Position numbers and translations under genes: made by a program. A stretch of DNA of 5,648 bases from Clostridiales bacterium (GTDB lineage: Bacteria; Bacillota_A; Clostridia; Saccharofermentanales; Saccharofermentanaceae). Positions 1-5,648 of the stretch are shown here, one piece after another. Below the pieces are notes generated by a model. That model ran no database searches. It was not told the DNA's origin and was given only the letters and a program-made list of their open reading frames with translations. The stretch spans positions 1 to 5,648 of the forward strand of contig JAILHZ010000060.1 in NCBI GenBank assembly GCA_024695545.1. Direction: 5' to 3'. Each line of letters opens with the position of its first letter. Position 1 is the first letter of the stretch.

Positions 1-650
1 TCCGCATCCTCGTAGAGGGCGAGTGCTTTTTCCGCATATTCAAAAGGAACGGTCTCATCGGCATCGCCGTGGATGAGGAATACCTTGCCCTTATATCTTT
101 CGATCTCATCTTCGACATGGATAGTCTGCGCCACACGGACATAGTCCCCGGAGAGCACCACGCCCCAGTTTTCCAAAGTCTCCGGAATATGCTCCGGATC
201 GAAGTTCATGCCGAGAAGATTTCCTTCTCTGGCTCCGTCCGGGATCATCCAGGCAGGCGACATCGGAATGATCGCCTTAAAGTCATCCGGGAACATGCCG
301 CCGATCAGCATCGTCAGAAGACCGCCCTGAGAGTGTCCGCAGAAATAAAGATCCGTCACGAAGCCGAGAGTTTTTGCATAGTTTACGGCAGCGATCGCAT
401 TCGTCACCCACTTATAGAGCGTGTGATTCTTAAACTCTCCATCGCTTCCGCCGTGTCCGTACATCTCGACGCGGAGGACCGAAACGCCTGCTTCATTAAT
501 GGCTTTCTGCGCTCCGATGATATGGTCTTCTTCCATATGACCCGTAAAGCCGTGTACCAGAATACAAAGCGGGCTCTTCCCTGTCTCATTTACCCGGTCC
601 AGCTTCGCATGCAGCTTGATCCCGTCACAGTCGATATAGAATTCTTTCAT
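1..650 (-). CDS. Alpha/beta hydrolase, cinnamoyl/feruloyl esterase type (C-terminus outside window)
   Basis: The minus-strand frame is open from the ATG at 650 to the window edge, giving 216 complete codons. It shows an oxyanion-side HGF (residues 33-35), the block YGHGGSDGEF (64-73), the nucleophile elbow GHSQGG with Ser107, and HGDADETVP with the likely acid Asp198. The catalytic His, expected near residue 226, would lie beyond the window. The stretch GNLLGMNFDPEHIP and the spacing of Ser and Asp closely resemble the Lactobacillus cinnamoyl esterase LJ0536 and rumen Est1E group (comparison from memory). Those enzymes hydrolyse ester bonds of hydroxycinnamates, but substrate cannot be read from sequence and a general serine esterase is possible. 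No signal peptide is visible, so it is probably cytoplasmic. The start is supported by GGGAGG (659-664) about 8 nt upstream. It is transcribed divergently from the leader/acetyltransferase unit. Confidence 0.88.
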   Translation of the reverse strand, partial: MKEFYIDCDGIKLHAKLDRVNETGKSPLCILVHGFTGHMEEDHIIGAQKAINEAGVSVLRVEMYGHGGSDGEFKNHTLYKWVTNAIAAVNYAKTLGFVTDLYFCGHSQGGLLTMLIGGMFPDDFKAIIPMSPAWMIPDGAREGNLLGMNFDPEHIPETLENWGVVLSGDYVRVAQTIHVEDEIERYKGKVFLIHGDADETVPFEYAEKALALYEDA

Positions 651-659
651 GGGTCGTTC

Positions 660-713
660 CTCCCGGTCATCCTTGAGATATGCTATCTCTATTTTATTTT
701 TCAAGACCGGGAG
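660..713. promoter_or_regulatory. Inverted repeats around the esterase promoter and ribosome-binding site
   Basis: CTCCCGGTC (660-668) and GACCGGGAG (705-713) form a perfect 9-bp inverted repeat. The pairing can be extended by TTGA (673-676) with TCAA (701-704) across a 4-nt bulge. Nested within is GAGATA-TGC-TATCTC (675-689), a 6-bp dyad just downstream of the proposed -10. One arm of the long repeat overlaps the esterase Shine-Dalgarno site and the other lies in the -35/-10 spacer. The short dyad could be an operator. The long repeat could hide the ribosome-binding site only if transcription starts upstream of 713. Function is inferred from position alone. Confidence 0.4.
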
Positions 714-719
714 AAGCAA
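691..719 (-). promoter_or_regulatory. Likely promoter of the esterase gene
   Basis: Reading the minus strand, TTGCTT (719-714) is followed after exactly 17 bp by TAAAAT (696-691). The -10 matches the consensus at 5 of 6 positions and the -35 at its first three. Transcription would begin near 684, giving a short leader with the Shine-Dalgarno site at 664-659. Confidence 0.55.
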
Positions 720-796
720 ATATCCTGCTGTCGGAAAGTATCACTTTTCTGCGAACTTTTCCATGACCTCCGGAAGATTCCTGTCTCGCAATGCGG

Positions 797-825
797 TTGA
801 CACCATTTCTTTTCGGGAGTATCAT
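797..825 (+). promoter_or_regulatory. Strong sigma-A-type promoter for the Met-rich leader and acetyltransferase
   Basis: A perfect -35 TTGACA (797-802) is followed after 17 bp by TATCAT (820-825), a 5-of-6 match to the -10. The start would be near 832, leaving only about 22 nt before the leader ATG at 854. This compact arrangement of promoter, Shine-Dalgarno site and tiny ORF is typical of attenuator leaders. Confidence 0.8.
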
Positions 826-853
826 CAACTAAACTTCAAAGGAGGCTGTATTC

Positions 854-940
854 ATGCGTTTTACAATGATGCCCATGATGGATATGTACATGATGATGTG
901 TGACATAAAGTCATATGGCATTGAACGCGCGCAAAAATAA
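854..940 (+). CDS. Methionine-rich 28-aa leader peptide
   Basis: A 28-codon ORF starts at the ATG at 854 behind a textbook AAAGGAGG (838-845) with 8-nt spacing, and ends at TAA (938-940). Its first 16 residues are MRFTMMPMMDMYMMMC: nine of the first fifteen codons are ATG, eight of them clustered in codons 5-15 (866-898). It lies directly downstream of a strong promoter and is followed by an intrinsic terminator before the acetyltransferase gene. That order, promoter then short ORF then terminator then enzyme, is the arrangement of ribosome-mediated attenuators. The peptide probably acts in cis, through ribosome progress, rather than as a free product. I do not recognise it as a named leader family. 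A stable small Met-rich protein is the alternative. Confidence 0.72.
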   Translation: MRFTMMPMMDMYMMMCDIKSYGIERAQK

Positions 941-978
941 CAGTCATTTAAAACGTAAAGCGAAACATTCAAGGCCAT
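915..978 (+). promoter_or_regulatory. Candidate antiterminator pairing in the leader RNA
   Basis: ATGGCATTGAA (915-925), inside the 3' part of the leader ORF, is complementary to TTCAAGGCCAT (968-978) at 10 of 11 positions, with one A/G mismatch at 920/973. The second segment includes the 5' arm of the terminator stem (971-978), so the two structures exclude each other. A ribosome paused in the ATG cluster would cover RNA to about 912 and leave 915-925 free. A ribosome reaching the stop codon would mask it and let the terminator form. The pairing is seen in the sequence; its role is inferred. Confidence 0.55.
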
Positions 979-1007
979 TTATCCAGTGATAGATGGCCTT
1001 TTTGTTT
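971..1007 (+). terminator. Intrinsic (Rho-independent) terminator or attenuator
   Basis: A 13-bp stem pairs 971-983 with 988-1000 and contains a single G-T wobble at 979/992. The outer 8 bp are AAGGCCAT/ATGGCCTT, the loop is CAGT (984-987), and the U-tract TTTTT-G-TTT starts within the 3' arm. It lies between the leader ORF stop (940) and the acetyltransferase start (1028), so it can only serve as an attenuator for that gene or as the end of a monocistronic leader transcript. Confidence 0.9.
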
Positions 1008-1027
1008 CAGTTAAAAAGGAGGACACC

Positions 1028-1498
1028 ATGGTTATCAGAAGATTTAAGGAAGAACAGGCAAAAGAAGTATCGGATCTCATCAGAACGACGATCCGGATCT
1101 CAAATACGAAGGACTATCCTCTGGAACTCATGGAGCAGCTGATCGAGTCGGAAACACCGGAGCATGTGATCGAACGGGCAAGCTGGACACACTTCTATGT
1201 GGCGCAGGACGAAGGCCGTATCGTCGGCTGCGGCGCCATCGGTCCCTACTGGGGAAAGGAAGATGAGAGCAGTCTCTTTACGATTTTCGTGCTTCCCGAG
1301 TATCAGGGGAAAGGAGTCGGAAGATCGATCATCGAAACGCTTGAGACCGACATCTTTTTCCTTCGTGCCAGAAGAATCGAGACCCCTGCGTCGATCACCG
1401 GGGTACCCTTCTACCTCAAACAGGGATACCACTATAAGGACGGGATATCCACACCGGATGAAGAACACCTGATCCGACTGGAAAAGCACCGGTCCTGA
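1028..1498 (+). CDS. GNAT-family N-acetyltransferase
   Basis: This 156-aa protein uses acetyl-CoA to acetylate an amine on an unidentified substrate. The N-terminus MVIRRFKEEQAKEV is a typical GNAT first strand and helix. A central VAQDEGRIVGCGAIGPYW (58-75) precedes motif A, FTIFVLPEYQGKGVG (84-98), whose QGKGVG loop binds the acetyl-CoA pyrophosphate. The C-terminal PFYLKQGYHY matches the FY..xGY motif B region. The ATG at 1028 is chosen because AAAGGAGG (1015-1022) lies 5 nt upstream. An in-frame GTG at 986 falls inside the terminator stem and is not credible. Expression probably depends on read-through of the 971-1007 terminator. The substrate could be a small molecule, antibiotic or peptide; the sequence does not decide. 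No clear terminator follows it. Confidence 0.9.
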   Translation: MVIRRFKEEQAKEVSDLIRTTIRISNTKDYPLELMEQLIESETPEHVIERASWTHFYVAQDEGRIVGCGAIGPYWGKEDESSLFTIFVLPEYQGKGVGRSIIETLETDIFFLRARRIETPASITGVPFYLKQGYHYKDGISTPDEEHLIRLEKHRS

Positions 1499-1536
1499 GA
1501 TTATACCAGCGGGTTCTCGGATCCATCTTCTCAAGG

Positions 1537-1545
1537 TGCTATACT
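1537..1545 (+). promoter_or_regulatory. Extended -10 promoter for the transporter leader
   Basis: TGCTATACT combines an upstream TG with a 5-of-6 match to TATAAT. No good -35 lies at the usual distance, which is tolerated by extended -10 promoters. Transcription would start near 1552, giving a leader of about 150 nt before the transporter ATG. Confidence 0.55.
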
Positions 1546-1557
1546 GAAAATAGATTA

Positions 1558-1593
1558 GTACGTATGAATACAGGGAGGTATTCAAAATGGTAC
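1558..1593 (+). promoter_or_regulatory. Leader hairpin presenting a Shine-Dalgarno site in its loop
   Basis: TGAATAC (1565-1571) and GTATTCA (1578-1584) make a perfect 7-bp stem whose 6-nt loop is AGGGAG (1572-1577), the ribosome-binding site for the 12-codon ORF at 1587. GTAC at 1558-1561 and GTAC at 1590-1593 can extend it across an internal loop. A ribosome-binding site shown in a loop next to a short leader ORF suggests a translation-linked RNA switch. Confidence 0.5.
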
Positions 1594-1677
1594 GTTGCGA
1601 AGCAGACGCTCCATGCAGAGCTTGAGGAACTGTATGGAGGATAATTAGTCCTCAGGCTTTGCTCTTTCAATGAATAC
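1565..1677 (+). repeat. Direct repeat TGAATAC bracketing the transporter leader
   Basis: TGAATAC occurs at 1565-1571 and again at 1671-1677, where six of its bases fall in the loop of the hairpin that hides the transporter's ribosome-binding site. Both copies are complementary to GTATTCA (1578-1584), so that segment could pair locally or with the distal loop (kissing or alternative pairing). Only the sequence match is certain. Confidence 0.5.
1587..1625 (+). CDS. Putative 12-aa leader peptide of the transporter gene
   Basis: The ORF encodes MVRCEADAPCRA and ends at TGA (1623-1625). It is preceded by AGGGAGG with an 8-nt spacer, a far better site than that of many real genes. It lies between the extended -10 promoter and the hairpin covering the transporter's ribosome-binding site, as leader peptides of inducible resistance genes do. 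Its tail can pair downstream: TGAGGA (1623-1628) with TCCTCA (1649-1654), and AGAGC (1617-1621) with GCTCT (1661-1665); the latter competes with the hiding hairpin. The peptide matches no leader I recognise. A 26-codon ORF in another frame (1564-1644) overlaps it but lacks a Shine-Dalgarno site. Confidence 0.5.
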   Translation: MVRCEADAPCRA

Positions 1678-1697
1678 TGATTGAAATTGGAGCAAAG
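1657..1697 (+). promoter_or_regulatory. Hairpin sequestering the transporter's Shine-Dalgarno site
   Basis: CTTTGCTC (1657-1664) pairs perfectly with GAGCAAAG (1690-1697), and TTTCAAT (1665-1671) with ATTGAAA (1680-1686). The only flaw is a 3-nt bulge (1687-1689), and the loop is GAATACTG. The 3' arm contains most of GGAG (1689-1692), the transporter's ribosome-binding site, which lies 8 nt before the ATG at 1701. No U-tract follows, so it is not a terminator. The arrangement fits translational attenuation, where the closed hairpin represses initiation until the upstream leader refolds. Confidence 0.7.
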
Positions 1698-1700
1698 AAA

Positions 1701-2990
1701 ATGAATAAGAAAAATGAATTGCGGGATTTCTATATACTCTGGTCCACCCAGAGTCTGTCACAGCTGGGAAGTGCCATAACGGCGTTTGCCCTGACGCTGT
1801 GGCTCTATGACGAAACGGGATCCTCGCTCGGTACTGCCGCACTCCGGATATGTACCTACGCACCCTATGTGCTGATGAGCATCTTCGCAGGTGCACTCTC
1901 AGATAAATTCGATAAGAAAAAGACCATGCTGGTCTGCGATCTTCTGGCCGCGCTCACCACGGTCGGTGTTTTTATACTCTATAAGACGGATACACTGTGC
2001 ATCTGGCATCTTTATGCGATCAACGCTATCTCGGGTCTGATGAATACCGTTCAGCAGCCTGCTTCGGAAGTTGCGGACACGATGCTGATCCCGAAGAAGT
2101 ATTACCAGAAAGCCAGCGGGCTCCAGTCTCTTTCGAGGTCACTGATCACGATCGGAAACCCGCTCATCGCAACTGCCATCTACGGACTCGCAGGACTCGA
2201 CGCGGCCATCGCCGTGGACCTTGTGACATTCGCGATTGCCTTTGTCGCGCTCGCACTTTTCATCCGTATTCCGGATATACCTGACAAGGAAGATACGGAA
2301 GGAAGTGTTCTGAAGCTTGCCAGAGAAGGTCTTTCCTTCCTGAAAAGAACACCTCTGATCCTTTACGTGATCCTCTTCATGGCAGGCGTCAACTTCATAG
2401 CATCTGCATTTGATGCGGCGATCTACGGACTGATCCTTCCGAATCCGAGAGGCGGAAAGTATGTGCTGAGTATCGTCACTTCCTTCTCGGGAATCGCAAT
2501 GATCGTCGGAAGTCTGCTTGCGGCAAACATGAGAAAACCGAAAGACCGGGTAAGAGTGATCTACCTGTCGATGTTCTTTTCTCTTTCCACCGAGAACTTC
2601 CTTCTCGCATTCTCGAGAAGTCCGGTCGTCTGGTGCTTCGCACAGTTTATCGGATGGGTATTCGTACCGGTCATGGCGGCCAACCAGAACGTGATCATGA
2701 AGAACACGATTCCGCCAAAACTTCAGGGACGTGTATATGCCTGCAGAAACACCTTGCAGTTCTTCACCATTCCGATCGGACTTCTCTTCGGCGGATTCAT
2801 GGTCGATGAAGTCTGCGAGCCGCTGATGAAAAACAGCAGCCGCACGATGCAGTCGCTTTTCGGAACGGGAAAAGGATCCGGCGCTGCGCTCGTGATGTTC
2901 ATCTTAGGCGTCATGGGAACGGTCATGTGCCTCGTTTTCGGACACAAACTGAAACAGTATCACTACGCTGATGAAGAATCAGCGAAATGA
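1701..2990 (+). CDS. MFS transporter, Mef/MFS_3-like drug efflux type
   Basis: The 429-aa product is a cytoplasmic-membrane protein with about twelve hydrophobic segments, roughly at 12-34, 45-67, 76-94, 100-118, 140-163, 168-190, 218-240, 253-275, 284-303, 307-327, 346-368 and 393-415. The MFS motif A follows the second segment as GALSDKFDKKKTM (64-76). Other family marks are the N-terminal FYILWSTQSLSQLGSAI, QQPASEVADTMLIP (118-131) and PPKLQGRVYACRNTLQF (338-354). Length and layout match proton-driven efflux pumps of the macrolide-efflux Mef group (comparison from memory). The substrate is inferred only as a drug or other small molecule. Start: ATG with GGAG 8 nt upstream, held in the 1657-1697 hairpin. 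The regulated leader supports a role in inducible resistance. It converges with the minus-strand cluster. Confidence 0.88.
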   Translation: MNKKNELRDFYILWSTQSLSQLGSAITAFALTLWLYDETGSSLGTAALRICTYAPYVLMSIFAGALSDKFDKKKTMLVCDLLAALTTVGVFILYKTDTLCIWHLYAINAISGLMNTVQQPASEVADTMLIPKKYYQKASGLQSLSRSLITIGNPLIATAIYGLAGLDAAIAVDLVTFAIAFVALALFIRIPDIPDKEDTEGSVLKLAREGLSFLKRTPLILYVILFMAGVNFIASAFDAAIYGLILPNPRGGKYVLSIVTSFSGIAMIVGSLLAANMRKPKDRVRVIYLSMFFSLSTENFLLAFSRSPVVWCFAQFIGWVFVPVMAANQNVIMKNTIPPKLQGRVYACRNTLQFFTIPIGLLFGGFMVDEVCEPLMKNSSRTMQSLFGTGKGSGAALVMFILGVMGTVMCLVFGHKLKQYHYADEESAK

Positions 2991-3016
2991 TACTGCTTAT
3001 GTCAAGAGATAAATGT

Positions 3017-3047
3017 TCTGGGAAGCCTTCTGATCAGGCTTTCCAGA
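3017..3047. terminator. Hairpin at the convergent junction, possible bidirectional terminator
   Basis: TCTGGGAAGCCT (3017-3028) pairs with AGGCTTTCCAGA (3036-3047) over 12 bp with one G-T wobble and a 7-nt loop. It lies 26 bp after the transporter stop and overlaps the last codons and stop of the minus-strand acetyltransferase. Neither side has a clean U-tract (the minus side reads ACATTTATC), so termination would be weak or factor-assisted. Confidence 0.45.
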
Positions 3048-3549
3048 CGCTCTTGGCGATCTCGTAAACGCCTTCGTGATAGGAATCCATTCCCGTAAAG
3101 AAGATTTCAAATCCGCACTTCTTAAGGACTCTTCCGGAGGCTTTATTTTCCAGAAGGCGGATGCCGTATACTTCAGTGACGCCGGCACGCTCCGCCATCA
3201 CCGGAAGGAAAGCGGACACGGCTTCTGTCGCATAGCCATTCCCGGTATAGGGTTTCGCCACGTGATATCCGATCTCCCACTTGCCTTCATCGATCGGGAC
3301 AAACTGGACATAACCGATGTTCTTCCCTTCGTCTTTCGTGATCAGGGCATAGACCTGCGGGCCTTCCATGTTGCCGTACTGGGACATCAGGAACTCGATC
3401 GTTTCCTGTGCGTCTTCAAGTGTCTCGAAGACCTCGTCCGGAACGAATCTTCTCGTATCTTCGTCCAGGGAATTCTTATGGACATCCATAGCCATGTCCA
3501 TCGTCATTTCTTTTACTTTTAATCTATCTGTTTCAAATAAAATACTCAT
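3034..3549 (-). CDS. RimJ/RimL-type GNAT acetyltransferase
   Basis: This 171-aa protein has the Acetyltransf_3 (RimJ/RimL) layout: FETDRLKVKEMTMDMA at the N-terminus, then WEIGYHVAKPYTGNGYATEA (91-110) with the acetyl-CoA-binding TGNGYA loop, and ENKASGRVLKKCGFE (134-148), the usual N..S..v..k.GF motif. The family acetylates protein N-termini or small molecules; the target here is unknown. I take the ATG at 3549 because AAAGGA (3561-3556) sits 6 nt before it; an in-frame ATG at 3564 has no ribosome-binding site. It follows the deacetylase gene after 47 bp in the same direction and is probably last in the operon. The hairpin at 3017-3047 overlaps its stop codon. Confidence 0.9.
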   Translation of the reverse strand: MSILFETDRLKVKEMTMDMAMDVHKNSLDEDTRRFVPDEVFETLEDAQETIEFLMSQYGNMEGPQVYALITKDEGKNIGYVQFVPIDEGKWEIGYHVAKPYTGNGYATEAVSAFLPVMAERAGVTEVYGIRLLENKASGRVLKKCGFEIFFTGMDSYHEGVYEIAKSVWKA

Positions 3550-3596
3550 GTTGTTTCCTTTCATTTCTGTCGTCGTTTCGCTGTCTGTTTTTCTTC

Positions 3597-4301
3597 TTAC
3601 AGCTTGATGAACTCCGGTTCGTCAAAGACGAATCCGTTATCGAGAAGCAGGTCGAGGAGGGTCCTGTAATACTCCGGCACCAGTTCTTCCGTTTCATCAT
3701 GGGCATGAAGAATGAGCAGGTGGCTGCCGTCCTCATCGGTGAGGAGAGATTTACCCAGTTCCGGATTCACCTCTCTCGTTCTTGCCAGAATATCGTCAAA
3801 CGTAACACCTGAATCCGGGCGGATCTGCCATTCGGCAAAATCAAAAGTCCAGAAGGTGTCAACGTCTTTATCGAGTCCCATCTCTTTCCAGATCGCATAC
3901 GGGATCTGGGTATCTTTGACTTTATCGAAGCCGTTCTTTCTGAAATACTCCTGCAGCGCGTCCTTATTCTCCCCGCCTTTATCGCCATACGGGAATCGGA
4001 ACGGACGGTACTTTCTTTCCACGCCGGCATCCTGATAGAGCTTATCGAGGATCTTTTCATTCTTCTCGATCTCTTCGATCGCTTCTTCCATCGAAAGCTT
4101 CGAAAAGAACGGATGGGAGTAGCTGTGGTTGCCGACGATGATGCCGTTTTTTAAGGCATAGAGAGCATTATCGTAATACTCCTCCACTCTCTGTCCCCAG
4201 GCGAACATGATCGTCGGGATCTTCTTTTCGACCAGATAATCCACGATTGCGGGTGTATTCTTCGAAGCGATATCGTCTATCGTCATGACTGCATGTTTCA
4301 T
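3597..4301 (-). CDS. Polysaccharide deacetylase (NodB/CE4 fold), no signal peptide
   Basis: The 234-aa protein carries the NodB motifs in order: MTIDD (6-10; catalytic base and metal Asp at 9-10, with Ile where Phe is usual), the metal-binding pair GNHSYSHP (57-64; His59, His63), RFPYG (102-106), the WTFDFAEW region (151-158) and LLILHAHD (195-202; catalytic His near 199). CE4 enzymes remove N- or O-acetyl groups from glycans such as peptidoglycan or chitin oligomers in a metal-dependent way. There is no signal peptide or membrane anchor, so it is probably cytoplasmic, acting on a soluble substrate. Start: ATG at 4301 with AAGGAA (4316-4311) about 9 nt upstream. It lies 26 bp after the preceding acetyltransferase, pointing to co-transcription. 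Its exact substrate is unknown. Confidence 0.88.
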   Translation of the reverse strand: MKHAVMTIDDIASKNTPAIVDYLVEKKIPTIMFAWGQRVEEYYDNALYALKNGIIVGNHSYSHPFFSKLSMEEAIEEIEKNEKILDKLYQDAGVERKYRPFRFPYGDKGGENKDALQEYFRKNGFDKVKDTQIPYAIWKEMGLDKDVDTFWTFDFAEWQIRPDSGVTFDDILARTREVNPELGKSLLTDEDGSHLLILHAHDETEELVPEYYRTLLDLLLDNGFVFDEPEFIKL

Positions 4302-4327
4302 CGTTTATACTTCCTTTCCCATTGCTC

Positions 4328-4876
4328 TTATCGCTCTGTCCGCAGTATAGAATACCAAGAAGCATCACAGATGCCGGTATTGTTCTTATCCGATGCGCGG
4401 AGCGTGCCCTCGAACTTCATACCGCAGTGTGTCATAACCATGCCGGAGTGCGGGTTTCTCGGGTCGTGATAGCTTCGGATCGAGTTTGCTTCTACGGTGT
4501 CAAAGAAGAAATCCATAACCGTCTGGAGCGCCTCCGACATGATGCCCCGATGCCACCATTTTCTCCCGAGGCAGTACCCGACGGTGATCGATTCGGTATC
4601 GTTATTTACGAGGCCGTGGATCGTCCCGATAGGCTCATCGCCAAGTTCTTTAAGTGTAATGGCCCAGTGATAGTAATCGTCCTTCTCGTAGAGCGGAATC
4701 CAGGTGGAGAGCACATATTTACTTACGTCAACACTCTGATGTGTCGGCCAGGTCAGAAACTTCGTGACCTCCGGATCCGACGCCCAGTTTGAAAACATCG
4801 CTTCCGCATCTGATTCCTCGAGTCTTCGAAGAATCAGTCTATCCGACTCCAGTTTCTTCGTTCCGCAGTGTTTCAT
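4328..4876 (-). CDS. RimJ/RimL-type GNAT acetyltransferase
   Basis: This 182-aa protein starts MKHCGTKKLESDRLILRR, the hallmark of Acetyltransf_3 proteins. The acetyl-CoA-binding region is VGYCLGRKWWHRGIMSEALQ (99-118), followed by DPRNPHSGMVMTHCGMKFEG (138-157), the N..S..vm.k.GM motif, and the C-terminal DASWYSILRTE typical of the family. The start at 4876 is chosen because AAGGAG (4890-4885) precedes it by 8 nt. The frame is open upstream to 4999, which would overlap the S51 gene and lacks a comparable site. It is about 36 bp short of touching nothing odd: 73 bp separate it from the S51 gene and 26 bp from the deacetylase. Substrate unknown; protein N-termini and small amines are family precedents. 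Confidence 0.9.
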   Translation of the reverse strand: MKHCGTKKLESDRLILRRLEESDAEAMFSNWASDPEVTKFLTWPTHQSVDVSKYVLSTWIPLYEKDDYYHWAITLKELGDEPIGTIHGLVNNDTESITVGYCLGRKWWHRGIMSEALQTVMDFFFDTVEANSIRSYHDPRNPHSGMVMTHCGMKFEGTLRASDKNNTGICDASWYSILRTER

Positions 4877-4949
4877 GTCAAATACTCCTTTTTTCATCCT
4901 CATCTTCCCGGTTGATTCATCCGTCAATGTGCGTTTTCCGTTCCACGCT

Positions 4950-5648
4950 TCAGGGAAGTTCGATCGATCCTCCATCCTCGCAGATCTTTTCGATCTCACC
5001 GTTTCGGATCATGTAGGCTTCTCCGTATAGCGTCTGTTTACCATCCTCGATCACAACATACGAACCGTCGTTGATCGCCAGGATCTCATGGGTAAAGCTG
5101 TCCGGGAATGTGACATCTTCGATGATGCGGAGCCCGTCGATCATCTCGTCCCGAAGCCTGGAAAAATGCGGGAAAATATTGAGGTTGGTGATCCCCAGTC
5201 CGGAAAGCCATCGCTTGTAATTCGGATCAATAGCTTCACCCGGAAGCTCCGGTCCGGCATAGACGGTATCCGCACAGTTCATGGAACCCGCACTCCAGGC
5301 AAGAAGAAGTCCGCTGAAGTTTCCGAGTTTCTCCCGAAGCGCGATCGACTCGAAAAACTCATTCTGCGAGGGTACATGACCGCCGGTGAGGATAATGACG
5401 TCCGACTGGCTGACCTTCTGTGCAAGCGTCGGATTTCTGTCGTCACACATCTCGACAGATGTCACCGGAAGACCGCTCATCGGAAGCGCCTCGCGGAAAC
5501 AGGAAAGGACCGAATCATTCTTCTCATGATCGTACGGATTGGCGCAGATCATAAGTACACTGGCGCCGGTTCCGAGTCCGGCATATTCTTTCTCCGGCCA
5601 GAATGCCCGGATCGTATCGAGGCAGTTGTTCGCATTGGACAGCGGCCC
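4950..5648 (-). CDS. Peptidase S51 / class I glutamine-amidotransferase-like protein (N-terminus outside window)
   Basis: The frame is open from the right edge to the TGA at 4950-4952, giving 232 residues. An internal ATG at 5552 is probably not the start, because the upstream part, including PLSNANNCLDTIRAFWP, reads like genuine protein. Motifs match the dipeptidase E (S51) family: strand and loop VIILTGGHVPSQNEFF, nucleophile elbow AWSAGSMNCA (Ser codon 5292-5294), EAIDPNYKRW and NIFPHFSRLRD. Compared with Salmonella PepE (from memory), Ser, Asp (IDP) and His (PHF) of the triad are all present, at residues 119, 141 and 161 of the visible part. PepE cleaves Asp-X dipeptides, but this variant with GGHVPSQN instead of GGGNT is usually named only as an amidotransferase-like protein, so activity is uncertain. 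It is the first visible gene of the minus-strand cluster. Confidence 0.87.
   Translation of the reverse strand, partial: GPLSNANNCLDTIRAFWPEKEYAGLGTGASVLMICANPYDHEKNDSVLSCFREALPMSGLPVTSVEMCDDRNPTLAQKVSQSDVIILTGGHVPSQNEFFESIALREKLGNFSGLLLAWSAGSMNCADTVYAGPELPGEAIDPNYKRWLSGLGITNLNIFPHFSRLRDEMIDGLRIIEDVTFPDSFTHEILAINDGSYVVIEDGKQTLYGEAYMIRNGEIEKICEDGGSIELP

Follow-up and report, generated by a model that had tools for sequence, protein, structure and literature searches.

A conserved leader upstream of GNAT acetyltransferase genes that probably acts as a ribosome-mediated transcription attenuator

The window analysed here is a stretch of 5,648 nucleotides from a Clostridiales bacterium (contig JAILHZ010000060.1, forward strand). 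It carries a short upstream open reading frame (uORF) and an intrinsic terminator between a promoter and a GNAT acetyltransferase gene, and this arrangement raises the question of whether ribosomes stalled on the uORF switch the gene on. A sequence-only reading had proposed a ribosome-mediated attenuator at this site, and the parts that it named, a promoter, a Shine-Dalgarno (SD) site, a 28-codon ORF, a 13-bp terminator and a GNAT gene with its own ribosome-binding site, are all found in place.

797..825, + strand: sigma-70-like promoter, with the -35 box TTGACA at 797–802, the -10 box TATCAT at 820–825 and a spacer of 17 nt
841..845, + strand: Shine-Dalgarno site of the leader ORF, GGAGG, from the sequence
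854..940, + strand: leader ORF of 28 codons starting at ATG 854, peptide MRFTMMPMMDMYMMMCDIKSYGIERAQK, from the ORF listing, with the frame kept in homologues
868..873, + strand: region 1 of the protector helix 1:2, which pairs with 917–922 in the no-ribosome fold
899..915, + strand: hairpin within the ORF (899–904/910–915), 100% paired in 17 leaders
915..925, + strand: region 2, 5' arm of the predicted antiterminator, from pairing and comparison of leaders
968..978, + strand: region 3, 3' arm of the predicted antiterminator, overlapping the terminator 5' arm, from pairing and comparison of leaders
971..1008, + strand: intrinsic terminator, stem 971–983/988–1000 (100% paired in 13 leaders) and tail TTTGTTTC at 1001–1008
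1016..1022, + strand: Shine-Dalgarno site of the GNAT gene, AAGGAGG, from the sequence
1028..1498, + strand: gene for a GNAT acetyltransferase of 156 aa, predicted to be under the control of the leader, with Pfam matches to Acetyltransf_7 (E 4e-15) and Acetyltransf_1 (E 2e-14)

The promoter matches the consensus at 11 of 12 positions and ranks first among the four promoter-like sites of the window, a match that proves nothing alone since about five sites are expected by chance at a looser cut of 9 of 12. In an alignment of 13 leaders (the window and twelve homologues described below), T820, A821, A824 and T825 are invariant and T797, G799, A800 and C801 nearly so, and the RNA probably starts near position 832. 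The GGAG of the leader-ORF SD site (841–844) is invariant or nearly invariant in the same 13 leaders and reads AGGGG in L115. The terminator, with 13 bp, a 4-nt loop and a T-rich tail, is the strongest of 11 terminator-like sites in the window. The gene upstream of the leader encodes an alpha/beta hydrolase on the minus strand with its start at 650, and because this neighbour is divergent the terminator can serve only this leader. The start of the GNAT gene is taken as ATG 1028 on account of its good SD site; the 170-aa protein predicted in a database (P0001) would instead begin at GTG 986, within the terminator, which is probably a misassigned start.

The end of the uORF had been said to pair with a stretch overlapping the 5' arm of the terminator, and the sequence bears this out: 915–925 and 968–978 pair at 10 of 11 positions, the sole mismatch being A920/G973. 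Since 16 of 1000 dinucleotide-shuffled uORFs reach 10/11 against 961–983, this complementarity is only suggestive by itself, and the comparison of leaders decides. The helix between regions 2 and 3 (2:3) and the terminator helix (3:4) are mutually exclusive, as positions 971–978 are common to both, and both are conserved. The stretch 832–1010 has a folding energy of -56 kcal/mol (z -4.9).

These parts are probably those of a transcription attenuator, extending over 832–1027, that senses the early stalling of ribosomes. As long as the uORF carries no ribosome, region 2 would be held by region 1 and the hairpin at 899–915 and region 3 would be free, so that the terminator stem (971–1000) would form and yield a truncated transcript of some 175 nt. 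A ribosome in the last third of the uORF would cover region 2, with termination again the predicted outcome and the gene off. A ribosome stalled at roughly codons 2–12 would displace region 1 and allow region 2 to pair with region 3, and this pairing would block the terminator and permit transcription of the GNAT gene.

Homologous leaders were sought upstream of GNAT relatives and then with covariance models. One protein search returned 3531 GNAT homologues and a genome scan gave 267 relatives; the leader was looked for in the best 80 of them. It is present in 12 of these best 80 of 267 (L002, L006, L008, L010, L011, L012, L013, L015, L018, L024, L026 and L069) and lacking from the other 68, including L003, which encodes a GNAT 93% identical to that of the window. 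A covariance model (R1) built from the window and the twelve leaders was used to search the family of G005 (115 genomes) and gave full-length matches (at least 95 bits) in 16 genomes, namely the twelve and L112, L113, L114 and L115; the window with these 16 homologues makes up the 17-leader set. Model R2 identified no full-length leader outside the family, either among the 188 genomes of the order (115 from the family plus 73 others) or in a class sample of 391, where there was one weak match (G280, 30.9 bits). Weak partial model matches, judged by eye, occur at L095, L098, L099, L110, L111, L116–L120 and L132. The relatives' records are mostly rumen and gut metagenome-assembled genomes labelled Saccharofermentans, Oscillospiraceae, Ruminococcaceae, Clostridia or Clostridiales. 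The leader peptide has no match in the plasmid and phage collections, the leader DNA has none in the plasmid collection, and the GNAT has no relative among the viral contigs.

Across 26 codons, 16 of the 17 leaders have no stop in the frame of the uORF (frame 0), and none of the 17 is open in frame 1 or 2. The exception is L113, situated at a contig end, which has an early stop, lacks the ORF end and has lost two of the 2:3 pairs. The 17-leader alignment (A4) used to count the helices was built on a model whose sole structure is the terminator, and neither of the two helices counted guided it. The 2:3 helix is paired in 94.1% of cells, compared with at most 45.3% in slid controls and 89.8% when partners are shuffled, and none of 500 shuffles is as high as the real value. 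Changes on both sides of a pair affect two pairs and three cells; in the 13-leader alignment (A2) the helix is 93.7% paired, with double-sided changes at three pairs and seven cells. The covariation score of the helix among the 17 leaders is 0.072, and a version slid by -1 scores slightly higher (0.076); 105 of 500 shuffles equal the helix in the number of doubly changed pairs, five of its ten pairs never vary and one pair is broken in eight of 17 rows. By sequence, then, the 2:3 pairing is well kept and its covariation modest. Compensation is clearer in the hairpin within the ORF, which is paired in 100% of cells in the 17 leaders (slid controls at most 65.7%), is changed on both sides at two pairs and eight cells and surpasses each of the 500 shuffles and every slid version in covariation score. 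The sequence-only reading had suggested covariation checks for 915–925/968–978 and for the terminator stem: the former shows a few compensatory changes at a modest score, and the latter, 100% paired in the 13 leaders, shows one-sided changes only. A further helix (P0), between the uORF SD site at 844–849 and the stretch after the stop codon at 940–945, is seen by eye in many of 16 minimum-energy folds; it is not countable from the alignment, where the rows are out of register.

Leaders that keep the terminator and lack the small ORF or its complementarity had been named in advance as evidence against the attenuator. The comparison gives the reverse, with the uORF kept in 16 of 17 leaders and the 2:3 helix paired in 94% of cells; the counter-examples to conservation of the ORF are L113, with its lost ORF end, and L014, where a shortened terminator precedes the GNAT and the ORF is gone. 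At the level of sequence, the comparison demonstrates the uORF frame, the 2:3 helix, the ORF hairpin, the terminator and the link to GNAT genes.

The order of the switching states is a prediction from computation. The RNA of each of the 17 leaders, taken as far as the terminator loop, was folded while the footprint of a ribosome was moved along the uORF codon by codon; the simulation describes static folds and not kinetics. Among 16 leaders (L113 left out), the mean occupancy of the antiterminator with no ribosome is 0.06, versus 0.44 after shuffling of the early codons, and it lies below the shuffled mean in all 16. The off state expected from the protector helix 1:2 is thus found across the 16-leader simulation with two exceptions: L069 is already on at 0.63 with no ribosome, and in L024 shuffling makes little difference, with 43 of 60 shuffled versions as low as the native leader. 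In the window, antiterminator occupancy is 0.008 with no ribosome, averages 0.85 with a ribosome on codons 2–12, codon 10 giving a lower value, and is 0 once the ribosome stands at codon 17 or beyond. The early-stall response of the other 15 leaders is uneven: ten reach at least 0.74, and weaker values are found for L008 (0.41), L114 (0.33), L011 (0.30), L013 (0.24) and L115 (0.07). A ribosome on the last codon brings back some antiterminator in several leaders, most of all in L069. The logic that had been predicted, with the antiterminator on after an early stall and off with a finished ribosome or none, is therefore seen in folding, at a strength that varies among leaders. The stall zone had been placed at codons 5–15; early codons do switch the structure, but in the window the switching codons are 1–9, 11–12 and 16, so that no clean zone from 5 to 15 is obtained. 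The leader is real and conserved and, as far as comparison and folding tell, is built to work as the sequence-only reading proposed, and an attenuator of this kind upstream of the GNAT gene is supported by both the 17-leader comparison and the folding.

What causes the stall is a separate question, and the peptide of the window directs attention to methionine, which accounts for 8 of the 27 residues after the start. Over the 17 leaders, Met accounts for 73 of 444 residues, far more than its usual share of a few percent in proteins. These counts favour classical amino-acid attenuation, in which scarce charged Met-tRNA would stall ribosomes on the Met run and turn on a GNAT acting in sulfur amino-acid metabolism. 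This explanation is nevertheless improbable: internal AUG codons range from eight to one among the 17 leaders, with one in L114, two in L008, L018 and L115, and three in L010 (the peptides of L114 and L115 are MRNNVTTKFACCECACDMKSYGIVVASR and MRSDMNSFMNICLCTYDRTSYGIGSARF), and the stretch required to pair with region 2, which contains CAU, includes or adjoins some of the Met codons. Four different GNATs lie downstream, and no Met-pathway NCBIfam model is among the matches listed. The methionine limitation suggested earlier as an inducing condition is disfavoured in the same way, since the Met run is not conserved. A metal-ligand (Met/Cys/His) peptide, an idea prompted by MxM, HMH, CMC and CxC patterns, was set aside because L008 breaks the pattern.

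A second explanation is an arrest peptide of the kind encoded by the ermC and ermB leaders, where a specific nascent chain and one particular drug together stall the ribosome. Resistance genes controlled by uORFs are known, according to the available parts of PMC6310831 and PMC13410324, but the sequences make an arrest peptide quite unlikely here. Codon differences within the uORF are nonsynonymous rather than synonymous by 134 versus 31 in one subtype and 242 versus 20 in the other, and in the loop codons 62 of 65 and 79 of 81 differences are nonsynonymous; these are pairwise sums over subtypes of seven leaders each, are not independent and count any change of an AUG codon as nonsynonymous. 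There is no conserved R-x-R motif among the leader peptides (by eye, only L008 has one). Conservation extends neither to the peptide as a whole nor to its Met run, and this speaks against both a methionine sensor and an arrest peptide; the leader exemplifies an RNA that is conserved while its peptide is not. A general sensor of stalling, comparable to toiL, appears to fit best, and on balance the likeliest natural signal is stalling by a translation inhibitor. Amino-acid shortage is a less likely signal than an inhibitor, and an improbable one. No Met-codon rule was found in the available part of a review on the context specificity of inhibitors (PMC13410324).

A ligand-binding riboswitch or a protein-binding leader, with the ORF incidental, could account for the elaborate conserved fold (z -4.9) and is very unlikely given that the frame is kept in 16 of 17 leaders, that the SD site is conserved and that no Rfam family matches the leader at the gathering threshold (0 matches). 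An ordinary terminator or a decayed relic devoid of regulation would agree with the pieces of the element kept without an ORF at L004, L014 and L123, and is hardly tenable when the divergent upstream gene leaves the terminator no other gene to serve and the window copy is intact in every part. At L004 the remnant consists of a -35 box followed at once by the 3' arm of the terminator, and at L123 of a promoter adjoining the terminator, away from the GNAT. On the GNAT tree the leader label needs three changes, compared with a shuffled mean of 8.9, so that a single gain with losses may be envisaged.

A leader ORF hints at the purpose of its gene, as a gene switched on by stalled ribosomes likely acts against translation stress. 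GNATs form a very large class in which many substrates are unknown, and the leader gives a short list to be tested against ribosome inhibitors. The genome-wide model search provides the fair count of downstream genes, since the thirteen window-type leaders were found by looking upstream of that GNAT. Of the 16 full-length leaders in 115 genomes, 15 have a downstream gene in view, in every case a GNAT, and the downstream gene of L113 lies beyond the contig end. Twelve of the 15 precede a GNAT of the window type, and L112, L114 and L115 each precede one of another kind, so that the leader is seen here before GNATs only, of four kinds. The GNAT of the window exhibits 28% identity to that of L114 over 143 residues and 35% to that of L115 over 83, and matches that of L112 only in a stretch of 26 residues; the L114 and L115 GNATs are 29% identical to each other. 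Three independent GNAT partners would be improbable by chance.

For the four GNATs, no NCBIfam model reaches its cut-off. The solved structures nearest to the GNAT profile are amino-acid acetyltransferases (E about 2e-5), and the AlphaFold model of the GNAT is moderate, with a mean pLDDT of 72 and residues 120–156 below 50. In some genomes the same GNAT domain also ends EAL-domain proteins of 858–895 residues, and three of four fusions tested carry the GNAT domain behind an EAL domain (L030:1901-4474, L029:1781-4465 and L044:1856-4459); more than 60 residues of open frame precede the GNAT in 25 of 140 homologue loci (duplicates included). Given these EAL fusions, a role in resistance is not implied. 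The GNATs might tentatively be assigned the modification of a translation-inhibiting compound. It is likewise conceivable, if doubtful, that the leader serves acetyltransferases exclusively, as a transferable sensor cassette joined to four different GNATs within a single family of rumen Clostridia, and that each of these GNATs has its own amine-bearing ribosome inhibitor as substrate; if so, the leader would mark an unrecognised set of inducible enzymes of resistance or self-protection.

In the amino-acid leaders of the trp/his type (Yanofsky), pairings 1:2, 2:3 and 3:4 keep the operon off when the leader is untranslated and on after an early stall. The leader of the window would follow the same logic but has no conserved run of a single amino acid and no known biosynthetic gene. 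A second system for comparison is the topAI-yjhQ-yjhP operon of E. coli, whose YjhQ product we take to be a GNAT. This operon is controlled by the uORF toiL, which responds to ribosomes stalled anywhere along it by inhibitors of several classes, as described in the available part of PMC12121999. The likeness lies in a stall-sensing uORF and an operon that includes yjhQ; according to the same portion of PMC12121999, toiL differs in unmasking a ribosome-binding site and, indirectly, in acting through Rho, whereas the leader of the window has an intrinsic terminator and a predicted antiterminator, and topAI-yjhQ-yjhP is a toxin-antitoxin operon. Neither GNAT nor acetyltransferase is mentioned in that part of the text (PMC12121999). 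The earlier statement that no attenuator of this type had been described for a GNAT gene must be narrowed accordingly: a uORF-controlled operon with yjhQ is known, but it uses translation control and Rho and not an intrinsic terminator, as far as the available part of PMC12121999 describes it.

Listeria rli80-hflXr, as presented in the accessible part of PMC6310831, also uses transcription attenuation by stalling on a uORF with alternative terminator and antiterminator, and differs in that rli80 is a 14-codon ORF with an RLR macrolide motif and in that the gene encodes a ribosome-splitting factor. The elements uORFC-8-2 (cysS) and uORFC-6-1 (hflX) are similarly uORF attenuators found computationally, in other hosts and before other genes, and the words GNAT and acetyltransferase occur 0 times in the accessible text of PMC8632094. 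This leader was not found described in the portions available of the literature on attenuators, uORFs, acetyltransferases or GNATs, which does not prove that a description is absent.

Another type of uORF attenuator is found before orthologous GNATs (at 4001) in L064, L071 and L081, with a GAAAGGA-like SD site and ORFs of 31–39 codons, and before a methyltransferase-like gene in L094 (around 1377–1550); L067 has a Met-rich version. In folding, the terminator 5' arm of this type is paired upstream by default; a ribosome that has come to the end of the ORF frees it in L064, L071 and L094, not in L081.

Further downstream in the window, a second uORF, MVRCEADAPCRA (1587–1625), precedes a gene for a Mef-like MFS efflux protein (1701–2990). 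The stretch 1587–1706 has a z of -4.9, the end of this ORF pairs with a downstream arm, and a repeat (CTTTGCTC/GGAGCAAAG) could mask the ribosome-binding site of the MFS gene. The stretch 1587–1706 is likely a translation attenuator, present also in L002. Two more GNAT genes (Acetyltransf_3) lie on the minus strand within 4 kb, at 3034–3564 and 4328–4876.
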